Assembly: GCF_021117295.1 (NCBI RefSeq)
Contig: NZ_CP088247.1
Span: 1,565,001 to 1,629,000, forward strand
Reading direction: 5' to 3'
Source: Methylorubrum sp. B1-46
GTDB lineage: Bacteria; Pseudomonadota; Alphaproteobacteria; Rhizobiales; Beijerinckiaceae
Length of the DNA stretch: 64,000 nt
A model generated the notes under the pieces. The model was not told the origin of the DNA. It ran no database searches and was given only the letters and a program-made list of their open reading frames with translations. Position numbers and translations under genes: made by a program. This document shows, one piece after another, positions 1 to 64,000 of the stretch (positions within the stretch are counted from its first letter, which is position 1; every line of letters begins with the position of its first letter).

Positions 1-248
1 GCGAATCGCGTCGCAGCCTTCCCGCGACGTCGCGGCAAGCCGCTGGCCCCTGCCGCGCGATGCAGGGAGGATCGCTCGAACGGCTGCACCTCACCGCGGT
101 CGGAGGATTGTCGAGGACGATGAGAGTCGTGCCATCGGACCGGCTTGGTGAGCCTGGACTTCCGGCCTCTTTTCGGAGGGGAAAGGACGAGCCGGCAGTG
201 AGGCTTGACCCCGGCCCAGTCCCGTGCCTTTTGGCCCTTCTGGCGTCG

Positions 249-325
249 GACTCCGTAGCTCAGCTGGATAGAGCAGCCGCCTTCTAAGCGGCAGGTCGTA
301 GGTTCGAGCCCTACCGGGGTCGCCA
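249..325 (+). tRNA. tRNA-Arg (anticodon TCT)
   Basis: A complete 77-base cloverleaf. The 7-bp acceptor stem pairs 249-255 with 315-321, with one G-T pair. The D arm carries AGCTCAGCTGGATAGAGC, and the anticodon loop CTTCTAA places TCT at 283-285. The T loop is GGTTCGAGCCC and the 3' CCA is encoded at 323-325. It decodes AGA, a rare arginine codon in a genome this GC-rich. No gene is visible in the 248 bases before it. Confidence 0.97.
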
Positions 326-398
326 AACTCTGTGGCTGGCGATGGGTCTTAGCTCAGACGTCGAGCGAGGGGCGCCGGACCGATTGGGCCTTGTCGCC

Positions 399-1251
399 TC
401 AGGGCGCGAGCAGCCGGTCGTAGAGCGCGATCAGATCCTCATCCTGATCCGCCGCGGATAAAAGCAGGCGGCGGTGGACTCGTACGGAACCGTTTGGGAT
501 CGGCATCAATGCGCTGGAACACGGCGCACAACCCTTCCGAAAATCGACATGGACCCGGAAGCCGGTGACGCCCTCGTCGATGTCCTCGCCGATGGCGCCG
601 AGCTGGCTTTCCACGACCCACAATCCCGCCGCGTGCGCCTCCCGCGCACCAGCCCGAAAATCTCGGGTCAGAGCGAGGGGGCGAGCAGCACGTCCATCTC
701 GGCGTAGAGGCGGACGTGGCCCGTCTCACTCTCGTGTCGCGTGACGGGTGTCAGGCGCGGGACGCCGTTCGGAATCGCGATCGTCTGCGGAAAGCCCGCG
801 TTGCGATAGATCTCGGCGAAGGGCTTCGACACCGCCGTGACGGTCGCCGCCGCGTCGAGCACCCGCGCCAGCCCGCGTCCGCGCGCGATGGCGCCTGTCG
901 GGGTGACGGAGCGACTCGTCGCGTCGGCGAGGATGTCGGGCGTCGGCAACTGCACCAGCCCATCCTCGTCGATGAGGAACTGTCAGTCCGAGATCCGCCA
1001 CACGTCGTGAACGGTGACGATGGAGGGAATTCCCTCCGGCCCGCACCACCTCGACCACACTGGCGGTCAGGTGCTGCACGCAATGGGCATGAACGCGGTC
1101 GGGCTCGAAGCGATCGAGCCAGGACCCGAATTCCGAGCGGATGCTCGGGTTGAACCGGCGCCAGCCCATGTTCCGTTCGCGCGGCGTGGCGAAGCGGAAA
1201 ACGGGAATGCCGCGATAGGCCTCGATGCAGGTCTGATAGGGAGGCTCGGCC
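399..1251 (-). pseudogene. decayed glycosyltransferase (GT4-like) remnant
   Basis: Conserved glycosyltransferase blocks lie in order on the minus strand but in different frames. They are an N-terminal-domain block around RVHAHCVQHLTASVVE, a block GIPSIVTVHDVWRISD, a block ending AIPNGVPRL, and a C-terminal block reading GAIGEDIDEGVTGFRV. At least four lesions are visible. The N-terminus is missing, since homology starts right after the stop of the anti-sigma gene. There is a frameshift near 1030, a TGA at 983-985 where the block expects a tryptophan (RISD-stop-QFLIDEDG), and a deletion plus frameshifts near 670 and 520. It cannot make a working enzyme. Family by recognition; substrate unknown. 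Confidence 0.8.
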
Positions 1252-2022
1252 TTATTCCCGGATGGCGGCGAGCCGGGCGGCGGCGGCGTGCAGAGCCGGA
1301 TCGTCACGCGAGCCGCTCAGCGCGTAGGCCGTCCTGCCGTTGCGCCAATAGGCGGTCGTCCCGTCGCTCGAACGGGCCACCGGCTCGCCCCCCTCAGCCA
1401 GCGCCAAGCCGCTGCTGTTCTTGGCAAACAGGGCCAGCTCGCCGATCTCGGCCGATTGAATCGACACCTCGATCCCGGTGCCCTTGCGGCTCGGGAAGAT
1501 TTGCACATCCCGGACCACCCAGCCTTCCGGCAGGGGCGGCAGATCGACACCGGTCGCGGCCTCGAGATCGGCCGGGTCATAGGCAGAGGCGACGGGCTGG
1601 CTGGTCGCGCGGGCACGGATCTGGACCGCCTCGCGGGCCTGCTTCGCCTCCTCGGCGAGCGACGGATCGATCGGCGAGGCGAAGGAACCGGGCACGCCGA
1701 AGCTGCCGCTCTCGGTGTGGGCGAGCCAACCCGCCCCGACCAGCACCACGACCGCCGCCGCCCGGCGCAGCCGAGAGCGAACCCTCTGCCACGCGAAGGC
1801 GCGATCGATCCGGCGCGCACCCGCGCGCAGCCGCTCCGGCGGCAGGCTCGGCACGGACAGGAAGGCTTCGCGCAGGGCATCGCGGTCGCGCAGATCGGCC
1901 ATGACCTGCAGCGCATCCTGGGGATTGCGCGCGAGATGCGCCTCGACCTCGACGCGACGCATCGGATCGAGTTCGCCATCGACATACGCGATAAGATCGG
2001 TTTCCGTGACTGGATCGACCAT
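1252..2022 (-). CDS. membrane anti-sigma factor for the adjacent ECF sigma
   Basis: 256 aa. The N-terminal 85 residues form a zinc-less anti-sigma-like domain (MVDPVTETDLIAYVDGELD, then a conserved HLARNP segment). One membrane helix follows near residues 87-103 (AAAVVVLVGAGWLA), then a periplasmic C-terminal domain of about 150 residues that may sense a signal. The gene lies 81 bases downstream of the ECF sigma gene on the same strand, the usual sigma/anti-sigma arrangement. It would hold the sigma factor at the inner membrane. Its stop abuts a decayed glycosyltransferase, so the downstream end is a rearrangement junction. The signal sensed cannot be told from sequence. Confidence 0.82.
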   Translation of the reverse strand: MVDPVTETDLIAYVDGELDPMRRVEVEAHLARNPQDALQVMADLRDRDALREAFLSVPSLPPERLRAGARRIDRAFAWQRVRSRLRRAAAVVVLVGAGWLAHTESGSFGVPGSFASPIDPSLAEEAKQAREAVQIRARATSQPVASAYDPADLEAATGVDLPPLPEGWVVRDVQIFPSRKGTGIEVSIQSAEIGELALFAKNSSGLALAEGGEPVARSSDGTTAYWRNGRTAYALSGSRDDPALHAAAARLAAIRE

Positions 2023-2103
2023 CAGCCCACTCCGACTGCCCTGCCTACCACCGTCCAGCCCGTCGCTCGCCGGTGATATCGTGTTAACGGTTCGCCCGGC
2101 CCA

Positions 2104-2679
2104 TCAATTCCCGCCGACGACGCGCAGATGTGCACGGCCGCGCTCGGGACCGTCGTCGGAAGAAGAACCCGCCTTGCCCTTCTGGTTGCCTTCCTCGAAG
2201 GCGCGCAGGGCGGCCCGGCCGCGACCGAGCCGCGACATCAGGGTGCCGATCGGTATGCCCAGCACTGCCGCCGCGTCGGCATAGGCCATGCCTTCCAGCG
2301 TCACGAGGTGAAGCGCGGCGCGCTGCTCCTCGGGCAGGCTCTCGAAGGCCTTGCGGATCTGCATCAGCCGCACCTGCCCTTCCTGGGCCGGCGGAGCCAC
2401 CTCTTCGGAGAGTTGGACCAGCACGTCGGCGTGGCGCGCCTCCACCCGCTTGCGGCGCTGCTCGTCGATGAAGACGTTATGCAGCACCGTCATCATCCAG
2501 GTGCGCAGGTTCGTGTCGGGCCTCAGGTTCGCGCGCGATTCGAGGGCGCGAACCATGGTATCGTGAACGAGGTCATCCGCCTTGAGCGAATCCCGCGTCA
2601 ATGACCGTGCGTAGCGCCGCAAGGGCACCAGCAGGTCGACGATCTCGGAGCGTTTTGAGCGCGTTCTATCGAGCACCAT
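2104..2679 (-). CDS. ECF-type RNA polymerase sigma factor
   Basis: 191 aa, normal length for an ECF sigma factor. Region 2 lies at about residues 15-85, with the core-binding stretch DDLVHDTMVRAL and the promoter-melting stretch RTWMMTVLHNVFIDEQRR. Region 4 lies at about 105-160, with a helix-turn-helix around DAAAVLGIPIGTLMSRLGRGR. There is no region 1 or 3. It is followed by a membrane anti-sigma gene. It resembles the EcfG/RpoE-like group of alphaproteobacteria, but the partner here is a membrane anti-sigma rather than NepR. I could not identify a convincing target promoter upstream of the gene. Confidence 0.9.
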   Translation of the reverse strand: MVLDRTRSKRSEIVDLLVPLRRYARSLTRDSLKADDLVHDTMVRALESRANLRPDTNLRTWMMTVLHNVFIDEQRRKRVEARHADVLVQLSEEVAPPAQEGQVRLMQIRKAFESLPEEQRAALHLVTLEGMAYADAAAVLGIPIGTLMSRLGRGRAALRAFEEGNQKGKAGSSSDDGPERGRAHLRVVGGN

Positions 2680-2811
2680 AAACCGTTGACGTCTGCCTGA
2701 AGGCTTTAATCCGCCCGGCCCGCGCCGATGGCGAAAATTCCCGAAAAAAATTTCGGCCGATGGGGCCTGCCGGATTTCTTCTCACCACCCACGAACCGGC
2801 CCCGGCAAAAT

Positions 2812-2858
2812 GAACACAGCCCCGGCCCGGATGTCGAATCCGGTCCGGGGCTGTGTTC
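2812..2858 (-). terminator. strong, probably bidirectional terminator hairpin
   Basis: A 20-bp inverted repeat, 2812-2831 against 2839-2858, with a single mismatch and a 7-base loop. On the minus strand the stem is followed by ATTTTG, fitting termination of the L,D-transpeptidase gene that ends at 2915. On the plus strand the tail is TTTCC. It also separates the L,D-transpeptidase from the sigma-factor promoter region (2680-2811), in which I see nothing else. Confidence 0.82.
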
Positions 2859-2914
2859 TTTCCGGCCTGCCTCGGCCGGTCATGCCGGCGAGGCCGCAGT
2901 GTGAGAGCGCGCTC

Positions 2915-4219
2915 TCAGTTCCCCTCGTCGCCCGGCTCGAACACCTCGGGCTGGGTCGAGGCTGCGCTGGCGACCGGAGTCGGCGCCTCGATGGTCGAGG
3001 GCACGTTCACGCCGTCGCGCTTGTAGATGTCGTCGCGGAACTGCACCGTGCCGTCCGGGGTCGCCCAGGCGGTGATGTAGGTCCAGTAGACCGGCACGGG
3101 CTGCGTCATGCGCGCGTCGATGCGCTGGCCGCTCTCCACCGCGCGCTCGACCGCGGCGCGGTCCCAGCCGGGCGTGTCCTTCAGGAGCCACGTGATGTAC
3201 TCGCGCACGTTCTGCACGCGCACGCAGCCCGAGGAGATGAAGCGGAAATCGTCGCCGAACACGCCGCGGGAATTGGTGTCGTGCATGAACACGCCGTGCG
3301 GGTTCGGGATGTTGATGCGCACGACGCCCATGGAGTTGAAGTCGGCGCCCGAATCCTGGCGGTAGGTGTAGCGGGTGCCCTCGTCCGAGTTCCAGTTCAC
3401 GGACCGCGGCGAGATCTCCTGGCCGCCCGAAAGGATGCGGATCTTGTTGTCCGTGAGGTAGTTCGGATCCTTCTGCATCTTCGGGATCAGGTCCTTCCTC
3501 ACGATCGAGGCCGGGACCGTCCAGGTCGGGTTGAAATTGATCTCGACCGCCTTGGCATTCATGATCGGCGACTGACGGTCGATCTTGCCCACACCCGCGG
3601 CGTGCAGCGTCACGACCTGTCCGTTCTCCACCGTCTGCACCAGCGCGGCGGGGATGTTGGTGATGACGAAGCGCCGGCCGAGATCGCCCGAATAGGAGCG
3701 CAGGCGGATCACGTTGGTCTCGAGCTGGCGCAGGCGCACGTCGGCGGGCACGTTCATGGCGGCCTGCGTCGCCGGGCTCATCTGGCCGGTCTGGGAAAGG
3801 CCGTGCCGGGCCTGGAAGCGCTTCACGCCGGCCGCGACGTAGGAATCGTAGGTGCCCGCGCCGCCGGCCGTGGCGTCGAGGTCGCCGGTGACGATCAGGC
3901 GCTGGCGCACCGCCGCCACCGCCGGGCCGCGGGAGCCGATGCGCAGGCCCGCCGCGCCGGACACGGCCTGCCAGCCGCCGCGCGAGACGATCGAGCGGTA
4001 CTTCTCGACCATCGCCTCGGTCGCCGCGATGGTGTCGGGCGAGAGAATCGGCGTCGAGGAGCGATGCACCTGCATGGTGGTGGGCGCGGCGTAATCCTGC
4101 GCCCACTCGGCCTGGGCGAAGCCGGCCTCGCGCGCGAGCGCCGGGCCGGCGAGCAGGGTCGCCCCCAGGAGAGCGGCAGCGAAGGGACGGGAGTGGGGGT
4201 GGCGCGCGGTCTGCAGCAT
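2915..4219 (-). CDS. periplasmic L,D-transpeptidase (YkuD family)
   Basis: 434 aa starting at the ATG that opens a Sec signal peptide (MLQTARHPHSRPFAAALLGA, cleavage after LARA-type residues). A peptidoglycan-binding helical repeat lies near residues 95-160 (SRGPAVAAVRQRL to SPATQAAMNVP). The YkuD catalytic domain lies near 180-370, with the signature HDT, 13 residues, SSGCVRV; the nucleophile is Cys332. This organisation (long N-terminal region, PG-binding domain, YkuD) is that of the YcbB/LdtD group, which makes 3-3 cross-links in peptidoglycan or attaches proteins to it. It stands alone with its own terminator. A longer open frame continues upstream, but without a signal peptide in the right place. 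Confidence 0.9.
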   Translation of the reverse strand: MLQTARHPHSRPFAAALLGATLLAGPALAREAGFAQAEWAQDYAAPTTMQVHRSSTPILSPDTIAATEAMVEKYRSIVSRGGWQAVSGAAGLRIGSRGPAVAAVRQRLIVTGDLDATAGGAGTYDSYVAAGVKRFQARHGLSQTGQMSPATQAAMNVPADVRLRQLETNVIRLRSYSGDLGRRFVITNIPAALVQTVENGQVVTLHAAGVGKIDRQSPIMNAKAVEINFNPTWTVPASIVRKDLIPKMQKDPNYLTDNKIRILSGGQEISPRSVNWNSDEGTRYTYRQDSGADFNSMGVVRINIPNPHGVFMHDTNSRGVFGDDFRFISSGCVRVQNVREYITWLLKDTPGWDRAAVERAVESGQRIDARMTQPVPVYWTYITAWATPDGTVQFRDDIYKRDGVNVPSTIEAPTPVASAASTQPEVFEPGDEGN

Positions 4220-4413
4220 CGATCCGGGCTCTGATGGAGGGTGCGGTCGGTGAATCCGGCCAAGGCGCCCGGCTCGAACGCTCCGGTGTCCAAACCAGGG
4301 CGTGAAAGCCAAGTCTCGGCCAAGTTCTCGTGCCGCGGTTGTTGCGATCTCGTGGTTAAGAAGCCATGCCGTTCCGGGCCATATTGTGGCGTCCGGGTGT
4401 GACGGCGCACGCG

Positions 4414-4447
4414 CAAGAGATCCCGAGCAAGAGATCCCAGGAGATCC
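4414..4447 (+). repeat. short direct repeats in the divergent promoter region
   Basis: CAAGAGATCCC occurs at 4414-4424 and again at 4428-4438, and GAGATCC occurs a third time at 4441-4447. The first two are 14 bases apart. They lie in the 336-base space (4220-4555) between the divergently read L,D-transpeptidase and the first DUF2946 gene of the copper locus. The rest of that space shows no gene. A regulator-binding role is possible but only inferred from position. Confidence 0.4.
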
Positions 4448-4555
4448 GGAGACGCTTCCGCGGAGGTGTCGAGCGGGCGTGCCGGCGCGCAGAAGAGCGG
4501 CGGAATGGCGCCGGCCGGTCCCTCTACCGGAGCGGCGCGAAGCGGCGTAAGGCTC

Positions 4556-4960
4556 ATGTCCATGCCGAACCCACGCCGCGACCGGACCGGAGGAGCGCCG
4601 CGCGTCCTGCGCGGGCTGACCGCCGTGGCCGCCCTCTATGCGCTGGTGCTTCAGGCCCTGCTCGGCGGCATCGCGGCCCTTCCCGTCGCGGGTGCCCCCG
4701 CCTTCCTCTGCTTCTCGGGCGCGGGAGAGGCTCTCTCCGCCGACGCCGAGAACGACAGGCTCCCGGCTCCGGCCTCCCATCACGCCGGCTGCTGCACGGC
4801 TGCGCATCACCCGCCCGCCGCCCTTCCGCCGCCCTTCTCGGCCGCGATCACGTGGCCTGATCGTGAGGCGGCCCGCGCCGACTGGTCCGGTGCCCGGAGC
4901 CGGACCGCCCGGCCGCCGCCCTTCACCCTCGCCCATGCCCGGGCCCCGCCGGCCGCCTGA
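4556..4960 (+). CDS. DUF2946 family small exported/membrane protein, first copy
   Basis: 134 aa. The start is the ATG preceded by TAAGG. An N-terminal hydrophobic helix (about residues 18-45, LTAVAALYALVLQALLGGIA) is followed by a region with the family's Cys/His cluster HHAGCCTAAHH near residues 80-90, then a proline-rich tail. DUF2946 proteins are small, poorly understood proteins usually found beside copper genes, and the Cys-Cys and His cluster suggests metal binding. It opens a plus-strand run with a DUF1775-PCuAC protein, PCuAC and SCO. A second copy at 8689 precedes a TonB receptor. The copper role is inferred from context. Confidence 0.75.
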   Translation: MSMPNPRRDRTGGAPRVLRGLTAVAALYALVLQALLGGIAALPVAGAPAFLCFSGAGEALSADAENDRLPAPASHHAGCCTAAHHPPAALPPPFSAAITWPDREAARADWSGARSRTARPPPFTLAHARAPPAA

Positions 4961-5009
4961 CGCGCCCGATCACCGCGATCCCCCGACGTCAGACAACCGG
5001 AACCATCCC

Positions 5010-6035
5010 ATGCCCCGCTCGCGTTCTCGCGCCTCTCTTCGCGCAGCCCTGCCGCTCGTCCTGATCGGCCCCGCCCTCATCGCGTCCGCCGCAGCCCACG
5101 CCGTGCTCGAACGCAAGGAGGCCGCGCCCAACGCCGCCTATCGCGGCGTCCTCCAGATCATGCATGGCTGCGACGGCCACCCCACCACCCGCGTCAGCGT
5201 CACCATCCCCGAGGGCGTGACCGGCGCCAAGCCGATGCCGAAGCCCGGCTGGACGATCGAAACCGTCAAGTCGGCCTATGCCCGCGCCTACCCGTCCTTC
5301 CATGGTCAGGTTTCGGAGGGCGTCACCCGGATCACGTGGACCGGCGGCAGCCTGCCGGACGATCAGGTCGACGAGTTCACCTTCTTCGCCCGGATCTCGG
5401 ACGCCTTCGCGCCCGGCGCGACGATCCACTTCCCCGTCGAGCAGGACTGCACCGAGGGCAGCTACCGCTGGAGCGAGGTCCCGGTCGAGGGCGCGTCGTC
5501 GCGAGGGCTGAAGGCGCCGGCCCCGGCGGTTCGGATCGTTGCTGCCGCAGGCGCTGCGTCTCCGGTGGAGCGGGCCCCCACCGTGCCCGCCACGAAAGCC
5601 AGGGCGATCGAGATCGAGACACCCTGGCTGCGGGCGACGCCGGGCGGGGCGAAGGTCGCCGGCGGCTACGTCACCTTGCGCAACACCGGCACCGAGCCCG
5701 ACCGGCTGACCGGCGCGGCGATTCCGCAGGCGGGCCGCGCCGAGATCCACTCGATGACGCATGAGGGCGGCGTGATGAAGATGGCCCCCGTCGAGGGCGG
5801 CCTCACGCTCGCGCCGGGGGCAAGCGTTGCGCTCAAGCCCGGTGGCTACCACCTGATGTTCCTCGACCTGAAGGACGGGCTGAAGGCGGGAGAGACGGTC
5901 GCGGGCACGCTGACCTTCGAGCGAGCTGGGACGGTGCCGGTGCGCTTCACCGTGGCGCCGATCGGTGCGCAGGGACCTGGCCCACAAGCCCCCGGCACCG
6001 CGCCCGATTCCGGCGACCATCCGCACCACCACTGA
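5010..6035 (+). CDS. DUF1775 (YcnI-like) and PCuAC copper-chaperone fusion
   Basis: 341 aa with a Sec signal peptide ending SAAAHA, which leaves the mature chain starting next to His, as in YcnI-type copper proteins. Residues about 30-165 match DUF1775 (ERKEAAPNAAYRGVLQIMHGCDG, then a conserved WTGGSLPDDQ). Residues about 205-315 form a PCuAC/DUF461 domain with the Cu-ligand pattern EIHSM...GGVMKM...YHLMFLDL. The tail ends HPHHH. PCuAC proteins carry Cu(I) in the periplasm to cytochrome oxidase assembly with SCO. The two halves are often separate genes, so the fusion makes a two-site copper carrier likely. A stand-alone PCuAC gene and SCO follow on the same strand. Confidence 0.88.
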   Translation: MPRSRSRASLRAALPLVLIGPALIASAAAHAVLERKEAAPNAAYRGVLQIMHGCDGHPTTRVSVTIPEGVTGAKPMPKPGWTIETVKSAYARAYPSFHGQVSEGVTRITWTGGSLPDDQVDEFTFFARISDAFAPGATIHFPVEQDCTEGSYRWSEVPVEGASSRGLKAPAPAVRIVAAAGAASPVERAPTVPATKARAIEIETPWLRATPGGAKVAGGYVTLRNTGTEPDRLTGAAIPQAGRAEIHSMTHEGGVMKMAPVEGGLTLAPGASVALKPGGYHLMFLDLKDGLKAGETVAGTLTFERAGTVPVRFTVAPIGAQGPGPQAPGTAPDSGDHPHHH

Positions 6036-6071
6036 CCGGCCGCGCCGGCCGGCTGTAGATTGTTGTTTTCG

Positions 6072-6117
6072 CATCGTCTTTTCCCGAAAGCCGGCGGCCG
6101 CCTTTCGGGACGATGCT
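6072..6117. repeat. 46-nt dispersed palindrome, copy 1
   Basis: Begins GCATCGTC and ends GACGATGC, with inner arms CCGAAAG and CTTTCGG around a GC-rich centre. The same 46-nt unit recurs at 19118-19163, 39486-39531 and 39549-39594, always between genes. It would fold into a long hairpin in RNA from either strand. It has the character of a REP-like or miniature element, and may end or protect transcripts. It lies between the fusion gene and the second PCuAC gene. Confidence 0.85.
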
Positions 6118-6223
6118 CGATCAGCCGCGCGGGCTCGCGCCTCACCGGATGACCGCCGACGCGGGCGGGGTCCGGGGCGCAAGGCCCGCGCGCCCTCTCT
6201 CCTCCACGAATGGAGACACGACC

Positions 6224-6757
6224 ATGCGCCTTCACGCCTTCCCGTCCGCCCTCCTCGCCCTCGGTCTCGCCGTGACGAACCTCGCCGCGACGAGCCCGGC
6301 CCAGGCCCACGACTACGCCGCCGGCTCGCTCAAGATCGGCCATCCCTGGTCGCGCGCGACGCCGGGCGGGGCCAAGGTCGCGGGCGGCTACCTCACGGTC
6401 ACCAATACCGGCGCGGAGCCCGACCGGCTCACCGGCGGCATGATCGAGGCGGCCGGGCGCGGCGAGCTGCACACGATGTCGATGGAGGGCGGCGTGATGA
6501 AGATGGCGCCGCTCGCCAACGGCCTGGAGATCCCGCCCGGCCAGACGGTGACGCTCGCCCCCAGCGGCAACCACCTGATGTTCCTCGACCTGAAAGCCCC
6601 GCTGAAGAAGGGCGAGCGGGTGAAGGGAACGCTGAGCTTCGAGCGGGCGGGCCGCGTTTCCGTCGAGTTCGCCGTGGAGAGCCTCGCGGCCAAGGCACCG
6701 GAGGGCAAGGCCGCCCCGTCCGGGCACGATCATGCGGGGCACGACCATGGCCACTGA
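6224..6757 (+). CDS. periplasmic PCuAC copper chaperone
   Basis: 177 aa, with GGAGA 8 bases before the ATG. Signal peptide ends SPAQA before HDYAAG. One PCuAC/DUF461 domain (about residues 35-150) carries the ligand pattern ELHTM...GGVMKM...NHLMFLDL. A His-rich tail, HDHAGHDHGH, adds probable metal-binding capacity. The domain is closely similar to the second half of the fusion protein just upstream (ATPGGAKVAGGY is identical in both), so the two arose by duplication. It would deliver Cu(I) for cytochrome oxidase CuA/CuB assembly together with the SCO protein, whose gene overlaps its 3' end by 11 bases. Confidence 0.92.
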   Translation: MRLHAFPSALLALGLAVTNLAATSPAQAHDYAAGSLKIGHPWSRATPGGAKVAGGYLTVTNTGAEPDRLTGGMIEAAGRGELHTMSMEGGVMKMAPLANGLEIPPGQTVTLAPSGNHLMFLDLKAPLKKGERVKGTLSFERAGRVSVEFAVESLAAKAPEGKAAPSGHDHAGHDHGH

Positions 6758-7391
6758 ACCTCGCCCGGACCGAGCCCCCTCCCCCGCCCCGAAGCGGGGG
6801 AGCACGCTGATCCTGATCACCTTCGCGCTGGCCCTCGTCGGCATCGTGGCGGCGACGGTCGCCTTCCTGCCGCGGGGAGACAAACCCTCCGCCGTGTCGG
6901 TGGTCGGCGGCCCGTTCCGGCTCGAATCCTCGAAAGGCGGCACCGTCGATTCGCAGGCGTTGAAGGGCAAGCCCTTCCTCGTCTTCTTCGGCTTCACCCA
7001 GTGCCCGAACGTCTGCCCGACGACGCTGGCCGATCTCGGCACCCTGCTCGACGCGTTCGCGGCCGAAGGCGGCGACCTCCAGGCCTACTACATCACCCTC
7101 GACCCCGAGCGGGACACGCAAGCCGTGATGCAGGAGTACATGGCCTCCTTCACCGACCGGATTACCGGGTTGACCGGCACGCCACAGCAGATCGAGGCGG
7201 TGACCCGCGACTACCGTGCCTTCGTGAAGCGCGTGCCGCTGCCCGGCGGCGATTACACCCTGGAGCACACGCTGATGGTCTACATGATGGACCGCGACGG
7301 CGGCTTCGCCGGACCGCTCGACCTGAATGCCGGCCACGCGCTCGCCCTGAAGCAATTGCGGAAACTGGTCGCCGACGGCCGCAGCAGCTGA
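6747..7391 (+). CDS. SCO1/SenC family copper metallochaperone
   Basis: 214 aa. The start ATG lies inside the last codons of the PCuAC gene, an 11-base overlap that implies translational coupling. One N-terminal membrane anchor (about residues 23-43) precedes a thioredoxin-fold domain. The copper-binding CPNVC is at Cys86 and Cys90 and the distal ligand is His174 (in LEHTLMVY). SCO proteins reduce and load the CuA site of cytochrome c oxidase in the periplasm. The stretch coding for residues 12-18 is an unusual perfect hairpin (6779-6802). An in-frame ATG 15 bases upstream exists but is less well placed. Confidence 0.92.
   Translation: MATEPRPDRAPSPAPKRGSTLILITFALALVGIVAATVAFLPRGDKPSAVSVVGGPFRLESSKGGTVDSQALKGKPFLVFFGFTQCPNVCPTTLADLGTLLDAFAAEGGDLQAYYITLDPERDTQAVMQEYMASFTDRITGLTGTPQQIEAVTRDYRAFVKRVPLPGGDYTLEHTLMVYMMDRDGGFAGPLDLNAGHALALKQLRKLVADGRSS
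6779..6802 (+). repeat. perfect GC hairpin within the 5' end of the SCO gene
   Basis: A 9-bp perfect stem, CTCCCCCGC at 6779-6787 and GCGGGGGAG at 6794-6802, with a 6-base loop. It starts 32 bases after the start codon and encodes the low-complexity cytoplasmic N-terminus. It resembles the CTCCCCC/GGGGGAG repeat that makes up the N-terminus of the PBP1C gene at 28731. Confidence 0.7.
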
Positions 7392-7582
7392 ATGTCGGTT
7401 TGGCCGGTTCGTTCTGGCAACAGCGACGGTCCACATGCCGAAGAGCTGCACCGGCAGCCCCGAAGCACCCCGTCTGGATCAACCGTCCAGACGTGCTTCG
7501 AGGCCGGGCTTGCGCTCGGCGCCTCGGCATGAGGAGATTGCCGGAGAAACCGGGTCGAGCCGGCTCGGCGTCCGGTCGTGTC

Positions 7583-8179
7583 TCAGTTTGAAATTTTAGC
7601 CGCAGCGATTAGTGCCTTCAGCGCTTCGACGGTCAGAGGCGGGCTGCTCGTGTGGACCATACGGTGACAATTCGAGCAGAGGACGGTTACCTCATCCACA
7701 GTTACTGGTGGAGATTTCGGTGTGACTTTTGAAATTGGGTTGAGATGATGGCACTCGATGAAGCCGATCCCGATTTCACCATAAAATTTCGAAAAGTCAA
7801 AATCGCACGCCCGGCAAATCGATTTGTATTTTTCCTTTGCGGCAGCTACCAAACCTTTGTTGCGCGTAAGTATCTGTACTTCTGTTAGCCGCCGCTCGCC
7901 TTCGTTGTATTCCTTTTTATCTTCGTCCTTGTCGATTATGCAGACGTATCCCAATTCTTCTAATTCATATTTTGAGTCCCTGGAATTTTTTTCTGATGGC
8001 TTCGTTGGTGGATTTTTTGAAGCTGCGTAGATTGCTTTTAGATCGTAATATTTGCTATTGTAAATGAGATAATAGCTTTTTGCAGAGCGCCCGGAAGCAT
8101 ACCGCTTCAAAAATTGCTCTTTTCCAATTTGATCGTATTCTTTGATGCGGGCTAAAACTGACGCTTTAGTCGCCGTCAT
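7583..8179 (-). CDS. HNH endonuclease, probably horizontally acquired
   Basis: 198 aa, lysine-rich and much lower in GC than its neighbours. The C-terminal half carries an HNH fold with both zinc pairs and the catalytic histidines: CRAC at about residue 125, ECHHLNPIS near 145, and LCSNCHRMVH near 170. The N-terminal half (residues 1-70) has the look of the DNA-binding or specificity region of stand-alone restriction-like HNH proteins (SAKSYYLIYNSKYYDLKAIY). Its start lies within the 3' end of a transposase remnant, with a 14-base overlap. Base composition and neighbours mark it as part of an insert. It may act in defence against foreign DNA; target unknown. Confidence 0.85.
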   Translation of the reverse strand: MTATKASVLARIKEYDQIGKEQFLKRYASGRSAKSYYLIYNSKYYDLKAIYAASKNPPTKPSEKNSRDSKYELEELGYVCIIDKDEDKKEYNEGERRLTEVQILTRNKGLVAAAKEKYKSICRACDFDFSKFYGEIGIGFIECHHLNPISKVTPKSPPVTVDEVTVLCSNCHRMVHTSSPPLTVEALKALIAAAKISN

Positions 8180-8438
8180 TCGATCCCCCTTGCGCTACGC
8201 GCGTCTTTTGAGGCCGACGCTTCCCCGGCGCTAGCGCAGCCACCCCGACCAGCGCGGCGATATCTTCCATGCTCCACAGCCAATCCGAGATCCCCGCTGC
8301 CATAGTCGGACTCTTCCGATGCTTCTCGTCCGGCTTCACGAAGTTGTACCAGTCGGTGTAGAGCGCCACCATTTGAGCGTGGTTCTTGATGCCTTCAAAC
8401 TCGTACTTGCCGAGTTGTCCACCTCCGTTGTCTCTCAC
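8166..8438 (-). pseudogene. C-terminal remnant of an IS1-type transposase
   Basis: About 90 residues match the end of IS1-type transposases of alphaproteobacteria: NHAQMVALYTDWYNFV, then SPTMAAGISD-WLWSMEDIAALV. The N-terminal DNA-binding part and most of the catalytic domain are missing, and I see no inverted-repeat ends. It is not functional. Together with the low-GC HNH gene that follows, it marks the insert that divides the copper locus. The 250 bases upstream (8439-8688) hold no recognisable gene. Confidence 0.75.
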
Positions 8439-8688
8439 GGCGCATTTTACTAGGCTTTATCCTTCTGCTTGGCGCCAAGCATACGCCTCCGGAAGGAGCC
8501 ATGCGAGGGTACGAGACGGGAACGCCGGAACGGCTAAAGTAGCGTCAAATTTCAAAACGGAGACACTGCCCGGCGTCCATCGAGCCCCGTAACGGCACGC
8601 CCCCCTTCCGCCGTCCGAGCCGGAAAACAGCCCGGTCCCGATCCCGCATCCATTGACCTCCGCGCGAGCTTGGCCGTAGCTGGCGGCC

Positions 8689-9066
8689 ATGCGAGGGCGC
8701 CTGCCGGGATGGACCGTGTGCCGCGCGGTCATCGCCGTGGCCGCGCTCTACGCGCTTGCCCTGCAGGTCGTCCTCGGCGCGGCGGCGCTGGCCGGAACCG
8801 TCGGCCCCGATGGCGGCCTCGTCCACATCCTCTGCGCGCCCGATGCGTCGGATCCCGACGCGCCCACGAAGGCGCACACGGCGCACCTGCCCTGCTGCCA
8901 GGCCGCGCACGTCCTGCCGAGCCTCGACGTTCCGGACCCCGCCCACGCCGTCGTCGCCTGGCCGCCGGAGCGGATCGCGCCGCCCGCATGGCGGCCTGAG
9001 GTCGTCGCCCTGCCCCGCGCCCCGCCCGGGACGCGCCCGAGCCCGCGAGCCCCACCCGTCGCCTGA
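8689..9066 (+). CDS. DUF2946 family protein, second copy
   Basis: 125 aa. The N-terminal hydrophobic segment (AVIAVAALYALALQVVLGAA, residues 14-33) is closely alike in the first copy at 4556. A Cys/His cluster HLPCCQAAH follows near residues 65-73, then a proline/arginine-rich tail. The TonB receptor begins 42 bases downstream on the same strand, so the two are probably co-transcribed. DUF2946 next to TonB-dependent copper receptors is a recurring arrangement in proteobacteria. Function unproven; a role in copper or cobalt handling is inferred. Confidence 0.75.
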   Translation: MRGRLPGWTVCRAVIAVAALYALALQVVLGAAALAGTVGPDGGLVHILCAPDASDPDAPTKAHTAHLPCCQAAHVLPSLDVPDPAHAVVAWPPERIAPPAWRPEVVALPRAPPGTRPSPRAPPVA

Positions 9067-9108
9067 TCGATCGCACCTCCCGATCCTTCAGACCACGGAC
9101 CTTTCCTC

Positions 9109-11283
9109 ATGCCTTCCCGTCAACGGGCCGTGCCGCGCGCCGCCCTGTCCTCGCGCCTGCTCGCCTCGACGCTGCTCGCCGCCGGCTTCACCCTCGCCGC
9201 CCCGGCCTTTGCCGAGTCCCTTGACTCGCCGGAGAGCGCGACCCCTTCCTCGACCACACTTGCCGAGATCAGCGTTTCCGGCACCGGCCGCGCCTCCGCT
9301 CCGGGCGAGACGGCCGGCTCGCTGACCGTGCCGAGCGTGGCCGCGCAGCGGGCGGCGGTGAACGCCACCGTCGGCTCCGTCGCCTTCGTCGACGCTGCGA
9401 ACTTCCAGAACCGCTACGCCAACACCGTGCGCGACGTGCTCAAAGACGTGCCCGGCGTGTTCGTGCAGGAGCGCTACGGCCAGGAGATGCGCCTCTCGAT
9501 CCGTGGCTCCGGCATCGCCCGCGGCTTCCATGTCCGCGGCATCGAGCTGCTGCAGGACGGCATCCCGCTCAACCTCGCCGACGGGAGCGGCGACTTCTAC
9601 CAGATCGACCCGCTCTCCTTACGCTCGGTCGAGGTCTACAAGGGCGGCAATGCGCTCACCTTCGGCGCGACCACGCTCGGCGGCGCGGTCAACTTCGTGA
9701 CGCCGACCGCCTACACGGCCCTGGCGCCGAACATCGCCCGCATCGACGGCGGCAGCTTCAACACGATCCGCGAGCACTTCCAGGTCTCGCGGATCTCAGG
9801 CCCCGCCGATGTCCTGATCTCCGGCACGGCGACCAATTCCGATGGATTCCGCGATCACGAGACGCAGCGCACCCGCAACGTGAACGCCAATATCGGCTAC
9901 CGGCTCGCGCCGGGGGTCGAAACCCGGTTCTACCTCGGCTTCTACGACACCGACCAGAAGCTGCCCGGCTCGCTCTCGCTGTTCAACGCCCTGAACAATC
10001 CCCTTCTCGCCAACCCGGTGGCTATCACCGGCAACCAATCGCGAAAGGTGACGACGGAGCGCATCGCCAATCGCACCTCATTCGAACTCGAAATCGGGCG
10101 CCTCGACATCGATTCCTGGGCGATTCACAAGAACCTTAACCACCCGATCTTCCAGGTGATCGACCAAGACGGCTGGACCTACGGCGTCGCGCCGCGCTGG
10201 GCCGGCACGTTCGATCTCGGCGGCTTCCGCAACGACCTGATCCTCGGCCTGCGGGCGTTTGCCGGCATCAACGAGGCCCGGCAATTCGTGAACGTGGCGG
10301 GCCTGCGCGGGGCCCAGACGCTCAACGCGCGCCAGAGCGCCTCGAACATCGAGGCCTATGCCGAGAACCGGTTCTGGTTCCGGCCCGACATGGCGCTGAT
10401 GACCGGCGCCAAGCTGTTCTCCTCAAACCGCACCTTCAGCGACAGGGGCGGCTTGGCCGCCAACCCCGCCGCGCGCTTTGCCAACATCACCTACGAGGGC
10501 ATCAACCCGAAGATCGGACTGCTGTGGCAGCCGCTGCCGGACATCCAGGTGTTTGCCGACATCACCCGCTCGCGCGACGTGCCGGACTTCTCCGACCTCG
10601 TGCAGACCAACCTGCTGCGCACCACCTTCGTGCCGCTGGAGGCCCAGCGCGCCTGGACCTACGAGGTCGGCTCGCGCGGCCGGATCGACCGGCTGGCCTG
10701 GGACGTGACGCTCTACCGGGCGGAGGTGCGCGACGCACTGATCAACTTCACGCCCAATCCCGGCCTGAACATCCCGGCGGCGACCTTCAACGCCCCGCGC
10801 ACCCGCCATCAGGGCGTCGAGGCCGCCGTGACCCTCGACCTCGCTGCGGATCTGACCGGCATCGGCGACGGGCTCAGCCTGACCCAGATCTGGACCCACA
10901 ACGACTTCCGCTTCGTCGGCGACCCGGTCTTCGGCAACAACCGCATCGCCGGCGTGCCGGTGAACGTGCTGCGCACGGTGCTCGGCTACCGGCATCCCAG
11001 CGGCTTCTACCTCTCACCCACCCTCGACTGGGTGCCCGAGGGCGCGTTTGCGGACCACGCCAACACTCTGAAGGTGCCGGGCTACGCCCTGCTCGGCCTC
11101 CAGACCGGCATCGACTTCACCAACGGCGTCTCGCTGTTCGTGGATGCCCGCAACCTGACGGACGAACGCTATGTCTCCGACATCTCGGTGGTGACCAACG
11201 CCGCGACCGTGGCGGGCGGACCGGTGGCGTTCTTTCCGGGCAACGGCCGCAGCGTGTTCGGAGGCGTGCGGGCCTCGTTCTGA
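9109..11283 (+). CDS. TonB-dependent outer-membrane receptor
   Basis: 724 aa. The signal peptide ends PAFA. A TonB-box-like segment (LAEISVSGTG, about residue 50) leads into the plug domain (about 75-190, with DVLKDVPGVFVQERYGQEMRLS and VEVYKGGNALTFGA), then a 22-strand barrel ending in a C-terminal Phe (GVRASF), as needed for outer-membrane insertion. It takes up a chelated metal or cofactor using TonB energy. Neighbouring DUF2946, PCuAC and SCO genes suggest copper or a copper chelate. Fe or lanthanide chelates cannot be excluded from sequence alone. Confidence 0.9.
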   Translation: MPSRQRAVPRAALSSRLLASTLLAAGFTLAAPAFAESLDSPESATPSSTTLAEISVSGTGRASAPGETAGSLTVPSVAAQRAAVNATVGSVAFVDAANFQNRYANTVRDVLKDVPGVFVQERYGQEMRLSIRGSGIARGFHVRGIELLQDGIPLNLADGSGDFYQIDPLSLRSVEVYKGGNALTFGATTLGGAVNFVTPTAYTALAPNIARIDGGSFNTIREHFQVSRISGPADVLISGTATNSDGFRDHETQRTRNVNANIGYRLAPGVETRFYLGFYDTDQKLPGSLSLFNALNNPLLANPVAITGNQSRKVTTERIANRTSFELEIGRLDIDSWAIHKNLNHPIFQVIDQDGWTYGVAPRWAGTFDLGGFRNDLILGLRAFAGINEARQFVNVAGLRGAQTLNARQSASNIEAYAENRFWFRPDMALMTGAKLFSSNRTFSDRGGLAANPAARFANITYEGINPKIGLLWQPLPDIQVFADITRSRDVPDFSDLVQTNLLRTTFVPLEAQRAWTYEVGSRGRIDRLAWDVTLYRAEVRDALINFTPNPGLNIPAATFNAPRTRHQGVEAAVTLDLAADLTGIGDGLSLTQIWTHNDFRFVGDPVFGNNRIAGVPVNVLRTVLGYRHPSGFYLSPTLDWVPEGAFADHANTLKVPGYALLGLQTGIDFTNGVSLFVDARNLTDERYVSDISVVTNAATVAGGPVAFFPGNGRSVFGGVRASF

Positions 11284-11299
11284 GGGCCCGAATTTCCCC

Positions 11300-11324
11300 C
11301 GCCGCCGGCTGACGGCCGGCGGCG
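11300..11324 (+). terminator. possible terminator after the TonB receptor
   Basis: A 10-bp perfect stem, CGCCGCCGGC at 11300-11309 and GCCGGCGGCG at 11315-11324, with a 5-base loop, 17 bases after the receptor stop. No T-run follows. The remaining sequence to 11589 holds no gene but becomes AT-richer after about 11465 and probably carries the promoter of the caspase gene. Confidence 0.5.
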
Positions 11325-11589
11325 ATTCGCGACTCGTCATCCGGCGCTCGGAGGCCCTCGCCCAAGCCTGAGGGTGCATCGAAACAACGATTCGGGGCCC
11401 GTGAGACGGACGGCGCCCTGCGGGCAGCGGGATTTGCGAAACGAGCGCGGACGGCTCGGACGCCCCTAATCACATTTCGCAAATCGGATGGATTGATTTC
11501 ATCAAAGCCCTACAGCAGACTTACTGTATTCGGTCTTTGGAAAATTTGAGATTTCAGGCAGACATCCCATCAATGCGGGAGCATGGATC

Positions 11590-13437
11590 ATGCCAAATTC
11601 ACTGCGTATCCTCTGTGTGCACGGTCTTGGCGATCAGCGCCAAAGCAATTGGGACGCAGATTGGTCGAGCGCGATCAAGCGCGCTGTCGGGGCGAACGCC
11701 GGTGTTGAACTGGATTTCCGGTTCCTGACCTACGATCCCATCTTCGAGCAGACCGACATCAGCTTTGCGGAGACGCTCAATGCCTTCTGGAAGCTGGCGC
11801 GCAGCGGTCTCGGCGGCTTGTTTCGCCAGCCGCGCGGCCCTGTGAGCAATATCTCGGACCGTCTCCGCTGGACCGCCGGCTACGTCGTCGCCTGGGTGGA
11901 GGATGAACGGTTCCAGCAGGAAACCCGTACGCTCGTGCTCGATACGGTGCGCGACTACAAGCCCGACATTGTCCTCGCCCATAGCCTGGGCTCTCTCGTC
12001 ACTTACAACGCCTTCTCACACGCGGATGCGGCGGAAAGCGAGGCGGCCAAGGCGCTCGCCAACACGCATTACGTGACGTTCGGATCGCAGATCGGCAATC
12101 CTTTTGTCCTGGGAAATCTGACATATGGACGCGTTCAACGTCTTGCCGTCCGGCACTGGCATCATCTCTACAATGAGCACGACGATGTCTTCACCGCGCC
12201 CCTGAGAGTTCAGGGCGTCGACAACTTCAATCAGCTTCTCACGCCGTTCGATCTTCCCGGCTTCGGCGATCATGATGCCGCCGGCTACCTCACGCATACC
12301 GTGACGCAAACCTCCTTCTGGACGCCGGTGGTCGATCTCGCGGCCCGTCGTCCCAGGGCGGTGGGGCTTGCGGCGACGGCGGAGGCCAGTCCTTGGAATC
12401 GGTCGCTTCCGGCCACGCCCCCCTCCACACGGCGCAAGGCGCTGCTGATCGGCATCGATGATTACCCCGATCCCAGCAATCGGCTGTCGGGATGCATGAA
12501 CGATGTTTTCGCGATGAGCGCGACCCTGCAGGATTGCGGGTTCGAGCCGGAGCAGATTCGCGTCTGCCTGAACGAGCGCGCCACCGCAGACGGCATCCTC
12601 TCCCGGCTCGAATGGCTGGTCGACGGTGCGCAAGCCGGTGACCAGTTGGTGTTCTTTTACTCCGGGCACGGCGCGCGTGTGCCGGAATACGGCCAACAGG
12701 AAGAGCCGGACCGGCTCACCGAGACGCTCGTGCCGTATGACTTCGACTGGACGCCGGAGCGCGGTGTGTCCGACGAGCAGATCAACGGCTTCTACGCGCA
12801 ACTCCCTTACGACACCCAGCTCCTGATGATCTTCGACTGCTGTCATTCCGGCAGCATGCATCGCGATGGCGCTGGTCGCGCGCGCGGGATCACGCCCCCG
12901 GACGACATCCGGCACCGCCAGCTCCGATGGAATCGCGAGGAGGAGATGTGGGTCGAGCGTGACTTCACCCCACTCAACAAGGCTTTTGCGAGCCAAGCGG
13001 CGAAACGGCAGGCCTTTTTCGGCACCAACCTCGCCACGGTCCGCCTGGGACGCGCCGCCCTGCTCCGCGTCAGCGACCAGAAGAGTTACGATAAGGCCAA
13101 AAAGGCGAGCGGAGCACCGACAGGCCCATTCCTCCCTGTCATCATCGAAGCCTGTGGAGAGGAGCAGTATTCCTACGAGTACCGTCACGGCGCGACCAGC
13201 TACGGCGCCTTCACCTTCTGTCTCACGTCCATTCTGCGCAAAGAGAAGAACATTACCTTCTGGGACCTCGTGCAGCGTGCGACGGAGCGGCTGGAACGGC
13301 TCGGCTATAACCAGAAGCCGCAAATTCTGGGGCCGGCTATCGATCTCGATGCGAAGGTGCCGTTCGAGACAGGGCGAGGCGGCAAGGCGCCCGCCGGCAA
13401 CCTGCCCGGCTCGGCGACGCCGCGGACCTCCGGGTGA
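11590..13437 (+). CDS. serine-hydrolase and caspase-like (metacaspase) fusion
   Basis: 615 aa; GGGAG precedes the ATG. No signal peptide, so cytoplasmic. Residues 1-230 form an alpha/beta-hydrolase domain: oxyanion motif HGLGD at 11-15, nucleophile elbow A-H-S132-L-G, and a late HTVTQTSFW segment that may supply the histidine. Residues about 275-600 form a C14 caspase-like domain: KALLIGIDDYPDP, then YSGHGA with His360, then FDCCHSGS with Cys418 as the expected nucleophile. Prokaryotic caspase-like proteases often act as effectors in defence or cell death, and a lipase-like domain could target membranes. Whether the protease activates the hydrolase is inference. It stands alone, flanked by unrelated genes. 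Confidence 0.85.
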   Translation: MPNSLRILCVHGLGDQRQSNWDADWSSAIKRAVGANAGVELDFRFLTYDPIFEQTDISFAETLNAFWKLARSGLGGLFRQPRGPVSNISDRLRWTAGYVVAWVEDERFQQETRTLVLDTVRDYKPDIVLAHSLGSLVTYNAFSHADAAESEAAKALANTHYVTFGSQIGNPFVLGNLTYGRVQRLAVRHWHHLYNEHDDVFTAPLRVQGVDNFNQLLTPFDLPGFGDHDAAGYLTHTVTQTSFWTPVVDLAARRPRAVGLAATAEASPWNRSLPATPPSTRRKALLIGIDDYPDPSNRLSGCMNDVFAMSATLQDCGFEPEQIRVCLNERATADGILSRLEWLVDGAQAGDQLVFFYSGHGARVPEYGQQEEPDRLTETLVPYDFDWTPERGVSDEQINGFYAQLPYDTQLLMIFDCCHSGSMHRDGAGRARGITPPDDIRHRQLRWNREEEMWVERDFTPLNKAFASQAAKRQAFFGTNLATVRLGRAALLRVSDQKSYDKAKKASGAPTGPFLPVIIEACGEEQYSYEYRHGATSYGAFTFCLTSILRKEKNITFWDLVQRATERLERLGYNQKPQILGPAIDLDAKVPFETGRGGKAPAGNLPGSATPRTSG

Positions 13438-13563
13438 TGACCCGGGCACTCCGCAAAGGGCCGCCATGGGTAGACGAGCCCGGCCCTCGGGTAAGGGCAG
13501 CCGGCAAGCGACGGCCGATCGCGGGGAGCGTGAGAGAATCTTCCGAGCCGCGAAGGAGCGACC

Positions 13564-15036
13564 TCAATACTGAACCGTCGCACGAAGCCCCAGCACGGCG
13601 GCGTTGCGCACACGGCGCCCTTCCGGGTCGCGCGGATTGGCGATGCCGCCGCCGGGATGCAGGATCAGTTGCACGTCGGGCTGCACGGTGAAGCCCGGCA
13701 CCACCACGGCCTGATAGGTCGCCTCGATCACCGTCTCGGCCCGCCGCCGCGGCATCGCCGTGCCGGTCAGGATGATGGTGTCGATGTCGGACCGGCGGGC
13801 ATCATCGGAGAGGCGGGCATAAGCGAGGCTGAGGCCGAGCGTATCGTCGTCGCGGCCCGGAAGCAGGCCTTTGTAGGCGAGCCCGGCATCGAGATAGGCG
13901 GAAACGAGGCTGGAGCGGGTCGGCGACCACGCCGCGCGCACGAAGAAGCCGAGCCCCTCGTCGTCCTTGCCGGTTTCCCGATAGAGCGTCTGGTCGTAGA
14001 TCGCGTAGATCCCGGCATTGCCGCGCAAAGGGCGGCCGACGCCCGACGCGTTCGGGTCGGCGAGCGGCAAGCCGGTGTTGTCGAGGCGCAAGCTCTCGAA
14101 GCGCCCGAAATGTTGCCAGCCACCCAGCGTGATGTCACCGGGCAGGCTTTTGGCATCCGCCTCCGTGTTGAAGGCATAGGTCGCCTCAGCGACGACCAGG
14201 GCCGGGTCGCGGGTGCGGAAGTTGGTGCCGGTGCGGTCGAGGCGTTGCGCCTCCGGGTCGTCGCCGGGGCGGTTGGCGCCGGCCGGATCGCCGTTGTAGA
14301 GCCCGGCCTGGAGCGAAAATCCGTTGCCCGGCACGCATTTGGCGCGGATCGCGGGCGAGGCGAGCGGATAGGCCGGGCCGCCGCTCGGCAGGTTGAGCCC
14401 GGTGATCGCCGGCCAGCCGAAGGTCGAGTTCACGAACAGGGTTGCGGTCTGGCTGACGAAGAATTCGGTGTCGGCCGCCTGCTGGCCGATGCGGATGCCG
14501 AGTTGACCCTCGAAGAGCTGCTGGTCGAGCCACAGCACGTAGAGGCGTGAAGACGGCAGCGCCTCGATCACGCTGGCGGCCAGCAGGTTGCCGACATAGT
14601 AGCGCGAGAGGCCGGTGCCGTGGATGAAGTAGGCGTTGGCGTGGACCGTGGCGCCGTCCCAGCCGGCGAGCCGTTGCAGGTCGAGGTTGAGCCGCAGGTT
14701 CAGCCGATCCTCGACGATCGCCCCCTGGCGGAGGCCGCCGACGGGATTGCCCAGCGTCTCGGCGATGTAGGTGAGACTGTATTCGATGCCCCGCTGCCTC
14801 AGCAGGGGCCGCAGCCCGAGGGGATCGCCGAAGGGTCCGAGCGAGGGCTCGATCGAGCGCACGTAGCCGCCCGAGGCCTGGCTCGTCGATTCCGGCTGGG
14901 AGACCGAGATCCGCGGATCGCCGCCCGCGCCCTCGTAGACCGGCCGTCCGGTGGGCTGTGCGAGGGCGGGCGGTCCGGCGAGAGCCGTCAGAGCGAGCGC
15001 GACGGAAAGAACGCCTGGAACGGGGCGGGGGGACAA
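13564..15036 (-). CDS. OprB-family carbohydrate-selective porin
   Basis: 490 aa with a signal peptide ending PALAQ. After a short linker the whole chain matches the OprB porin family: GIEYSLTYIAETLGNPVGG near residue 85, LYVLWLDQQLFEGQLGIRIGQ near 165, then repeated beta-strand blocks and a C-terminal strand ending VQY with an aromatic last residue. It forms an outer-membrane pore, typically for sugars or small organic solutes. It lies between the hydrolase-caspase gene (convergent) and the GntR regulator (same strand, 149 bases upstream), so it may be controlled with the TRAP transporter, though the sequence does not show this. Confidence 0.88.
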   Translation of the reverse strand: MSPRPVPGVLSVALALTALAGPPALAQPTGRPVYEGAGGDPRISVSQPESTSQASGGYVRSIEPSLGPFGDPLGLRPLLRQRGIEYSLTYIAETLGNPVGGLRQGAIVEDRLNLRLNLDLQRLAGWDGATVHANAYFIHGTGLSRYYVGNLLAASVIEALPSSRLYVLWLDQQLFEGQLGIRIGQQAADTEFFVSQTATLFVNSTFGWPAITGLNLPSGGPAYPLASPAIRAKCVPGNGFSLQAGLYNGDPAGANRPGDDPEAQRLDRTGTNFRTRDPALVVAEATYAFNTEADAKSLPGDITLGGWQHFGRFESLRLDNTGLPLADPNASGVGRPLRGNAGIYAIYDQTLYRETGKDDEGLGFFVRAAWSPTRSSLVSAYLDAGLAYKGLLPGRDDDTLGLSLAYARLSDDARRSDIDTIILTGTAMPRRRAETVIEATYQAVVVPGFTVQPDVQLILHPGGGIANPRDPEGRRVRNAAVLGLRATVQY

Positions 15037-15185
15037 GACGGAACACCTGAGGAAAGTCGTGAAGCTCGACTTTATGACCTCGTTCTCGGCCCCGCTAGAG
15101 TGGTCGAGGCAAGGTTGCAGCTTCGCAGTTCCGGAGCCGGCACTTGAAATTCAAGATGGGGGGATGACGGACCCTGAAAGCGCAC

Positions 15186-15857
15186 TTACGCCGCGCTGTG
15201 ATCCAGCGCCCGCAGGTTGGCCACCAGCTCCGAGAATCCGTCCCCCTGAATCAGCACGTGGCGGCGGAGCTGGTCGGCCGCCGCGGCGCCGTCACTGGCG
15301 AAGATCGCCGCAACGACCGACTCGTGCTCGGCGAGCGATTGCGCCACCCGGTGGCGGGTGCGCAGTTGCAGCCGGCGGTAGGGCGAGAGGCGGCGGTGCA
15401 GCGCCAGCGCCTGCCCGCACAGAAAATCGTTGCGGCAGGCGCGGTAGATCACGGTGTGGAAGACGTAGTTCTCGCCGTAATAGGATTCCGGATCGCCCGT
15501 CGCGGCGGCCCGCGCGCAGGCTTCGAGCGCGCCCTTGAGTTCCGCCTCGAGCTCCGGCGTGAGGCGGCGCGCAGCGAGCCGGCCGCAGGCGGCCTCCAGT
15601 TCCGCCATTGTCTCGAACATCTCCAGGAGATGCCCCGGCTCGGGGGCGCTCACCACCATGCCGCGACGCGGCTTGGTCTCCACGAGGCCGGTGGCCGCCA
15701 GTTGCAGCAGCGCCTCGCGGATCGGCGTGCGCGAGACGCCGAAGCGCTCGGCGAGCTGCGTCTCGTCGAGGCGCGCACCGAGGGCGAGACGCCCCTCGAC
15801 GATCTCGTCCTCGATCGTCTGCCGGAGGCGCTGGGTCTGGTTCATCGTTCGAATCAT
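15186..15857 (-). CDS. GntR-type transcriptional regulator (FCD/FadR group)
   Basis: 223 aa. The N-terminal winged helix-turn-helix (residues about 8-75) has the GntR pattern AERFGVSRTPIREALLQLAATGLVE. The C-terminal FCD ligand-binding domain (about 80-210) has the metal-binding-type residues of this group, with E-Y-V-FH near 125 and H-V-IQ near 205. It is divergent from the TRAP transporter genes and shares their promoter region, which contains two palindromes fitting a dimeric regulator. It probably controls the transporter in response to its substrate, an organic acid or similar compound. A second start 12 bases inside (MNQTQ) is equally possible. Confidence 0.9.
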   Translation of the reverse strand: MIRTMNQTQRLRQTIEDEIVEGRLALGARLDETQLAERFGVSRTPIREALLQLAATGLVETKPRRGMVVSAPEPGHLLEMFETMAELEAACGRLAARRLTPELEAELKGALEACARAAATGDPESYYGENYVFHTVIYRACRNDFLCGQALALHRRLSPYRRLQLRTRHRVAQSLAEHESVVAAIFASDGAAAADQLRRHVLIQGDGFSELVANLRALDHSAA

Positions 15858-15900
15858 CGGCGGATCCCTGCCGACGCATATTCAAGGGCGTTGACAAAAT

Positions 15901-15924
15901 ATGCAAGATGACGCGATCTTGCAT
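15901..15924. promoter_or_regulatory. palindromic operator, likely for the GntR regulator
   Basis: A perfect inverted repeat, ATGCAAGAT, 6-base spacer, ATCTTGCAT, placed midway between the GntR regulator and dctP. TTGACA lies directly upstream at 15891-15896. Perfect 9-bp half-sites in the middle of a divergent promoter are what a dimeric GntR protein would need. Binding is inferred. Confidence 0.75.
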
Positions 15925-15947
15925 TAAATGCTGCGGTGAAACGTATA

Positions 15948-15962
15948 TTGTGCGCCGCACAA
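15948..15962. promoter_or_regulatory. second palindrome overlapping the dctP promoter
   Basis: TTGTGCG, one base, CGCACAA: a perfect odd palindrome that overlaps a TATATT (15944-15949) suited as the dctP -10 element. It differs in sequence from the operator at 15901. It could be a second site for the same regulator or a site for another protein. Confidence 0.5.
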
Positions 15963-16022
15963 AAGTCCGAAGCAACGGACTCGATCAGAATCCGCGAATG
16001 CGGCATTCGAAGAGGAAACGCC

Positions 16023-17045
16023 ATGACCTTGAACCGCCGCCACCTCCTCGCGGCCGGCCTCGCCGCGCCTGCGCTGCTCAAGCTCGGGACCGGCCCGGCC
16101 CAGGCCGCCACGACGCTGAAGCTGTCGCACCAGTTCCCCGGTGGCTCGATCGACGAGGGCGACTTTCGCGATCGGATGTGCCGGAAGTTCGCCGCCGCCA
16201 TCAAGGAGCGCTCGAAGGGCGCGATGGAGGTGCAGGTCTATCCCGGCTCCTCGCTGATGAAGACCAACGCGCAGTTCAGCGCCATGCGCAAAGGGGCGCT
16301 CGACCTCTCGCTCTACCCTTCGCCCTATGCCGGTGGTGAGGTGCCGGAGATGAATATCGGCCTGATGCCGGCGCTCGTCTCCTCCTACGCCCAGGCCGTG
16401 GCCTGGAAGGACGCGCCGGTCGGCCGCAAGCTCACCGAGATCCTGGAGGCCAAGGGCATCGTGCTGGTCTCCTGGGTCTGGCAAGCCGGCGGCATCGCGA
16501 GCCGCGAGCGCCCGCTGCTGACGCCCGAGGACGCCAAGGGCATGAAGGTCCGCGGCGGCTCGCGCGAGATGGACCTGATGATGAAGCAGGCCGGCGCCGC
16601 CACGCTCTCGCTGCCCTCGAACGAATCCTACGCCGCGATGCAGACCGGCGCCTGCGACGCGGTGCTGACCTCCTCGACCAGCCTGATCTCGTTCCGCCTG
16701 GAGGAGATCTCCAAGGCCCTGACCTCGGGCCGCGAGCGCTCCTACTGGTTCATGCTGGAGCCGATCATGATGTCGAAGATCGTGTTCTCCGGCCTGCCCC
16801 AGGACCAGCAGGATCTGATCATGGCGGTCGGCGCCGAGCTGGAGAGCTTCGGCCAGGAGGGTGCCAAGGCCGACGACACCCGCGTCGAGGAGGTGTTCGG
16901 CAAGGCCGGCGCCAAGGTCATGCAGCTCGACGAGGTCAATCTCGGCAAGTGGCGCGACATCGCCCGCGACACCGCCTGGAAGGATTTCTCCAACAAGAAC
17001 GCGAGCTGCGCCGAGCTGCTCAAGCTGGCGGAGAAGGTCGCATGA
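16023..17045 (+). CDS. dctP: TRAP transporter solute-binding protein (DctP family)
   Basis: 340 aa, GAGGAAA before the ATG. The N-terminal signal peptide has an RR pair (NRRHLLAAGLAAPALL), so export may be by Tat. The mature chain matches DctP throughout: TTLKLSHQFPGGS, then GALDLSLYPSPY, with the substrate-contact region KGMKVRGG near residue 175. It captures a carboxylate-type solute in the periplasm and passes it to the DctQM membrane pair. Its TGA overlaps the dctQ ATG, giving a tight dctPQM operon. The substrate is unknown; the conserved Arg in the MKVRG segment indicates a carboxylate. Confidence 0.93.
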   Translation: MTLNRRHLLAAGLAAPALLKLGTGPAQAATTLKLSHQFPGGSIDEGDFRDRMCRKFAAAIKERSKGAMEVQVYPGSSLMKTNAQFSAMRKGALDLSLYPSPYAGGEVPEMNIGLMPALVSSYAQAVAWKDAPVGRKLTEILEAKGIVLVSWVWQAGGIASRERPLLTPEDAKGMKVRGGSREMDLMMKQAGAATLSLPSNESYAAMQTGACDAVLTSSTSLISFRLEEISKALTSGRERSYWFMLEPIMMSKIVFSGLPQDQQDLIMAVGAELESFGQEGAKADDTRVEEVFGKAGAKVMQLDEVNLGKWRDIARDTAWKDFSNKNASCAELLKLAEKVA

Positions 17046-17767
17046 GCCACGCCTTCGACGCGGCCTCGGCCGCTTCCGAGACGCACAAGGTCGAGGAGGC
17101 GCGGGTTCCGGGCCTCCTCGGCATCCTCGACCGGGCCACGCGCCGGCTCAACCACCTCATCCTGGTGCTGGGCGGCCTCGCGCTGGTGGCTGCCTGCCTC
17201 GTGCTCAGCTACTCGGTGCTGATCCGCTACGTCCTGCACGAGCCGACCGAGTGGCAGGACGAGACCGCCGTATTCCTCATCGTCGGCGCCACCTTCCTGT
17301 CGGCGGCGGGGGTGCAGGCCAAGCGCGGCCACGTCGCCATCGAGGCGCTCACGGGCCTGCTGCCGCCGGCGGCCAACCGGGCGCGTCTCGTCCTCGTCGA
17401 CATCATCAGCCTCGCCTTCGTGACCTTCTTCGCCTGGAAGAGCTGGAGCCTGTTCCACGAGGCCTGGGAGGACGGCCAGATCTCGCAATCGACCTGGGGG
17501 CCGCCGCTCTGGATCCCCTACCTGCTGATGTCGGCCGGCATGAGCCTGCTGGCCGTCCAGTTCGTGCTGCAGATCGCGGAGGCGGTGCTCTACGGCCCCC
17601 GCACCGCCGGATGGGCCAAGCCCAAGATCGGCATCGGGGCGGACGTCAACCGCGACCTGCGCGGCCGCCCGGATCTGACGCCCGAGGGGCCGGACATCCT
17701 GGAGAGCACGATCACACCGAAGGCGGCCTCGATTCGGCCGGCCACGAGGACGGGAGGCAAGGCATGA
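17042..17767 (+). CDS. dctQ: TRAP transporter small permease (DctQ family)
   Basis: 241 aa, start ATG overlapping the dctP stop. Four membrane helices at about residues 38-60, 75-92, 118-138 and 158-178 enclose the family motif LIRYVLHEPTEWQDETAVFL. It bridges DctP and the large subunit in the inner membrane. The C-terminal tail beyond residue 190, which is hydrophilic and includes GIGADVNRD, makes it longer than the usual 160-180 residues. Its stop overlaps the dctM start. Confidence 0.92.
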   Translation: MSHAFDAASAASETHKVEEARVPGLLGILDRATRRLNHLILVLGGLALVAACLVLSYSVLIRYVLHEPTEWQDETAVFLIVGATFLSAAGVQAKRGHVAIEALTGLLPPAANRARLVLVDIISLAFVTFFAWKSWSLFHEAWEDGQISQSTWGPPLWIPYLLMSAGMSLLAVQFVLQIAEAVLYGPRTAGWAKPKIGIGADVNRDLRGRPDLTPEGPDILESTITPKAASIRPATRTGGKA

Positions 17768-19116
17768 GCACCGCCGCGATCGGCTTCCTCTATGCCGGGG
17801 CGACGCTGGGGGCGATGCTCTCAGGGATTCCCATCGCCTTCGCGCTCGGCTTCGTGGCGCTGGCCTTCATGTACGCGTTCATGCCCGCGGCCTCGCTCGA
17901 TACGGTGGCGCAGAACGTCTACGAGGAGATGGCCTCGATCACCCTGCTCTCGATCCCGCTCTTCATCCTGAAGGGCGCGGCGATCGGAAGGAGCCGGGCC
18001 GGCCAGGATCTCTACTCGGCGATGCATGCCTGGATGCACCGCATCCCCGGGGGGCTCGGCATCGCCAACGTGTTCGCCTGCGCGCTGTTTGCGGCGATGG
18101 CCGGCTCCTCGCCCGCCACCTGCTCGGCGATTGGCTCGGCGGGCATCCCGGAGATGCGCAAGCGCGGCTACTCGCCGGGCTTCGCCGCCGGGATCATCGC
18201 CGCGGGCGGCACGCTCGGCATCCTGCTGCCGCCCTCGATCACCATGATCCTCTACGCGGTGGCCGCCGAGCAGTCGCTGGGGCGCTTATTTCTAGCCGGG
18301 ATCGGGCCGGGCTTCCTCCTGGTCGCCCTGTTCGCCGGCTGGTCGGTGTTCCGCTTCCGCTCCGAGTTCGCGGCGGCCAAGCTCGCCTACGAGCGGACGG
18401 GGACGGAGCACCCGATCCTGAAGGAGGACAGCTACAGCATGCGCGAGCGCTTCTCGACGCTGCCGCGGGTGCTGCCCTTCGTGGTGCTGCTGACCGGCGT
18501 CATGGTCGCGCTCTACGGCGGTTACGCCACGCCCTCCGAGACCGCGGGCCTCGGCGGCCTGCTGGCGCTGGCGCTCATCGCGGTGATCTACGGCGTCTGG
18601 CGCTTCCGCGATCTCGACCCGATCCTCACGGCGACGCTGCGGGAATCGACCATGCTGATGCTGATCATCGGCATGTCGCTCCTCTACGCCTACGTGATGA
18701 GCTACCTCCACATCAGCCAGGCGGCGGCTCAGGCCATCGTCGCGATGCAGCTTTCGCCCTGGGTCCTGCTCGCCACCATCCTGTCGCTGGTGATCGCGCT
18801 GGGCTTCTTCCTGCCGCCGGTCTCGATCATCCTGATGACGGCGCCGATCATCCTGCCGCCGCTCAAGGCCGCCGGGTTCGACCTCGTCTGGTTCGGCGTG
18901 GTGATGACGATCACTATGGAGATGGGCCTGATCCACCCGCCAGTGGGCCTCAACATCTTCGTCATCAAGAACATCGCCCCCGACATCCCCTTGAAGGACA
19001 TCATCTGGGGCACCCTGCCCTTCGTGCTCCTGATGGGCGTGGCGATCGTCCTGCTCTGCCTCGTGCCGGGCATCGCCCTCTGGCTGCCGGACCTGCTGCT
19101 GCCGACGACGCGGTAG
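17764..19116 (+). CDS. dctM: TRAP transporter large permease (DctM family)
   Basis: 450 aa, start ATG overlapping the dctQ stop. Strongly hydrophobic throughout with about 12 membrane helices. Family signatures include FAAMAGSSPATCSAIGSAGIPEM near residue 117, GGTLGILLPPSITMILY near 150, and EMGLIHPPVGLNIFVIKN near 385. It is the Na+-coupled transport subunit. A hydrophilic insertion (about 205-235, ending KEDSYSMRERF) lies between helices in the cytoplasm. A 46-nt palindrome starts 1 base after its stop and a good terminator lies about 100 bases on. Confidence 0.93.
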   Translation: MSTAAIGFLYAGATLGAMLSGIPIAFALGFVALAFMYAFMPAASLDTVAQNVYEEMASITLLSIPLFILKGAAIGRSRAGQDLYSAMHAWMHRIPGGLGIANVFACALFAAMAGSSPATCSAIGSAGIPEMRKRGYSPGFAAGIIAAGGTLGILLPPSITMILYAVAAEQSLGRLFLAGIGPGFLLVALFAGWSVFRFRSEFAAAKLAYERTGTEHPILKEDSYSMRERFSTLPRVLPFVVLLTGVMVALYGGYATPSETAGLGGLLALALIAVIYGVWRFRDLDPILTATLRESTMLMLIIGMSLLYAYVMSYLHISQAAAQAIVAMQLSPWVLLATILSLVIALGFFLPPVSIILMTAPIILPPLKAAGFDLVWFGVVMTITMEMGLIHPPVGLNIFVIKNIAPDIPLKDIIWGTLPFVLLMGVAIVLLCLVPGIALWLPDLLLPTTR

Positions 19117-19117
19117 G

Positions 19118-19163
19118 GCATCGCCCCGAAAGGTGGTTGCCGGCTTTCGGAAAAAGGCGATGC
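19118..19163. repeat. 46-nt dispersed palindrome, copy 2
   Basis: Begins GCATCGCC and ends GGCGATGC, with inner arms CCGAAAGG and CTTTCGG. It is the same unit as at 6072, 39486 and 39549, here in the opposite orientation. The outer arms differ from the others in matching ways (GTC to GCC and GAC to GGC), so the base pairing is kept although the bases have changed. Confidence 0.85.
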
Positions 19164-19219
19164 GCCGACAGGGGGGATGAGAGCAACCGCGCCCGGAGCG
19201 GTGCTGGCGACGAGAAAAA

Positions 19220-19244
19220 CCCTCCGTGCCCTGGGCACGGAGGG
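19220..19244 (+). terminator. bidirectional terminator after the TRAP operon
   Basis: An 11-bp perfect stem, CCCTCCGTGCC at 19220-19230 and GGCACGGAGGG at 19234-19244, with a CTG loop. CTCTTTGTT follows on the plus strand and GTTTTTCTC on the minus strand. It ends the dctPQM transcript before the NepR-like gene. Confidence 0.88.
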
Positions 19245-19356
19245 CTCTTTGTTGGCTGAATCGTTTCTTTATCGCGGCAGTAAAACTCGCCTTAACCTTC
19301 CGGCGCCCAAGATCGTCGCCTCACAGCCGGTTCCGGCACCGGACGGGAGACGATCC

Positions 19357-19545
19357 GTGACGAAGCCAGCCGCCGAGACCAAACCCGCGAGCGCCGTGCC
19401 GCCGCTGAGCCCGAGCGTGCGCCGCCACCTCGGCAAGAGCCTGCGCAGCCATTACGCCGACAGCCTCACCGAGCCGGTCAGCGAACGCCTCGAAACCCTG
19501 ATCGGCCGCCTGGACGCGACGCAGGACCGGGCGACCCGACCCTGA
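19357..19545 (+). CDS. NepR-like anti-sigma factor of the general stress response
   Basis: 62 aa from a GTG preceded by GGGAGA. After a disordered alanine/proline-rich start, residues about 20-55 match the NepR core: HLGKSLRSHYADSLTEPVSE, then RLETLIGRLDA. These are the two helices that clamp an EcfG sigma factor and that the anti-anti-sigma PhyR captures. PhyR and EcfG genes are not in this window. The membrane-bound anti-sigma at 1252 is unrelated. The open frame continues upstream, but it crosses the terminator at 19220 and lacks a ribosome site. Confidence 0.8.
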   Translation: MTKPAAETKPASAVPPLSPSVRRHLGKSLRSHYADSLTEPVSERLETLIGRLDATQDRATRP

Positions 19546-19571
19546 TTTCGCACGATCCCGGCACGCCGAAA

Positions 19572-19599
19572 GCCCCGGCCGCGAAGGGGCAGCCGGGGC
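19572..19599 (+). terminator. probable terminator after the NepR-like gene
   Basis: An 8-bp stem, GCCCCGGC at 19572-19579 and GCCGGGGC at 19592-19599, with a 12-base loop, followed by GTTC, 27 bases after the stop codon. The T-run is weak. Confidence 0.55.
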
Positions 19600-19641
19600 G
19601 TTCAGACCTCGCGGTGCGGATTGGGGTGAGCGACGGCGCGC

Positions 19642-19719
19642 TCAGTCGAGGGCGACGGCGACCAGGGAGAACAGGCCGGCCAGCAGCAGGTTGCAGGCGA
19701 TGAGGACGACGACCGTCAT
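19642..19719 (-). CDS. possible 25-residue single-helix membrane peptide
   Basis: MTVVVLIACNLLLAGLFSLV followed by AVALD: one continuous membrane helix of about 20 residues with an acidic end. Small hydrophobic proteins of this kind are common but usually missed. The ribosome-binding site is weak. It could also be chance in GC-rich sequence, so this is a tentative call. Confidence 0.3.
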   Translation of the reverse strand: MTVVVLIACNLLLAGLFSLVAVALD

Positions 19720-20064
19720 GGATGAACTTCGCGGCTGAGAGGAAATCGGGCAGGCGTCGAGGGCGGCGGATACCGCCGCGTGGAGAGCGTCTAGCGAGAG
19801 AAGCTTGACGGAGTGCTCATCCCGCCCGAATGCGGCGGCGGCGCGACCCAATTCGCCGAAAACGATGCAGGAAGATCACAGAACCCATCCTGCATGGCCG
19901 CGCTTGAACCGGTCCTGAACCGAGCGTCGTCACAGGCTGCCGTGCGGCCACAGTCGCCGGCTTGCAGAAAAACGGTTCACTGTTTTCCGCCCGCCCCGCA
20001 ATATTGCCAAGATTTGGTTAATGGACTAGGCTCGCGACGTCCCGTTTCGAGACAGGATCCGGCC

Positions 20065-20295
20065 ATGATCTCCCTGAACGAGACCCTCCTCACCGCCGCC
20101 GGCCTGTTCGGTCTCGGCGTCTCCGCGGCATCGGCCGGCACGGCAGGGCCGCGAGCCCTCCCCGACTTCTCCGCGGATGACGACACACCGCTGGCCGAGG
20201 GAAGAGATCGGTCACCGGAGGAGGCTGAGGCGGATGATCCCTTCTTTACTGCGGTCGCCGACGCCCTGCGGGAGGCGGGCTACCTGGATTCCTGA
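20065..20295 (+). CDS. small exported or anchored protein of unknown function
   Basis: 76 aa; AGGAT lies 7 bases before the ATG. The N-terminus (LLTAAGLFGLGVSAASAG, residues 8-25) could be a signal peptide, with a cut near SAASA. The remainder is acidic, with an aspartate-rich stretch (FSADDD) and ends EAGYLDS. I do not recognise the family. It lies alone between the NepR-like gene and cysteine synthase, 68 bases before the latter. The 345 bases before it (19720-20064) hold no other gene. Confidence 0.55.
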   Translation: MISLNETLLTAAGLFGLGVSAASAGTAGPRALPDFSADDDTPLAEGRDRSPEEAEADDPFFTAVADALREAGYLDS

Positions 20296-20363
20296 AAATC
20301 CGTTGGTGTAAGCCTGCCTGATCCGCCGCCCCGCGCGGACGTCCAGGAAGGCCGCTGTCCCGC

Positions 20364-21410
20364 ATGCCCCGCTCCTCCGCCGTCTCTCCCGACGTGCTCG
20401 CCGCCATCGGCGGCACGCCCCTGATCCGGCTGCGCCGCGCCTCGCAGGAGACCGGCTGCACCATTCTCGGCAAGGCGGAGTTCCTGAATCCCGGCCTGTC
20501 GGTGAAGGACCGGGCGGCGCTCTCGATCGTGCGGGATGCCGAGGCGCGCGGCTTGATCCGGCCCGGCGGCACCATCGTCGAGGGCACGGCGGGCAATACC
20601 GGGATCGGGCTGGCGCTGGTAGCGTCCGTGCGCGGCTACCGCACCGTCATCGTCATCCCCGAGACGCAGTCGGCGGAGAAGAAGGAGACCTTGCGGCTGG
20701 CCGGCGCCCGGCTGGTCGAGGTGCCCGCCGTCCCCTTCGCCAACCCGAACAACTACGTCCACGCCGCCCGCCGCCTCGCCGAGCGGCTGGCGGAAACGGA
20801 AGCGGCCGGCGCCTTCTTCGCCGACCAGTTCGACAACACCGCCAACCGCCGCGCCCATATCGAGGCGACCGGCCCCGAGATCCTCGCGCAGACCGGCGGC
20901 GCGGTCGACGGCTTCGTCTGCGCGGCGGGCACGGGCGGCACGCTGGCGGGCGTGGCCGAGGCGCTGCGGGCGGCCAAGCCGGGGGTGAAGATCGCGCTCT
21001 CCGATCCCGAGGGTTCGGCGCTCCACGCCTATTACAGCACCGGCACGCTCAAGGCCGAGGGCTCCTCGATCACGGAGGGCATCGGCCAGGGGCGGGTGAC
21101 GAAGAACCTCGAAGGGTTCACCCCCGATCTCTCGTTCCGGATTCCGGACGCGGAAGCGCTCGGCCTCATCTTCGGCCTGATGCGCGAGGAGGGTCTGTCG
21201 CTCGGCGGCTCGTCCGGCATCAACGTCGCGGGCGCGATCCGGCTCGCTCGGGAACTCGGGCCCGGCCACACCATCGTGACGATCCTCTGCGACGGAGCCG
21301 CGCGCTACGCCTCGAAGCTGTTCAACCCCGCCTTCCTGGGCGAGCGCGGCCTGCCGGTGCCGGACTGGCTCGGCCCGTCCGCCGACGCCCTGCCCGACTG
21401 GCGAGCCTGA
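20364..21410 (+). CDS. cysK: cysteine synthase (O-acetylserine sulfhydrylase)
   Basis: 348 aa. A fold-type II PLP enzyme: GGTPLIRL at residue 16, PLP lysine Lys48 in NPGLSVKDRAA, the GNTG-type substrate loop (EGTAGNTGIG) near 73, and the phosphate-binding loop GTGGTLAGV near 193. It joins O-acetylserine and sulfide to make cysteine. The gene stands alone. Its length is somewhat above the usual 310-330 owing to an N-terminal extension and a C-terminal tail (PDWLGPSADALPDW). A role in another beta-replacement reaction is possible but less likely. Confidence 0.9.
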   Translation: MPRSSAVSPDVLAAIGGTPLIRLRRASQETGCTILGKAEFLNPGLSVKDRAALSIVRDAEARGLIRPGGTIVEGTAGNTGIGLALVASVRGYRTVIVIPETQSAEKKETLRLAGARLVEVPAVPFANPNNYVHAARRLAERLAETEAAGAFFADQFDNTANRRAHIEATGPEILAQTGGAVDGFVCAAGTGGTLAGVAEALRAAKPGVKIALSDPEGSALHAYYSTGTLKAEGSSITEGIGQGRVTKNLEGFTPDLSFRIPDAEALGLIFGLMREEGLSLGGSSGINVAGAIRLARELGPGHTIVTILCDGAARYASKLFNPAFLGERGLPVPDWLGPSADALPDWRA

Positions 21411-21516
21411 ACCGCCGACCGCACGGTCCTAGCTGAGCCGGCAACGAAATCGCCGGAGGAAGCGTTGCTGTGCTGCTCAAGCGCGGGTGCTTGAGCGGTC
21501 CGGAGACGTCGCGTCC

Positions 21517-21669
21517 ATGCTCACCACCATTCTCCTCATCCTGCTGATCCTGCTGCTGTTCGGCGGCGGCAACTTCTACGGCGGCGGACGCTTCCGCGGA
21601 CCCGGCTTCGGCCTCGGCGGCATCCTGCTCATCATCCTGATCGTCCTGCTGGCGACGGGCCGGATCTGA
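21517..21669 (+). CDS. DUF3309 family two-helix membrane peptide
   Basis: 50 aa from the ATG preceded by GGAGA. Two hydrophobic helices (MLTTILLILLILLLF and GGILLIILIVLLAT) are separated by a Gly-rich hinge, FGGGNFYGGGRFRGPGFGLG. This is the DUF3309 pattern found widely in alphaproteobacteria. Function is unknown. A 7-bp inverted repeat (GCTCAAG 21475-21481, CTTGAGC 21490-21496) lies just upstream, possibly a leader hairpin. Confidence 0.75.
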   Translation: MLTTILLILLILLLFGGGNFYGGGRFRGPGFGLGGILLIILIVLLATGRI

Positions 21670-21687
21670 GGCCCGGCGCGCCGTCGC

Positions 21688-23157
21688 TCACCGGGCGCAG
21701 GTGATCGCGACGACGGCACCGAGCACGGGTGCCGCCGCCCCGCCCAGCGTGGTCGCGGCGGCCTTCGCGGGACCCGGACCTGCCCCGGCCGGCACGCCGC
21801 TCTCCGCCAGGAAGGCCGCGACGGCCTTTCCGGGCACGATGCCGTAGCGCGTCGGCGGCATCACCCCGGCGATCAGGCGGGGGGCACTAGGAAACCGCGC
21901 GACGAGTCCGACGAGACGGCCCGCCCGGTCGAGCACCGGCGCGCCGCCCGCGCCGGGCTGAAGCGGGGCGTAGACGCCCTCGACCGCGGCAGAGGCGGGG
22001 GCGACGCTCGGGCGTCCCCTGGCCTGGGCGCCGAGCACGAGCAGCGCCTCGCCCTCACTCACCGGGTCGGAGCGAAGCGGCGGCGCTGCGCCGCCCGGCA
22101 CGCCCTCGGCCGAGAGCAGGGCAAGGCTGCCGGCCGCGTCGCGCCGCTCGATTCGGGCCACCGCACCACCGATGCGGGGCGCAGCGCAGCCATCGATGGC
22201 AGAGGCCGCCGTCAGCACTCGCCCGCTGCCGAGGAGCAGTCCGGTCGCGGCGGGACGCGTCTCGGCCGGCGCGCCGGGCGGCGGTGCGGCGGGCGCGGCC
22301 GCCAGGCCGGGGGCGGCCGGACGCGCTGTCGGGCCGGCAGCAGCGGGCGCGGTGGCCGTCGGCGCAGCGGCAGCGGGTGCCTCATTGGGGAACGGCGTGA
22401 AAGTGTTGGCGATCGCGATGACGAGACGATCGACCGTATCCGCCAGCGACCGGTCGTAGCCGAGGGTGAAGCCGCGGATGCCCGCCGAACCTTCGGCGTA
22501 GCGGATGTAGGAGCGCCCGCCCGCCGTCTCGGCGGTGATGACGATGAAATCCGGCTTCTTCAGCTTGTAGGTGACCTTGCGGCCGGGCATCGCTGCGGTC
22601 GCCCGCTCGAACAATGCGTCGAGGCTGGTCTCCCCTTGCGGGAACGACTTGGTGTCGAGAGTCACCCGCCCGTCGGCACTCTGCCAGCGGCTGCCACCGG
22701 GGATCGCGGTCTTCCTCGGCAGCAGCGCTTCCGGCACGCCGACCACCGCGCCGCTCGCCGGATCGGGCTGGACCTTGAAGCGCGCGGCCCGGCGTGCCGC
22801 CTCCGCCTCTCGCTTGAGTGCGACCCGCTCTGGCGGCGTGAGCAGACCGGTCGGCGCAGCGCCGGTGCGGGTCTGGTAGGTCCGGATGCCTTCGAAGCTG
22901 CGCTTGCCGAAGGCACCGGTCGTCACGCCGTTGTAGTCGCCGGTCCAGACGAGCGCGTCCTGCAGGCCCTGCCGCTCCGCCTCGGGCAGGGACTCGAAGG
23001 CCGCTCGCGCCGCCTCGAAGGCGGGATCGGGCGTGGGCGGAACCGGGGCGGCGGGTTTCGGCCGCGGCGGGGCGGGCGGGGCCGGCACCTGGGCGAGCGC
23101 CCCCGTCGCGAGGCCGGCGGCGAGAAGGGCCGTCAGGCCGGTGCGAAATGCGTCCAT
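21688..23157 (-). CDS. periplasmic trypsin-fold protein without catalytic residues
   Basis: 489 aa from the ATG opening a signal peptide (LTALLAAGLATGALA). A proline-rich linker leads to a peptidoglycan-binding-like helical repeat (about residues 48-110, with LQDALVWTGDYNGV and GAFGKRSFEGIRTYQ), a central domain (about 115-260) and an Ala/Pro linker. The C-terminus (about 310-489) has the layout of a trypsin-2 domain, but TAAH is replaced by TAASAIDGC and GxSGxP by GAGGAPVLD, so histidine and serine are both lost. It cannot be a working serine protease and may bind ligands. It is divergent from the macroglobulin gene, with 223 bases between the start codons. Confidence 0.75.
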   Translation of the reverse strand: MDAFRTGLTALLAAGLATGALAQVPAPPAPPRPKPAAPVPPTPDPAFEAARAAFESLPEAERQGLQDALVWTGDYNGVTTGAFGKRSFEGIRTYQTRTGAAPTGLLTPPERVALKREAEAARRAARFKVQPDPASGAVVGVPEALLPRKTAIPGGSRWQSADGRVTLDTKSFPQGETSLDALFERATAAMPGRKVTYKLKKPDFIVITAETAGGRSYIRYAEGSAGIRGFTLGYDRSLADTVDRLVIAIANTFTPFPNEAPAAAAPTATAPAAAGPTARPAAPGLAAAPAAPPPGAPAETRPAATGLLLGSGRVLTAASAIDGCAAPRIGGAVARIERRDAAGSLALLSAEGVPGGAAPPLRSDPVSEGEALLVLGAQARGRPSVAPASAAVEGVYAPLQPGAGGAPVLDRAGRLVGLVARFPSAPRLIAGVMPPTRYGIVPGKAVAAFLAESGVPAGAGPGPAKAAATTLGGAAAPVLGAVVAITCAR

Positions 23158-23380
23158 CCGTCCTGTCGCCCGCCGCTCGATTCGAAGTGCCGGCAATGAT
23201 GCCAGCGGGGATGGGCCGTCCACAAGTCGCTGCGGATCGGCCGGTGACCGGAGGTTTCGTGAGGCCGTCCGAACCATCCCTCGCTCTCACGCCGCGCAAG
23301 CGTTGCGGCCAGCGCGGCAAGTGGTAGCTTGCCGGCCGCGGACGCCCCTGCTTCGGGCGCCGGTCGGAGGAGACGAGCGC

Positions 23381-26300
23381 ATGTCCCAAGGCAAGAGTCT
23401 CGGGCGCCTCGGCGCGGCCTTGATCGGCGCGACGCTGCTCGGTGGGCCCGCCCTGGCCCAAGGTCCCACCCTGGTCCAAGCCCCCGCACAAGCCCCGCTC
23501 CCGAGATCGGCGACCGCCCCTGTCACGAAAACCTTCCAACGCGAGGCGTTGGCGAGCGCGGGCGTCCGGCTGGAGACCGCGCTCCGGAGCGAGGCACCGC
23601 CCGGCGCCAAGACGGCGGCCCAGTGGCGCCGTGAGGCGGAGAGCGCGGCGCGCAGCGAGGGGGCCGAGCCGGATGCCGAGCTGAACGCCTATGCCGCCGC
23701 GGTGGCCGCCGACCCGAACGATCTTCGTAATTGGCTCGACTACGCGCGCGCTGCGAACGCGGCGGGCAACGATGAGGAGCGCGCCGACTATTCCGCCCGG
23801 TTCAAGCTGAAGAGCCGCGCGAGCGCCGCCGCCTATCAGGGCTACCTGCGCGCCAGAAATCCGGCGGACGAGGCGCGGGCGCTGGCCCGGCTCGGCGAGA
23901 TCCAGGCGGCGCAGGCCGAGTGGCGGCCGGCGCTGGAAGCCTACCGCGCGAGCCTCGCGATCCGGGACGAGGCGCAGACCCGCGCGGCTTACGAAAAACT
24001 GCGGGAGGAGCACGGCTTCCGCATCCTCGACTACAAGGTCGATTCGGACGCCGCCGCGCCGCGGGTCTGCTTCACCTTCTCGGAAAGCCTCGTACCGAAG
24101 ACCGATTACAGCCCCTACATCGCCGTCTCGGGCGCGACCAACGCCGCCGTCACGGCGGAGGGCTCCCAGGTCTGCGTCGATGGGCTCAAGCATTCCGAGC
24201 GCTACGCCTTCGTGGTGCGCCAGGGCCTGCCTTCTTCCGTGGGCGAGAGCCTGCTGAAATCGGCCGATTACGAGGTCTACGTTCGCGACCGCTCGCCCCA
24301 GGTGCGCTTCACCGGCCGCAACTACGTCCTGCCGCGCACCGGTCAGGCCGGTGTGCCGCTGATCTCGGTCAACGCGGCCAAGCTCGACGTCGAGGTGCTG
24401 CGCATCGGCGACCGCGGCCTGTTGCCGGCGCTCCGCTCGGAGGAATTCCTGAGCCAGCTCAGCGGCTCGACGGCCAAAACCATCGCCGACCAGAAGGGCC
24501 AGCGGGTCTGGAAGGGCACCCTCGACACGGCGAAGGCCGAGACCAACCGCGAGGCGGTGACCGCCTTCCCCGTGCTGCAGGCGGTCGGCAAGCTGGAGCC
24601 CGGCCTTTACCTGATGCTGGCCAAGCCCACCGGCACCACGGATTCGTCGGAGGACGAGTACGGCGGCTACGAGAGCCAGGCGACGCAGTGGTTCGTCGTC
24701 TCCGACCTGGGGCTCACCGCCTTCAAGGGCCGCGACGGCGTCCACGTCTTCGCCCGCTCGCTCGCCAGCGCCAAGACGGTCTCCGGCGCCGAGATCCGGC
24801 TGATCGCTCGCAACAACGATGTGCTGGCCGTCGCCAAGACCGACGGCCAGGGCCACGCCGCCTTCCCCGCCGGCCTCGCCCGTGGCGAGGGCGGGCTGGC
24901 GCCCGGCCTCGTGGTGGCGCAGGTCGGCGACGATTACGGCTTCCTCGATCTGGCGCTCGGCGCCTTCGATCTCTCCGATCGCGGTGTGAAGGGTCGCCCC
25001 GCGCCCGGTGGGGCCGAGGCCTACCTCTTCCCCGAGCGCGGCGTCTATCGCTCCGGCGAGACGGTGCAGCTCACAGCCCTCCTGCGCGATCCGCAAGGAG
25101 CGGCGGTCAGTGGGTTGCCGCTGACGCTGGTGGTGAAGCGGCCCGACGGTGTGGAGTACCGCCGCGCGGCGGTGGCCGACGAGGGGCTCGGCGGGCGCTC
25201 GCTGGCCCTGCCGCTGATGGCGGGCGCGATGCACGGCACGTGGCGCGTCTCGGCCTATACCGACCCGAAGGCGCCGCCCGTCGGCGAGGCGAGCTGGCTC
25301 GTGGAGGATTACGTCCCCGAGCGGTTGGAGGTGAGCCTCACCCCGAAGACGCCGACGCTCACCCGCGGCGAGCCGGCGGTCATCGATGTCGCCGCGCGCT
25401 ACCTCTACGGCGCGCCGGGCTCGGGGCTCGATGTCTCGGGCTCAGTCGCGGTGCAGGCGGCGGCCAATCCCGGCATCAAGGGGTTAGAGGGCTTCTCGAT
25501 CGGCCTCGACGACGAGGCGGTGGAGGCGACGACCGCCGAGATCGACGCCAAGGCTACCACCGACACGCAAGGCAAGACCAGCATCACGGTGCCGGTGCAG
25601 GAGGTGGCCGCCCCCCGCGCGTTGGAGGCCAAAATCACCCTCGCCGTCGGCGAACCGGGCGGCCGGGGCTTAAGCCGCAGCGTCACCCTGCCGATCCTGC
25701 CGGCCCAACCGGTGCTGGCGATCCGGAAAAACTTCGGCGGCGATCTCGCCGAGAACGCGACGGCGACCTTCGACGTCGTGATGGCCGCCCCCGACGGGCG
25801 GCGCCTCGCGCAGGATGGCGTGGCCTGGACGCTCGCGAAGGTCGAGCGGACCTATCAATGGTACCGCGCCGACGGGCGCTGGAGCTTCGAGCCGGTGAAG
25901 TCGAGCCGCCGTGTCGCCGACGGGCGCGTGGCGACCACGGCCGACGGGCCCGCGCGCATCTCCGCGCCGGTGGGCTTGGGTCAGTACCGCCTGGAGGCGA
26001 GCGTGGCGGGCCAGCCGCAGGCGGCGGCAAGCGTCTCCTTCACCGTCGGCTGGGGCGGCTCGGAGACCGCCGACGTGCCCGACCTCCTCGACCTCACCCT
26101 CGACAAGCCGGCCTACGCGGCCGGCGAGCGGCTGCGCGCCCGGCTCGCGCCGAAATTCGCTGGCACGGCGACGCTCGCCATCATCAGCGACCGAGTCCAC
26201 GAGATCCGCGACGTGACGGTGGCGGAAGGCGGCACCAGCGTCGACATCCCGGTCAAGCCGGAATGGGGCGCGGGTGCGTACCTCGTCGCCACCGCCTACC

Positions 26301-28705
26301 GCCCGCTCGACCAAGCGGCCAAACGGATGCCCGGCCGGGCGCTCGGGGTGGCGTGGTTCTCGGTCGACAAGGAGAAGCGCGGTCTCTCTGTCTCGATCGA
26401 GGCGCCGGAGAAGGTGCGTCCCCGCGGCACCCTCACCGTTCCGGTCAAGCTCGCCGGTCTCGCCCCCGGCGAGGAGGCGCGGGTGACGCTCGCGGCCGTC
26501 GATGTCGGCATCCTCAACCTGACCCGCTACGAGGCGCCGAACCCGTTTGCCTACTTCTTCGGCCAGAAGGCGCTCGGCCCGGAGATTCGCGACCTCTGGG
26601 GCTACCTGATCGACGGCATGCAGGGCACGCTCGGCGCAATCCGCTCCGGCGGCGACGGCGGCGCGACCGAACTCGCCGATGCTCCCCCGACGCAAGCGCC
26701 GCTCGCGCTCTATTCGGGCGTGGTCACCGTCGGCGCCGACGGCACGGCCAAGATCCCGCTGGAACTGCCCGCCTTCAACGGCACCGCCCGGCTGATGGCG
26801 ACCGCCTGGACCAAGGCGAGGGTGGGCCAAGCGCAGGCCGATGTGATCGTGCGCGATCCGGTGGTGCTCACCGGCACCCTGCCGCGCTTCCTCAATGTCG
26901 GCGACCGCTCGCGCTTCTTCGTCGCCCTCGACAACGTCGAGGGGGCGGCCGGCGACTACACCGTCGATCTCGACCTCACCGGCCCCGTCGTGGTGGCGGG
27001 CGAGGCGGTGCGCTCGACGATGCGGCTGGAGGCCGGTGCCAAGGGTCAGCTGGTGATCCCGATCACCGCCGCCGGCCCCGGCACCGCCCGGCTCGACCTG
27101 AGCCTGACCGGCCCCGGCATCCAGGGCAGCGCCGGCCAGTCCTTCGCGCTCGGGATCAATCCGGGCACGGGCGCCCTCGTGCGACGCGATGTGCGCCCGC
27201 TGGAGCCCGGCGCCGGCCTTGACCTGACGCCGGACCTGCTCGCCGACATCCTGCCCGGCACCGGGGCGGTCTCCGTCTCGGCCAACCGCTTGGGGGGAAT
27301 CGACGTCGCGGCCCTGCTGCAATCGCTCGACCGCTATCCCTACGGCTGCTCGGAGCAGATCGTCAGCCGGGCGATGCCGCTGCTCTACGTCAACGCGCTC
27401 GCGGCCGGCGAAAAGCTCGGCCTCGACGGCGGGCTCGACGAGCGGATCCGTGGGGCGATCGAGCGGGTGCTGGCGCGCCAGGATTCGAGCGGCGCCTTCG
27501 GGGCGTGGTCCACGGAGAATGCCGGCGATACGTGGCTGACGGCCTACGCCACCGACTTCCTCACCCGCGCCCGCGAGCGCGGATTCGCCGTGCCGCAGAC
27601 CGCTTTCAACAGCGCGCTCGACCGCCTGCGCAACACGGTGGCCAACACGACGAATGTCGAGAACGGCGGGATGGATCTGGCCTACGCGGCCTACGTGCTC
27701 GCTCGCAACGGCCGGCCGGTGATGGGCGATCTGCGCTACCTCGCCGACACCAAGCTCACCGATTTCGCGACACCGCTCGGCCGCGGGCAGCTCGCCGCAG
27801 CCCTGGCCTTGCTGGGAGATCGCGGCCGGGCGCAAAAAGGCTTCGAGGCGGCGGTGCAGGCGCTCCAAGCCGAGCGCGATCGGGGCACCTATCGCGCCGA
27901 TTACGGCTCGCGACTGCGCGACGGCGCCGCCCTGCTGGCGCTCTCGGCCGAGGCTGGGTTTTCTCAAGCGACGCTGCAACCGGTCGCCGCCGTGCTCGGC
28001 CAGGAGCGGGCGGACGGCCGCTCGACCAGCACCCAGGAGAACGCCTGGATGGTGCTGGCGGCCCAAAGCCTCGCCAAGGAGTCCGACAGCCTCGCGCTGA
28101 CCATCGACGGCAAGACCGAGACCGGACCGCTCTCGCGGCTCTACCGGGCCCCCGCCCTGGAGGCGCGGCCGGTGCGGATCGTCAACGCGGGCCGCGACGC
28201 GGTGCCGGTCGCGATCGGCGTCCAGGGCAACCCGATCGCCCCGGAGCCGGCGGCCTCGCACGGCTTCACGGTCGAGCGCAACGTCTACCGGCTCGACGGC
28301 AGCCCGGTGGATCTGGGGAAGCCGCTTCGCCAGAACGACCGCCTCGTCGTGGTTCTGAAGGTGACCGAGGCCAAGGCCAGCGCCGGCCGCCTGCTGCTGG
28401 TCGATCGCCTGCCCGCGGGGCTGGAGATCGACAACCCGAAGCTCCTCGACGCCGACGCGCTCTCGGGGCTGAGCTTCGCCAAATCGGACGTGGCACCGGT
28501 CCACACGGAGTTCCGCGACGACCGGTTCGTGGCCGCCTACGACCGCACGCCGGAGCAATCGGCCTTCTTCTCGGCGGCCTACACCGTGCGCGTGGTCTCG
28601 CCCGGCACCTATGTCCATCCGGGCGCGAGCGTGGAGGACATGTACCGCCCCGAGCGGTTCGGACGCACCGCGTTCGGGTCGGTTGAGGTGAGTTCGGCGA
28701 AGTAG
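23381..28705 (+). CDS. bacterial alpha-2-macroglobulin (protease trap)
   Basis: 1774 aa; GGAGGAGA 7 bases before the ATG. The signal peptide ends PALAQ without a lipobox Cys, so the protein is soluble in the periplasm, unlike E. coli YfhM, which is a lipoprotein. Many macroglobulin beta-sandwich domains follow (for example YLFPERGVYRSGETVQLTAL near residue 550). The thioester GCSEQ lies at residues 1322-1326, within the alpha-helical TED domain. The thioester traps attacking proteases covalently after bait-region cleavage. PBP1C follows 4 bases after the stop, the conserved yfhM-pbpC arrangement, in which the trap guards the periplasm when the wall is breached. Confidence 0.95.
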   Translation: MSQGKSLGRLGAALIGATLLGGPALAQGPTLVQAPAQAPLPRSATAPVTKTFQREALASAGVRLETALRSEAPPGAKTAAQWRREAESAARSEGAEPDAELNAYAAAVAADPNDLRNWLDYARAANAAGNDEERADYSARFKLKSRASAAAYQGYLRARNPADEARALARLGEIQAAQAEWRPALEAYRASLAIRDEAQTRAAYEKLREEHGFRILDYKVDSDAAAPRVCFTFSESLVPKTDYSPYIAVSGATNAAVTAEGSQVCVDGLKHSERYAFVVRQGLPSSVGESLLKSADYEVYVRDRSPQVRFTGRNYVLPRTGQAGVPLISVNAAKLDVEVLRIGDRGLLPALRSEEFLSQLSGSTAKTIADQKGQRVWKGTLDTAKAETNREAVTAFPVLQAVGKLEPGLYLMLAKPTGTTDSSEDEYGGYESQATQWFVVSDLGLTAFKGRDGVHVFARSLASAKTVSGAEIRLIARNNDVLAVAKTDGQGHAAFPAGLARGEGGLAPGLVVAQVGDDYGFLDLALGAFDLSDRGVKGRPAPGGAEAYLFPERGVYRSGETVQLTALLRDPQGAAVSGLPLTLVVKRPDGVEYRRAAVADEGLGGRSLALPLMAGAMHGTWRVSAYTDPKAPPVGEASWLVEDYVPERLEVSLTPKTPTLTRGEPAVIDVAARYLYGAPGSGLDVSGSVAVQAAANPGIKGLEGFSIGLDDEAVEATTAEIDAKATTDTQGKTSITVPVQEVAAPRALEAKITLAVGEPGGRGLSRSVTLPILPAQPVLAIRKNFGGDLAENATATFDVVMAAPDGRRLAQDGVAWTLAKVERTYQWYRADGRWSFEPVKSSRRVADGRVATTADGPARISAPVGLGQYRLEASVAGQPQAAASVSFTVGWGGSETADVPDLLDLTLDKPAYAAGERLRARLAPKFAGTATLAIISDRVHEIRDVTVAEGGTSVDIPVKPEWGAGAYLVATAYRPLDQAAKRMPGRALGVAWFSVDKEKRGLSVSIEAPEKVRPRGTLTVPVKLAGLAPGEEARVTLAAVDVGILNLTRYEAPNPFAYFFGQKALGPEIRDLWGYLIDGMQGTLGAIRSGGDGGATELADAPPTQAPLALYSGVVTVGADGTAKIPLELPAFNGTARLMATAWTKARVGQAQADVIVRDPVVLTGTLPRFLNVGDRSRFFVALDNVEGAAGDYTVDLDLTGPVVVAGEAVRSTMRLEAGAKGQLVIPITAAGPGTARLDLSLTGPGIQGSAGQSFALGINPGTGALVRRDVRPLEPGAGLDLTPDLLADILPGTGAVSVSANRLGGIDVAALLQSLDRYPYGCSEQIVSRAMPLLYVNALAAGEKLGLDGGLDERIRGAIERVLARQDSSGAFGAWSTENAGDTWLTAYATDFLTRARERGFAVPQTAFNSALDRLRNTVANTTNVENGGMDLAYAAYVLARNGRPVMGDLRYLADTKLTDFATPLGRGQLAAALALLGDRGRAQKGFEAAVQALQAERDRGTYRADYGSRLRDGAALLALSAEAGFSQATLQPVAAVLGQERADGRSTSTQENAWMVLAAQSLAKESDSLALTIDGKTETGPLSRLYRAPALEARPVRIVNAGRDAVPVAIGVQGNPIAPEPAASHGFTVERNVYRLDGSPVDLGKPLRQNDRLVVVLKVTEAKASAGRLLLVDRLPAGLEIDNPKLLDADALSGLSFAKSDVAPVHTEFRDDRFVAAYDRTPEQSAFFSAAYTVRVVSPGTYVHPGASVEDMYRPERFGRTAFGSVEVSSAK

Positions 28706-28709
28706 GGGT

Positions 28710-30911
28710 ATGAGCACCGACACCGCCTTCCCTCCCCCCTCTGCGGGGGAGGGTGGCTCGCGAAGCGGGTCGGGTGAGGGGAACGCCCTCTCCGGACACG
28801 TCGCCCCCTCTCCCGCCTGCTCCGCAGGCACCCTCCCCCGCAGGGGGGGGAGGGTCCTTCTCGCCCTCTGCTTCACTGTCGCGCTTCTGCTGGCCGGCGC
28901 CCTCTGGCGCTACGCCGCCACCCTCCCGCCCCTCGACCTCACCCAGGCAAATCTCCGCTCCACCGTCATCCTCGACCGGAAGGGCCAGTTGCTGCGCCCC
29001 TTCGCCACCGCCGACGGGCGCTGGCGCCTGCCCGTCACCGCGGACGCGATCGATCCGCGTTACTTGGCCATGCTGAAGGCCTACGAGGACCGCCGCTTCG
29101 ACAGCCATCCCGGCATCGATCCGGCGGCGACGGCCCGCGCCGCGTGGCAGTGGCTCGCCCATCGAAAAATCGTGTCGGGCGGCTCGACCCTGTCGATGCA
29201 GGTGGCCCGCCTCGTCGAACCACGGGCCGAGCGCTCGCTTGCCGCCAAGCTCCGGCAGATGGTCCGCGCGGTCGAGCTGGAGCGCACGCTCGGCAAATCG
29301 GGCGTGCTCGACCTCTACCTCGCGCTCGCCCCCTATGGCGGCCCGGTCGAGGGTGTGCGGGCGGCAAGCCTCGCCTATTTCGGCCGCGAGCCGGCCCGGC
29401 TGTCGTTCGCCGAAAGCGCGCTCCTCGTCGCCCTACCGCAATCACCCGAGGCGCGCCGGCCCGACCGCTTCGCCGCCAATGCTCGGCGCGCCCGTGACCG
29501 GGTGCTCGACATCGCCGCCGAGCGCGGCGTGCTCACCGCCGCCGAAGCGCAGGCCGCCAAGGCGGAGCCGATGCCGGTTGCGCGCAAACAATTCCCGATG
29601 CTGGCAGCCCATGCCGCCGAGCAGGCCCACGCCGCCGATCCGGAGGCACGGGTGCAGCACCTCACCCTCGACGCCCGCCTCCAGGCGAGCCTTGAGGCAC
29701 TGGCAGCCGAGCGCGCGGCCGCCGCCGGCCCCGCGCTCTCCGCGGCGATCCTCGCCCTCGATAACTGCACCGGCGCGGTGCTCGCCCATGTCGGCAGCGC
29801 GGGCTATCTCGACGCCGCCCGCGCGGGCGCGGTGGATGCCACCTTGGCGGTGCGTTCACCGGGCTCGGCGCTGAAACCCTTCATCTACGCGCTCGCCTTC
29901 GAGAACGGGCTCGCCCATCCCGAGACGCTGCTCGACGACCGCCCGGCGCGCTTTGCCGCGAGCTACGCTCCGGAAAACTTCGACATGGGGTATCGCGGCA
30001 CAGTGACGGCGCGGGTCGCGCTCCAGCAATCGCTGAACTTGCCCGCGGTCGATCTTCTGGATGCGGTTGGCGCCGCCCGCTTCGTCGCACGGCTGCGGGG
30101 GGCCGGGGCGACGATCCTGCTGCCGCGCGACACCGCGCCGGGCCTGCCGGTGGCGCTCGGCGGTCTCGGCATCACGCTGACCGACCTCGCCCGGCTCTAT
30201 GCGGGACTCGCCCGCGGGGGCAGCGTGCCGGCGCTGACCCGGCGCCTCGACGGGCCGCCGGCCGCACTCGAGCCGGAGCGACGGATCGCCGATCCGGTCG
30301 CGGCCTGGTACGTCGCTGACATCCTGCGCGGCGCCCCGCCGCCGGAGAACGCCCTGCCCGGCCGGATCAGCTTCAAGACCGGCACATCCTACGGCTATCG
30401 CGACGCCTGGGCGGTGGGGTTCGATGCCCGCGTGACGATCGCCGTCTGGATCGGCCGCCCCGACGGCGCCTCGGTGCCGGGTCTCGTCGGGCGGACCCAC
30501 GCCGCGCCGATCCTGTTCGACGCCTTCGCTCGGCTCGGCGGCGAGCCGGAGGCCCTGCCCCGCCCCCGTGACGCCCTCGTCGCCGCGACCATGGCTCTGC
30601 CCCCGCCCCTGCGCCACATCCGGCGGGACGCGCCCAAGACGTTCGCGGCGACGCTCGGCGTGCCGCTCAAGATCGCCTACCCGCCGGACGGCGCCCGGGT
30701 CGATCTCGGCCTGAGCGAGGGCGCGCAGGCCCGCCTCGCCCTCAAGGCCCTCGGCGGCCAGCCGCCCCTGACCTGGATGGTCGACGGCCTGCCCGTGGCC
30801 GAGGCGATGCGCCGGCAGTCGGAATGGAGGCCGGAGGGCGCCGGTTTCGCCCGCATCTCGGTGATGGATGCGGCAGGCGCCAGCGACAGCGTGGTGGTGC
30901 GGCTGGAATAG
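28710..30911 (+). CDS. pbpC: penicillin-binding protein 1C
   Basis: 733 aa, ATG 4 bases after the macroglobulin stop. Residues 1-48 are low-complexity and derive from a repeat; one membrane anchor follows (about 50-68). The glycosyltransferase domain (about 85-255) carries EDRRFDSHPG and GGSTLSMQV. The transpeptidase domain (about 315-580) carries the SxxK serine in SPGSALKPF and the KTGTS triad motif. The C-terminal PBP1C-specific domain lies after 640 (the BiPBP_C region, near AYPPDGARVDL). It polymerises and cross-links peptidoglycan, probably in repair. Translation is coupled to the macroglobulin gene. Confidence 0.95.
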   Translation: MSTDTAFPPPSAGEGGSRSGSGEGNALSGHVAPSPACSAGTLPRRGGRVLLALCFTVALLLAGALWRYAATLPPLDLTQANLRSTVILDRKGQLLRPFATADGRWRLPVTADAIDPRYLAMLKAYEDRRFDSHPGIDPAATARAAWQWLAHRKIVSGGSTLSMQVARLVEPRAERSLAAKLRQMVRAVELERTLGKSGVLDLYLALAPYGGPVEGVRAASLAYFGREPARLSFAESALLVALPQSPEARRPDRFAANARRARDRVLDIAAERGVLTAAEAQAAKAEPMPVARKQFPMLAAHAAEQAHAADPEARVQHLTLDARLQASLEALAAERAAAAGPALSAAILALDNCTGAVLAHVGSAGYLDAARAGAVDATLAVRSPGSALKPFIYALAFENGLAHPETLLDDRPARFAASYAPENFDMGYRGTVTARVALQQSLNLPAVDLLDAVGAARFVARLRGAGATILLPRDTAPGLPVALGGLGITLTDLARLYAGLARGGSVPALTRRLDGPPAALEPERRIADPVAAWYVADILRGAPPPENALPGRISFKTGTSYGYRDAWAVGFDARVTIAVWIGRPDGASVPGLVGRTHAAPILFDAFARLGGEPEALPRPRDALVAATMALPPPLRHIRRDAPKTFAATLGVPLKIAYPPDGARVDLGLSEGAQARLALKALGGQPPLTWMVDGLPVAEAMRRQSEWRPEGAGFARISVMDAAGASDSVVVRLE
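28731..28854. repeat. inverted repeat forming the N-terminal codons of pbpC
   Basis: The left arm at 28731-28755 (CCTCCCCCCTCTGCGGGG then GAGGGTG) and right arm at 28829-28854 (CACCCTCCCCCGCAGGGG then GGGGAGG) are nearly perfect inverted copies. Between them lie GCGAAGCGGGTCGGGTGAGG and TCTCCGGACACG-type segments typical of dispersed elements in GC-rich alphaproteobacterial genomes. It reads in frame as the low-complexity start of PBP1C. It appears to have been inserted into, or to have been captured by, the gene. Confidence 0.7.
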
Positions 30912-30946
30912 CGCAGCGCCTCGCCGCCGTGCGATGGCACACGTGA

Positions 30947-31041
30947 CTCCCGCACCGCGGACTTTAGCTGGAAGCGGGAGAGGCAACGTCCTCGTCTGCC
31001 GCCCCTTCTATGCGGCGGGCCCCAAGTCCGGGACGGCCCGG
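30947..31041 (+). promoter_or_regulatory. structured 5' leader of the SMR exporter gene
   Basis: Two clear hairpins precede the exporter. One is CTCCCGC (30947-30953) with GCGGGAG (30974-30980). The other is CCGGG-ACGG-CCCGG (31028-31041), a 5-bp stem closing an ACGG tetraloop. Guanidine-II riboswitches upstream of sugE/gdx genes use paired hairpins with ACGR loops. Only one such loop is present here, so this is not a convincing match to that class. Confidence 0.35.
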
Positions 31042-31064
31042 CCCATGAACCGCATGAGGCTACC

Positions 31065-31385
31065 GTGGCCTGGATCGTTCTCGTCGTCGCCGGTTTGCTG
31101 GAGGTCGTCTGGGCCTTCACGATGAAGCAGTCGGAAGGGTTTTCCCGCTTCTGGCCCAGCGTCATCACCCTCATCGCCATGGTGCTGAGTGTCGTCTGCC
31201 TCGCATGGTCGATGCGTAGCCTGCCGCTCGGCACCGCCTACACGATCTGGACCGGTATCGGCGCCGTCGGCGCCTTCATCGTTGGCATCGCCTTCCTCGG
31301 CGAGGCGATGAACGCGACTCGCATACTGGCGGCGGTGCTGATCGTCAGTGGTCTCGTGCTGATGAAGCTGTCGAGCACGACCTGA
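31065..31385 (+). CDS. sugE: SMR-family exporter (SugE/Gdx type)
   Basis: 106 aa from a GTG, normal SMR length. Four membrane helices; the essential glutamate is Glu13 (AGLLEVVWA). The signature LPLGTAYTIWTGIGAVG (about residues 52-68) is that of the SugE/Gdx subgroup rather than EmrE. This group exports guanidinium in exchange for protons, and some members export quaternary ammonium compounds. It works as an antiparallel dimer in the inner membrane. It is a single gene with a structured leader; the XRE regulator gene ends 10 bases downstream on the other strand. Confidence 0.92.
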   Translation: MAWIVLVVAGLLEVVWAFTMKQSEGFSRFWPSVITLIAMVLSVVCLAWSMRSLPLGTAYTIWTGIGAVGAFIVGIAFLGEAMNATRILAAVLIVSGLVLMKLSSTT

Positions 31386-31394
31386 AAACGGGCA

Positions 31395-32186
31395 TCAGCC
31401 CTCGCAGCCAGGAAACACCGCGAAGACATCCTCGCGCACGCGGGTGAGGATCTGCCGGTAGGCCGGTTCGCAGGCCATGCCGGCGGTGATGCGCCCGTAC
31501 TGCGCGCCCTCGGCGAGCGCCCCGCGCTCCGGCACCAGGGCGAGCGGGGTCGCGGCGGGCGTGAGTTGCGTGCCGCGGCCGGAGAACAGGGTGGTGAGGA
31601 TGCCGAACATCTCGCCCTGGATCGTCGGTCGCCCGAGCACGGCGAGCCGGTACTGCCCCTGGAAGTTCGTAACGAGGTAGATCTGGCCCGACTGGTTCGG
31701 CACCGAGACGGTGCCGGACTGAGCGAACGGCGCATCGAGCCGCTCGGCTTCGCGGAAGACGAGACGGGCACTCTCCCTGTCCCAGACGATCTCGGTGCGG
31801 TAGGCGAAGATCGCACCCGCCTGCCCGAAGGAGGGACGCAGCGTCAGGTAGCGTCCCTCAAGAAAGGCCACCGCCTCGCGGGTGTAGGAGCCGAACTCCT
31901 CCGGCGCGTGGAGCGCCTTGTCCGCGCTCGCCACCGGCGGCGCGGCAGCCGGGACCCTCAGGGGGAGGGCCAGCGCCTCCTCCAGGCGCAAGGTGGTCGC
32001 GAGGGTGAAGGGCCGGCGGCCGGAGAGCGCCTTCTCCAGGGTCGAGATGCTGATGCGGGCCGCGTCCGCCAGCGCCTGCCGCGACATCCGGCGGCGGGCC
32101 AGCGCCTCGCGCACCGCCGCGGCGATGAGACGGCTCTGCGCATCGGGCAGCTCGGTCTCGGGGAAATCGGCCTCGATCGGCGGCAT
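31395..32186 (-). CDS. XRE-family regulator with a C-terminal sensor-like domain
   Basis: 263 aa from the ATG at MPPIEADFP. The helix-turn-helix covers about residues 15-70 (REALARRRMSRQALADAARI, then STLEKALSGRRPF). The C-terminal two-thirds (about 95-263) is a conserved domain (YLTLRPSFGQAGAIFAYRTE and SGQIYLVTNFQGQYRLAVLG) often seen on alphaproteobacterial HTH proteins; its ligand is unknown to me. It is convergent with the SMR gene and divergent from the Abi gene with 263 bases between (32187-32449). That space has no gene and becomes AT-richer towards the Abi side. A functional link to the Abi gene is possible but unproven. Confidence 0.78.
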   Translation of the reverse strand: MPPIEADFPETELPDAQSRLIAAAVREALARRRMSRQALADAARISISTLEKALSGRRPFTLATTLRLEEALALPLRVPAAAPPVASADKALHAPEEFGSYTREAVAFLEGRYLTLRPSFGQAGAIFAYRTEIVWDRESARLVFREAERLDAPFAQSGTVSVPNQSGQIYLVTNFQGQYRLAVLGRPTIQGEMFGILTTLFSGRGTQLTPAATPLALVPERGALAEGAQYGRITAGMACEPAYRQILTRVREDVFAVFPGCEG

Positions 32187-32449
32187 GATGCGGGTTCCGG
32201 ACGGATCCGCACAGAACCGCACAGGTGAGGGGAGCGTCAAGCTTCGACGATCTTGTGGCTCCGACGGATTCGGCTCCCCCGTTTGCCGGGAACCGCAGAC
32301 CCGATAAGAAGAAAATCGCCGCCAAACAGCTAAGGGCGGACTCTTTCGAGCCCGCCCCAGCCGTAGTCCCGTCCAGGGGGGGTGTGCACCGAAGCGCAGT
32401 GACCGTTTCCCGAGGCTCACTCAGCCAACATAGGGCACCCCGCAGGGCC

Positions 32450-33117
32450 ATGCAAGAGATTTTCGGCAAAAATGCAGTGCTTAAGCAGTCTCTGAAAGCC
32501 TCTTTAAGTTCTCCTAGGTTCGCCAGGTATAGCGCCGCTGCAAAGGGGACGACCTTAGAGCCATAGCGCTCTACCAGTGGAATGCTAAGCTCTCGCAGGC
32601 ACTTTATATCTATCTTCAAGCCTGGGAGATTTACTTCCGAAATCGCACGAATGAGTTCCTATGCTGGAAGTATAATTGCAATTGGCCCTATGATGAACGC
32701 AGGGCAAGGAGGCAATTAACACGCATGGATCAGAGCCGCCTGCAAGACACGATCACACGTCAGGAAAAAACAAGGGGCGTCAAACCCGCTCCATTACCCG
32801 CGATCGTCGCCGACTTATCGGCCGGCTTCTGGGTCTCTCAGATCTCAAAGAGCTACGAAATCCCCTACGCATGGCGGCATAATCTGGCGCGCATCTTTCC
32901 GCATGACCGCGCGTTGGACATGCGGTCAGCCTGGACGATTTGCGATGAGCTGCTCACACTTCGCAATCGGATCGCTCACCACGAGCCGATTTTTTACCTG
33001 CCGCTGGAGCAGAGACACCGCGACCTTCAGCGAGCCGTTGCAGCGATGTGCCCAGGCACGCATGCATTCGCGGAAGCATCGTGCACCTTCATGGAAACGT
33101 GGAACGCAAGACCCTGA
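32450..33117 (+). pseudogene. Abi-family (HEPN RNase) protein gene with one frameshift
   Basis: The N-terminal part reads from the ATG at 32450 in one frame (SLSSPRFARYSAAAKG), and the rest reads in the -1 frame from GAC at 32548 to the stop at 33115. The second part gives DDLRAIALYQWNAKLSQALY, then FWVSQISKSYEIPYAW, LRNRIAHHEPIF and a C-terminal helix. This is the full Abi_2/AbiD-type chain, about 222 aa, with the HEPN RNase motif RNRIAH. The switch falls in A-AAG-GGG at 32542-32548, the shape of a -1 slippery heptamer. A single lost G is the simpler explanation. The gene is lower in GC than its surroundings, indicating transfer. Such proteins act in abortive phage defence. Confidence 0.8.
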
Positions 33118-33249
33118 GAGAAGCTGCCGAATCCATACTGAGCAAGCGCGGGCCGCATAAAAAGCTGAGAGGCCACAGGCCGCGCTGTTTTGGATCGAAA
33201 GGCTTGCGCCCACGCGAACGGCACGCGCTCGACGAGCGATTGCCTTCGA

Positions 33250-33897
33250 TCAACGCTCCCTCTCCGCCTCCACCAGCAACCGCTCTGGCCCCGGCGTCAC
33301 CGCGTAGAGCGGCCAGCAGGTGGTGAGCACGAGGCGGCGGCCCGGCGCGTCCGGATCGAGGCCGGACGCATCCCAGCGCACGACCCGCTTCCCGGTGACG
33401 CGGAAGCGGACGCTGACTCGATCGCGGCGCACCACTTCGACGAGATCACCGACGGCGAGCCGGCCGAGGCTGCGGAACTGGGTGTCGCGGTGGGCGGCAT
33501 AGACCGCAATGCCGGGCTCGCCCGCCTCCGGCGTGCCCTCGACATGGCCGGGCCCGAAGGCCAGCGCCTGCCCGCTCGATCCGGCGAGCGCCACGTAGCG
33601 CTCGTTCAGACCCGGAAAGACGATGCGGGCGACCGGCACCGTGTCGGCCCAGGGCCAGGGGCGTTGACCCGTCCCCTCGGCGAGGCTTCGGGCGAAGGCG
33701 CGTTCCAGAAGCGCCTGCGCCAGGGCGGCCTTGGCCGGGATCCAGGCGGCCTGCGCGAGCAGGACGAGGCCCGCCGCGACGAGGAGGAGGGCCGGCCAAG
33801 GAGCTGGCCAAGGGGCTGGCAAAGTGGCTGGCGAGGTTTCGGGGCCCCGCTGGCCGGGACGCCGCGCGACGGCGTCCCGCTTCGCGATCCCACTCAC
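33250..33897 (-). CDS. class GN sortase (proteobacterial marine type)
   Basis: 215 aa starting at a GTG that overlaps the stop of the preceding vWA gene (GTGA). One N-terminal membrane helix (about residues 28-47, LLLVAAGLVLLAQAAW). The sortase core has catalytic His in VYAAHRDTQF (about 125), Cys in LTTCWPL (about 195) and Arg in GPERLLV near the end. This family always accompanies a single VIT-vWA substrate, here the adjacent gene. It would cleave the LPxT-type signal of that substrate at the inner membrane. Confidence 0.9.
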   Translation of the reverse strand: MSGIAKRDAVARRPGQRGPETSPATLPAPWPAPWPALLLVAAGLVLLAQAAWIPAKAALAQALLERAFARSLAEGTGQRPWPWADTVPVARIVFPGLNERYVALAGSSGQALAFGPGHVEGTPEAGEPGIAVYAAHRDTQFRSLGRLAVGDLVEVVRRDRVSVRFRVTGKRVVRWDASGLDPDAPGRRLVLTTCWPLYAVTPGPERLLVEAERER

Positions 33898-36065
33898 GCC
33901 GCGGCCCGGCGGCGGAGGGACAGGCCCAGGCCGAGCGCCAGCAGCAGCCCGCCGAGCCAAGCGCGGATCTCGAAATCCGTGGCGGTCTGTGGCAGCGCGA
34001 CCGGCTGGGCGGCGGCGAGTTGGGGAGCCGGGGCGTTCGCGCGGTGTTGGCGCGGCGGCAGGGCAAGCGGCTGCGCGTCGCCCTCGCCGAACAGGCTCGC
34101 GAAATCCCATCCGGCCGGCAGGTTGAGCGGCAGCTCGGTACTGACGAGGCGCGCGCCCTCGGGACGGCGCGGGGTGGCGTCCACCGCCACCAGCGAGGTC
34201 AGGCGGGTGGTGAGCCCGTGATCGAGGGCGAGCCGCAGGATCGCGGCATCGGCGGCATCGGGCGCGAGCCGGCCGGTCAGCCGCGCCGTCTCAGCCTCGG
34301 CGATCTTCGCCCGCGCCCAGAGCTTGCCGATGCCGGTGCCGGCCTGCGCCGCGTCGAGCGGCAGCACCGCCTGCCAGGGCTCTCCACCGATCCGCCCGGC
34401 GAGGGTGAGCGTCCCGCGCGCCTGCTCCATCCGGGCCGGCAGGGTGAGCGGCTCGCCGCGGTAGAGGTCGGGCAGGCGGGCGGGGGTGGCGTCGACGCCG
34501 GGCTCGGAGAAGGTCGCGGTCAGGTCGGTGACGGCGGGATTCTCCAGCTTCACCAGAAGCGCGCGCATCCGCTCGGTCACTTGGTCGGGCGTTCCGATCT
34601 GGGTGAAGCTGCCCTGTCCGAGTTCGGCAGCGTGGCTCATCAAGTAGCCGTTTGGGGCCGAGCCGATGCCGACCATGAACAGCCGCGAGCGCCCGCGCTC
34701 GGCCGCGATGGCGGAGAAGATCTGCGCCTCGTTGCCGATGGCGCCGTCGGTGAGGAACACGACCTGCCGCAGGCGGCCGGTCTCGCCCGGCGTCGTGTCC
34801 CGCAAAGCGGCCCGCAGCGGCGCCAGCATCTCGGTGCCGCCGCTCGCCTCCAGGCCCGCGACGAAGCGCTTGGCCCGGTCGAGATGAATCTCGTCGGCAG
34901 GCACCACATCGGGGAACAGCGTGTCGAAGCTGTCGTCGAAGCGGATCACGTTGAAGCGGTCACCCGCGCGCAGCCGGTCGAGGCCGATCAGCAGGCTTGC
35001 CTTGGCCTGGCGCATCGAGGCGCCGCCCATGGAGCCGGAATTGTCGATCACGAACACCACGTCGCGGGGCACGGAGGCGGCCAGGCTCGCCGCGTCCGGC
35101 GGTGTCACCACGGCGAGCACCGCCTCGCCCCCCGCGACGCGCTCGCGGAACAGGCCAACCGTGGGGGCCTCGCCGGGGGCGGCGGTCCAAGTCAGCTCGA
35201 AATCACGGTCGGCAGCCGTAGCGCCGTCGGCCAGCGTGATCCGGCGCTCGGCCTCCGACACCTCCTCGACGCGGATCGCGTGGGTGGCACTGCGCACCGG
35301 ACCCAGCGGAAAGCCGGCCTTGAGATCGATGGTGAGCGTCAGCGGGTTGACCGGCGCGTGGCGGGCCGGATCGAGCACCGGGGCCGCGATCTTGTCGCGA
35401 TCGGGGACGGGGTCGGCGGCGGAGACGCCCTCCGCGACGGATCTCACGGCCGGCGGAGCGGGGCTGTAGCGCGGGGCGGCGACGGTCGGCAGGCGCAGCG
35501 CGTAGGTGCCGGCGGAGGACCGCACCGGCTGCTGATATTCGAGCTGCACCAGCACCGTCTCGCCGGGGCCGATATTGGCGACCGCGTTGGTGAAAAGGTT
35601 GGGCCGCTGCTGCTCGGTCAATGCGGCGGCCTTGCCCTCGGCCTTGGCCGCCTCGTAGGCGCGCCGCGCCGCCTCGCGCTCGCGGATCTCGGCGACGATG
35701 ACCCGGTCGCCGACCACGAGCTTCATGGTGTCGACCGCCGCATCCTCCGGCAGCGGGAACAGGTAGGTGCCCTCGACCCATTCGGCGGTGGTGTTGCGGA
35801 AGGCCTGGGTGATCGTCGCCCGCGCGGTGGGGCCGCTCACGGTGATCGCGGCGTCCGCCTTGAGGCGGGGCGCCTCGACCGGCGCACCGCCCTCGGAGCG
35901 CAGCAGGAGCGTGCCGCTGCCGTCCCCTGCGCGGGCGGGTGCGATGCCGCCGACGAGGGCGAGCAGAAGGGCGATCAGCGGTCCGAGCAGCAGGTTGCGC
36001 GTCAGGCCCGGCGCGGGGCGCGCGAGCGGAGTCGGATGGTGCGGGGACAGCGGAAGCGGGAGCAT
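33894..36065 (-). CDS. VIT and von Willebrand A protein, sortase substrate
   Basis: 723 aa. The ATG at 36065 is preceded by GGAGG, with 5 bases between; an ATG 12 bases further upstream is in frame but has no such site. Signal peptide to GGIAPARA. The VIT domain (about residues 45-165, AFRNTTAEWVEGTYLFPLPE) is followed by a vWA domain (about 330-500) with the MIDAS motif DNSGSMGG. The C-terminus has a sorting signal LPQTATD, a hydrophobic stretch (AWLGGLLLALGLGLSL) and RRR. It matches the marine sortase target family. Its role may be adhesion or surface display, but is not established. Confidence 0.92.
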   Translation of the reverse strand: MLPLPLSPHHPTPLARPAPGLTRNLLLGPLIALLLALVGGIAPARAGDGSGTLLLRSEGGAPVEAPRLKADAAITVSGPTARATITQAFRNTTAEWVEGTYLFPLPEDAAVDTMKLVVGDRVIVAEIREREAARRAYEAAKAEGKAAALTEQQRPNLFTNAVANIGPGETVLVQLEYQQPVRSSAGTYALRLPTVAAPRYSPAPPAVRSVAEGVSAADPVPDRDKIAAPVLDPARHAPVNPLTLTIDLKAGFPLGPVRSATHAIRVEEVSEAERRITLADGATAADRDFELTWTAAPGEAPTVGLFRERVAGGEAVLAVVTPPDAASLAASVPRDVVFVIDNSGSMGGASMRQAKASLLIGLDRLRAGDRFNVIRFDDSFDTLFPDVVPADEIHLDRAKRFVAGLEASGGTEMLAPLRAALRDTTPGETGRLRQVVFLTDGAIGNEAQIFSAIAAERGRSRLFMVGIGSAPNGYLMSHAAELGQGSFTQIGTPDQVTERMRALLVKLENPAVTDLTATFSEPGVDATPARLPDLYRGEPLTLPARMEQARGTLTLAGRIGGEPWQAVLPLDAAQAGTGIGKLWARAKIAEAETARLTGRLAPDAADAAILRLALDHGLTTRLTSLVAVDATPRRPEGARLVSTELPLNLPAGWDFASLFGEGDAQPLALPPRQHRANAPAPQLAAAQPVALPQTATDFEIRAWLGGLLLALGLGLSLRRRAAA

Positions 36066-36309
36066 GAGAACCTCCATCGGCAGGTGCCGGCCGGGCGGCC
36101 GGTTCCTGCCAAGGCTCCTCCAGCGACGGCCGCGCCGCCACGGGACGCTTTGCCCAGCTTCGGCCCCGCCCCGCACCGGTCTTGCGACCGATGTCCGGAA
36201 AGCGGCGCAGTTCGCCGCCTCCCGTGACGCTTCGTCCGGATCGGTACGGGAACCGGGCGCGGCGTCGCGGCCCGCTGTTCGGCAGGCCCGAACCGCCTAT
36301 TTCGGGCCG

Positions 36310-36918
36310 ATGTCCCGCTTCTCCACGCCGTCCACCCGCATCGTCTGCATTCGCCACGGCGAATCGACCTTCAACGCGCATCACGAGGCCACGGGGCGCG
36401 ACCCCGGCCATATCGATGCCCGCTTGTCAGAACGCGGCCACGCCCAGGTCGCGGCGGCCCGCGAGCGGCTCAGCGACATTCCCTTCGAACTCGTCGTCAC
36501 CTCGCCGCTGACCCGGGCGCTCCAGACCACCGCCGGAATCTTCTCCGACCACCCGGCCCGGCCCGACGTGCTGGTCGAGGTGCTGCACCGGGAATGCCAG
36601 GAGAGCAGTTGCGACATCGGCCGGGCCGCCTCGGTGCTGGCGCGGGAGTTTCCGGCCTTCCGGGTCGATCACCTGCCCGAGACGTGGTGGTACGCGGATG
36701 GAGAGGCCGGGCCCGAGGGCTGGCACGTTGAGCCGCGAACCCTGTTCGACCGGCGAGTCTCGGGGTTCCGCGACTGGCTGCGGGCGCGACCGGAACGGAC
36801 CATCGCGGTCGTCGGCCACTGCACCTTCTTCTACCACCTGACCGGGCGCTGGCTCGCCAATTGCGAGTCGCTCGACGTCGATCTCACGGACGAACCGCTC
36901 CCGCGCGCCTACGGCTGA
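36310..36918 (+). CDS. histidine phosphatase (phosphoglycerate mutase-like)
   Basis: 202 aa from the ATG at MSRFSTP. The catalytic RHGES lies at residues 15-19 with the phosphohistidine at 16, and the second active-site histidine is in VVGHCTFF near residue 165. The middle segment (LVVTSPLTRALQTTAGI) is typical of the family. Substrates range from phosphorylated sugars to proteins and cannot be told here. It ends overlapping by 10 bases the 3' end of a convergent unknown gene. A longer upstream frame exists but runs over the vWA promoter. Confidence 0.88.
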   Translation: MSRFSTPSTRIVCIRHGESTFNAHHEATGRDPGHIDARLSERGHAQVAAARERLSDIPFELVVTSPLTRALQTTAGIFSDHPARPDVLVEVLHRECQESSCDIGRAASVLAREFPAFRVDHLPETWWYADGEAGPEGWHVEPRTLFDRRVSGFRDWLRARPERTIAVVGHCTFFYHLTGRWLANCESLDVDLTDEPLPRAYG

Positions 36919-37703
36919 GTCCGGGCCGCCTCCAGGCGGTCGCGGGCGCAGACGAGATCGATCGCGGGGGCCTGCCGGCCGATGCCGAGCGCCCCGTCGA
37001 GGATGTCGAGCGCGATCCGCCATGTCCCCTCCGTGAAGGGAGCGGCGCCCTCCGCTACTTCAGCGGCGCTGCGGGGATCAGTGAAGGCGCGCAGGGCCGC
37101 CGTGGCGGTGCGCGATGCGGCGGCGGCGCGGGCGCCCGCGATCCAGGCGTGGCGGCCGGCGGCCGCGTGAGCGAGCGTGCCGCCCTGCATCTCCGCTGCG
37201 CGCAGCGCGACCATGGCCGATCGCGCGTCGGAGGCTGTCTCGCAGCGGGCAGCGAGCGCCGGCAGGCCGGCCGCGTCGAGGAGCGGGGGCAGAATGCGGC
37301 GGGCGCTCTCGAGCGCGAGGAAGGCGGTGCGGGCGGCCTCGATCGCGGGCGCATCCGCTGAGCCGGAGAGCCGCAGTACGAAGGCCATCAAGCCCTGACG
37401 CTCGGCTTCCGGCATGGCATCGTTGAGTCCGAGCGCGTAGGCCGCGAGCGGACGCGAGAAGCAGGGCGGGCAATCCTCGGTGGCCGTGATCGCCCGGTAG
37501 GGCAGCCCCGCGGCGACCATCGCCGCCTCGTTGATGCAGGTGCCGCCGTCCGGTCCGGGGAAGCTGTGCGACCCCTTCAAGAGCCGCCAGTTGAGGATGG
37601 GCGCGAAGGCGTCGAGGGCGTGGTCGCTCAAGCAGGGCTCCTCCCGATCCGGGAGGGAAGCTTGCACGGCTTCACGAGACTTGGCGAGGGGGCGTTTAGC
37701 CAC
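36909..37703 (-). CDS. conserved protein of unknown function
   Basis: 264 aa. The N-terminal 90 residues hold conserved-looking segments (LLKGSHSFPGPDGGTCINEA, YRAITATEDCPPCFSRPLAA) with several cysteines. The rest is an alanine-rich helical region of about 160 residues. The same N-terminal block occurs in hypothetical proteins of many bacteria, to my recollection; I cannot assign a function. It overlaps the metal-transporter gene by 8 bases on the same strand, and may be the last gene of the DUF1007-transporter unit. Its 3' end overlaps the phosphatase gene on the other strand. Confidence 0.7.
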   Translation of the reverse strand: MAKRPLAKSREAVQASLPDREEPCLSDHALDAFAPILNWRLLKGSHSFPGPDGGTCINEAAMVAAGLPYRAITATEDCPPCFSRPLAAYALGLNDAMPEAERQGLMAFVLRLSGSADAPAIEAARTAFLALESARRILPPLLDAAGLPALAARCETASDARSAMVALRAAEMQGGTLAHAAAGRHAWIAGARAAAASRTATAALRAFTDPRSAAEVAEGAAPFTEGTWRIALDILDGALGIGRQAPAIDLVCARDRLEAARTQP

Positions 37704-38709
37704 CCAAGCCCGTGGCCAGTCCGGAGAGCATCGCGACCCCGAGCACCAAGACGAAGGCCCCAGCCAGAAGCTCCAGTCCGCCTACCGCGACGGCCCCGGT
37801 CTGCCCGCGTCCGCCCGCGAGGCGCAGCGCCAGCGCCTTGGCGAAGACGGCGAGACTCGCCAGCGCGCCGGTCGTCAGCGCGGTGCCGAGCGCCATGGCG
37901 AAGGTCGCGGCGATGCCGGCGGCGAGCATCCCCTGCGCGGCGCAGAACACGAGGATCAGCACCGCCCCGGCGCAGGGGCGCGAGCCCGCGGCAAGGACGA
38001 CGCCCGCCCGCTCGCGCCAGCCGCCGAGCCGGTCGAGGGCAGCGGCATCCGTCAGACCGGCATGGCCGCAGCCGGGGCCGCAGGCCTCGGCCGGGGTATC
38101 GGTGACGAGACCGGCGAGCCGCCCGGCCTTGCGCCACGTCACCGCGGCGCCGAGCGCCGCCACGAGGGCGAAGCTCACGGTCTCGATCAGGGTGCCGGCC
38201 CGCGTCATCCCCGAGGCGGTCGCCTTGAGGATGAAGACGCCGACCCCCACGATGGCGATGGCCACGAGAGCTTGGAGCAGGGCCGCGGCGGCGCTCAGGG
38301 CGAAGCCGCGTCGGAGCGTGCGCTCCCCGGCCACGATGTAGCCGGCGATCACAGCCTTGCCGTGGCCGGGTCCGGCGGCGTGGAACACGCCGTAGGCGAA
38401 GCCCATCACCACGAGCGGCGTCCACGGGCCGCCGGCCTTCAGGGCCGTCACGGCGGCGCGAAGATGGCTCGAAAAGTTGGACTGCACCGCGAGCAGCCAG
38501 CCGCCGAGCCCGGTCGCGGCGGGGGCCGCTTCGCGAAAGCCGATGCCGAAGGGCGAGCGCGGCGGCGGGGCGGCGACGGGCCCGAGCGCCGCGGCGATGG
38601 CGGCGAGGAAGCCAGCGGCGGCCAGCACCGCCGCGGCGGCGAGCGCCAGCCGGAGCGGCCACCGGCTGACCGCTGCCCCGCCGGGGCGCAGGGCAGCGGT
38701 CAGGGACAT
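37696..38709 (-). CDS. NiCoT/RcnA-family metal transporter (ZevB-like)
   Basis: 337 aa with about seven membrane helices. It has the family motif HAAGPGHGKAVI (near residue 112) and a second conserved stretch RPCAGAVLILVF (near 238). The cytoplasmic loop between (CGPGCGHAG, about 210) could bind metal. NiCoT/RcnA relatives move nickel or cobalt. When paired with a DUF1007 protein, as here with a 10-base overlap, the Haemophilus counterpart ZevAB is a zinc uptake system. The metal cannot be settled from sequence. I chose the ATG at MSLTAALRPGG. Confidence 0.85.
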   Translation of the reverse strand: MSLTAALRPGGAAVSRWPLRLALAAAAVLAAAGFLAAIAAALGPVAAPPPRSPFGIGFREAAPAATGLGGWLLAVQSNFSSHLRAAVTALKAGGPWTPLVVMGFAYGVFHAAGPGHGKAVIAGYIVAGERTLRRGFALSAAAALLQALVAIAIVGVGVFILKATASGMTRAGTLIETVSFALVAALGAAVTWRKAGRLAGLVTDTPAEACGPGCGHAGLTDAAALDRLGGWRERAGVVLAAGSRPCAGAVLILVFCAAQGMLAAGIAATFAMALGTALTTGALASLAVFAKALALRLAGGRGQTGAVAVGGLELLAGAFVLVLGVAMLSGLATGLGG

Positions 38710-39365
38710 GCGACGATGGCCCGGTTGGCAAATTGCTCGCCGTAATTCGAGGCGGTGGTGAGCGCCTCGAACATCGCCTCCGTCATCGACTGGCCGGCGG
38801 ACGCGACCGCGGGCTCGGCGTTCTTGGCCCGCGTCACCGTCATGCTGCAACCGGGGGCGGCGCCGGCGAGGCGAACCGCATCGGCCCCCTCGGCAAGGCT
38901 GAAGGCGATGAAGTAGGTCGGATCATAGACCTCGACCGCCGCGACGCCCCTGCCCTGGGCAACGGGGGTCTTGAGCGGCAGCAGGAAGCTGAGGGTGAGC
39001 TTGCCGCCCTCCATCGCCATCCGCGCCTCCTGCGGCTCCGCGAAGACCTGCTCCTTGCCCGCCACCTTGAGCTTGGTGAAGTAGGCGAACTCGGCGAGGT
39101 TGGCCGCTTGCTCCTTGGCCGAGCCCTGAAGCTCCTCGGGCGAGAGCTTGCCGTCGCCGTTGGCATCCAGCCCCTGGGTCAGGAAGGCGGTGTATTCGGG
39201 GTCGAAGGTCCAGGCGTGGCGGATTCCGGTGACGCGGCCCGCCTCGTAAGCGAGCTCGGCCTTCGCCGTGATCCAGACATGAGGGTGGGCCCAGGCCGGC
39301 GCCACGGCGGCGAGGCCGAGTGCGGCGGTGAGAGCGAGACGTCTGAGGAGGGCGGCGATCGGCAT
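38700..39365 (-). CDS. DUF1007 periplasmic metal-binding protein (ZevA-like)
   Basis: 221 aa, starting at MPIAALL. The signal peptide ends PAWA, leaving the mature chain HPHVWI, whose N-terminal histidines are the likely metal ligands. The DUF1007 signature continues with AELAYEAGRVTGIRHAWTFD. An EF-hand-like loop DANGDGKLSPEE (near residue 67) suggests calcium binding. The family delivers metal to a NiCoT-type transporter in the inner membrane, which is the overlapping next gene. The upstream space (39366-39485) holds no gene; the two 46-nt palindromes follow. Confidence 0.88.
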   Translation of the reverse strand: MPIAALLRRLALTAALGLAAVAPAWAHPHVWITAKAELAYEAGRVTGIRHAWTFDPEYTAFLTQGLDANGDGKLSPEELQGSAKEQAANLAEFAYFTKLKVAGKEQVFAEPQEARMAMEGGKLTLSFLLPLKTPVAQGRGVAAVEVYDPTYFIAFSLAEGADAVRLAGAAPGCSMTVTRAKNAEPAVASAGQSMTEAMFEALTTASNYGEQFANRAIVACP

Positions 39366-39485
39366 GGCGCGCGGGGTGAGGCTCGCTGCGGGTCGGACGG
39401 TGACGACGTTGCCGATGACCCTGCCCGGACGATCGGGCGAAAGCAGGGCGTGCCGGCCCGGACGATGCGCTTGCTTCCTGTCTCT

Positions 39486-39531
39486 GCATCGTCTTCTTCC
39501 GAAAGCTGGTGGCCACCTTTCGGGACGATGC
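39486..39531. repeat. 46-nt dispersed palindrome, copy 3 (tandem)
   Basis: Begins GCATCGTC and ends GACGATGC, with arms CCGAAAG and CTTTCGG. It is almost identical to copy 4, which begins 18 bases after it ends, and is the same unit as at 6072 and 19118. Confidence 0.88.
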
Positions 39532-39548
39532 GCACGCTCCTTGTCTTT

Positions 39549-39594
39549 GCATCGTCTTGTTCCGAAAGCCGGTGGCCACCTTTCGGGACGATGC
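39549..39594. repeat. 46-nt dispersed palindrome, copy 4 (tandem)
   Basis: Same unit as copy 3, differing at only a few positions in the centre. It ends 1 base before the stop codon of ccmH on the other strand, so the ccm transcript carries both hairpins directly after its last gene. They may serve as 3' stabilisers or terminators. Confidence 0.88.
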
Positions 39595-39595
39595 A

Positions 39596-40054
39596 CTATG
39601 GCCGCTTGAGCAGCGCCTCGACCTCGGCCTTCTCCGCGGCGGATAGGTCGTCGGCCTTCGGCGTGCGGCGGCGCGACAGGCGCCAGATGCCGAAGGCGCC
39701 CAGGCCCACCGCGAGCAACGGGCTCAGCCAGAGCAGTAGCGTGTGCCAGCCGAAGACCGGGCGCAGCAGCACGAACTCGCCGTAGCGGGCCACGACGTAA
39801 TCGACGACCTGGCCGTTGCTGTCGCCCTCCTTCAGCCGCTCGCGCACCAGCACGCGCAAATCCTTGGCGAGCGGCGCGTCGGAATCGTCGATCGACTGGT
39901 TCTGGCAGACGAGGCAGCGCAGACCTTCCGAGATCTGCCGCGCCCGCGCCTCCATGGCAGGGTCCTTCAGCACCTCGTCCGGCTGCACAGCGAGCGCCGG
40001 GAGAGCGAAGAGGCTCAGTGTGAGCGCGAAGAGTGGAGAGCGCAGCCGGGTCAT
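39596..40054 (-). CDS. ccmH: cytochrome c maturation protein CcmH (CycL)
   Basis: 152 aa. The ATG overlaps the ccmF stop (ATGA). Signal peptide to PALAV; the active-site LRCLVCQNQS places Cys47 and Cys50; one membrane helix at about residues 105-125; short cytoplasmic tail. It reduces apocytochrome c cysteines in the periplasm so that heme can be attached. It is the last gene of the ccmI-ccmE-ccmF-ccmH run, the cycHJKL order of rhizobia. Confidence 0.95.
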   Translation of the reverse strand: MTRLRSPLFALTLSLFALPALAVQPDEVLKDPAMEARARQISEGLRCLVCQNQSIDDSDAPLAKDLRVLVRERLKEGDSNGQVVDYVVARYGEFVLLRPVFGWHTLLLWLSPLLAVGLGAFGIWRLSRRRTPKADDLSAAEKAEVEALLKRP

Positions 40055-42051
40055 TCGGCGGGCACCGCTGAGGGCGGCAGCTTGGCGCGCGCCTTGACCG
40101 GGGCGCCGACGCGCATGCGCCGGTCGGTGAGCGAGAGGCCGCCGCCCGCCGCCATGATGAGCGAACCGATCCAGATCAGCAGCACCAGCGGCTTGTAGTA
40201 GAGCCGCATGCCGATCGAGCCATCGGGCATCACCTCGCCGAGGCTGGCGTAGATCTGGCTGAAACCGACCGTCTTCAGGCCGGATTCGGTCACCGTCATC
40301 CGGCGAGAGGGGTAGAAGCGCTTTCCGGTCTCGGTCGTGCCGACATAGTCGCCCGCGCGGTTGCGCAGCGTCAGGAAGGCGGTGGTCTCCTCGTAGTTCG
40401 CGCCCTTGGTCGGGCCGACCCGGTCGAGGGTGGCGACGTAGGGGCCGGAGGCAACCTGTCCGCCCGGACGGATCGTGGCCAGCCCCTCCGTCGCCCAACC
40501 CTGCCCGGCGATGCCGAGCACGACGACGCCGACGCCGGCATGCGCCAGCGCCGTGCCCCAGGCCGAACGCGGCAGGCCGATCGCCCGGCGCCAGGTCGTG
40601 CCGAGGTCGTGCGTGCGGTTCTGGCCGTAGCCGCGGGCGCGCGCCCAGATCTCCAGCGCGGAGCCGATGATGAGATAGGCGCCGAAGCCGAGGCCGACCG
40701 GTGCCATGACGGGACCACCCCAGGTCCAGGCGGCGGCGGCGAGCCCGACGACGAGCGCCACCGCGAAGGCCGCGAGCAGGCGCTGCGCGGCCGCGGCGGC
40801 ATCGCCCCGCTTCCAGGCCAGCGCCTGCCCGAACGGCACGATCACGAGGAGCGGCAGCGCGAGCGGGATGAAGGTCCAGTTGAAGAAGGGCGGGCCGACC
40901 GAGATCTTCTCACCCGTCAGCATCTCGAGAAGCAGCGGGTAGAGCGTGCCGACGAACACCGTGGCGCAGGCGGCCACCAGGAACAGGTTGTTCATCACCA
41001 GGGCCCCCTCGCGGGAGATCGGCGCGAACAGGCCGCCCTGGCGCAAGCTCGGGGCGCGCCACGCGAACAGGCTCAGCGCGCCGCCGATGAACAGGGCGAG
41101 GATGCCGAGGATGAACACGCCGCGGCTCGGATCCGAAGCGAAGCTGTGCACCGAGGTGAGCAGCCCCGAGCGGACGATGAAGGTGCCGACCAGCGAGAGC
41201 GAGAAGGTGAGGATGGCCAGCAGGACCGTCCAGACCTTGAGCGCGTCGCGCTTCTCCATGACGACGATGGAGTGCAGGAGCGCGGTGCCGGCGATCCAGG
41301 GCATCAGCGAGGCGTTCTCGACCGGGTCCCAGAACCACCAGCCGCCCCAGCCGAGCTCGTAATAGGCCCAGTAGGAGCCCATGGCGATGCCGAGCGTCAG
41401 GAAGCTCCAGGCGATCAGGGCCCAGGGCCGCACCGCCCGCGCCCAGACCGCGTCGATGCGCCCCTCGATCAGGGCCGCAACGGCGAAGGCGAAGGTGACC
41501 GAGAAGCCGACATAGCCGAGGTAGAGCAGCGGCGGATGGATCGCGAGGCCGAGATCCTGCAGCAGCGGATTGAGGTCGTTGCCCTCCAGCGGCGCGGGGG
41601 CCACGCGGGCAAACGGGTTCGAGGTCATGATGATGAACAGCACGAACACGAAAGTGACGCTCGCCTGCACCATCAGCGTGTTGGTGCGCAGCACCGGCGG
41701 CACCGAATTCTTGGCGATGGCGACCCAGGCGCCGAACAGGGCGAGGATCAGCACCCAGAGGAGCATCGAGCCCTCATGATTCCCCCAGACGCCGGAGATC
41801 TTGTAGATCAAGGGCTTGGCGGTGTGCGAGTTCTCGACGACGTTCTGGACTGAGAAGTCCGAGGTCACGTGCGCGTAGGTGAGCGCGCAGAAGGCGAACA
41901 GGATGCAGGCGAAGGTGCCGAGCGCGGCAGGCCCCGCCACCTCGCGCAACGCGGCATCGCCCGAGCGGGCGGCCCAGGCCGGCATCACCGCCTGCACCAG
42001 GGAGAGCGCCAGCGCGAGCGCCAGGGCGTAATGGCCGATCTCGACGATCAC
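40051..42051 (-). CDS. ccmF: heme lyase subunit CcmF (CycK)
   Basis: 666 aa from a GTG preceded by GGGAG; longer upstream frames lack membrane character. About 15 membrane helices. The heme-handling WWD motif WGGWWFWDPVENASLMPW lies near residue 235, and the conserved histidines are around it (HPPLLYLGY, LLTSVHSFASD). A large periplasmic domain precedes the last helix. CcmF attaches heme from CcmE to apocytochrome c. The stop overlaps the ccmH start. Confidence 0.95.
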   Translation of the reverse strand: MIVEIGHYALALALALSLVQAVMPAWAARSGDAALREVAGPAALGTFACILFAFCALTYAHVTSDFSVQNVVENSHTAKPLIYKISGVWGNHEGSMLLWVLILALFGAWVAIAKNSVPPVLRTNTLMVQASVTFVFVLFIIMTSNPFARVAPAPLEGNDLNPLLQDLGLAIHPPLLYLGYVGFSVTFAFAVAALIEGRIDAVWARAVRPWALIAWSFLTLGIAMGSYWAYYELGWGGWWFWDPVENASLMPWIAGTALLHSIVVMEKRDALKVWTVLLAILTFSLSLVGTFIVRSGLLTSVHSFASDPSRGVFILGILALFIGGALSLFAWRAPSLRQGGLFAPISREGALVMNNLFLVAACATVFVGTLYPLLLEMLTGEKISVGPPFFNWTFIPLALPLLVIVPFGQALAWKRGDAAAAAQRLLAAFAVALVVGLAAAAWTWGGPVMAPVGLGFGAYLIIGSALEIWARARGYGQNRTHDLGTTWRRAIGLPRSAWGTALAHAGVGVVVLGIAGQGWATEGLATIRPGGQVASGPYVATLDRVGPTKGANYEETTAFLTLRNRAGDYVGTTETGKRFYPSRRMTVTESGLKTVGFSQIYASLGEVMPDGSIGMRLYYKPLVLLIWIGSLIMAAGGGLSLTDRRMRVGAPVKARAKLPPSAVPAE

Positions 42052-42109
42052 CGGCGGCTCCCTCGCGCGGATTCGGTCCGGATGGTCATGAAATTCCTCA
42101 CCGAAGCTC

Positions 42110-42619
42110 TCACCGCTCGCTGCGCTGGCCGAGGGCGGCATCGGCCGAGGCCGGTTTCGCCGCATCCTTGGGGGCTTCCTTGCCCCCGCCTTCCTGCCAG
42201 CGTCCCTGCGCCTTGAGGGCGTCGGCGACCTCGCGGGGCATGTAGTTCTCGTCGTGCTTGGCCAGCACCGTGTCGGCCCGGAACACGCCGCCGGCGTCGA
42301 GCGTGCCCTCGGCGACGATGCCCTGGCCCTCACGGAACAGGTCGGGCAGCAGGCCGCGATACTGCACCGGAACCGTGGCGTTGGTGTCGGTCACGGAAAA
42401 CTCGACGTTCTGGTCGGGCCCGCGCTTGACCGATCCCTCTGTCACGAGACCGCCGAGGCGGAAGCGGGTGCCCGGCGCGACGCCCTGCGCCGCCACCTCG
42501 GCGGGCGAGCGGAAGAACACGATCGAGCCGCTCATGGCCGACAGGATCAGCCCGAGCGCCAGCGCCAGCACGGCGCCGCAGGCGGCGATGAGGATCAGGC
42601 GGCGGCTCTTGCGGGTCAC
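42110..42619 (-). CDS. ccmE: heme chaperone CcmE (CycJ)
   Basis: 169 aa. One N-terminal membrane anchor (about residues 7-28), then the OB-fold heme-binding domain with the covalent heme ligand His122 in the motif HDENY. The C-terminal tail (about 140-169) is disordered, rich in Ala, Lys and Glu. It receives heme from CcmC/CcmD and delivers it to CcmF. It is 58 bases upstream of ccmF in the same operon. Confidence 0.95.
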
Positions 42620-42779
42620 GACGGTTCCGTCCCGGTTCGTCGGCTTCTTCTCGACCCTTCAGGCTGACGCATGTCTGAAGGCGGTCCGACGTCTGCGATT
42701 GATCAAGACCGGTTTCGGCCCGACCGCCCGCCGGGTCAAGGTTGGGCGGGCGGGACCGATTGTCAGGGGATACGGCGGG

Positions 42780-44330
42780 CTACGGCTGGGCCGGGTTCAG
42801 GCCGAGCTCTTTGCCGAGCGCGTCGAGGCGCTCCACCGCGGTCGGGTTGGCGGCAAGCGCCATCTTGGCCCGGTCGAGCGCCTGGGCCGCGGCGGCGCGG
42901 TCACCGAGGACGCCGTAGGAGCGCACGAGCCGCATCCACTCGTCCGCCGAGCCACCCTTGGCCGCGAGCCGCCGGTCGAGACTTGCGACCATGCCGCGGA
43001 TCGCCGCCTCGCGCTCGGCCGGCGGTATCGCCTTGATCGCGGCGGCCGCGGCGTCGGGCTCGGCGGGCTTCTCACCGGACCTGTCGCCAATCTTTTCTCC
43101 AGCCTCCGGCTTCGGCGGCGCGCCGGCTCCGGGCAGGCCGAGTTCGTGGGCCTGCGTGTCGAGGCGGGCCAGCGCCTCGGGATCGTCGCGAAAGGCCTTG
43201 CGCGCCCGCTCCAGGGCGTCGAGCGCCTTGTCGCGCTCGCCGAGCACCGCGTGGGAGCGCACGAGGCGCAGCCACTCGTCCGCCGAACCGCCCTGCTTGG
43301 CCAGGCGCCGCTCCAGCCCCTCGACCATGCCGCGGATCGCGTCGATCCGCTCGGAAGGCGGCAGGGCCTGGATGTTGCTGCCGGGCCCGGCCACCGGAGC
43401 CTCGGACATCGGACCGTCCTTGGCCCCCTCCCCGCTCCCGTCGGCCTTCGGCGCGGCGGTGGTCTCGCCCTTCAGCCGGGCAAGGTTGTCCCGCACCGTC
43501 GGCAGCCAGGGCGCATCTGCGGGGGCGGAGGCCGCCATCGCCTCGAGCCGCCGCACGGCCCCGGCCACGTCGCCGGACTGCTCGTCGCCGCGGGCGAGAT
43601 AGAATTGGGGCTTGGCCGCCTTGGGATCGGCGGCGAGCGCCCGGCCCAGCACCTTGCGCGCCTCCGGTGAGACCGTGCCGTCGGCCGCCGCGACCAGGGC
43701 CTCGCCCCAATCGGACAGAGCCTGCGCATCCTCGCCCTTGAGGCGGGCGAGCGCCGCGTAGGCGCGGGCCGCGTCGTCGAAGCGCCCGAGCCGCATGTAG
43801 ACCGGTCCGAGCACGCTCCAGCCGCGGGCATCGTCCGGGTGGTTGGCGAGCCGCGCCTCGATCTGGCCGATGGCGGTCATCAGATCCTGCGCGCCGGCCC
43901 GCGTCGCCTTGCGGTCGGCGTCGGTCTGCGAGGGGAGGTTCGGCGAGCCGTAGAGGCCGTAGACGACGAGCGCGACGAGGGGGATCGTTGAGAGCGCGAA
44001 GGCGGAGGCTGCCCGGCGCTGGCGCAGATGCGGCTCGGCGATCGGCGCGGCGCCCGACGCCTCGGCCCGCTCCTCGCGGCTCGCGCGCAGCAGCCGGCGC
44101 GCGGCCTCGGCGCGCGCCGCCTCGGCCTCGGCCGGAGCGATGAGGCCGCGGCCGAGATCGCGCTCGATCTCGGCAAGTTGATCCTCGTAGAAGCCGGTTT
44201 CGGTGGCGAGGCCGTCGCTGCCTTCCGCCTCGGGCGCGGCACCGTGCCGGCGGCGGCGCGACATCGGCCAGAGCAGCGCGAACACGGCTGCGCCGGTCAT
44301 GGCCGCCAGGATGAACCAGATCGCCGTCAT
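42780..44330 (-). CDS. ccmI: cytochrome c biogenesis protein CcmI (CycH), with duplicated C-terminus
   Basis: 516 aa from the ATG; a TTG 9 bases earlier is possible. Two membrane helices (about residues 2-22 and 108-127) enclose a cytoplasmic coiled segment (FYEDQLAEIERDLGRGLIAP), as in CcmI. A TPR-containing periplasmic domain (about 150-290) presents apocytochrome c to CcmF/CcmH. Residues 322-400 and 434-512 are tandem copies: ALPPSERIDAIRGMV against AIPPAEREAAIRGMV, and GGSADEWLRLVRS against GGSADEWMRLVRS. Rhizobial CycH proteins are about 365-370 aa, and the duplication accounts for about 110 of the extra residues. Confidence 0.9.
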   Translation of the reverse strand: MTAIWFILAAMTGAAVFALLWPMSRRRRHGAAPEAEGSDGLATETGFYEDQLAEIERDLGRGLIAPAEAEAARAEAARRLLRASREERAEASGAAPIAEPHLRQRRAASAFALSTIPLVALVVYGLYGSPNLPSQTDADRKATRAGAQDLMTAIGQIEARLANHPDDARGWSVLGPVYMRLGRFDDAARAYAALARLKGEDAQALSDWGEALVAAADGTVSPEARKVLGRALAADPKAAKPQFYLARGDEQSGDVAGAVRRLEAMAASAPADAPWLPTVRDNLARLKGETTAAPKADGSGEGAKDGPMSEAPVAGPGSNIQALPPSERIDAIRGMVEGLERRLAKQGGSADEWLRLVRSHAVLGERDKALDALERARKAFRDDPEALARLDTQAHELGLPGAGAPPKPEAGEKIGDRSGEKPAEPDAAAAAIKAIPPAEREAAIRGMVASLDRRLAAKGGSADEWMRLVRSYGVLGDRAAAAQALDRAKMALAANPTAVERLDALGKELGLNPAQP

Positions 44331-44477
44331 CAGACCCAAAAATTTAAGCTCGGCCCCGTGTAGAGCCCGAGCGGGGCCCGCACGACATCGATTCCGGGTG
44401 ACACGTCGTCACGCGGGGGCGAAGCAGGGCCATAACACAGGCGGGATGCGGCGTAACCTTCGCCGGTCCGCCGCCAC

Positions 44478-45893
44478 TCAACGTTGCCCCGCCCCGGCGG
44501 GCGCGTCGCCCGGCACCTCGATCACGGCGCGCAGCCCCCCCAACGCCGCTGCCTCAAGCCGGAAGCGGCCGCGATAGAGTGCGGCGAGATCGGCGACGAT
44601 GGACAGGCCGAGGCCGGAGCCGGGCTTGGTCTCGTCGAGACGCCGGCCGCGTTTGAGCACCGCGGCGCGGTCCTCCTCCGGCAGACCGGGTCCGTCATCC
44701 TCCACCGCCACCAGCAGGTGGGGATAATCGTGCTCGCCCGTCGGCGCGGCGGAGATCGAGACCCGGCCGGTCGCCCATTTCGAGGCGTTGTCGACGAGAT
44801 TGCCGATCATCTCCTCGAAATCCTGCTTCTCACCGCGGAAGCGCAGGCCCGGCGGCACGTGGACCTCGTAGGCGATGTCCTTGTCGCGGTAGATCTTTCC
44901 GAAGGTCCGGACCAAGCCGGCCAGCGCCGGCTCGACCTCGGTGGAGGTGCCGAGCGTGCCGGCCAGCGCCGCGGCGCGGGCGCGATCGAGGTGATAGTTC
45001 ACCTGATCGCGCATCACCGCCGCCTGCTCGCGGATCTTCTCGGACAACTCGGGCGGGGCGTCGCTGCCGCCGGCCTCGTTGACGATGATCGAGAGCGGGG
45101 TCTTCAGGGCGTGGGCGAGGTTGCCGACCTGGGTGCGGGCGCGTTCCAGGATCTCGCGGTTGGTCTCGATCAAGAGGTTGATCTCGCCCGCCAGCGGGGC
45201 GATGTCGCGGGGATACTCGCCGTCGATCCGGTCGGCCTCGCCGCGGCGAATCGAGCCGAGCGCGGTACGCAGCTTGCGCAAGGGGGCGAGGCCGAAGCGG
45301 ATCTGCAGCAGCGCGGTGGCCGCGAGCGAGAAGCCGAGCAGGCCGAAGGTCATGAACAGCGAGAAGCGGAAGCGCTCGACGTCGTTGACGATCTCGTCGG
45401 CGGGGCCCGCCACCCGCACCGTGTAGCGGCCGTCGGCCCCGACATCGACGTCGCGCTCGACGATGCGCAGCGTCCGGTCGTCCTGGCCGCGGCCGTAGCC
45501 CTGGCGGATCTGGCCGATGGTGGCGGTACCGGCCTGATCGGGCCCTTTCAGCGGCACGCCGACGAGCGAGCGCGAGGTGCGCAGATCCCGCGGCTTGGCG
45601 TCGGCGCGTCCGACCTGCCAGTACCAGCCCGACAAGGGCAGATCGAAGCGCGGGTCGCCGAGCGAGAAGGAGCGGGTCTCGGGCTCGCTCGGGGAGACGA
45701 GATCGGTGGCGAGGTTGTTGGCGAAGACGAGCAGGCGGCTGTCGAAGGCGCGCTCGGTGTTCTCGCGGTAGAGCGTGGTGAGGATGAAGGCCGCGATGAC
45801 GAGGATCGCGGTGCTCGACAGGAACGAGGAGACCGCGAGCCGCACCGCGATGGAGCGGCGGCGCAAGGGGAGCCAGGCGAGGCGGTCGGTCAT
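44478..45893 (-). CDS. feuQ: sensor histidine kinase of a FeuPQ/PhoPQ-like system
   Basis: 471 aa. Two membrane helices (about residues 20-42 and 178-198) enclose a periplasmic sensor of about 130 residues with a charged, glycine-rich segment (GQIRQGYGRGQDDR). A HAMP-like linker leads to the dimerisation domain with phospho-acceptor His261 (LAHALKTPLS). The ATPase domain carries N (LVDNASKWA), G1 (VEDDGPGLPEE) and G2 (GSGLGLSIVADL). It lies 76 bases after its response regulator and 147 bases before ccmI. The rhizobial FeuQ kinase sits near cycHJKL too. Confidence 0.88.
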   Translation of the reverse strand: MTDRLAWLPLRRRSIAVRLAVSSFLSSTAILVIAAFILTTLYRENTERAFDSRLLVFANNLATDLVSPSEPETRSFSLGDPRFDLPLSGWYWQVGRADAKPRDLRTSRSLVGVPLKGPDQAGTATIGQIRQGYGRGQDDRTLRIVERDVDVGADGRYTVRVAGPADEIVNDVERFRFSLFMTFGLLGFSLAATALLQIRFGLAPLRKLRTALGSIRRGEADRIDGEYPRDIAPLAGEINLLIETNREILERARTQVGNLAHALKTPLSIIVNEAGGSDAPPELSEKIREQAAVMRDQVNYHLDRARAAALAGTLGTSTEVEPALAGLVRTFGKIYRDKDIAYEVHVPPGLRFRGEKQDFEEMIGNLVDNASKWATGRVSISAAPTGEHDYPHLLVAVEDDGPGLPEEDRAAVLKRGRRLDETKPGSGLGLSIVADLAALYRGRFRLEAAALGGLRAVIEVPGDAPAGAGQR

Positions 45894-45969
45894 CGGCGAG
45901 GTTTCGTCTGGAGATGGGCGTTTGCCTCTGCCAAGGCGCTTAGCGCTGAGTTCGCCAGCTTTGCAGTCC

Positions 45970-46647
45970 TCACCCCCGCGCGGGCGGCTGGTTCGGATCG
46001 ATCAGGTAGCCCAGGCCCCGCACCGTCTGGATCAGATCGACGGCGAGCTTCTTGCGAAGCCGCCCGACGAACACCTCGATGGTGTTGGAATCGCGGTCGA
46101 AATCCTGGTCGTAGAGGTGCTCGGTCAGCTCGGCGCGGGAGACGACGCGGCCGGTATGGTGCATCAGGTAGGAGAGCAAGCGGTACTCGTGGCTCGTCAG
46201 CTTGATCGGGGCGCCGTCGACGAAGACGCGACCCGAGCGGGTGTCGAGGGTGACGGGCCCGCACGAGATCTGACTGCTGGCGTGACCGGCCGCGCGCCGA
46301 AGAATCGCGCGCACGCGGGCCATCAGCTCCTCCATGTGGAAGGGCTTGGTGACGTAATCGTCGGCGCCCGCATCGAAGCCGTCGACCTTGTCGGACCAGC
46401 GGTCACGGGCGGTGAGAATGATGACGGGAGTCTTCACCCCGGCCCGGCGCCAGTTCTGAAGCACGGTGACGCCGTCGGCCTTAGGCAGGCCCATGTCGAG
46501 GATGATGGCGTCGTAGGGCTCGTTCTCGCCGAGATAGCCGCCCTCCTCGCCGTCGAACGCCTTGTCGGCGACGTAGCCGGCCTCCTCCAGCGCGGCGACG
46601 ACCTGTCGGTTGATGTCACGGTCATCCTCGACCACGAGCAGACGCAC
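45970..46647 (-). CDS. feuP: response regulator, OmpR family (FeuP/PhoP-like)
   Basis: 225 aa. Receiver domain (1-118) with acidic pocket EDD at residues 7-9, phospho-acceptor Asp51 (AIILDMGLPKADG) and KPF near 106. Winged-helix DNA-binding domain (about 125-220) with TSHEYRLLSYLMHHTGRVVS and NTIEVFVGRLRKKL. It forms a pair with the downstream kinase. Its likely targets include envelope genes; the upstream PepSY gene and the downstream ccm genes are on the same strand. Confidence 0.9.
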   Translation of the reverse strand: MRLLVVEDDRDINRQVVAALEEAGYVADKAFDGEEGGYLGENEPYDAIILDMGLPKADGVTVLQNWRRAGVKTPVIILTARDRWSDKVDGFDAGADDYVTKPFHMEELMARVRAILRRAAGHASSQISCGPVTLDTRSGRVFVDGAPIKLTSHEYRLLSYLMHHTGRVVSRAELTEHLYDQDFDRDSNTIEVFVGRLRKKLAVDLIQTVRGLGYLIDPNQPPARG

Positions 46648-46696
46648 GGTCGCTACTCCTTATCCGGGGCGGCGAAGGGCGCCCTGACCGACCACC

Positions 46697-47068
46697 TTAC
46701 CATTGCCCGCTCACTTGCCCCGACTGGGCATCGACCATGACGTGCATGAATTGCCCGTCCCGGCGCAAGGCCGTCAGCAGGTAGACGAGCCCCGCCTCGT
46801 GCCGGCACAGGCTCGCCCGCTGGATCTCGGCACGGGGGATGATCTGGCGCGCCGCGCGGATCGCGGCGATGGGCGGCACGACGCGCTTCTCCGCCACCGC
46901 CTCGCGCAGATCGGCGGGCGAAAGGCAATCATCGCCGCGGTTCAGGGGCTCCTGACGCACCGGCGCGGGCGCAAGCGCCCCGGTCTCCTCGGCGAGCGGG
47001 CCGACCGCCCCCGCCGCGAGAACCGCGGCGGTCGAGACGACGATCAACAGGGCGAGAGCTTGGCGCAT
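46697..47068 (-). CDS. small periplasmic PepSY-domain protein
   Basis: 123 aa from the ATG at MRQALALL, which opens a signal peptide (LLIVVSTAAVLAAGAVG). The mature part holds one PepSY domain (about residues 45-122): DDCLSPADLREAVAEKRVVP, then HEAGLVYLLTALRRDGQFM and a C-terminal VMVDAQSGQVSG. PepSY proteins inhibit proteases or sense envelope stress. A PepSY protein 49 bases upstream of a two-component pair is a recurrent arrangement, often both regulated by the pair and modulating it. Confidence 0.85.
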   Translation of the reverse strand: MRQALALLIVVSTAAVLAAGAVGPLAEETGALAPAPVRQEPLNRGDDCLSPADLREAVAEKRVVPPIAAIRAARQIIPRAEIQRASLCRHEAGLVYLLTALRRDGQFMHVMVDAQSGQVSGQW

Positions 47069-47263
47069 CGGGAGTGACTGTTGCGCCAGTGCACTGAATG
47101 CGCCCTGAATGTTCGCGAGCGCAGACGCTCTCGGTGATGCGCTCGGCGCGAATTCTGTCTTACGGTCGAGGGGCATGTCCGGGTCGGCGATGTTGCCGAG
47201 GACAAGGCGGGATCGGCCCTGGGGTTCCCCGTCGGGAGCGCGCGGCCCATCCGTATCGAGTGC

Positions 47264-47491
47264 TCACTCGGCGCTCGCGCGAAGGCGCCGCTCGCCGCAG
47301 ACGCGCAGGGCGAGGCACGCGAGATCCCCGCTGTCGACGGCGTCGAGCGCGGCCCGGCGCAGGGCGATCAGCGAGCGCTCGAAGCCGTGGCGGGCCGCCG
47401 CCAGGCGTCCGACGGCGGCACGGGACCGGCTTCGGCGCGAGGACCACCGTGCGGGCCGGTCCGGGCCGGCGGCGGGAGCGGGAGCAAACAT
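47264..47491 (-). CDS. possible small protein of unknown function
   Basis: 75 aa, with GGAAG 7 bases before the ATG at 47491. Arginine-rich and without a recognisable domain; the C-terminal half (SLIALRRAALDAVDSGDLAC) could be helical. The sequence is compatible with a real gene because of the ribosome site, but its composition is also what chance reading of GC-rich DNA gives. The space from 47069 to 47263 shows nothing else. Confidence 0.35.
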   Translation of the reverse strand: MFAPAPAAGPDRPARWSSRRSRSRAAVGRLAAARHGFERSLIALRRAALDAVDSGDLACLALRVCGERRLRASAE

Positions 47492-47511
47492 GGGAGACTT
47501 CCTTTGACAGC

Positions 47512-47865
47512 TCAGAGGCTTGGCCGGTTCTGCAGCTCACCGATGCGCCGCAGGAGATCCTCGAACCGTTCCCGCGCGCGCTCGTCGCTGCGCGCGACGG
47601 CGCGGGCGGTCTCGCCTGTGAGCCGGACCAGATCCTCCAGCACGCGGGTGCGGCTCTCCAGGGCGGCGGCCACCGCGGCGTTGGTCTGGGACGCGCGCTC
47701 CAGGGCGGCGGCGGTGGCCCCCGTCTCGGCGATGCGCGCCTCCAGCACCCGCAGGCCGTCGCGGTAAAGGTGGAGGCAAGCCACCCCCAGCAACACCGCG
47801 ACGATCCAACCGGCGCCTCCATCGGCGAAGAGGAGGCGCGCGGCTTCTGCGGCGATCTTGTCCAT
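47512..47865 (-). CDS. small membrane-anchored coiled-coil protein
   Basis: 117 aa from the ATG at MDKIAAEAARLL, preceded by GTGGGA. One membrane helix (about residues 17-34, WIVAVLLGVACLHLY) is followed by a long helical region (about 38-115) with heptad-like alanine and leucine spacing (AALERASQTNAAVAAALESR). No family recognised. It lies immediately downstream of the GTA/phage-like genes on the same strand. A holin- or spanin-like role is an idea from position only. An in-frame ATG 33 bases upstream is possible. Confidence 0.55.
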   Translation of the reverse strand: MDKIAAEAARLLFADGGAGWIVAVLLGVACLHLYRDGLRVLEARIAETGATAAALERASQTNAAVAAALESRTRVLEDLVRLTGETARAVARSDERARERFEDLLRRIGELQNRPSL

Positions 47866-47927
47866 GGGTCCCACTCCCGGCACGAACACCCGGATCATCG
47901 CGTCCGGTGGTGTGCGACACCGGAGGG

Positions 47928-48500
47928 TCAGGCCGTCTCGCGGGCCCCGCGCGCGGGCCGGTGCCCCAGGGCGTGCTCCAGAGCCGGCGCGAGGGTGTTT
48001 CCGGTCGTCGCCGCCGCCTCGAGAGGCAAGGACCGGAACACCTTCTCCGCGACCCCCTCGCCCCCGCCGGCCGCCCGGAGCAGCCAGCCCGGCGCCTGAT
48101 CGAGGGCCCGCTGCACGGCGCGGGCAATCACCGCCGAGCCGACGGAGACGGTGAGCCGGCGCCCATGGACGGCGCCGGCCACCGCGTTCAGGGCGTAATC
48201 CGTGGCGTTGCGCACGAGGCGCTCGACCAGCGCGTCGGTGACGAGAAGGCGCAAGGGGCCGCTGAAGCGGGCGAGCGCCGCCGCAAGCGCCGCGACGAGC
48301 ACCGGTGTCAGCAGCGCGGTCGCACCCTGGACGAGCGCCAGCACGGCATCGCCCCAGGGCAGGACGAACGCGGCGGCGTCGGCAGGGAGCGGCGTCGCGT
48401 GCGCGGGTGCGCAGCAGCCGAGCAGGAGAAGCGGCGGCAGGACCGGCCTGAGGAGAAAGACCCTGGCGGCGGTTCGGGCGAAGACGAGGGTGGGCGCCAT
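47928..48500 (-). CDS. uncharacterised membrane-associated protein near the lysozyme gene
   Basis: 190 aa. A signal peptide or N-terminal anchor (FLLRPVLPPLLLLGCCAPAHA) contains a Cys pair. A hydrophobic segment (about residues 50-75) follows, then a region ending in GNTLAPALEHALGHRPARGA. I recognise no family. It lies 50 bases downstream of the lysozyme gene on the same strand and 62 bases before the coiled-coil gene, so the three form one likely transcript. Its role is unknown. Confidence 0.5.
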   Translation of the reverse strand: MAPTLVFARTAARVFLLRPVLPPLLLLGCCAPAHATPLPADAAAFVLPWGDAVLALVQGATALLTPVLVAALAAALARFSGPLRLLVTDALVERLVRNATDYALNAVAGAVHGRRLTVSVGSAVIARAVQRALDQAPGWLLRAAGGGEGVAEKVFRSLPLEAAATTGNTLAPALEHALGHRPARGARETA

Positions 48501-48550
48501 GACTGTGGTCCTTTTCAGAGGGCGGCAAGGGACGCGTTCAAGGGAAGCGT

Positions 48551-49111
48551 TCAGCGGGCAGCGCGCAGCCAGTCCCGCAGGCGGGCGCGCCAGCCAGATC
48601 GGGCCGCGACCGGCGAGGCCGGGGCGACGGGCGCCGAGACCGGCCGCGCATCACCGCGCCGGGCCCGCGGCAGGGCGGTCTCGTAGGGGGTAAGGAACTG
48701 GTCGAACTCGCCCTGGCGGCGGGCGATGATCGCCGCCGGGCGGTTCCACATCAGGATCGCCTCGCTCGCGCCCGCCCGGTCGCCAGCCCGCAGGCGCCGC
48801 AGCACCGTGGAGCGCCGGAAAGCCGCTGGGCCGATGTTGAAGCAGAGTGAGACCAGCGCGTCGAAGGCGTGCTGCGGCAGCGGCTCGGGGATCGCCTCGG
48901 CCACCGCGCGGACGAAGGCCGCCACGTCGCGGGCGAAGATCGTGTCCGCCTCCGCCGCGCCGATGCGCAGGCCCGCCCGCGGCACCGGCGGTCCGGCGGC
49001 GGCGGTGTGGCCGACGCCGATGGTCCAGATGCCCACGCTGTCGCGATAGGCCTCCAGCCGCCGCCCCTCCCGGGCGATCAGCACGGTGCGGCCGACGGCG
49101 CTGAGGTCCAT
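48551..49111 (-). CDS. phage-type lysozyme (GH24 endolysin)
   Basis: 186 aa from MDLSAVG. The catalytic glutamate is in LIAREGRRLEAYRD (Glu15), and the rest of the T4-lysozyme-like active site follows in IGVGHTAA (Thr near residue 36). A second conserved block is FDALVSLCFNIGPAAFRRS. The last 40 residues form a Pro/Ala linker and a basic tail (SGWRARLRDWLRAAR), which may touch membranes. It lies last in the GTA cluster. In RcGTA, release of particles needs an endolysin encoded elsewhere, so a lysozyme here is of interest. Confidence 0.9.
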   Translation of the reverse strand: MDLSAVGRTVLIAREGRRLEAYRDSVGIWTIGVGHTAAAGPPVPRAGLRIGAAEADTIFARDVAAFVRAVAEAIPEPLPQHAFDALVSLCFNIGPAAFRRSTVLRRLRAGDRAGASEAILMWNRPAAIIARRQGEFDQFLTPYETALPRARRGDARPVSAPVAPASPVAARSGWRARLRDWLRAAR

Positions 49112-49158
49112 CGTCGTTCTCCGATGTCGAGGGGGTTGGGGCGTGAGGGACGAGCGGC

Positions 49159-50241
49159 CTAATCCAAGCCCTCGAACAGCAGCGAGAACAGGATGTTGGT
49201 CGTGGCCGCCGCCCCGCCGCTCGACACGATCTTGAGGCACCAGCGGTCCGAACTCTCGAAGACCACGCTGTTGACGAGGTCGGCCGCCTGATTGGAGCCG
49301 GTCCCCGAGATCGAGCAGGTCAGGGCCGTGTCGGTGAAGAGTTTCTGGAGCGTGAAGGTCCAGCTCTGGCCGGCGCCCGGCGCGCTCTGTGTCACGATGC
49401 GCAGATGCCGGAAGCGCCCGCGCCGGCCGGCGGCGGCGCAGACCTCGCTCTGATGACTGCCGACGAGAGCGTTGGTGAAGTACCGCGTCGCGCCGGCCGT
49501 CACGGTCCCCGGCCCGCTGTTGCCCGCGATCACCTGTGCGGTCAGCACCGGCACGTTGGCGACCGTGACGCGGCCGGGAAAGGCGACCTGCCCCGTCGCG
49601 CGGTCGATCCGCAGCGCCTCGAACCATGTGCCGCCGTTCGGGGAAACCTTGACGCGGAGGTCGTCGTCGCCGGTCAGCCCGATCTCGGCGCGGGCGGAGA
49701 AGCCGGTCTGCATCAGCAGGGAGAGGACGTTGCCGGCCGCCTGCTTGTTGAGGGTGTAGCGCAGATCCCCGCTGCCGCCCTCGACGCTCGTCAGCGCGGT
49801 CCAGAGCGCCTTGTTGAGCTTGGCCGCAAAGGGATTGTCCGCATCCGCCCCCGTGCCGATCCCGAGACGGGTCAGACCGTCGAGCGCGGTGAGCGTCGCG
49901 CGGAACGGCCGCCAAGCCGAGCCGGTGAAGGTATAAAGTTCGGTCTCGTCGGCGACGAAGGCGGTCCAGCCCGCCTGCGGCGTCAGGGACAGCCACGCCC
50001 CGTCCTGAAACCGGACGATGCGGCCGGCCCAGCCGGTCCAGGCCCCGCTCGGGTCGTTCGCGGCGATCAGGTAGCGGTCACCCTCGGTGGGGCTCGCGGG
50101 AGGCGCAGTGCGGTCCTTGTCGAGGACGGCGAGCTGCACCAGCGCGTCGAGCAGGGCCAGCGCCTCGTTATGGGTGACGTGCTTCTGCGCCTGCCCTCCC
50201 GCGATCAGCGGCAGGGCGAGACTCGGGGTCGTGTCGGCCAT
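49159..50241 (-). CDS. DUF2793 tail-fibre-like protein
   Basis: 360 aa. The N-terminal 100 residues carry the DUF2793 signature: PLIAGGQAQKHVTHNEALAL, then WTGWAGRIVRFQDGAWLSL. The middle has segments typical of phage fibre proteins (GTWFEALRIDRATGQVAFPG). The C-terminal domain (about 240-360) is probably a receptor-binding beta fold. It follows the large tail-tip gene by 31 bases and probably forms the fibre that contacts recipient cells. Confidence 0.82.
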   Translation of the reverse strand: MADTTPSLALPLIAGGQAQKHVTHNEALALLDALVQLAVLDKDRTAPPASPTEGDRYLIAANDPSGAWTGWAGRIVRFQDGAWLSLTPQAGWTAFVADETELYTFTGSAWRPFRATLTALDGLTRLGIGTGADADNPFAAKLNKALWTALTSVEGGSGDLRYTLNKQAAGNVLSLLMQTGFSARAEIGLTGDDDLRVKVSPNGGTWFEALRIDRATGQVAFPGRVTVANVPVLTAQVIAGNSGPGTVTAGATRYFTNALVGSHQSEVCAAAGRRGRFRHLRIVTQSAPGAGQSWTFTLQKLFTDTALTCSISGTGSNQAADLVNSVVFESSDRWCLKIVSSGGAAATTNILFSLLFEGLD

Positions 50242-50272
50242 GGGCCACTCCGTCGCGTGCGAGGATCACGTG

Positions 50273-53200
50273 TCAGACCATGCGCAGGCTCACCCGCGCC
50301 CGGCGGGCGGGACCGGGGCCGGCCAGCGTGCCGATCTGCGCCACCGCGGCATCGATCTCGGTGCGGCGCGTGCCGAAATCCGCGATCTCGTCGGCGCTCG
50401 CGTAGAGGACGCTCGTCGTGGCGGCGCTCAGGCTGCGCAGGGTGCGTCCATCCTCGGCGAGGATGTCGAGGCGGTAGGCCTCCCTCTCCTCGCCGAGCGG
50501 CACGTCGGCCGGCTCCCAGGCATCGGCGTCACGCCGCGCCCGTTGGGCCCAGTCGAAGCGGATGCCCTCGGCCATGCGCCGGCCCCGCAGATGGACCGGG
50601 CTCAACGGCACGAAGGCGGTCAGATCGGCCGTGGCGGCGAAGCCGACGAAGGCGGGGTCGGCCGGGTCGCGCTCGGCCGGGCCGACGCGGTAGAGGAAGC
50701 GGCGGCCGGCCTCGTCGAGCCGGTCGACCAGCGGCCGGACGGCCCCGTCGTCGAGGCGCACGATCAGGCTGCCCGCCCCTGCCGGCCGGCCCGCGGCCGC
50801 CTCGCTGCCAGCCAGTTCCCGGAGCAGGCCGGAGAGCCGCCATGTTGCGGCTCCGATCAGCTCGGCTCGCGCCGCGGACAGGATCTCGACCGCCCCGTCG
50901 GCGCCGGTCACGGCGAACAGGTTTCCGCCCGCCAGCGCCGCCGCTTCGCCGATCGCGCTCAAACCCTCCGCGTGGCGCAGGGTGACATCGAGGCGGGCGG
51001 TGCGGTCGAAGCGCCAGAGCGGGCCCGGCGCCAGCGAGGTCAGCGTGCGGCCGAGACAGGCCGGATGGTCGAGGGTGCGGTGGAGCGCAAACGGCGCCCC
51101 CTCGCCGGCCGCGCGCCAGACCGCGACCGCGCCGGGCCAGGGATCGGCGGAGACTGCGAGATAGGAGAGCGGCACCGGATCGCCCCGCTCCACCGGCAGG
51201 ACCAGCGGCACGGCGAAGACCGGCCCCGGCACCGCCGGCGGTGTCCGGCCGGCCCGCGCAACCGGCGCGGGCGGTGCGGGATCGGGCCGGGGCAGCGGCA
51301 CGGCCCGGCTCTCGATCCGGCGCCCCGAGGGGACATCGTCGATACGGGTGATCCGGTGGAGCGCGTCGCGGGTCTCACCCGGCAGGGCCACGAGGTCTCC
51401 GGGCTCCAGATCGATCCGGCGCGGGCTCACGTTGAAGGTGGCCGTGTCGCGGCCCGCGAGCGCCGCGTCGAGGACGGCTTCCGCCAGCGCCTGCGCGGCC
51501 TCGCGCCGGGTGACGACGGCCGCCTCGACGCGCGCCTCCTGCCGCCGCGCTCCGGCCGGGCGCGCAGCTGACACGGTGGCGCGGCGATAATCCGGACTCT
51601 CGCCGTCGGAGAAGCCGACCGCGACGGAACGCGGCAGCTCGCTCTCCTGCCCCCGCACCCGGCGCAGGGAGGCCGCCTCGCCCTCGCCGAGAACCAACTC
51701 GCCCGCCTCCAGCGGGACGGGAGCGCTCATGCGCCCGTCGCGGATCCGCAACGTGCCGGCCGAGACCGCGACGTCGAGGCCGAACAACCGGGCGAGCGGT
51801 TCCAGCGCCTCGCGGGCGGACAGCGGCCTGTCGAGCACGGCGCCGTCGAGGAAACCGGCGGCGTCGATGTCGAGGCTCGCGTCGATGCCGAGATCGGTGA
51901 GGATCGCCGCGATCAGCCGATCGAGTTCGACCCCCTCGATCCGGCCGGTGATCCAGTGGCCGAGCGCCCAGTTGTCGCCATCCGCCCACACAGTGGTGAA
52001 GTCGGGGAAGGCCGGAAAGGGCCGCGCATCCCAGGCCCAGACAGAGATGCCGTTGGCCGGGATCATCCCGGCGCCATAGACCGACGAAATCGGATTGTGA
52101 GCCGGCTCAAAACCCTCCGCCGCGGCATCGAAGCGTGTCAGGATCGCGTCGAGGCCGCGGGTTTGGATCAGGTCGTCGCGGGTGCCACGGGAGAAGGGCG
52201 GGCGGGCGTCCTCCGACGATTTCGGATCGGGGAAGACGTTCGGTCCGTTGGTGCCGCGGTCGACCGCCGGAATGCCGATCTCTGTGAGCCAGATCGGCTT
52301 CCCCTTCGGCACCCAGGCGGTCGGCCCGGTCTCGACGCTCCCCTCGCGCTCGACATGCGGGTTCGACCACCACGCGACGAGATCCTTGGCGCGGTAGATC
52401 CACGGCTGACCGTGGGCGCCGTCGGTGATCGGCGTGCGGCGCTGCGCGAGACGGTCCTCGGGGCTCGCATAATACCAGTCGAAGGCCTCGCCCGCGCCGA
52501 GGCGGGATTTGAGATAGGCGCGGTCGTAGAGGCTCGTGGCCTCGGCCGCGTCGCGGTGGTCCGGGCCGTCGCGCCAGTCCGAGAGCGGCGGGTAGTAGTC
52601 GATGCCGACCGCCGCGACCGCCGGGTCGGCGAAGAGCGGATCGAGGGGAAAGCGCACCGAGGCGCCGCCCTCGCGGACATGAGCGCCGTACTCGGTCCAG
52701 TCGGCGGCGTAGACGAGGCTCACGCCCTCGCCGAGGCGGGCGCGAACCTCGGCGGCGAGGCGGCGAAACCCCGCGACCGCCGGGTAGGTGCTGCCCGGTC
52801 CGCGCACCCGCGTGAGGCCGACGAACTCGCTGCCGAGGATGAAGCCGGCGAGCGGCGCTCCCGCCGCTGCCCAGCCGGTGGCAAGGCCGGCATAGTGCAG
52901 GATCATCGCCCGGTAGCCCTGCGGTCCCTCGAAGAAGGACGCCACCTGATCGACCGCGGCGGCGGTGCTGTCCGGGCTGCCGGGCCGGTCGGGGGCGGGG
53001 TCGCAGGTGATGCGCCCGCGCCAGGGATAGGCAGCTTGCGTCTCGCCGGGCCGGTACGGGTCCGGCAGGGCATTGCCCGCCGGCACATCCATCATCACGA
53101 AGGGATAGAGCACCACCGCGAGTCCACGGCGGGTCAGCTCCGCCACCAGCCGCCCGAGCCCGGCATCGGACGGCGTGCCGCCATAGGCCGCCGTGCCGCT

Positions 53201-54181
53201 GTCCTGTGAGACGGCCCGCGCCGCGGCGCGGCTCAGCCCGGCGACGGACCATGGTTCGCCGGTCGTCGCCTTTGCCGTCGAATCGACCCGCGGGGTCACG
53301 GTGCAATGCCCGGCGCGCAGATCGTCGCCGAACCAGCTCGTCACCACCGAGACCCGTTCGAGCCGCGGGCACAGGGCCTGGAGCGCGTCGAGAGAGGCGA
53401 TGACGTCGCTCGCTCCCTGGAACTGGATCCGATTAGCCAGCTTTGTAGCGCCGAACCCCGCATCCTCGCTGACGGCGAGGGGGTCGAGGCCGAACTCGGT
53501 GGAGCCGGGGATCAGGCAGACCGCGCGGATCTTAGCGGCCAGCCCCGCGACCGGGCGGATCACTTCGAAGGCGAATTGCGGGATGCGGTTGCCGAAGGCG
53601 GCGAGCGGCAGCCGCTCGAACACGATGTAGGCGAGCCCCCGATAGGCCGGCGCGTTGTCCGCGCCCTCCTTGGCGACGATGAGCGGGTCGGGCGCCTGCA
53701 TCGCCGAGCCGGTATGAACCCGGACGTTGAGCGTCGTCAGGTCGAGCTCGCTGCCATCGGCCCAGACCCGGCGCACGAGGGCGATCTCGCCGACGCAGAG
53801 CCCGACCGCGAGATTGATGAAGGTGCTGTAGGTGGTGCGCACCGTCTTCTGCCCGCCCGATCCCCCTTTCGAGCCGGAGGTGGAGCGCTCCACTTTGGTG
53901 TTAGCGACCTCGAGCGGACGCGTCGCCCAGATCAGGGTGCCGCCGATGCGGGCGCGGCCGTAGACGCGGGGTACCGGCGCGCCCTCGGTGGAGGCGAGGC
54001 CGCCGAGCTCGGAGAGCCGCGGCCCCTCGACGAAGCGCGGGCTCGTGCCGGTGCCGAACAGGGCATCGTCGAGCGCCGCGCCCCCGGCCGCGCCGGCCAC
54101 GCGCCCGATCATCCCGCCAATGGGACCGCCGAGCGCGTTGCCGACCGCCTCGCCGGCGGTTTGCAGGACGAGCGTGGTCAT
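50273..54181 (-). CDS. GTA large tail-tip protein (g15/megatron type)
   Basis: 1302 aa, in line with RcGTA g15. The N-terminus (GEAVGNALGGPIGGMIGRVA) is the tip-assembly region. A TIM-barrel, glycoside-hydrolase-like domain lies at about residues 400-800 (HYAGLATGWAAAG, VGIDYYPPLSDWRDG, IWLTEIGIPAVDRG). A phage_tail_3-like part follows at about 830-1000 (LARLFGLDVAVSAGTLRIRD). The C-terminus holds fibronectin-like and carbohydrate-binding parts. It forms the tail tip that crosses the recipient envelope. Confidence 0.93.
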   Translation of the reverse strand: MTTLVLQTAGEAVGNALGGPIGGMIGRVAGAAGGAALDDALFGTGTSPRFVEGPRLSELGGLASTEGAPVPRVYGRARIGGTLIWATRPLEVANTKVERSTSGSKGGSGGQKTVRTTYSTFINLAVGLCVGEIALVRRVWADGSELDLTTLNVRVHTGSAMQAPDPLIVAKEGADNAPAYRGLAYIVFERLPLAAFGNRIPQFAFEVIRPVAGLAAKIRAVCLIPGSTEFGLDPLAVSEDAGFGATKLANRIQFQGASDVIASLDALQALCPRLERVSVVTSWFGDDLRAGHCTVTPRVDSTAKATTGEPWSVAGLSRAAARAVSQDSGTAAYGGTPSDAGLGRLVAELTRRGLAVVLYPFVMMDVPAGNALPDPYRPGETQAAYPWRGRITCDPAPDRPGSPDSTAAAVDQVASFFEGPQGYRAMILHYAGLATGWAAAGAPLAGFILGSEFVGLTRVRGPGSTYPAVAGFRRLAAEVRARLGEGVSLVYAADWTEYGAHVREGGASVRFPLDPLFADPAVAAVGIDYYPPLSDWRDGPDHRDAAEATSLYDRAYLKSRLGAGEAFDWYYASPEDRLAQRRTPITDGAHGQPWIYRAKDLVAWWSNPHVEREGSVETGPTAWVPKGKPIWLTEIGIPAVDRGTNGPNVFPDPKSSEDARPPFSRGTRDDLIQTRGLDAILTRFDAAAEGFEPAHNPISSVYGAGMIPANGISVWAWDARPFPAFPDFTTVWADGDNWALGHWITGRIEGVELDRLIAAILTDLGIDASLDIDAAGFLDGAVLDRPLSAREALEPLARLFGLDVAVSAGTLRIRDGRMSAPVPLEAGELVLGEGEAASLRRVRGQESELPRSVAVGFSDGESPDYRRATVSAARPAGARRQEARVEAAVVTRREAAQALAEAVLDAALAGRDTATFNVSPRRIDLEPGDLVALPGETRDALHRITRIDDVPSGRRIESRAVPLPRPDPAPPAPVARAGRTPPAVPGPVFAVPLVLPVERGDPVPLSYLAVSADPWPGAVAVWRAAGEGAPFALHRTLDHPACLGRTLTSLAPGPLWRFDRTARLDVTLRHAEGLSAIGEAAALAGGNLFAVTGADGAVEILSAARAELIGAATWRLSGLLRELAGSEAAAGRPAGAGSLIVRLDDGAVRPLVDRLDEAGRRFLYRVGPAERDPADPAFVGFAATADLTAFVPLSPVHLRGRRMAEGIRFDWAQRARRDADAWEPADVPLGEEREAYRLDILAEDGRTLRSLSAATTSVLYASADEIADFGTRRTEIDAAVAQIGTLAGPGPARRARVSLRMV

Positions 54182-54209
54182 GGCGGGCCTCCGGCAGGCG
54201 CGAGAATCA

Positions 54210-54674
54210 TTAGGGCGGATCAGGAAAGCGGAAGGCGTGGGCGAGGTGGCGCCGCCACCAGGGCGTCAGTGCAACTTCGGTTACCGATGCCCCGTCATGG
54301 GCATGGATCATCGCCTCCGGGCCCGTGGCGATCGCACAGTGCTTTGCCGGCAAATGTGCGCGGAAGGCGAAGAGTAGGAGGTCCCCGGCGTGCGGCCGAT
54401 AGGCCGTCAGCGGTTCCGCGATCGACACGAGGTGCCGGCGCGCCGCGTCGAGCAGCGGGTCGCTGCCGGCAAGTACCGATTCGGCCCAAGAGGCGGCGTA
54501 GGGCGGGGCCTTTTCCGGTTCGGGGCCGAGTACCCCGCGCCAGACCCCACGCAACAGGCCGAGGCAGTCGCAGCCGACGCCTTTCAGCGAGGCTTGATGC
54601 CGATACGGTGTTCCGGCCCAGGCGCGGGCCTCCGCCACGATCCGCTCGGGCAGCGAGGATGCATCCTCATCCAT
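54210..54674 (-). CDS. GTA NlpC/P60 cell-wall peptidase (g14)
   Basis: 154 aa. NlpC/P60 fold with catalytic Cys in GVGCDCLGLLRGVW (residue about 34), His in PEAMIHAHDGASV (about 125) and a conserved HAGDLLLF segment (about 95). It cuts peptide bridges in peptidoglycan at the tail tip during entry. It sits between g13 and g15. Confidence 0.92.
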   Translation of the reverse strand: MDEDASSLPERIVAEARAWAGTPYRHQASLKGVGCDCLGLLRGVWRGVLGPEPEKAPPYAASWAESVLAGSDPLLDAARRHLVSIAEPLTAYRPHAGDLLLFAFRAHLPAKHCAIATGPEAMIHAHDGASVTEVALTPWWRRHLAHAFRFPDPP

Positions 54675-54681
54675 GACCGCC

Positions 54682-55575
54682 TCACCGGAACAAGCTGGAG
54701 CCGTCGAGGCGGGCTCCGGTCTCGGGACCGGCGCGCAGCACGAAATCGTTGCCGGGCATGTGGGGAAACCCTTGGAAGTTGAGGGTGTTGGCGAACTTCC
54801 CGCGGCAGGCGGCGAAGCTCTTGTCGCAACCGGCGACGAGGGTGAAGGCGTCGCCCGGTGCGCTCGGACGCGGCGGCGGGTCCCACAGGTCGAGGCTCAC
54901 GCTCTCTCCGTCGCGGTGGTGGAAGCGGAGGTCGGCGGCCTGTCCGGCATGGGCGCCCGTCTCCCATGTGAGGCGCCCGCCGGAGAACCAGCCCGTGGGA
55001 AAGCTCCCGCTCAGCGCGACGGCGAGCCGGCCGGGCTCGGGTACGGCCCGCACCGTGCCGGCGGTGCGGAAGCGCGGATCGCTCAGATCGACACGGCAGC
55101 GGGCGTCGCCGAGATCGGCGTCACAGGCGGCGCGGTAGCTGCGCCCCACCGTGACATCGAGGCGGTGCATCAGCCCGCGCAGCTCGGCCACGAAAGCGCC
55201 GCCCTCCCGGCGGATCTCGCCCAAGGTCGCCACGTCGAGGAGCAGGCGCGCCTCGGGCTCGGCCCAATCGACCAGCCAGGTCTCGACCCTGGCCCCGTCA
55301 TAGAGCCCGGCCGCCACGTCGGCCTCGGTGATCCCGGCCGAGGTCAGGGCGCCGGCCACCTCGCCGCCGCCGACGGCAAAGCCGAGTTCCGCGCTCGCCT
55401 CGGCCGCCTCCAGCCCGCTGCGGGCAGCGTAGGTCACACCGCCGAGGATGAGATCGCGGTCGTGGTCGGTGAAGCCGAGGACGAGGCCGTCGCGGCGACG
55501 CAGGGCCCAACAGCGGCAGAGCGTCGTGGCGCCGCCCTCCAGGCGGGCGGCGAGGCGGGGCGGGACGGCGCGCAT
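54682..55575 (-). CDS. GTA tail-tip hub protein (g13, DUF2163)
   Basis: 297 aa from the ATG at MRAVPP; GGGA 7 bases before. The DUF2163 signature covers the first 170 residues (LCRCWALRRRDGLVLGFTDH, then YRAACDADLGDARCRVDLSD). The C-terminal DUF2163/phage_BR0599-like part ends at CDKSFAACRGKFANTLNFQG, with cysteines that in RcGTA g13 bind an iron-sulfur cluster. It forms the baseplate hub. Confidence 0.92.
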   Translation of the reverse strand: MRAVPPRLAARLEGGATTLCRCWALRRRDGLVLGFTDHDRDLILGGVTYAARSGLEAAEASAELGFAVGGGEVAGALTSAGITEADVAAGLYDGARVETWLVDWAEPEARLLLDVATLGEIRREGGAFVAELRGLMHRLDVTVGRSYRAACDADLGDARCRVDLSDPRFRTAGTVRAVPEPGRLAVALSGSFPTGWFSGGRLTWETGAHAGQAADLRFHHRDGESVSLDLWDPPPRPSAPGDAFTLVAGCDKSFAACRGKFANTLNFQGFPHMPGNDFVLRAGPETGARLDGSSLFR

Positions 55576-55586
55576 CGGCTTTCCCT

Positions 55587-56228
55587 TCAAGGCACGATTT
55601 CGATCAGCGGGATCCGCGGCACCTCGCCGGCGGTGAAGGCGGCGAGATCGACGGTGAGTTCGTCGGTGTCGAAGCGGACGGGCACGTCGAACTCGAAGCC
55701 GGCCGTGACGGCGGCGCCCACCGGCGGCACCGCGTCCACGGCGAAGGTGAGCTGCCCCGTCGCCGGATTGACGGAAACCGTCCTGGCGGCCACCTCGACG
55801 CCGTTCACGGCCACGCGCACGCTGCCGGCCACCGGCTTGGCAATCGTCCGGCGGTAGGCCTCCGGCCCGCTTCCGTAGGTCTTGGTGAGCCCGAAGACGC
55901 GGGTCGTGCCGTCGCCGGTGCCGATCCGCTGGTCGGTCGGTGTCGGCGTCCGCGAGGGCGGGTCGGAGCGGTGATCGACCCGGTCGCGGTAGCGGAACCC
56001 GTAGAGCCGCCCGCGCCGCTCCTCGAAGAAGCCGAGCACCGCATGCAGCGCGTCGAGGGTGCGGATGCCGAGCCCGGCATCGTAGCGGCGTCGCGAATCC
56101 GCCCAGCGGCTGTTGCGGTGCTCGCGGCCCGACGCCAGCGTGACGATCTCGGTGCGCCGCACCGGCCCGCCGCTGCCGCGCAACGCGACGTCGAGCGGAA
56201 AGCGGACTTCGTGGAAGTCGGATGGCAT
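55587..56228 (-). CDS. GTA distal tail protein (g12, DUF2460)
   Basis: 213 aa. DUF2460 throughout: FHEVRFPLDVALRGSGGPVR, then GIRTLDALHAVLGFFEERRG, YGFRYRDRVDHRS and a C-terminal EVPRIPLIEIVP. It joins the tail tube to the tip hub. 62 bases separate it from the tape-measure gene upstream and 11 bases from g13 downstream. Confidence 0.93.
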   Translation of the reverse strand: MPSDFHEVRFPLDVALRGSGGPVRRTEIVTLASGREHRNSRWADSRRRYDAGLGIRTLDALHAVLGFFEERRGRLYGFRYRDRVDHRSDPPSRTPTPTDQRIGTGDGTTRVFGLTKTYGSGPEAYRRTIAKPVAGSVRVAVNGVEVAARTVSVNPATGQLTFAVDAVPPVGAAVTAGFEFDVPVRFDTDELTVDLAAFTAGEVPRIPLIEIVP

Positions 56229-56290
56229 CGCGGTGCTCCTCAGAGCGCTCGTCGACCGCGGGCGACGGCGCGGGCGAGGCGGGCGGCGAC

Positions 56291-56863
56291 CTAGGCCTCG
56301 GAGCGGCGAAAGCCCTCGATATCGGGCGTGGCGATGTTGACGGTGACGGAAACCGGCCGCTCGGCCCCGCCGGCAGCGACCCCGAGGCGGCCGTCGCTGC
56401 CGCGCCGGAGCGGCAAGATCGCTTCCGGCCCGGCCTCGCCCATCAGGCCGGTGCCGCCCTCCGGGCCGGCAAGCGGAAAATAGGTCGGCGCCGCGACGAC
56501 GCCGCCGGCCGCGAAGGGGCGCACCCGCCCGCCCCCGAGAACGCCACCGAGGCGGAACGGCACGATCCGTCCGTCGGCAACGAGGCCGCCGCTAGCCAGC
56601 GCCGTGGTGCCGGCACCGGAGGCCGCGCTCAGCAGGCCGTTGACGAGGCTCGTCACGCCCGTCTTCACGGGCGCGAGCGCCGCCTTGACCGCGACGTTGG
56701 AGAGCTTGCTCGCCAGCGAGGCCAGCACCCCGTCGAGCTGGCGCCCGGCATTGAGGTTCCGGTCGAAAGCCGAGGACAGGGTCTGGCCGAAGCGCTGGGC
56801 CAGACGGTCGAGGGTTTCGAGCTGCCTGGCGCGCTCGGTCGTGCCGCGGTCGCCGTCTGACAT
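56291..56863 (-). CDS. GTA short tape-measure protein (g11)
   Basis: 190 aa, much shorter than phage tape measures but close to the RcGTA g11 length of about 220. N-terminal helical part (residues 8-90, with RARQLETLDRLAQRFGQTLS) leads to a Gly/Ala-rich core and the tip segment GEAGPEAILPLRRGSDGRLG, typical of tape-measure ends. It sets tail length and is probably injected. Its ATG overlaps the stop of the small g10.1-like gene. Confidence 0.88.
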   Translation of the reverse strand: MSDGDRGTTERARQLETLDRLAQRFGQTLSSAFDRNLNAGRQLDGVLASLASKLSNVAVKAALAPVKTGVTSLVNGLLSAASGAGTTALASGGLVADGRIVPFRLGGVLGGGRVRPFAAGGVVAAPTYFPLAGPEGGTGLMGEAGPEAILPLRRGSDGRLGVAAGGAERPVSVTVNIATPDIEGFRRSEA

Positions 56864-57027
56864 CAGAGAACCCCCGGATCGGGATGGGCGGCGAGCAGCC
56901 GGTCGAGATCGGCCCGGCTCGGCGCGTCGGGCGCCGGACGGATCAGGCCGGACGCGGCGGCGAGTTCGCGGGGTGTGGCCGCCCAGAGGTCGCGCGGGCG
57001 CCAGCGCAGGGTCGAAAGACCGAGCAT
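56863..57027 (-). CDS. GTA small tail-assembly chaperone (g10.1 type)
   Basis: 54 aa, MLGLSTLRWRPRDLWAATPR, then ELAAASGLIRPAPDAP and a C-terminal LLAAHPDPGVL. The WxPxxxWxATPRELAAA pattern is that of the small phage protein TIGR02216 encoded between g10 and g11 of GTAs. Its stop overlaps the ATG of g11 (TGATG). A GTG 6 bases upstream, or a start in the frame at PWDTVL, is possible. Confidence 0.85.
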   Translation of the reverse strand: MLGLSTLRWRPRDLWAATPRELAAASGLIRPAPDAPSRADLDRLLAAHPDPGVL

Positions 57028-57089
57028 CAGCACCGTATCCCACGGGAAGGCGGAGACGGGCGTCTCCGGCGCGTGACCTCCCGTGAGGA

Positions 57090-57422
57090 TTAAGGGTCCG
57101 CGGGCGGCGCCGCGCCGAAGGCCGCGACCAGCGCCTCGCCGAGCGCGGCGGTCACGGCCGCCAGTCCGCCGTCGAGCGGCAGGCGGGCAACCGCCTCGTC
57201 GTCGAGGACGTGGCCGCCGCCGCGCAGCGCCGCGCCGAGCAGCGCGATCACGTCGCGGGCCGCGAGCCGGCCGTCGGCGAAGCGCTCGGCAAGGCCCACG
57301 AGATCACCCGCGCCGAGTGCGTCCTCCAGTTCGGCCAGCGCGCCCAGGGTGAGGCAGAGCGTGTAGCGCTCGTGGCCTAAGGTCAGCGGCACCTCGCCGC
57401 GTCGGCGGTTGGCCATGCTCAC
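57090..57422 (-). CDS. GTA tail tube assembly protein (g10)
   Basis: 110 aa. GTA-gp10 family: ANRRRGEVPLTLGHERYTLC, then LCLTLGALAELEDALGAGDL and FADGRLAARDVIALLGAALRG. A start at GTG overlaps the stop of g9 (GTGA); an ATG 6 bases later is the alternative. It acts as a tail chaperone between the major tail and tape-measure proteins. Confidence 0.9.
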   Translation of the reverse strand: MSMANRRRGEVPLTLGHERYTLCLTLGALAELEDALGAGDLVGLAERFADGRLAARDVIALLGAALRGGGHVLDDEAVARLPLDGGLAAVTAALGEALVAAFGAAPPADP

Positions 57423-57829
57423 GCCCCCGTAAAGCTCAAGGGTCCAGCGGAATCGAGGGCGATGTCGAAGGTGACCTCACCCGCATGCTCGCCGCGGTAC
57501 TCAAGGCTGGTGATCTGGAACAGGCCCTCGATCGTGCCGAAATCGGGGACCACGATCTGGAACAGCTCGATCACGCCGTCGAAGAACGTCTGGCGCAGGC
57601 GTGCGTCGGAGGCCTCGTCGCGGAACACACCGGAGCCCGCGACCGCGGCGCGGCGCACCCCTGCACCGGCCAGCAGCTCACGCCAGCGGCCGGCGGAATC
57701 AGCGTTGGTGACGTCCACCGTCTCGGCATTGAAGGCGAGCTGCCGGGCGCGCAGGCCCGCCACCGCGACGAAGCCGTCGGCCCCGTGACTGACTCGGACC
57801 AGGAGGTCCCTGCCCTTCTGTGCGCCCAT
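57419..57829 (-). CDS. GTA major tail protein (g9)
   Basis: 136 aa, of the TP901-1 major tail family: KGRDLLVRVSHGADGFVAVA, then TVDVTNADSAGRWRELLAGA, FEQ-like RQTFFDGVIELFQIVVPDFG and a C-terminal FQITSLEYRGEHAGEVTFD. It polymerises into the tail tube. Confidence 0.92.
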   Translation of the reverse strand: MGAQKGRDLLVRVSHGADGFVAVAGLRARQLAFNAETVDVTNADSAGRWRELLAGAGVRRAAVAGSGVFRDEASDARLRQTFFDGVIELFQIVVPDFGTIEGLFQITSLEYRGEHAGEVTFDIALDSAGPLSFTGA

Positions 57830-57858
57830 GCTCGCGGCTCCGCTGTTCTCGGGGAAAG

Positions 57859-58278
57859 TCAGGCGGCGACTTCGGTCACCGCCTCGAAGGAGAGGGTCGC
57901 CCGCGCTTCGCCGGTGCGCTCGTCGCGGAGAGCGGCGAGGCTCTTGAGGCGCAGGAAGACGAGGACGTGGCCGCTCAAGACGAGGTCGGCCTCATCGAGG
58001 CGGCCGGCGATGTGCTCGGCCACCTCCAGGGCGGAGCGGGCCGAGCCCGGCTTGGCGAAAACGGTGAGGGCGAAGGCGTGGCGGTGGCGCCGGGCGCCCT
58101 CGACCGAGTCGTCGCTGGCCTCGCTCGGTCCGAACACCGCGTAGACCGGGGCGGCGCCCCGCGGCGGCTCGTCGTAGAGCCGCAGGCGACCGCCCATCAG
58201 CGCGGCCAGCGGCGCATCGCCGGCAAGGCGGGCGAGAAGGCCGGCCCGCAGCGCCAGCAGAGGGCTCGATCGCGTCAC
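57859..58278 (-). CDS. GTA tail terminator protein (g8, DUF3168)
   Basis: 139 aa, DUF3168 family: LLALRAGLLARLAGDAPLAA, then GGRLRLYDEPPRGAAPVYAV and HAFALTVFAKPGSARSALEV with the C-terminal VLVFLRLKSLAALRDE. It closes the head-proximal end of the tail. It overlaps g7 by 4 bases. Confidence 0.9.
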   Translation of the reverse strand: MTRSSPLLALRAGLLARLAGDAPLAALMGGRLRLYDEPPRGAAPVYAVFGPSEASDDSVEGARRHRHAFALTVFAKPGSARSALEVAEHIAGRLDEADLVLSGHVLVFLRLKSLAALRDERTGEARATLSFEAVTEVAA

Positions 58279-58616
58279 GGCACCGACTCCTCGATCATCT
58301 CCTCGACCTCGCAGACCAGATCGCGGCGGCGCCCGTCAGGGTCGGCGGCGGCGCGGATCGCGAAGCGGCGCGCCCCGTCGGCGAGGCGCATCGACGGGGT
58401 GACGCCGGGGCGGTAGCGCAGGCTGGCCCGATAGAGGCCCGGCCGGTCGTCGCGCCCGCCGCGGGATGCGCCGACGCCGCCGAGCGCTTCCAGCGATCCC
58501 CACAGAACCGGCCCGGCGACGTAGCGCCGGAGCCGGCCGCCGAATCCGTCGGGCTCATCCACGGGGAGTTCGAGCACGAGGCGGCGTCGCCGCGCGCCGA
58601 GCGGTCTGTGCGTCAT
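58275..58616 (-). CDS. GTA head-tail adaptor / stopper (g7)
   Basis: 113 aa from MTHRPLGARRRRL. It matches the phage head-tail adaptor family: LVLELPVDEPDGFGGRLRRY, then VLWGSLEALGGVGASRGGRD and the closing SMRLADGARRFAIRAAAD. It sits between the connector and tail terminator. Confidence 0.88.
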   Translation of the reverse strand: MTHRPLGARRRRLVLELPVDEPDGFGGRLRRYVAGPVLWGSLEALGGVGASRGGRDDRPGLYRASLRYRPGVTPSMRLADGARRFAIRAAADPDGRRRDLVCEVEEMIEESVP

Positions 58617-58638
58617 AATCGGCCTCAGAGGTTCGGGG

Positions 58639-59214
58639 TCAGAGCCGCATCCGGCGGCAGGCGGCGGCGAGGCCCGCCGCCTCCGGCGGCAGCGGCCGGG
58701 GCGCGCACTCGCGGCCCGCATCGCCGCGGTTCTCAAACCAATCCGCGACCGTCAGGCGCAGGGCCTGGACCAGGGGCTCGGGGACCGACGGTCCCTCGCC
58801 GCCGCAGCCGGCGCTCACCTCGACCAGCGCCGAGGCTGCGCCGAGCGGCGGCAGGTCCGGCCCGAACAGGAGACAGGGTGCCTCCCAAGGGTCGGGCCCG
58901 ATCCGGATCGGTCCCGGCTCGATCGCGACGAGGGTCCCGCCCGCATCAACCCGCCCGGCGCGCAGCACGGCGACGAGGGGGCTCAGCGGCAGCGGCAGCA
59001 GACCGAGCTGGGGCCAGGCCGCCAGCACCACCCGGAAGCGGGCGGACCGCAACAGCCGACGGGTGGCCGCCTCGACCGCCGCCCGCGCCGCAGGGATCAG
59101 GCGGGCGATCAGGGCATCCTCGGCGGTCTCATCGGAGGAGAGCCGGAGATGGCCGCGCATCTCGGCCACGCTCACCGGCTCGACGCCGGTCTCCTCGACG
59201 CGTATCGGGATCAT
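58639..59214 (-). CDS. GTA head-tail connector (g6)
   Basis: 191 aa, the gp6-like connector family: IRVEETGVEPVSVAEMRGHL, then LIARLIPAARAAVEAATRRL and the C-terminal LRLTVADWFENRGDAG. Its start lies 33 bases from the divergent trypsin gene at 59248, so transcription from the capsid side has to pass through 1.8 kb of antisense protease genes to reach it, unless a separate promoter exists. Confidence 0.9.
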   Translation of the reverse strand: MIPIRVEETGVEPVSVAEMRGHLRLSSDETAEDALIARLIPAARAAVEAATRRLLRSARFRVVLAAWPQLGLLPLPLSPLVAVLRAGRVDAGGTLVAIEPGPIRIGPDPWEAPCLLFGPDLPPLGAASALVEVSAGCGGEGPSVPEPLVQALRLTVADWFENRGDAGRECAPRPLPPEAAGLAAACRRMRL

Positions 59215-59247
59215 GCCAGTCTCTCCTGAAAGCGTTCCTCGCCCTCG

Positions 59248-60003
59248 ATGCGTGCGCCGACCCCGCCCGCCGCCCGCTCGGCGCGCCCTGCTCTCCGGGC
59301 GGCCGCCCTCGCGGCCCTGCTCGCCGCCACGCCGGCAGCCGCCATCGTCGGCGGCCGCGAGGGCGCGGCGGTGCCGGGCGCGACCTCGGCGGTGATGGTG
59401 CTGACCGCGGGCGGCGGAGTGTGTTCAGGGATCGTGGTCGCACCGGACGCGGTGCTCACCGCCGGCCATTGCGTGGCGGGCGCGGGCGAGAACCGCGTGC
59501 ATTACCGCGACGAGACGGGGCGCCCGGTGCTGGCCGAAGTCGCTGCCCGCAGCCTTCATCCCGGCTACGACGGCGATGCGATCCGCGGGCGCACCCGCTC
59601 CATCGATTTGGCGCTTCTGCGCACCCGCGAGCCGCTGCCCGCCCGCTTTGTACCGGCGGATTTGAGCGGCGCGATGCCGCGGGCCGGCCAGAGCCTGACG
59701 CTGGCCGGCTACGGCGCCACGCGGGGCGGCGACCGGCGCTCGATCGGCCGCTATCGCGGCGCCACCCTCACCGTGATCGAACCCTACGGCCCGAGCCGCA
59801 TCTTGGTCTGGATGCAGTCCAAGGGGGCGGGCGGCTGCCAGGGGGATTCCGGCGGGCCGATTCTGGAGGGTGCCGCGGTGATGGCGGTGGCCGCCTGGGT
59901 GAAGGACGCGTGCGGCGGCCTGACTCAAGGCATCTTGCTCGGGCCGCAGCGGGCGTGGGTCGACCGGACGCTGGCCGGCTGGGGGACCTCTGCACGGTGG
60001 TGA
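59248..60003 (+). CDS. exported trypsin-like serine protease within the GTA cluster
   Basis: 251 aa. Signal peptide to TPAAA, then the mature IVGGREGA, the normal N-terminus of an active trypsin. The triad is intact: His74 in TAGHCV, Asp120 in RSIDLALLR and Ser201 in GGCQGDSGGPI. It is placed on the opposite strand inside the GTA structural cluster and is followed by a related protease. The two share layout but differ in sequence, so the duplication is old. It would act in the periplasm or outside the cell. The ATG has no clear ribosome site. Confidence 0.88.
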   Translation: MRAPTPPAARSARPALRAAALAALLAATPAAAIVGGREGAAVPGATSAVMVLTAGGGVCSGIVVAPDAVLTAGHCVAGAGENRVHYRDETGRPVLAEVAARSLHPGYDGDAIRGRTRSIDLALLRTREPLPARFVPADLSGAMPRAGQSLTLAGYGATRGGDRRSIGRYRGATLTVIEPYGPSRILVWMQSKGAGGCQGDSGGPILEGAAVMAVAAWVKDACGGLTQGILLGPQRAWVDRTLAGWGTSARW

Positions 60004-60149
60004 CGTCCTTAACCGATCGTGATCCTGCCGCGGACACCAAGGCGGAACCGGAGCTTGGCCGCCGAATTGGCTTCGGATACGCTTCAACCGGTCCGGGATT
60101 CGGCCGCAGCCCTCTGCGGACCGCGCCCAGGCCCTGGAGAACGGAAAAA

Positions 60150-60998
60150 ATGGTTGCGAGCCCCCTTCGCGCGTGCCTGTTCGGTGCCCTGCTGGGACTT
60201 GTCCCGCTCTCGGCCCAGGCCGTGGTCGAGGGCCGCACCTCGCGCGATCCTGGGGGCTTGCGCGCGTCGGTGGTGCGGATCGAGAGCACGCAGGGTGAGA
60301 TCTGCTCCGGCACCCTGATCGCGCAGGACATTGTGCTCACTGCGGCCCACTGCGTGATGCACAAGGCCGGCTACAACGTGGTCGTGGTCGATCCGAATTT
60401 CCGCCAGCGCCGCCTGCGCGCCGTCGCGGTCTCGATGCATCCCGAATTCGTCCCCGGCACGACGCCGGAGGAGCAGCCGGGCATCGATCTTGCCCTGATC
60501 AAGCTGGAACAGCCGGCCGGACCCGGCTTCCGCCCGCTCGATCCCCGCGGCGGCGCGATCACCACCGGCGACAACGTGGACATTGCCGGCTTCGGCGTGC
60601 TCGCCGAGAACCGCCGCAACACCGCGCGGACGCTGCGCACCGCCCATCTCGTCTCGATCGGCTCGCTGCAGGTCGCCAATCGCGTCACCGTCGTGACCGA
60701 TGCGCGGCGCATGGCCGAGACCGCGGGCGCGGGCGCCTGCCTGGGTGATTCCGGCGGCCCGATCCTGCGCGGCGGCCAGATGGTCGGCGTCGTGAGCTGG
60801 TCGAGCGGCGCCATGCGCCAGGACCGGCGCGCCCGCACCGCCTGCGGCGGGTTTACCGCCGTGACACCCACCGGCGAGCACGCGAGCTGGATCTCCTCGC
60901 GCGCCGCCGAGATGGAGGCGATGGCCCCGGACATGGCCGCCGCACAGGCCGGGCGCACCGAGTGGATGGCCCGGCCCGGCCGGCGGCGGGCTTACTGA
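60150..60998 (+). CDS. second exported trypsin-like serine protease in the GTA cluster
   Basis: 282 aa from the ATG preceded by GGAGAACGG. Signal peptide to PLSAQA, then VVEGRTSRDP. The triad is intact: His67 in TAAHCV, Asp113 in GIDLALIKL and Ser201 in GACLGDSGGPI. The C-terminal 35 residues (MEAMAPDMAAAQAGRTEWMA) are an extra helical extension. It converges on the capsid gene with 11 bases between, so the pair lies between g5 and g6. The 146 bases before it (60004-60149) may hold its promoter. Confidence 0.9.
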   Translation: MVASPLRACLFGALLGLVPLSAQAVVEGRTSRDPGGLRASVVRIESTQGEICSGTLIAQDIVLTAAHCVMHKAGYNVVVVDPNFRQRRLRAVAVSMHPEFVPGTTPEEQPGIDLALIKLEQPAGPGFRPLDPRGGAITTGDNVDIAGFGVLAENRRNTARTLRTAHLVSIGSLQVANRVTVVTDARRMAETAGAGACLGDSGGPILRGGQMVGVVSWSSGAMRQDRRARTACGGFTAVTPTGEHASWISSRAAEMEAMAPDMAAAQAGRTEWMARPGRRRAY

Positions 60999-61009
60999 GG
61001 GAGCGCCGC

Positions 61010-62272
61010 TCAGGCGAACCGAAGCAGCTTGATCGCGGCGAAGTCCTGCACGCCGCCGCCGACGCGCTTGGTGGTATAGAACAGTACGTAGGGCTTGGCG
61101 GAATACGGATCGCGCAGGGTCCGCAGGCCCACGCGATCCACTACGAGGTAGCCGCGCTTGAAGTCGCCGAATGCGATGGAATGGTTCCCCGCCCCGAAGT
61201 CGGGCATCGCCTCGGCCTCGACGAGGGGGAAGCCCATCAGGGTCGCGGCGCGGTCGGCGGCCAGCGGCGGTTGCCAGAGATAGTTGCCGTCCGCATCCTT
61301 GAACTTGCGGATCGCGCTCTGCACCCGCCGATTCATCACGAAGCTCGCGCCCTGGCGGTATCCGGCGCGCAAAGCGTAGATCAGGTCGAACAACACGTCG
61401 CTCGGGTTGCTCGCGGGGAAGGCGCCGGCCGCCCCCGTCGCCACGAAGCCGAGCTTGCCCGGCTCCCAATCGGCGTTGGCCACCGTATCGTAGCTGAGGA
61501 AGCCCTTCGGCCGGCCGACGCCGTCGCCGGTGACGAAGGCGACGCTCTCCTGCTCGGCGAACGCCGTCTCGACTTCCTCCGCCAGCCACGCATCGATGTC
61601 GAGCACAGCGTCGTCGAGCAGGGTCTGCGTCGCCGCCGGCATGGCGTAGAGTTCCATCGCCGGGAAGCTCAGTTCGGACAGGCTCGGCGCGTCCGTCTGC
61701 GGCCGGGGCGCCGTCTCGGCGACCCAGCCCGCGGCGGGACCGTTCACCGAGACCGCCCGCTTGTACTGGCCGCCGGAGACGGCGCGGACCGTGGCAATGG
61801 CACGGATCGGCGAGATCTCGGCCAGACGACGCAAGACCTCGCGCTCGATTGTCGGCGGCACGAGATAGCCGCCATCCGGTCCCGAGCCGGCGGAGAGCGC
61901 CTTTTCCTCCAGTCGCTTCAGCCCGGCGCTCTCGCCGGCGCGGACGTAGAGGTCGAAGGCAGCCTTGTGCTCGGTGGTGGAGGCGTCGCGCGGGGTATCC
62001 CGACCGAGCGGCGGCCGGGCGCGGTCGAGGCTGATCCGGTCGAGCCGACCCTTCGCCTGATCGAGAGCGGCGTCGATACGGGCAAGCTTCTCCTCGATCA
62101 CGACATCGGCGGTGAGCCGGGTCTCGATCTCGGAGAGCCGCGTGTCATTGGCCTCCTTGAAGGCCTCGAAGGCACGGGCGAACTCGTCGAGTACGGCTTC
62201 CGTGCCGAACGTCGCCGCCTTGTTCTCGGGCAGGCCCATGGGGGCCTTGGTCTCGAAACGCATCTCGGTCAT
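61010..62272 (-). CDS. GTA major capsid protein (g5, HK97 fold)
   Basis: 420 aa. A coiled N-terminal delta domain (about residues 25-110, with EFARAFEAFKEANDTRLSEI) is cut off by the prohead protease. The HK97 capsid follows: GSGPDGGYLVPPTIEREVLR, then GWVAETAPRPQTDAPSLSEL, FVTGDGVGRPKGFLSYD, and a C-terminal GNHSIAFGDFKRGYLVVDRV. It forms the head shell. Confidence 0.95.
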   Translation of the reverse strand: MTEMRFETKAPMGLPENKAATFGTEAVLDEFARAFEAFKEANDTRLSEIETRLTADVVIEEKLARIDAALDQAKGRLDRISLDRARPPLGRDTPRDASTTEHKAAFDLYVRAGESAGLKRLEEKALSAGSGPDGGYLVPPTIEREVLRRLAEISPIRAIATVRAVSGGQYKRAVSVNGPAAGWVAETAPRPQTDAPSLSELSFPAMELYAMPAATQTLLDDAVLDIDAWLAEEVETAFAEQESVAFVTGDGVGRPKGFLSYDTVANADWEPGKLGFVATGAAGAFPASNPSDVLFDLIYALRAGYRQGASFVMNRRVQSAIRKFKDADGNYLWQPPLAADRAATLMGFPLVEAEAMPDFGAGNHSIAFGDFKRGYLVVDRVGLRTLRDPYSAKPYVLFYTTKRVGGGVQDFAAIKLLRFA

Positions 62273-62300
62273 GGCATCCTCATTGGTGGAAGGGAAAGTG

Positions 62301-62771
62301 TCAGGCGCGCGCCGCGAGCGGAGGAGCGGCGAGGCGCGGGCGCGGTGGGACGAAGGGGCGCGGGGCTGCGGCGCGGATCACCCGCGCATCGGGCTGCAGG
62401 GGAAAGGTCACCAGCGAGACCTCCCACAGATCGACGGCGAGGAGCCGCCGTCCGCCGCGTTCGGGGGACGCCCGCACCACGCGAAACCCGATCGAAAGGC
62501 CGTCGAGGGCGCCCTCGCGCATCAGCGCGTCGATCTCGCGGGCGCGCTGGACCGCGAGGTTGAGCCGCCCAGCGACACGCAGACCCCGTCCGTCCTCCGT
62601 GAGGGAAAGCCAGGAGCCGATCGGTTCGGCCGGATCGTGCTGCCACAGCATCCGCACCCCACGCGCGCCCCGCCGGGCGAGGCTTGCGGCAAACGCTCCC
62701 GGCAGGACGGTGTCGCGGCCGAGATCGGGCACGCCGAACAGGCTGGCGTAGCCGGTGAAATGGCCATCCAT
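62301..62771 (-). CDS. GTA prohead protease (g4)
   Basis: 156 aa, HK97 prohead protease family: GYASLFGVPDLGRDTVLPGA, then VRMLWQHDPAEPIGSW with the active-site His, GLSIGFRV with the active-site Ser, and LWEVSLVTFPLQPDARV. The C-terminal tail is Pro/Ala/Arg-rich. It matures the capsid protein encoded next. Confidence 0.93.
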   Translation of the reverse strand: MDGHFTGYASLFGVPDLGRDTVLPGAFAASLARRGARGVRMLWQHDPAEPIGSWLSLTEDGRGLRVAGRLNLAVQRAREIDALMREGALDGLSIGFRVVRASPERGGRRLLAVDLWEVSLVTFPLQPDARVIRAAAPRPFVPPRPRLAAPPLAARA

Positions 62772-62828
62772 CGAACAACCTCGAAGAGAGGAGTGAAGTG
62801 CGGGCTCTGCCCGGATCGTACCGGGGCC

Positions 62829-64000
62829 TCAGGCCGGAGAGCCGGTGCCTAGCCCCGATCTTTGCGCCGGATAGCCAACGGCCTCGCGCTTCTCGGCCTC
62901 CGACAAAAAGTCGGCGCCCTGCACCCGGCGCCACAGCGATTCGCGCTCGGTCGCCAGCGCCTCGACGGCGTCGAGGTCCGGCTCCAGCCGGGCGGTGCCG
63001 AAGGCCGGCTCCAGCCAGCGGGCGAGCGAGTCGGCGGTGCGGCGCACCAGCGGGATCACCGTCTGGCGGTAGAAGGCGCGGTTGGCCTCGGCGTAGTTGG
63101 CGTGGGTGTTGTCGCCGGGAAGGCCGAGCAGCAGCGGCGGCACGCCGAAGGCCAGTGCGATCTCGCGCGCGGCCGCCGCCTTCGCCTCGACGAAGTCCAT
63201 CTCCTTGGGTGAAAGCGAGAGCGGGCGCCAGTCAAGCCCGCCATCGAGAAGCAACGGACGGCCCGCATTGGCGCTCCCCTGGTAACTCGCTTCCAGCTCC
63301 GCCTTGAGACGGGTGAACTGCGTGTCGCTGAGCGCCGTGCCGGTCGAAGGAGCGAAGACGAGTGCACCGGACGGACGCGCCGCGTTGTCGAGTAGCGCCT
63401 TGTTCCAGGCGCCGGCCGCATTGTGAATGTCGAGCGGCACCGCCGCCGCCTCCATCGGCGAGAGGCCGTAATGGTCGTCGAGTGGGTTGAACAGCGTCAT
63501 GTGCAGGATCGGCGGCACCGGGCTGGCCTGTTCGTAGCGGAGGCGCCGGCCGCCGACGGCGTACTCGTAAGCCGCCGGCCAGCCATCGGCCCCGGTCACG
63601 ACCTGCATCCGGTCCGGCCGCAGGGAGAACAGTTCGCGCGGCGTGCCGTCGATCTCGACCGCTTCTATATAGGCGTTGCCGGAGACCAGAAGGTGTCCGT
63701 AGACCCCGTCGAGGAAGCGCATCCTTCCCTCGCGCGGATTCGGACGCGCGAGCAGCGCCATCAACGGGTGCGCATCGTCGGCGCCGGCCAACGTCAAGGG
63801 CAAGGCGGCGGCGGCTTCGGCGACGAGCCGGACAGCGCGATGAACGACAGCGTTGCGCTGGAAGCCTTCGCGCGCCAGAGCCGCGTAATCGCGCGTCGTC
63901 CAAACCGCCCTGCCCTCTCCGTAGAGGGCGAAAGCCGTGGCCGCTTTCGTCGCCGGCGCGAACCCGGCAGCCCTGGCGAGCCGCGCGATGAATCCAGGCA
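62829..64000 (-). CDS. GTA portal protein (g3), start just outside the window
   Basis: 390 aa deduced. The last two bases of the window on the minus strand are TG followed by CCTGGATTC, so the ATG begins at base 64001. Portal motifs: WTTRDYAALAREGFQRNAVV near residue 40, LLVSGNAYIEAVEIDGTPRE near 100, ILHMTLFNPLDDHYGLSPME near 150, and HANYAEANRAFYRQTVIPLV near 315. It forms the DNA entry ring. The gap of 57 bases to the protease gene leaves no room for RcGTA g3.5. Confidence 0.94.
   Translation of the reverse strand, partial: PGFIARLARAAGFAPATKAATAFALYGEGRAVWTTRDYAALAREGFQRNAVVHRAVRLVAEAAAALPLTLAGADDAHPLMALLARPNPREGRMRFLDGVYGHLLVSGNAYIEAVEIDGTPRELFSLRPDRMQVVTGADGWPAAYEYAVGGRRLRYEQASPVPPILHMTLFNPLDDHYGLSPMEAAAVPLDIHNAAGAWNKALLDNAARPSGALVFAPSTGTALSDTQFTRLKAELEASYQGSANAGRPLLLDGGLDWRPLSLSPKEMDFVEAKAAAAREIALAFGVPPLLLGLPGDNTHANYAEANRAFYRQTVIPLVRRTADSLARWLEPAFGTARLEPDLDAVEALATERESLWRRVQGADFLSEAEKREAVGYPAQRSGLGTGSPA

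Follow-up and report, generated by a model that had tools for sequence, protein, structure and literature searches.

An alpha/beta-hydrolase–metacaspase fusion carried as one-gene cargo in Methylorubrum: a possible self-processing pro-hydrolase

The window analyzed here, a stretch of 64,000 nucleotides from Methylorubrum sp. B1-46, includes a gene that encodes an alpha/beta hydrolase and a metacaspase in a single polypeptide. As the original prediction had it, this is a lone gene: it stands by itself between a TonB-dependent receptor and an OprB porin. The features of the locus are given below by position in the window and strand. Counts over 91 refer to an alignment of the window protein with 40 of the 120 relatives listed in the protein search and 50 of the 79 homologous loci described further on; counts over 35 refer to divergent representatives sharing less than 60% identity.

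9109..11283, plus strand: TonB-dependent receptor, left flank (PF00593/PF07715; 91% in three congeners)
11287..13562, no strand: stretch that congener G660 lacks at this site, comprising the gene and its flanks
11590..13437, plus strand: alpha/beta-hydrolase–metacaspase fusion gene, ORF of 615 residues with an ATG start, full-length relatives known
11590..12363, plus strand: N-terminal alpha/beta-hydrolase domain, residues 1-258 (from the model, fold matches and stand-alone homologues)
11620..11631, plus strand: HGLG oxyanion-type motif, residues 11-14 (H11 89/91, G12 91/91, G14 84/91)
11809..11859, plus strand: putative lid loop, residues 74-90, of low confidence and variable length, called a lid from its position in the fold
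11833..11838, plus strand: R82-G83, candidate metacaspase cut site (basic 33/35; [RK]G 25/35)
11977..11994, plus strand: nucleophile elbow AHSLGS with Ser132 (90/91)
12181..12183, plus strand: Asp198, triad acid (91/91 fused; 19/19 stand-alone relatives)
12271..12273, plus strand: His228, triad base (91/91 fused; 19/19 stand-alone relatives)
12364..12429, plus strand: variable interdomain linker, residues 259-280, of low pLDDT
12430..13374, plus strand: metacaspase (C14) domain, residues 281-595
12667..12669, plus strand: catalytic His360 (91/91)
12841..12843, plus strand: catalytic Cys418 (91/91)
12883..12888, plus strand: R432-G433, candidate p20/p10 processing site (basic 35/35)
13564..15036, minus strand: OprB porin, right flank (PF04966, E 1.5e-84; 91-92% in three congeners)

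The content of this site varies among related genomes. Three congeners have both the TonB receptor and the OprB porin as flanks, and all three lack the fusion. The gap between the flanks is about 2280 bases here, with the fusion gene alone in it, and 63 bases in G660. It is 871 bases in G663, where it holds VapBC (L134:3817-4458; Pfam PSK_trans_fac and PIN), and 1456 bases in G678, where we recognized by eye ORFs resembling VapBC (L145:5866-6552) and a GNAT-like ORF. Given this presence and absence between the same flanks, and the VapBC occupying the site in a congener, we regard the fusion gene as a one-gene cargo, inserted where a toxin-antitoxin module can also reside. At the borders of the stretch we found no convincing repeats as marks of insertion, and nothing exceeded chance in a scan for promoters and terminators. 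Five neighboring ORFs were scanned with Pfam: an HNH ORF, a 90-residue ORF (no match), the TonB receptor, the OprB porin and a GntR regulator. The HNH-type ORF (7583-8438, minus strand) has a PADLOC match to type IV restriction (E 1.6e-7) and a Pfam HNH match barely below the cut-off. The stretch with this ORF and the 90-residue one, from 7391 to about 8600, is skipped by the alignments of L023, L132, L133 and L134, and hence the TonB receptor seems to be flanked by two separate insertions.

In a Pfam scan of the whole protein, the only family at E<=1 is PF00656 (Peptidase_C14), which matches residues 281-579 with E 1.5e-28. The nearest solved sequences are metacaspases (TbMCA2, E 7.3e-24), the caspase fold is closest to solved metacaspases, and the His/Cys dyad lies in SGHG and D-x-C-H motifs, as in metacaspases of the C14 family. 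The residues C302, D305, S358 and D416, which we take to be the equivalents of the TbMCA2 S1 pocket for Arg/Lys specificity, are kept in 89, 91, 86 and 91 of the 91 sequences, respectively. Metacaspases are described as cleaving after Lys and Arg in PMC9622860, which also gives Asp198, Asp214 and Asp245 of CgMCA-I as the Ca2+ ligands of that enzyme. Judged by spacing, two of these positions are kept in the fusion (D374, 87/91; D395, 91/91), and the third, at C+7, is an arginine (R425, 90/91). With two of three positions kept there is no complete Ca2+ site of the CgMCA-I type, and we do not claim the Ca2+-dependent type I subtype; R425 at a ligand position hints at a trigger other than calcium. 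The fusion gene is the sole full-length copy in its own genome; contig C2 has one weak match to the caspase domain.

The N-terminal domain alone gives weak Pfam matches to hydrolases only (best Abhydrolase_6, E 0.071), and its assignment comes from structure prediction. Residues 1-258, modeled alone, have the alpha/beta-hydrolase order with a mean pLDDT of 89.5. In the predicted fold Ser132 sits between strand 127-131 and helix 133-143, Asp198 comes after strand 189-194, and His228 after strand 213-217. The original prediction had proposed Ser132 as the nucleophile and let the proposal hang on a catalytic Asp and His near it; both partners are there, invariant in all 91 sequences, and the serine itself is replaced only in L093, by Asp. 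With the fold, the Ser-Asp-His order and the nucleophile elbow all present, the domain is, on this model, a serine alpha/beta hydrolase with a putative lipase activity. Alpha/beta hydrolases and lipases are among the best aligned structures, for instance a carboxylesterase (Z 12.8) and Bacillus subtilis lipase A (Z 12.4), matches within 1 Z being taken as tied. This ranking places the aligner's Z, the aligned length and the triad above the order of Foldseek, whose list opens with weak azoreductase matches (E 3.9e-4). The top fold match is DDHD (PA-PLA1/Nir2, PF02862), yet it is tied with ordinary esterases and shares 16% identity; DDHD is absent from the Pfam matches of 65 family members, and its profile matched 0 of 299 genomes, the control genomes likewise giving 0. 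The ORF, the C14 match, the N-terminal fold and the conserved residues agree on two domains, each with its catalytic site, as first proposed. The proposed cytoplasmic location is also likely, since the first strand of the predicted fold begins at residue 3, too early to leave room for a signal peptide.

The fusion belongs neither to this strain nor to this phylum alone: its domain order is held across several phyla at 33-87% identity. Among 7996 scored candidates (those sharing most words with the query) there were 1473 relatives at E<=1e-3, and the 120 listed all have the caspase domain, with 85-100% of the query covered in each. In a collection of one genome per species (84,980 species), 245 stretches encode relatives, of which 79 loci were kept. 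Taking taxa from the record titles, these come from Alpha-, Beta- and Gammaproteobacteria, Planctomycetota, Verrucomicrobiota, Gemmatimonadota, Nitrospirota, Acidobacteria, Myxococcales and Uhrbacteria, many of them as metagenome bins. The family tree mixes phyla, with 15 changes among 8 groups against a possible minimum of 7 by a quick method, which is compatible with horizontal transfer. Close to home the gene is rare. Counting its own genome, a fused relative is present in 2 of the 190 class genomes, 2 of the 199 family genomes and 2 of the 99 genus genomes, and the second copy at the family level is partial (residues 72-592). A search with the N-terminal domain gave 87 matches that resemble fragments or incomplete copies of the fusion; some of them (P0122, P0143, P0134 and P0203) have some 250-300 residues and lie on long contigs, and a few of the 87 may be split or stand-alone copies.

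Some members of the family have further parts. Five (L088, L089, L091, L093 and L098, the last perhaps incomplete) carry 386-531 extra N-terminal residues; the extension of L089 is a PF04185 phosphoesterase of the phospholipase-C type (Pfam, E 4.5e-64), and the other four match it at 45-85% identity (BLAST). In L057, L059, L087 and L100 the fusion adjoins a gene of a caspase cluster (Pfam was run on the L057 and L100 genes). The most frequent gene cluster within two genes of the fusion has 7 members, 4 of them from Pseudomonas loci. Another gene on the same strand lies no more than 100 bases away on the upstream side in 19 of 75 loci and on the downstream side in 22 of 75, so that at some loci the fusion may belong to an operon. 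Among genes immediately downstream, in the same orientation, we also observed papain-like C70 (L055/L058), matrixin-like (L079/L095) and peptidoglycan-binding PG_binding_1 (L066/L067) genes, assigned by Pfam in one locus of each pair.

How could the two enzymes act on each other? In the full-length model residues 75-87 of the putative lid loop have a pLDDT below 50, and among the 35 representatives the loop varies from 13 to 35 residues, with most of its columns varying freely. Position 82 is an exception, with Arg in 31 of the 35 and Lys in 2; in all 91 sequences it is basic in 88 and followed by Gly in 78. The lid loops carry [RK]G in 25 of 35 cases, against a mean of 13.0 (sd 2.7, maximum 22) in 2000 shuffles, and the reversed dipeptide shows no excess (12 versus 13.1). 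Within the caspase domain, [RK]G occurs at R432-G433 in 34 of 35 (shuffled mean 20.4). In the linker (residues 256-283) it is not enriched (10/35 versus 10.5), and RR is found there in 26 of 35 sequences (shuffled mean 20.1, sd 2.5). A cut in the linker that releases the hydrolase is thus not favored, with the RR excess leaving it possible. We infer that the lid loop may be a gate cleavable by the protein's own protease; R82 could also have a structural role. The original idea of self-cleavage gains support from the conserved basic residue of the lid and from the recurrent pairing of hydrolase and protease described below, but the likely cuts would be in the lid and the caspase loop and not between the domains.

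That pairing emerges from relatives of the hydrolase that lack the fused caspase. A profile search reached a second group of hydrolases (P0230-P0239, 281-354 residues), of which 7 of the 10 were aligned, all seven with the triad, and the triad is kept in all 19 stand-alone relatives considered. A Hymenobacter hydrolase was joined to the fused family by hhalign at 98.4% probability. Using tblastn against plasmid records, we found 44 records with P0232 and 57 with the Hymenobacter hydrolase, and examined 16, a non-random choice by rank and organism spread. A protease is adjacent or fused to the hydrolase in 11 of these 16 loci: a caspase in 9 (8 with a Pfam C14 match, 1 by motif only), a CHAT protease in 1 and a trypsin in 1.

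L169 (Hymenobacter), L171 (Agrobacterium), L172 (Bradyrhizobium): hydrolase adjacent to a caspase
L173 (Sinorhizobium medicae), L174 (S. chiapasense): hydrolase adjacent to a caspase, the two sequences near-identical
L176 (S. meliloti): hydrolase adjacent to a protein with caspase motifs and no Pfam match
L177 (Ensifer), L179 (S. terangae): hydrolase adjacent to a caspase
L164 (Leptolyngbya): hydrolase adjacent to a large protein that matches C14, TPR and PIN but showed no caspase Cys motif in a pattern search
L175:4001-6006 (Sinorhizobium fredii): CHAT gene after the hydrolase, with a 4-base overlap
L178:2912-4900 (Streptomyces jietaisiensis plasmid): hydrolase behind a trypsin domain in one protein

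The hydrolase and protease ORFs overlap by 4 bases in L164, L171, L173, L174, L175 and L177. Four other loci (L165, L166, L167 and L170) have WD40 or NACHT/AAA-WD40 neighbors, and in L168 we saw no partner gene for the hydrolase. Several of the stand-alone loci are near transposase, recombinase or intron genes. L178 is a parallel fusion of this kind of hydrolase with another protease fold, and the fusion in the window is a joining of parts that are neighbors elsewhere. A less selected sample of 385 class genomes gave six hydrolase matches, the own genome among them. The best three (E 1.3e-50 to 3.5e-27), one of which is within an 840-residue hydrolase ORF, adjoin a caspase-like ORF, and the weakest three do not; caspases were recognized here with a model derived from those paired with the hydrolase at the plasmid loci. 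The own genome also encodes, on contig C1 (L186:4959-5942), a distant stand-alone relative of the hydrolase with no adjacent caspase. In 8 of 9 small-operon hydrolases (L169, L172-L177 and L179), [RK]G with P, L or V after it occurs at a single common place ahead of the nucleophile; L171 does not have this motif. It resembles R82-G83 by place and kind only, since it falls outside the R82 column of the MAFFT alignment, where 3 of 19 stand-alone and 17 of 17 fused sequences are basic. [RK]G is also found elsewhere in insertions, including in 3 of the 4 hydrolases with WD40 neighbors (L165, L166 and L167).

These observations lead us to propose that the single polypeptide is a protease-hydrolase pair working as a self-processing pro-hydrolase, a reading to which we give about an even chance of being right. 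The protein would first be an inactive pro-enzyme, with access to Ser132 limited by the lid loop. A trigger would activate the metacaspase, which would process itself near R432 and cut the lid after R82, freeing the hydrolase. The freed enzyme would attack an ester substrate, most likely a membrane phospholipid, and thereby stop or kill the cell. Such a device would need no partner gene and could be gained and lost as a one-gene cargo, like toxin and conflict genes. The proposal is supported by the conservation of triad and dyad, the protease neighbors, the [RK]G signal of the lid that is absent from the linker, the [RK]G-[PLV] motif of the small-operon hydrolases, the PF04185 variants, the presence and absence at the VapBC site, and the precedents of VMAP systems and gated nucleases as described in the sources cited below.

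The roles could instead be inverted, with the hydrolase as sensor or regulator and the metacaspase as effector, a lipid-like ligand switching on a protease that cuts at Arg/Lys. We regard this as unlikely, if still worth considering. A pure sensor would not need a triad, and yet the triad is kept in 90 to 91 of 91 sequences; the fold matches to the carboxylesterase and to lipase A are tied within 1 Z; and the pairing of stand-alone hydrolases with three protease folds fits the hydrolase as the constant output.

A similarly low probability attaches to the view that the protein has a part in stress or turnover, as an accessory metacaspase to which an esterase is tethered and which serves quality control of the envelope or of proteins, outside any conflict. 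The surroundings of the fusion speak for it. We compared the immediate neighbors (+-1 genes, 103 proteins from 64 loci) with genes farther away (+-7/8, 93 proteins from 41 loci), excluding 10 of the 79 loci as near-duplicates, proteins above 900 or below 100 residues and ORFs at contig ends; five eligible loci yielded no +-1 protein. The most frequent Pfam family at +-1 was another caspase (C14, 4/103), followed by class-V aminotransferase, matrixin, astacin and AAA_16 (3/103 each), and among the 25 of 207 families listed most were metabolic and occurred once. As to phage defense, PADLOC families show no excess at +-1 visible by eye, in a comparison of lists that give 25 of 45 and 25 of 65 families and are no formal test. 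The fusion itself matched no named anti-phage system in PADLOC, with a hit only to the generic caspase model PDLC02987 (E 9.6e-21). The window gene lies on a 5.4-Mb contig, and a search of 72,556 plasmid and 50,697 phage records gave no fused copy at 80% coverage: the matches there, on 204 plasmid records and one phage record, are to the caspase domain, none reaching 80% of the query, and ten viral contigs match the caspase part at 24-35% identity. The few PG_binding_1, matrixin-like or C70 neighbors also suit a turnover enzyme. Against this view stand the patchy distribution within class, family and genus, the one-gene indel site shared with VapBC, and the stand-alone relatives, which adjoin caspase, NACHT/WD40 or CHAT genes, several of them near transposase, recombinase or intron genes. 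A reading in terms of conflict derives from what the stand-alone hydrolases are paired with, from the pattern of presence and absence and from the site, and not from the fusion's own neighbors. For the link to phage defense that was originally suggested the outcome is mixed: a gene found in 2 of 99 genus genomes is not a housekeeping gene, but known defense genes show no visible excess nearby, and any role of the fusion in phage defense is hypothetical.

That two unrelated and uncoupled enzymes were joined by chance is very improbable, since several phyla share the fused order and the protease pairings recur in separate lineages with three folds, even if the caspases of split pairs are so distant from that of the window (best E 4e-7, the others 0.01 or weaker) that the fusion is not simply a merged split operon.

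The self-processing pro-hydrolase has points against it as well. They include the lack of a visible excess of defense families, the lack of a fusion on plasmids and phages in the records searched, the exceptions at R82 and G83, the mismatch with the MAFFT column of R82, and the [RK]G found elsewhere. To these one may add L171, the Asp of L093, L164, R425, and the three of six matches in the genome sample that have no caspase.

Caspase-like proteases act in cell death or defense in bacterial gasdermin systems and in type IV Thoeris. Both are named in a 2025 paper (PMC12799240), and the nearest genes, as far as scanned, include neither a pore-former nor a TIR gene. The same paper describes proteases that open gated nucleases in several defense systems and suggests that other proteolytically activated enzymes may exist. 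In its account of canu and HamM/Avs, disordered insertions that contain conserved cut sites gate a hydrolytic effector, which a partner protease opens, and this resembles our proposal. The effector there is an MBL-fold DNase encoded by a separate gene, whereas here a serine alpha/beta hydrolase shares one chain with the protease, and the canu protease is a MALT1-like caspase with an Ig-like fold, in contrast to the metacaspase found here. The five scanned ORFs include no MBL-fold nuclease, and only 20 residues follow the caspase fold. In the account of Kaur et al. (2020, PMC7159879), a caspase in a VMAP system is always accompanied by a neighboring gene for an alpha/beta hydrolase. In those ternary systems caspase and hydrolase are separate genes, with VMAP, MoxR and vWA, whereas here they are one protein, and we found no VMAP, MoxR or vWA genes among the five neighboring ORFs; the likeness to those hydrolases is one of description. 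Effector deployment by autoproteolysis is proposed there for the EACC1-caspase systems, in which, as here, the caspase is joined to another domain. Their caspase is N-terminal and the partner variable, whereas here the caspase is C-terminal and the partner constant; the score to the EACC1-associated caspase (NCBIfam NF047832) is 55 for a cut-off of 140, and the upstream gene is the TonB receptor. A follow-up to that study lists caspase and alpha/beta-hydrolase among the effectors linked to bDLD3 (PMC8195603), and Asplund-Samuelsson et al. (2012, PMC3501461) list 71 types of Pfam domain among the metacaspase proteins of bacteria, a GDSL lipase appearing in one case. Arabidopsis metacaspase 9 and T. 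brucei MCA2 are chains with no hydrolase domain. The top matches in PubMed Central, which take in few subscription papers or preprints, gave no description of the fused family or of the hydrolase family as a protease-paired effector. The fusion fits between described systems, as a metacaspase and a serine hydrolase in one chain with a possible gate.

More tentatively, and with less confidence than we give to the self-processing pro-hydrolase, the hydrolase family as a whole could be a constant protease-gated effector, repeatedly paired with caspase, CHAT or trypsin, and the window gene a minimal one-chain suicide or immune device that travels as a single cargo. If true, this would be the hydrolase counterpart of the nuclease-protease pairs, with trigger sensing, protease and lipid-attacking effector all in one chain. 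Fusions hint at which proteins cooperate, and the halves of this one are adjacent genes on the plasmids of other bacteria. The finding raises a testable question: can the lid of a lipase-like enzyme be cut, and the enzyme thereby opened, by a bacterial metacaspase? If so, protease gating in bacterial cell death would extend beyond pores and nucleases, and one-gene systems with no known sensor would be present in many phyla.
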